From NCBI GenBank assembly GCA_937942465.1, contig CALDEO010000151.1:1-11536 (forward strand): 11,536 nucleotides of DNA, given 5' to 3'. The DNA is from an uncultured Saprospiraceae bacterium (GTDB lineage: Bacteria; Bacteroidota; Bacteroidia; Chitinophagales; Saprospiraceae). A model generated the notes under the pieces. The model was not told the origin of the DNA, made no database searches, and saw nothing but the letters and a program-made list of their open reading frames with translations. Positions 1-11,536 of the stretch are shown piece after piece (the first letter of the stretch is position 1; each line of letters opens with the position of its first letter). A program made the position numbers and the translations under genes.

Positions 1-990
1 GAAGTAGAGCAAGCAGATAACTCATGGATGTATTGGATTCTTTTAGGTTCATTGATTTTATTGTCATTGTTATTAGCTAGAGTAGTGACTAGTTTAAATC
101 AAATAGCAGCAAAGAAGGAAGGTTTAGAATTTGAGGGGAAAACAGTTTTACAGACGCTTACTAGTAAAGGTATCGTGAGTTTAGTGTTATTCTCATTGAT
201 CGTCTTAGGTGGTTATACCACTGTTAATAATGCAATCGATTTAGGTCGTCAACAAAACTATGCTCCTGATCAGCCAATAAAGTTCTCTCACGAGACACAT
301 GCTGGAATACACAAAATAGAATGTCAATATTGTCATGATGGTGCTAGAAGATCTAAGCACTCAGTGATACCTGCAACAAATACATGTATGAATTGTCACA
401 AGGCAATCAAAAATGGATCTAAGTACGGTACACAAGAATTGACTAAGATATTTGCTTCAGTTGGATACGATCCAACTAGTAACAAATACATGGAGAACTA
501 TGAAGATATGCCACAAGACAGTGTCAAAGCGGTATATACCAAGTGGATCAGTGATCAACATGTTGTCAATGCAGATGACAAAGCAATTGCAGAGACCGAC
601 AAAGATAAAGTTGCTGAAGACCAATGGGAAAACATATTTGCTTCATTAACTAATGAGCAAAAAACAAAAGTACAAGGTCCTATCGAATGGACTAGAATTC
701 ACAATTTACCTGATCACGTTTACTTCAATCATGCACAACACGTAACTGTTGGTAAGGTAGATTGTCAAACATGTCACGGTAAAGTCGAAGAAATGGAAGT
801 AGTTGCACAGCACTCTCCATTGTCTATGGGATGGTGTATCAACTGTCACAGAAAGACTGAAGTGAAGTTTAACGAAAATGAATATTACGCTTCTTATGCT
901 AAGTATCAAGAAGAGGTAAAAGATGGTAAACGAGATAAAGTGACTGTTGCAGATGTCGGCGGTCTTGAGTGTCAAAAATGCCATTACTAA
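1..990 (+). CDS. actA: ACIII subunit ActA, multiheme cytochrome c (5'-partial)
   Basis: This is the multiheme c-type cytochrome subunit of the quinol:cytochrome c oxidoreductase Alternative Complex III. It passes electrons from the Fe-S subunit towards the terminal acceptor on the periplasmic side. Five CXXCH heme-binding motifs are visible: CQYCH (322-336), CMNCH (385-399), CQTCH (763-777), CINCH (835-849) and CQKCH (970-984), the last ending two codons before the stop. His pairs in FSHETH and FNHAQH are plausible distal heme ligands. Two hydrophobic segments lie near 28-81 and 163-225. The first ATG inside the window is at 28, but the frame is open back to base 1 (E-V-E-Q-A-D-N-S-W before that Met), and the first membrane segment starts right at this Met, so the gene very probably begins upstream. 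Flavobacterial ActA proteins, as I recall them, carry an N-terminal monoheme cytochrome domain before this point; whether it is present here cannot be seen. The gene precedes actB by 43 bases. Confidence 0.93.
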   Translation, partial: EVEQADNSWMYWILLGSLILLSLLLARVVTSLNQIAAKKEGLEFEGKTVLQTLTSKGIVSLVLFSLIVLGGYTTVNNAIDLGRQQNYAPDQPIKFSHETHAGIHKIECQYCHDGARRSKHSVIPATNTCMNCHKAIKNGSKYGTQELTKIFASVGYDPTSNKYMENYEDMPQDSVKAVYTKWISDQHVVNADDKAIAETDKDKVAEDQWENIFASLTNEQKTKVQGPIEWTRIHNLPDHVYFNHAQHVTVGKVDCQTCHGKVEEMEVVAQHSPLSMGWCINCHRKTEVKFNENEYYASYAKYQEEVKDGKRDKVTVADVGGLECQKCHY

Positions 991-1033
991 ATCGAGATAT
1001 TGTACATACAAGTACTTCTAAAAATTCTAATCA

Positions 1034-4000
1034 ATGAATCATAAGCAAAATGGAATATGGATCGGGTCTCAGGACTTAAATAAGGATCCAGATTTTATTA
1101 AGGATGCCCAACAGGAGATGAAAACTCCATCTATCTTAGAAGCTGCAGGCGATGAGAATGTAGCTGGTAAAGTAGAAGGTAATAGAAGAGATTTTCTAAA
1201 ATTCTTGGGTTTTGGTCTTGGTGCTGCTACAATCGCAGCAGGTTGTGATACACCTATCAAAAGAGCAATACCTTATGTAATCAAACCAGAAACAATTATT
1301 CCTGGTGTAGCTACATACTATGCTTCTAGTTATGTGCAAGGTGGTGAGTTCTGTCCGATATTAGTGAAAACTAGAGAGGGTAGACCGATCAAAATAGAAG
1401 GTAACAAGATGTCTACAATGACAGAAGGTGGTACTTCTGCTAGAGTCCAAGCATCTGTTTTAGACTTGTATGATGTAAACAGATATAGAACGCCGATCAC
1501 AATGAGTGCAGACGGTGTTCCAACAGCTTCTGATTGGAGCAGCTTCGACGCATTGTTGAAGTCTAAAGTAACATCAAGTGCAACAATACGTGTCGTTAGT
1601 AATACGATCTTAAGTCCAACAACTAAGAAGTTATTGGCTGATGTACAAGCAAAGTACCCTAACACTAAAGTAGTACAATACGATCCAGTATCAAGTGCAG
1701 CAATGCTTAAAGCAAATGAGCAATCATTTGGTGAAGCTGTGATACCAGATTATAAATTTGATAAAGCTGATTTAATCGTTTCGTTTAACGCTGACTTCTT
1801 AGGAACTTGGATTTCTCCAATCGAATATGCAAGAGCTTACACGAAGAGTAGAAAAATCAACAACTTTAAGAATGCTTCAATGTCAAGACATGTACAGGTG
1901 GAAAGTCACATGTCAATGACTGGAAGTAATGCAGATCACCGTATCCTAGTAAAGCCTTCAGAGCAAACAGCAGCTGTTGGTTACTTATACAACAAGGTAG
2001 CAGGTGGTGGAGTATCTACACAAGGATTGAATGCTAAGGCAAAAACAAACTTGGATAAAGTAGCTGCTCAATTGATACAAAATAAAGGTAAATCTTTAGT
2101 TGTATCAGGTAATAATAATGTAGCAGAGCAATTGATGATCAATGCGATCAACAACGCCTTAGCTAACTATGGAGCAACAATTAGCTTTAAGCATGCCTCA
2201 ATGCAACGTCAGGGTGATGAAAGTCAATTGGCTAGTCTTATTTCAGAAATGAAGTCGGGTAGTGTTGATGTTCTTATCATGAACAATGCAAATCCAGTAT
2301 ACGAATACAGTAAAGGAGCTGACTTTGCAGCTGCGATGGATAAAGTTGCAACTAAAGTAGGATTCTACTATAGACCATGTGAGACATCTGCTAAGTGTGA
2401 TGTTATTGCACCAGTACACCATTCTCTTGAGAGTTGGGGTGATGCTGAGCCTAAAAAAGGACAACTTGCAATAATACAACCTACGATTTCGCCTTTATTC
2501 AAGACGAGACACATGGAAGAGTCATTAATGGTTCTTTTAGGTTCAGATAAAATGGCGAGTGATCAGCCATATTATGATTATCTAAAGCAAAGCTGGAGAG
2601 ATTCTCAGTTTTCTAGACAATCAAAGTTTGCATCTTTCGATGCATTCTGGAATGATGCAGTATTTAACGGTATAATAACTGTGAATACAACGGGATCTAA
2701 TCCTAGTTTTAGTGCATCTTCTATAACAATGCCTAAAGTGAGTTCTTCTGACTTAGAGATAAGTTTTAAAGAACCAATAAGTATAGGTAACGGTACTTTC
2801 GCTGATAACCCTTGGTTACAGGAAATGCCAGATCCAGTAACACGTACAACTTGGGGTACATATTTAAGTGTACCACTTAAGTTCGATGGTGTTAAGAAAT
2901 TCACAGGATTGAATGACCTTAAAGATGGTGACTTAGTAGAAGTTACGATCTCAGGTAAAAAACTAGTACTTCCAGTTATTCAGCAGTTTGGCCAGATGTC
3001 TGGTACAATAGCAGTAACACTTGGTGGTGGTAGAAATAGTGGTGGATTTGCATCTAAAGAAGTTGGAGCTAAGGTCAATGACTGTAGCGCAACGGTAGGT
3101 GGTTTATCAACATACTTCAGTACAGACGTTTCACTTTCTGGTAAAGTAGGTGAAGAAGAGTACTTCTCTTGTGTACAATACCATAATACGATGGGTGTAA
3201 CTGGAGAGTATGAGCCAACTGGAGAAACTGTAAATGTAGATGAGCAAGCACTTGCACCTGGATATGGTAACATATTTGAAGGATTTCAAGGAGCCCTCGT
3301 TAATAGATCAATTATTAGAACGGCAGAACTAGAAACACTAGTTGAGACGACACATGATCTAGAGCATGAAAGAGAGCATCACCAGAAGTTGAATGCCAAC
3401 ACGATGTACCCATTTGATGAGTACATGGAAGAAAACTATGGTCAAGGACACCACTGGGGTATGCATGTAGATATGAATACATGTACTGGTTGTAGTGCTT
3501 GTACAGTAGCATGTATGGCTGAGAACAATGTTCCTGTAGTAGGAAAAGAAAGAGTAGCAAAGCATCAAGAGATGTCTTGGTTACGTATTGATAGATACTT
3601 CTTTGGAGATTATGAAAACCCTAACACGGTTTATCAACCATTGATGTGTCAACACTGTGATAATGCTCCTTGTGAGAATGTTTGTCCAGTAAATGCAACG
3701 AATCACAGTTCTGAAGGACTGAATCAAATGACTTATAACAGATGTATCGGTACAAGATATTGTGCAAATAACTGTCCGTTTAAAGTAAGAAGATTCAACT
3801 GGATGGATTACACAACTGCAGATTTATTCCCAGCTAACCAAGTATTGGTGAATGGTGAAGATCTTGCGTTTGGTGCTGACAACTTAACAAGAATGGTATT
3901 GAATCCAGATGTTACCGTCAGAACAAGAGGTGTAATCGAGAAATGTAGTTTCTGTGTACAGAGAATCCAAGAAGCGAAGTTGACTGCAAAGTCTGAATCA

Positions 4001-4213
4001 AGAAGAATGATTGATTCTGATCTACAAGTTGCTTGTGCTAGTGCATGTCCAGTAGATGCAATCACATTTGGAGATAGAAATGATAAAGAAAGTAAAGTTG
4101 CTAAAGCTTGGGATAATTCACTAGTCTACGAAGTACTAGAAGAAGTGAATACACAGTCTTCAGTTAGATATGCAATGAAAGTAGTAAATAAAGATAAATC
4201 GATAGAAGCGTAA
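1034..4213 (+). CDS. actB: ACIII subunit ActB, Fe-S protein with molybdopterin-oxidoreductase-like domain
   Basis: This is the large peripheral periplasmic Fe-S subunit of Alternative Complex III (1059 aa, usual length). The N-terminus has a twin-arginine signal (Arg51-Arg52 in NRRDFLKFLG), a hydrophobic stretch, and a lipobox-like AAGC with Cys71, so Tat export followed by lipid anchoring is likely. Residues about 80-760 form the molybdopterin-oxidoreductase-like part; the N-terminal Cys cluster of true molybdoenzymes is absent, as expected for ActB, which carries no Mo cofactor. The C-terminal ferredoxin-like part has four Cys groups: C817/820/823/827, C872/875/880/884, C904/910/914 (CIGTRYC, with Thr907 where a Cys would sit) and C971/974 plus C1001/1005. 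These 15 Cys fit three [4Fe-4S] and one [3Fe-4S] cluster, the known ActB set. Role: a wire from the quinol site in ActC to the hemes. ATG start; upstream sequence is A/T-rich without Shine-Dalgarno. Confidence 0.96.
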   Translation: MNHKQNGIWIGSQDLNKDPDFIKDAQQEMKTPSILEAAGDENVAGKVEGNRRDFLKFLGFGLGAATIAAGCDTPIKRAIPYVIKPETIIPGVATYYASSYVQGGEFCPILVKTREGRPIKIEGNKMSTMTEGGTSARVQASVLDLYDVNRYRTPITMSADGVPTASDWSSFDALLKSKVTSSATIRVVSNTILSPTTKKLLADVQAKYPNTKVVQYDPVSSAAMLKANEQSFGEAVIPDYKFDKADLIVSFNADFLGTWISPIEYARAYTKSRKINNFKNASMSRHVQVESHMSMTGSNADHRILVKPSEQTAAVGYLYNKVAGGGVSTQGLNAKAKTNLDKVAAQLIQNKGKSLVVSGNNNVAEQLMINAINNALANYGATISFKHASMQRQGDESQLASLISEMKSGSVDVLIMNNANPVYEYSKGADFAAAMDKVATKVGFYYRPCETSAKCDVIAPVHHSLESWGDAEPKKGQLAIIQPTISPLFKTRHMEESLMVLLGSDKMASDQPYYDYLKQSWRDSQFSRQSKFASFDAFWNDAVFNGIITVNTTGSNPSFSASSITMPKVSSSDLEISFKEPISIGNGTFADNPWLQEMPDPVTRTTWGTYLSVPLKFDGVKKFTGLNDLKDGDLVEVTISGKKLVLPVIQQFGQMSGTIAVTLGGGRNSGGFASKEVGAKVNDCSATVGGLSTYFSTDVSLSGKVGEEEYFSCVQYHNTMGVTGEYEPTGETVNVDEQALAPGYGNIFEGFQGALVNRSIIRTAELETLVETTHDLEHEREHHQKLNANTMYPFDEYMEENYGQGHHWGMHVDMNTCTGCSACTVACMAENNVPVVGKERVAKHQEMSWLRIDRYFFGDYENPNTVYQPLMCQHCDNAPCENVCPVNATNHSSEGLNQMTYNRCIGTRYCANNCPFKVRRFNWMDYTTADLFPANQVLVNGEDLAFGADNLTRMVLNPDVTVRTRGVIEKCSFCVQRIQEAKLTAKSESRRMIDSDLQVACASACPVDAITFGDRNDKESKVAKAWDNSLVYEVLEEVNTQSSVRYAMKVVNKDKSIEA

Positions 4214-4259
4214 GCTTTTATAGATTCATTAAATTATAAATTATAACAATAAGTTATAT

Positions 4260-5951
4260 ATGAGTTCACCAGTTAGTGCAATCAGACCGCCATTAGTCAC
4301 AGGGCATAAGTCGTACCACGACATCACCGAAGACTTAGTGATTGGGACAGAAAAGACTCCAACAGCCTCATGGGTTATTGGGTTGATTCTTTCTGTTACC
4401 TTATTAGGATTCGGTATATTCTGTATACTCTGGACCATTTGGAATGGTATCGGTACATGGAATTTGAATAGAACCATTGGATGGGGTTGGGATATTACCA
4501 ATTTTGTATGGTGGATCGGTATCGGTCACGCGGGTACATTGATCTCAGCGATCTTATTACTGTTCAGACAGAAATGGAGGACAGGGGTAAACAGAGCAGC
4601 CGAGGCGATGACCATTTTCGCCGTTATGTGTGCCGGTTTATTTCCATTAATACACATGGGACGTATCTGGATGGCAATGTTTATTTTTCCTTACGTGAAT
4701 ACGAGAGGACCTTTATGGCCTAACTTCAATTCGCCGTTGTTATGGGATGTATTCGCCATTAGTACTTATTTCACGGTATCATTATTATTCTGGTACACTG
4801 GTTTAGTACCTGATTTTGCAACAGTAAGAGATAGAGCAAAAGGATTTAGAAGAAAAATCTACAGTTTCTTATCATTCGGTTGGACTGGTTCAGCAAAGCA
4901 CTGGCAGAGATGGGAGTCATTATCTCTCATATTAGCAGGTATTGCTACACCACTAGTACTTTCGGTACATACAATTGTAAGTTTTGATTTCGCCACTTCT
5001 GTAATTCCAGGATGGCATACAACGATATTTCCTCCATACTTTGTTGCAGGAGCCGTATTCTCTGGTTTCGCGATGGTACAGACATTGATGATCATCACTA
5101 GAAAGATCATGAAGTTGGAAGATTATATTACGATTGAGCATATCGAATCTATGAATAAAGTCATAGTAACGACGGGTATGATCGTAGGTGTAGCTTATTT
5201 AACAGAGTTATTCATCTCTTGGTATTCAGGATATGTATATGAGCAGTTTGCATTCTTCAACAGAGCACTTGGACCATATTACTGGTCTTACTTCGGTATG
5301 ATGTTCTGTAACGTTGTATCACCACTGTTCTTCTTTAGCAAGAAATTAAGAAGGAATATTCAATTTACATTCTTCATGTCTATACTGATTAACATCGGTA
5401 TGTGGTTTGAGAGGTTTGTAATTATCGCGACGACTTTAGCTAGAGATTATTTACCATCATCATGGAGTTTTTATGTTCCTACATGGGTCGAGATCGGTAT
5501 TTACTTAGGTACGTTCGGATTATTCTTTACACTATACTTAATATTCGTAAGAGTAGCACCCGTAGTTGCAATTGCAGAGGTTAAGAGTATTTTGAAATCT
5601 TCAGGAGACCAGTATACAGGTGGTCACTCTGATTCACATAGTCACAAAGCAGCTCCTGCAAAAAAGAAGACGCTTGTAGACACTGCTGCTAATGTGGTAA
5701 GTGATAGTTTAAAGAAGTTAGAAGGAATAGGACCGAAGATAGAGCAAGTATTGAATGCTGGAGGTATTTATACTTTTGAACAATTATCTCAGACAAGTGT
5801 AGACAAAATGCAGTCTTTACTTGATAGTGCTGATGGTAACTTCAAAGGTAATAGTCCTGAGTCATGGGCTGATCAAGCAAGATTAGCTGCTGATGGTAAG
5901 TGGGATGAGTTAAAAACATTACAGGACAAACTTGACGGCGGTCGATACTAA
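4260..5951 (+). CDS. actC: ACIII subunit ActC, NrfD-like quinol-oxidising membrane protein with extra C-terminal HhH-like domain
   Basis: This is the NrfD/PsrC-family integral membrane subunit of Alternative Complex III and the proposed quinol-oxidation site. Residues about 35-445 hold roughly ten hydrophobic helices, with family-typical IGIGHAG (His90) and PLIHMGR (His132) segments and long aromatic stretches. The protein is 563 aa, about 90-100 residues longer than I expect for ActC. After the last helix comes a short His-rich linker (GGHSDSHSHK, about 450-459), an Ala/Lys-rich hinge, and a folded-looking domain at about 475-563. That domain contains KKLEGIGPKIEQVLNAGGIY (GIGP at 489-492) and ends with a W..QA.LA..GKWDEL..LQ..LDGGR pattern. 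This matches the helix-hairpin-helix-like extension on some Bacteroidota ribosomal L21 proteins. Reading frame and codon use run smoothly through the junction, so this is a real fusion and not a frameshift. A 6-bp A/T-rich inverted repeat sits just before the ATG. The gene is followed by actD after 12 bases. Confidence 0.95.
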   Translation: MSSPVSAIRPPLVTGHKSYHDITEDLVIGTEKTPTASWVIGLILSVTLLGFGIFCILWTIWNGIGTWNLNRTIGWGWDITNFVWWIGIGHAGTLISAILLLFRQKWRTGVNRAAEAMTIFAVMCAGLFPLIHMGRIWMAMFIFPYVNTRGPLWPNFNSPLLWDVFAISTYFTVSLLFWYTGLVPDFATVRDRAKGFRRKIYSFLSFGWTGSAKHWQRWESLSLILAGIATPLVLSVHTIVSFDFATSVIPGWHTTIFPPYFVAGAVFSGFAMVQTLMIITRKIMKLEDYITIEHIESMNKVIVTTGMIVGVAYLTELFISWYSGYVYEQFAFFNRALGPYYWSYFGMMFCNVVSPLFFFSKKLRRNIQFTFFMSILINIGMWFERFVIIATTLARDYLPSSWSFYVPTWVEIGIYLGTFGLFFTLYLIFVRVAPVVAIAEVKSILKSSGDQYTGGHSDSHSHKAAPAKKKTLVDTAANVVSDSLKKLEGIGPKIEQVLNAGGIYTFEQLSQTSVDKMQSLLDSADGNFKGNSPESWADQARLAADGKWDELKTLQDKLDGGRY

Positions 5952-5963
5952 TATACAATAGAC

Positions 5964-6485
5964 ATGGCAGTTAAAACAGTAGATTATATTTATGGATTGT
6001 ACAATGACGAGGAGATACTTCTCGACGCTGTACGTACAGCTAACGCTGAGCATCTTGAAATAGGAGAGGTGTATTCACCGTTTCCTGTTCACGGTCTAGA
6101 CCCGTTATTGGGCTTAGAAGAATCAAGATTGCACATTGCAGGTTTTGTATATGGTGGACTTGGTACATTGACAGCATTCCTTGGGATGACTTGGATATTT
6201 ACTAAGGATTGGCCGATTATATTTGGTGGTAAGCCATATTGGTCAGTACCAGCATTCATTCCGATTACATTCGAGCTTACAGTACTTTTCGCAGCGATCG
6301 GTATGGTAGTTTCTTTTTACATTGTCTGTGGTCTAGGGCCCGGAGTTAAAGAGAAAACATTGGATGACCGTATCACGGATGATAAGTTCTGTATCGCTTT
6401 CAATAAATCTGAAGTAAATATTGATGCGGTTAACGCATTTTTCAAAAATACAGGTGCTGAGGAAGTTAATTCTAAATCACTTTAA
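5964..6485 (+). CDS. actD: ACIII subunit ActD (DUF3341 family membrane protein)
   Basis: This is the small membrane subunit of Alternative Complex III (173 aa, the usual size for DUF3341/ActD). No cofactor motif is visible, and none is known for the family; it is a structural subunit packed against the NrfD-like proteins. The N-terminal 45 residues look soluble and start with a compact alpha/beta-like stretch (VDYIYGLYNDEEILLDAV). A PFPVHGLDPLLGL segment follows and then two hydrophobic helices: about residues 53-78 (FVYGGLGTLTAFLGMTWIF) and about 93-120 (ITFELTVLFAAIGMVVSFY). A short acidic C-terminal tail completes it. The ATG lies 12 bases after the actC stop, and actE follows after 12 bases, which suggests translational coupling. 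The assignment rests on the combination of sequence character and position between actC and actE. Confidence 0.93.
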   Translation: MAVKTVDYIYGLYNDEEILLDAVRTANAEHLEIGEVYSPFPVHGLDPLLGLEESRLHIAGFVYGGLGTLTAFLGMTWIFTKDWPIIFGGKPYWSVPAFIPITFELTVLFAAIGMVVSFYIVCGLGPGVKEKTLDDRITDDKFCIAFNKSEVNIDAVNAFFKNTGAEEVNSKSL

Positions 6486-6497
6486 GCATTGATCGAA

Positions 6498-7466
6498 ATG
6501 AAATTATTGAATAAATCATACTATTTAGGTTTTGTTCTTGCAGTGCTCATCATGGTGAGTAGCTGTCAGCAATCAGGCCCTAATAATCCAGGTAGTGAGT
6601 ACATGCCCGATATGGGGCACTCTGTTGCCTATGAAGCCAATTACTATTCTTACTACTCTCATAATACATGGGGTACGGAGAAAGAGTATCACGAAATGGC
6701 TCAACCAAGAGTACCAGTAACTGGGTCAATACCTAGAGACTTAAAAAATAAGCAGAGATCATCTGATCAAGCAGGTACGATGCCTTATATGTATGTAGAT
6801 ACAGAGGAGTCAAGAACTGCAGCCACTGCACAACTTATAAACAATCCTTACCCAATAAGTATGGATGGTCTTAAAAGAGGTAAAGACTTGTATAACACAT
6901 TCTGTGCTATCTGTCATGGTGAAAAAGGTGATGGTAATGGATATCTCGTAAGAGATGCCAATCCTGCAACAGGAGATGAAGGTGGTAAGTACCCAGTACA
7001 ACCAGCTATATTGACTAATGACGAGTTTACAACAACTTCTAATGGTAGACTATATCATGCAATCATGTATGGTAAGAATCTAATGGGAGGTTACGCTGAT
7101 AAAATGAATTCTGAAGAAAGATGGCAAGTAATCCACTACATCAGATCATTACAAGCTAAAGAAAAGAAGCAAGAGTATACGCAATTAGTTAATACACTTA
7201 ATAGTGTAGACAAGCCAGCAGGTAGAGACTTTAAAGTATTACCTTCTAGCTATGATCCTAGTGCAATTACTCATACTATGTCTGAAGGAAATCATGATCA
7301 TGATAGTCATGGTCACGATGCACATGGACATGATGCTGACGCAGAAGGACATCACGATCACGGTGATCACTCAACAGAAGAGGGTGGACATCATTCAGGA
7401 GAGTCACACTCTGGCGATAGCCACGATGGAGACCATTCAACTAATCAAGAATCACACAAGCACTAA
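6498..7466 (+). CDS. actE: ACIII subunit ActE, monoheme cytochrome c lipoprotein with His-rich tail
   Basis: This is the monoheme cytochrome c subunit of Alternative Complex III, expected on the periplasmic face of the inner membrane. I place the start at ATG 6498 and not at the in-frame TTG at 6489: from the ATG the protein begins with a clean lipoprotein signal (MKLLNK, hydrophobic core, VSSC) with the acylated Cys at residue 23. The single heme site is CAICH at residues 136-140, followed by GEKGDGNG; Met196 in YGKNLMGGYA is the likely axial ligand. The class I cytochrome fold ends near WQVIHYIRSLQ. The last 64 residues (259-322) are odd: 18 His mixed with Asp, Gly, Ser and Glu, low-complexity and probably disordered, a candidate metal-binding tail. 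The total is 322 aa, longer than a plain ActE because of this tail. The stop is followed by actF with only three bases between them. Confidence 0.94.
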   Translation: MKLLNKSYYLGFVLAVLIMVSSCQQSGPNNPGSEYMPDMGHSVAYEANYYSYYSHNTWGTEKEYHEMAQPRVPVTGSIPRDLKNKQRSSDQAGTMPYMYVDTEESRTAATAQLINNPYPISMDGLKRGKDLYNTFCAICHGEKGDGNGYLVRDANPATGDEGGKYPVQPAILTNDEFTTTSNGRLYHAIMYGKNLMGGYADKMNSEERWQVIHYIRSLQAKEKKQEYTQLVNTLNSVDKPAGRDFKVLPSSYDPSAITHTMSEGNHDHDSHGHDAHGHDADAEGHHDHGDHSTEEGGHHSGESHSGDSHDGDHSTNQESHKH

Positions 7467-7469
7467 TTG

Positions 7470-8756
7470 ATGGGAGCTACACATATACAAGCACGTATCG
7501 AGAACTTTGAGTTCACTGGAAAACTTAAGATGTCATTAGCCATCATGATGGGTATTGGAATATTGAGTTTAGGATGGACTTGGTTTGTTGATGACGCAAG
7601 TCACACCAGATTTTGGACGAATTTATTGCACAATGCAACATTCGTAACTGGAATCGCATTCACAGCATTATTTTTCCTTTGTGTATGCATAACAGCATGG
7701 GCAGGATGGGTAACATTATTTAAGAGACTTTGGGAGGCAATGTCTATGTTCTTATTACCAGCATTGGTTTTAATGACGGGATTTGCACTCTGTATATATT
7801 TCAACGTTGGTCATAATACCCTATATCACTGGGCTGATGCAGGTAGCGTTGAGACAGATACCATCCTTAACGGAAAATCTTCATTCTTAAACAAGAACTG
7901 GTACTTATTTGGTACTATTATCATTGTAGGAGTTTGGATGCTTTTCGCAAAAAAAATTAGATCATTATCATTAGATGAAGACGCTAATGGAGATTCAGAT
8001 TTTGAACATCACCATAGCCTCAGAAGATGGGCACCAGCTTTCTTGCCTTTTGCAGGGTTTTCAAGTGCTGCAATAATCTGGCAATGGATTATGTCATTAG
8101 ATGCTCACTGGTACAGTACTATGTTTGCATGGTATTCAGGTGCAAGTTGGTTTGTATCTATGATTGCAACGACAATCTTGATTTTAATGTATTTAAAGTC
8201 TAAAGGATATTACCAACAAGTGTCTTCAGAGCACATACATGATTTAGGTAAGTTTTTATTTGCCTTCAGTATATTCTGGACATACTTATGGTTCTCACAA
8301 TTCATGCTTATATGGTATGCCAATATTGGTGAAGAAACTGGTTATTTTAAATTAAGAATGGATGAGTATCCAATTCTATTTTGGGGCAACCTTTTGATAA
8401 ACTTTATACTGCCTTTCTTTGTTCTAATGAGGAATGATACGAAGAGAAAAGCAGGTTCGCTAATATTTGTAGCGATCATGATAATCTTTGGTCACTGGTT
8501 GGACTTTTTCTTAATGATTAAGCCAGGAGCTTTACATACTTTTCACGAGTTGGGAGCTGGACATGGAGATCACGGAGCAGTAGCACATGCTCATGAGGCA
8601 TTAACTGGTTTTCATTTGCCAGGCTTCTTAGAGATAGGAACGTTTATAGGTTTTATAGGATTATTCTTATTTGTTTTCTTCTCTGCACTAAGTAGAGCAC
8701 CGTTAACACCAAAGAATGACCCATACTTGCAAGAGAGTTTACATCATCACGTTTAA
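7470..8756 (+). CDS. actF: ACIII subunit ActF, NrfD-like membrane protein
   Basis: This is the second large integral membrane subunit of Alternative Complex III, a paralogue of ActC from the NrfD-like family (428 aa, usual length). About ten hydrophobic helices are visible, starting with LKMSLAIMMGIGILSLGWTW and ending with IGTFIGFIGLFLFVFFSALS. Conserved-looking loops include SLDAHWYSTMFAWYSGASW. A His-rich loop, GAGHGDHGAVAHAHEALTG, precedes the last helix, and the protein ends in LHHHV. No cofactor motif is seen; the family role is to form the membrane core with ActC and possibly a proton path. The start is set at ATG 7470; an in-frame TTG at 7467 immediately after the actE stop is possible but less likely. 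The near-abutting actE/actF junction suggests translational coupling. coxB follows after 29 A/T-rich bases. Confidence 0.94.
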   Translation: MGATHIQARIENFEFTGKLKMSLAIMMGIGILSLGWTWFVDDASHTRFWTNLLHNATFVTGIAFTALFFLCVCITAWAGWVTLFKRLWEAMSMFLLPALVLMTGFALCIYFNVGHNTLYHWADAGSVETDTILNGKSSFLNKNWYLFGTIIIVGVWMLFAKKIRSLSLDEDANGDSDFEHHHSLRRWAPAFLPFAGFSSAAIIWQWIMSLDAHWYSTMFAWYSGASWFVSMIATTILILMYLKSKGYYQQVSSEHIHDLGKFLFAFSIFWTYLWFSQFMLIWYANIGEETGYFKLRMDEYPILFWGNLLINFILPFFVLMRNDTKRKAGSLIFVAIMIIFGHWLDFFLMIKPGALHTFHELGAGHGDHGAVAHAHEALTGFHLPGFLEIGTFIGFIGLFLFVFFSALSRAPLTPKNDPYLQESLHHHV

Positions 8757-8785
8757 TATTTAAGTAAGAACGTAACAAATTTAAT

Positions 8786-10297
8786 ATGACAGCTTTAATA
8801 GCAACCATTATAATAGTTCTCTTAGTAGTAATCTTGTTACAGATTGCTAGAGTGACAGAACTATCCAAAAAGATCAGAGGAGAGGAAGAATCAGAAAGAA
8901 GATCAAATGATCGAACTGCTTTATGGCTCGTTGTTTTTATGATCGCATTTCTAGTTCTATGTGTAGCCTCTGCATTTTATTATAAAAATGTAATGTTAGG
9001 GTACGGACCGCATGAGTCTGCCTCCGAGCATGGTGGTAAGATCGATGGATTATTTAATACTACTTTATTCTTTACGGGTATCGTATTTATATTGACTCAC
9101 ATCCTTTTATTTTGGTATTCTTTCAAATACAGATATAAAAAAGGTAATACATCTAAGTTCATGGTGCATGACACCAATCTAGAGCTAGTATGGACTGGTA
9201 TTCCAGCTGTTGTAATGACATTCTTGGTAGTACAAGGTCTTATGGTATGGAATGAGATAATGCCAGATATATCTTCTGATAAGGAATATCTTGAAATCGA
9301 AGCAACCGGTTACCAGTTTGCTTGGGAAATTAGATACCCTGGAGAAGATGGTTTATTAGGAACTAAAGATTTCAGAAAGATTGTACCTGGTGTGAATAAC
9401 ATTGGACAAGACTGGACTGATGAGAAGAATGTTGATGATATACTATTAAGTGGATCTGACATGATTGTTTTACCAGTGGATACTACAGTAAGAGTAAGAA
9501 TTACATCAAGAGATGTATTACACAACTTTTACTTACCTCACTTCAGAGTGAAAATGGACGCAATACCTGGGTTACCTACTTATTTCATATTCAAGCCGAC
9601 TTTAACGACTGAAGAATATAGAAATAATTTAAAGGACTATGCTGAGTGGCAAACACCATTTGATCCAGAAGATCCAGAAAGCAAAATGCGTTGGGAGGAG
9701 TTCAACTATGAGTTGGCTTGTGCTGAGCTATGTGGTAAAGGTCATTACTCTATGAGAAGAGTATTGAAAGTAGTAACAAGAGAAGAGTATAATGTTTGGT
9801 TGGCAGGACAGAAGTCATATTACTTAAACAACATAAGAGGTACGGCTAACGATCCTGAGGTAAATAGAAATAAACTATTCGGACCTGAGATTACTGAGAG
9901 AAGAAAAGAACTTACTAGTGATATAGAGAATGTAGTAACAGCAGAAGAGTCTGCAGCAGCTACTATTCAATTGAAGCATGTATTTTATAATACAGGGACA
10001 GCTACACTAGATAAACGGTCTCAATATGAATTAGACCACTTGAGTACATTATTAAAGAAGTATGGTGATCTCAACGTAGAGCTTGCCGGTCATACAGACA
10101 GTGTTGGTGATGATGGCATGAATTTGAATTTATCACAGAGTAGAGCGAACAATGTTAGGGAGTATCTTGTAAATAAAGGTATAGATTCTTCAAGACTATT
10201 GGCAAGAGGATACGGTGAAGTAGAACCTATTGATTCTAATGAGTCAGGTGAGGGTAGAAAAAATAACCGTAGAACAGAATTGAGAATTGCGTCTTAA
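8786..10297 (+). CDS. coxB: Cytochrome c oxidase subunit II (CuA) fused to a C-terminal OmpA-like peptidoglycan-binding domain
   Basis: This is subunit II of the aa3-type cytochrome c oxidase; its CuA centre takes electrons from cytochrome c or directly from ACIII. Four hydrophobic helices are seen (about residues 2-21, 45-66, 89-112, 134-155); the last two are the canonical subunit II pair, the first two the extra N-terminal helices of Bacteroidota CoxB. The CuA ligands are all present: His246 (DVLHNFYLPHF), then C312-A-E-L-C316-G-K-G-H320-Y-S-M323. The aromatic patch reads YQFAW (176-180), with Phe178 where many subunits II have Trp. After a charged linker (about 345-390) comes an OmpA-like domain (391-503): HTDSVG with Asp438, LNLSQSRANNVREYL with Arg453, GYGEVEP, and GRKNNRRTELRI. 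The 15-residue Asp-to-Arg spacing equals that of the diaminopimelate-binding pair in OmpA of Acinetobacter baumannii. Plain subunits II are about 250-400 aa; this one is 503. It ends in tandem TAA stops, with coxA 19 bases further on. Confidence 0.95.
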   Translation: MTALIATIIIVLLVVILLQIARVTELSKKIRGEEESERRSNDRTALWLVVFMIAFLVLCVASAFYYKNVMLGYGPHESASEHGGKIDGLFNTTLFFTGIVFILTHILLFWYSFKYRYKKGNTSKFMVHDTNLELVWTGIPAVVMTFLVVQGLMVWNEIMPDISSDKEYLEIEATGYQFAWEIRYPGEDGLLGTKDFRKIVPGVNNIGQDWTDEKNVDDILLSGSDMIVLPVDTTVRVRITSRDVLHNFYLPHFRVKMDAIPGLPTYFIFKPTLTTEEYRNNLKDYAEWQTPFDPEDPESKMRWEEFNYELACAELCGKGHYSMRRVLKVVTREEYNVWLAGQKSYYLNNIRGTANDPEVNRNKLFGPEITERRKELTSDIENVVTAEESAAATIQLKHVFYNTGTATLDKRSQYELDHLSTLLKKYGDLNVELAGHTDSVGDDGMNLNLSQSRANNVREYLVNKGIDSSRLLARGYGEVEPIDSNESGEGRKNNRRTELRIAS

Positions 10298-10316
10298 TAA
10301 TTAAAAAAGTAGCATT

Positions 10317-11536
10317 ATGTCAGAGGTGACGGAACAAACAATAGATGAAATAATCATCAAAGAACAAGGTTACGATGATCATTTTCATGATCATCACCAT
10401 GGTGATAAGTACCAGTCGAGTTTTATCTCGCATTATATATTCAGCATGGATCACAAGATCATTGCTAGACAATTCCTTGTTACAGGAATAATCTGGGCAT
10501 TGATTGGTGCTGGTATGTCTATTATATTCAGATTGCAGTTAGGTTTTCCTGAGGAAAGCTTAACATGGATCAAGCCTTTATTAGGTAAATGGATCGTTGT
10601 AGATGAAGCAGGAATTGGTAAATTGAGTCCAGAGTTCTATTACGCATTGGTGACAATGCACGGTACTATACTGGTCTTCTTTGTATTAACCGCAGGACTG
10701 AGTGGTACATTCAGTAACCTGTTAATACCATTCCAGTTAGGAGCAAGAGATATGGCATCGCCATTTCTTAATATGTTATCATATTGGTTCTTCTTCTTAG
10801 CAGGAGTAGTTATGTTTTATTCATTATTTATAAGTACAGGTCCCGCCTCTGGAGGTTGGACTGCTTATCCTCCGCTGAGTGCCTTACCTCAGGCCGCTAG
10901 TGGATCTGGAGCAGGTATGACTTTATGGTTAGTGAGTTTGACATTCTTCGTAGTATCAGTACTACTTGGAGGAGTTAACTACATAACAACAGTACTTAAC
11001 TTAAGAACTAAAGGTATGAGCCTTTGGAGAATGCCATTAACAATATGGGCATTTTTCGTAACAGCGATTATTGGTTTATTATCATTCCCAGTATTGGTTT
11101 CAGGTTTCTTCATGCTTATGTGTGATAGAGGTTTAGGAACGTCATTCTTCTTAAGTGAGATCTTTATTGAAGGACAAGCACTTGATTTTATCGGTGGTAG
11201 CCCAGTATTATACCAGCATTTATTCTGGTTCTTAGGTCACCCTGAAGTATATATTATCATCTTACCTGCAATGGGTATTGTGTCAGAAGTATTATCTGTA
11301 CATGCTAGAAAGCCAATTTTTGGTTACAAAGCAATGGTATATTCTATATTGGCAATTGCATTCTTAGCATTTATCGTATGGGCTCACCATATGTTTATGT
11401 CAGGTGTCAATCCATTTATTTCGAATTTCTTCGTAGTCTTTACCTTGATCATTGCTGTACCATCAGCCGTTAAAGTGTTTAACTGGATTACGACATTATA
11501 TGGTGGTAACATCAAATTGAATACACCAATGCTTTT
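10317..11536 (+). CDS. coxA: Cytochrome c oxidase subunit I, A1-type heme-copper oxidase (3'-partial)
   Basis: This is the catalytic subunit of the aa3-type oxidase, reducing O2 to water and pumping protons. The frame opens at ATG 10317 and stays open to the window end (about 406 codons), so the C-terminal part, including the heme a / heme a3 His pair of helix X, is missing. Visible landmarks: heme a ligand His115 in TMHGTILVFF; D-channel Asp145 in GARDMASPFLN; GGWTAYPPLS; CuB His308 and cross-link Tyr312 in GHPEVY, with Glu310 marking the A1 type; CuB His357-His358 in WAHHMF; and K-channel Lys386 in PSAVKVFNW. The order matches helices I to about VIII of the family. The N-terminal extension before helix I holds a His-rich run (DDHFHDHHHGD, residues 20-30) that faces the cytoplasm in the known topology. 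The start is 19 bases after the coxB stop. This product closes the electron chain from ACIII and CoxB. Confidence 0.96.
   Translation, partial: MSEVTEQTIDEIIIKEQGYDDHFHDHHHGDKYQSSFISHYIFSMDHKIIARQFLVTGIIWALIGAGMSIIFRLQLGFPEESLTWIKPLLGKWIVVDEAGIGKLSPEFYYALVTMHGTILVFFVLTAGLSGTFSNLLIPFQLGARDMASPFLNMLSYWFFFLAGVVMFYSLFISTGPASGGWTAYPPLSALPQAASGSGAGMTLWLVSLTFFVVSVLLGGVNYITTVLNLRTKGMSLWRMPLTIWAFFVTAIIGLLSFPVLVSGFFMLMCDRGLGTSFFLSEIFIEGQALDFIGGSPVLYQHLFWFLGHPEVYIIILPAMGIVSEVLSVHARKPIFGYKAMVYSILAIAFLAFIVWAHHMFMSGVNPFISNFFVVFTLIIAVPSAVKVFNWITTLYGGNIKLNTPML
10374..10395 (+). repeat. 9-bp perfect inverted repeat inside the 5' end of coxA
   Basis: The arms GATGATCAT (10374-10382) and ATGATCATC (10387-10395) are perfect reverse complements around a 4-base loop TTTC. 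Each arm contains the self-complementary octamer ATGATCAT, so the two arms are also direct repeats. The hairpin would form in the coxA mRNA 57 bases after the start codon. It coincides with the Asp/His codon run (GAT/CAT) that encodes the His-rich N-terminus, so it may be only a by-product of those codons. Confidence 0.5.

Follow-up and report, generated by a model that had tools for sequence, protein, structure and literature searches.

Could a terminal respiratory oxidase be attached to the cell wall through one of its own subunits? The question is raised by a stretch of 11,536 nucleotides from an uncultured Saprospiraceae bacterium (contig CALDEO010000151.1, hereafter the window), in which cytochrome c oxidase subunit II (CoxB) was predicted from the sequence to end in an OmpA-like peptidoglycan-binding domain. 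To our knowledge, OmpA domains are carried by outer-membrane proteins, lipoproteins, and motor and secretion proteins. The original prediction regarded the fusion as lacking an earlier description as an oxidase feature, and no description of a CoxB-OmpA fusion was found among the matches listed for the open literature (titles and abstract openings, with few subscription journals covered). The architecture is visible as annotation in protein records, yet as far as found it is undescribed.

Architecture and operon context of the fused CoxB

The coxB gene is a single uninterrupted open reading frame on the forward strand (8786-10297) encoding 503 amino acids. Pfam matches comprised COX2_TM (residues 76-151), COX2 (PF00116, residues 171-262, 45.9 bits against a cut-off of 22), and OmpA (PF00691, residues 400-495), the last covering all 98 model positions (1-98) with 78.4 bits against a curated cut-off of 27.2. 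The NCBIfam model TIGR02866 (CoxB) scored 137 bits, slightly under its cut-off of 147.7. The protein is nonetheless a CuA-type subunit II by its COX2 match and CuA ligands, and it is encoded beside subunit I (coxA, starting at 10317). The segment first flagged as OmpA-like (9959-10294) corresponds to CoxB residues 392-503 (112 residues), and the signature elements HTDSVG, LNLSQSRA, GYGEVEP, and GRKNNRRTEL were all found in the CoxB translation. Using phmmer, the tail alone matched OmpA-type domains of known structure, with E-values of 1e-21 to 8e-18 for the five best, and structure prediction returned an OmpA-like fold, as had been proposed. All three Pfam domains were present in 120 of 120 homologues (the best 120 of 2853 above threshold), making it unlikely that the fusion is an assembly artefact. 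The fusion of an OmpA domain to CoxB is thus upheld by one reading frame, a full-length profile match, and the same architecture in homologues.

The protein begins with a membrane part (residues 1-159; 8786-9262, forward strand), recognized from hydropathy, AlphaFold helices, and the COX2_TM match, with hydrophobic stretches at residues 1-28, 41-71, 89-113, and 131-159. It is followed on the same strand by the CuA domain (residues 166-343; 9281-9814) with ligands H246, C312, E314, C316, H320, and M323, a linker (residues 344-395; 9815-9970) with a predicted helix at 366-385, and the OmpA-like domain of peptidoglycan-binding type (residues 396-503; 9971-10294). The C-terminal CuA side of subunit II lies in the periplasm. 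Since all four membrane stretches precede residue 160 and none follows, the tail lies on the side of the CuA domain, in agreement with the periplasmic placement originally predicted. Caa3-type oxidases similarly carry an extra domain, a cytochrome c, at the periplasmic C-terminus of CoxB. In contrast, the CoxB of the window has no CXXCH and is free of cysteine over residues 344-503, and its tail is not a cytochrome c domain.

The window represents an operon on one strand, in the order actA, actB, actC, actD, actE, actF, coxB, and coxA. Alternative complex III (ACIII) is represented by the multihaem cytochrome gene actA (1-990, 5' end missing; PF02085/PF14522 and operon position), the iron-sulphur subunit gene actB (1034-4213; Fer4 families and operon position), actC for the NrfD-type subunit (4260-5951; PF03916), actD (5964-6485; PF11821 ActD, E 4.5e-56), actE for a monohaem cytochrome c (6489-7466; PF13442/PF00034), and actF (7467-8756), a membrane subunit gene with no Pfam match that was named by its conserved operon place. 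The coxA frame (10317-11534; PF00115, E 2e-99) is open at its 3' end and runs off the window. The ACIII setting proposed for the fusion extends beyond the window: of 76 loci, fused and unfused, 74 carry actF upstream of coxB; no actF was visible in L142 and L154, the latter cut by its contig. Furthermore, coxA was on the coxB strand in 75 of the 76, and in the remaining locus (L133) the contig ends too early. Locus L142 (genome G419) contains a fused coxB-coxA pair and zero act genes within the 13 kb examined. In Flavobacterium johnsoniae the same partner complexes, ACIII and the aa3 oxidase, are reported to form a supercomplex (PMC8552683, PMC8361435), and the word peptidoglycan has no occurrence in the main text of either article.

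Two features elsewhere in the operon were also observed. The tail of ActC (residues ~458-552) matches the C-terminal parts of the NCBIfam NuoE (PRK12373) and ribosomal L21 models and presumably resembles a helix-hairpin-helix; it shares the frame of ActC in L041, L043, L114, and L120, and stands in a separate frame in L040. Histidine-rich ends are present at the ActE C-terminus (within 6489-7466) and the CoxA N-terminus (10317-10400).

The number of residues separating M323 from L396 varies little across the 183 distinct fused proteins described below (median 70, range 56-92), and the linker is partly helical in the AlphaFold model, with block pLDDT mostly 87-91. This nearly constant spacing, along with the placement of the tail directly after the CuA domain, is what would be expected if the tail bound peptidoglycan in order to hold the CuA head for copper loading or ActE docking, any mooring being a side effect. 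We consider such an assembly or protection role improbable, as the operon is kept in unfused relatives and the CuA motif is retained in 21 of 21 unfused tails examined.

The putative diaminopimelate site

Conservation was assessed across 183 distinct fused proteins, comprising 76 fused coxB loci, the window, and 120 homologues after removal of identical tails. In Acinetobacter baumannii OmpA, diaminopimelate (DAP) is reported to be bound via Asp271 and Arg286 (PMC5974059). The counterparts in the window, Asp438 (10097-10099) and Arg453 (10142-10144), both on the forward strand, retain the 15-residue spacing noted in the original prediction, and the pair is invariant in all 183 proteins. Asn446, Ser450, Asn485, and Arg496 are likewise invariant (183/183), as are the six CuA ligands (183/183). 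Mean majority identity in the fused CoxB was 75% for the CuA region, 63% for the OmpA domain, and 54% for the linker. When five fused proteins of other groups were used as queries, 31 of the 120 listed proteins carried PF00691; the spaced motif was complete in 28 of these 31, and both Asp and Arg were retained in 30, the exception being P0147, where Asn replaces Asp.

The CoxB tail thus shares with the OmpA C-terminal, Pal, and PA0833 domains (PF00691) a profile, a predicted fold, the Asp/Arg pair, and the NRR C-terminal motif, while differing in that it rides on a core inner-membrane respiratory subunit. The conserved residues are part of the signature of OmpA domains in general, and conservation alone therefore does not reveal the ligand bound here. 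MurE in the genome of the window and in one congener contains a DNPR motif, which we take to be the sign of a meso-DAP wall, and the host wall is on this basis probably of the meso-DAP type. OmpA-fold domains can bind proteins as well, and seven other OmpA stretches are encoded in the same genome, so that the domain could conceivably have switched partner, for instance to a second OmpA domain or a lipoprotein of the outer membrane, linking the two membranes without a grip on peptidoglycan. Retention of the DAP-site residues in every fused protein, and in all but one of the 31 from other groups, makes such a switch very unlikely.

Distribution, repeated origin, and loss

OmpA-type tails on CoxB occur in many Saprospiraceae and in some of their relatives. 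The window's own family (f1), whose named relatives are Saprospiraceae, Lewinellaceae, and one Saprospira grandis, was represented by 150 genomes, of which 101 were fused, 36 unfused, 3 fragments, and 10 without a match (E 1e-60); these counts were made by hand, with G435, which lacks its start, and G478, which is divided between two contigs, taken as fused. Profile search at E 0.01 recovered no OmpA tail in the 36 unfused loci. Among 16 named loci the tail was matched in 12 (the frame being broken in L054) and unmatched in L051, L052, L053, and L055, one of which is titled Saprospira grandis. An order sample of 198 genomes yielded, among the matches listed, fusions in 34 of 37 f1 genomes and in at least 6 of 161 others, namely G572, G561, and G603 (f81), G557 (f96), and G691 and G586 (f85), all six confirmed by profile search. 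A class sample of 395 genomes contained six f1 members, all fused, and no other fusion among the matches listed, and across the phylum, where 123 of 296 sampled genomes gave a match, a one-piece fusion was found only in six f1 genomes among the matches listed; the counts from these three samples cover the matches listed, and rare fusions may escape them. Mixed states were found within genera, g307 having fused (L145/L146) and unfused (L155/L156) loci and g322 one fused locus (L147) and two unfused (L157/L158). In G539, coxB is present in two full-length fused copies, one at L059 and the other elsewhere in the genome.

In a quick tree built from the bodies of 110 selected CoxB proteins (47 fused, 63 unfused), approximately 18 gains or losses were required, at least 11 of them forced by well-supported branches, and a warning was raised of two long branches meeting (L162, L031). 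To these data were added trees of the OmpA domain itself. An earlier tree of 94 rows, limited to own-genome and near OmpA domains, was compatible with a single origin of all fused tails (p 0.556). Once the f85/f96 tails were joined by their closest non-CoxB relatives, a single origin was rejected (AU p 3e-20). The resulting 87-domain tree used 24 fused Saprospiraceae tails and left out 16 fused proteins of other groups for thinning, as well as 11 background domains (long-branched ones and near relatives). In it, the 11 f85/f96 tails were nested in a separate OmpA family that also included 18 non-CoxB domains (support 100/99), these domains having matched the query in its tail portion only. Rejection of a single origin, along with this placement in a separate family, indicates on phylogenetic grounds that the CoxB-OmpA fusion arose at least twice. 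The tails of Saprospiraceae and f81 may go back to a single fusion (p 0.41). One origin for the 11 f85/f96 tails is doubtful (p 0.03, in a test picked after the tree was seen).

Traces of loss were sought in 52 unfused loci by three-frame translation that started at the CuA motif and ran beyond the stop. The profile gave weak hits in L155 (E 0.19) and L156 (E 0.34), the best shuffled control reaching E 2.3. Compared with the last 66 bases of the fused g307 genes, the DNA of L155 was identical at 45 of 66 positions, with 0 of 2000 shuffles as good; the match of L156 was weaker (36-37 of 66; 2-4 of 2000 shuffles as good), and the best of 22 other unfused loci reached 31-32. The unfused coxB of g307 is thus a loss seen directly, with most of the domain deleted. 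L107 and L108 have tails about as long as in fused CoxB with profile E-values of 0.006 and 0.02 and the OmpA motif gone, and these tails are possibly decayed OmpA domains. No other unfused tail in the 52-locus scan gave anything better than E 0.48, and the direction of change is therefore not told by those loci.

The tether cannot be essential in general, since 36 of 150 f1 genomes have a tail-less CoxB and a loss scar exists. The 18 changes on the coxB tree suggest that any benefit is conditional, and the frequent absence of the tail would fit either a tether that is useful in some settings only or a passenger that is tolerated. According to the latter reading, OmpA modules spread among membrane proteins and are carried on CoxB without a selected role in the oxidase; the patchy distribution, the deletion scar, and the occurrence of related modules on other membrane proteins, pyrophosphatases among them, are consistent with it. 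It is disfavored by the unchanging ligand site and by the fact that the fusion arose more than once, each time at the C-terminus of CoxB. Low dN/dS values for the domain (~0.07 and 0.17) argue weakly in the same direction, coming from two gene pairs, the only ones among 16 with dS <1; the ratio was mostly unusable, with dS >2 in 7 of 16 pairs and undefined in another 7. Overall, a mobile passenger appears unlikely.

Possible mooring to the wall and OmpA-tailed pyrophosphatases

The architecture, the predicted fold, the invariant ligand-site residues, the operon, the repeated origin, and at least one loss constitute the observed part of the case. They would be explained most economically if the ACIII-aa3 machine were moored non-covalently to peptidoglycan, and we consider it fairly likely that the CoxB tail binds peptidoglycan DAP stems, thereby fixing the oxidase together with the ACIII supercomplex to the wall. 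In this proposal the OmpA-like domain would sit in the periplasm on a linker of ~50 residues behind the CuA domain of an aa3-type oxidase, Asp438 and Arg453 would bind the meso-diaminopimelate stems of peptidoglycan, and the wall-bound tail would hold the oxidase, and with it the ACIII supercomplex, non-covalently. The likely effect would be a supercomplex that is laterally less mobile or held at fixed spacing. Such mooring would be comparable to the anchoring of stators by the OmpA domain of MotB. The locus differs from MotB, PomB, and MotS anchors in that its neighbors are ActF and CoxA with no MotA-like channel, and in that a CuA domain intervenes in CoxB; its CoxB is not a stator anchor of the MotB type. 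Points against mooring include the four tail-less loci among the 16 named, the Asn for Asp in P0147, and the lack of act genes at L142.

If the tail grips the wall, a terminal oxidase would carry a genetically encoded tether. The positioning of bacterial respiratory complexes would become directly testable, since tailed and tail-less close relatives are available and two residue changes should abolish the grip.

The C-terminus of membrane pyrophosphatases faces the periplasm. Membrane proton pyrophosphatases that end in an OmpA domain are among the closest non-CoxB relatives of the f85/f96 tails, and some of these Bacteroidota modules group with the CoxB tails of f85/f96. Both H_PPase (E 1e-264 or better) and OmpA were present in 4 of 4 proteins scanned, and the spaced OmpA motif was kept in 8 of 8 OmpA-tailed pyrophosphatases tested. 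Such loci (L242, L243, L244, L245-L248, L256, L258) belong to Bacteroidota groups f68, f105, f23, and f3. In a class sample of 149 genomes most pyrophosphatases did not show an OmpA tail, and among the matches listed only G021 and G118 matched through the tail. An OmpA-like tail, described as a remote resemblance, has been reported for the pyrophosphatase of Paucibacter and other Burkholderiales (PMC11210485). As with CoxB, the OmpA-like domain sits at the C-terminus of an ion-pumping enzyme of the inner membrane; the enzyme is a different one, and the examples given are of Burkholderiales type. It is conceivable, although we hold this only tentatively, that Bacteroidota have repeatedly wall-moored proton-pumping enzymes via OmpA modules, at least twice on the ACIII-linked oxidase and also on the membrane pyrophosphatase. 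Respiratory supercomplexes in these bacteria would in that case be fixed, wall-held arrays rather than freely diffusing islands. If the CoxB tail grips the wall, oxidase and pyrophosphatase would be united in one possible principle, that of wall-moored ion pumps.

Other extensions were observed by eye on both enzymes. Among 20 CoxB loci from other Bacteroidota chosen for long frames, no OmpA tail was seen, and 10 (L165-L171, L175, L180, and L181) carry an N-terminal, cytochrome-like CXXCH stretch ahead of the membrane helices. The pyrophosphatase of L259 has a different long tail that is cysteine-rich, and that of L260 has a long tail which we take to resemble a YceI-type domain.
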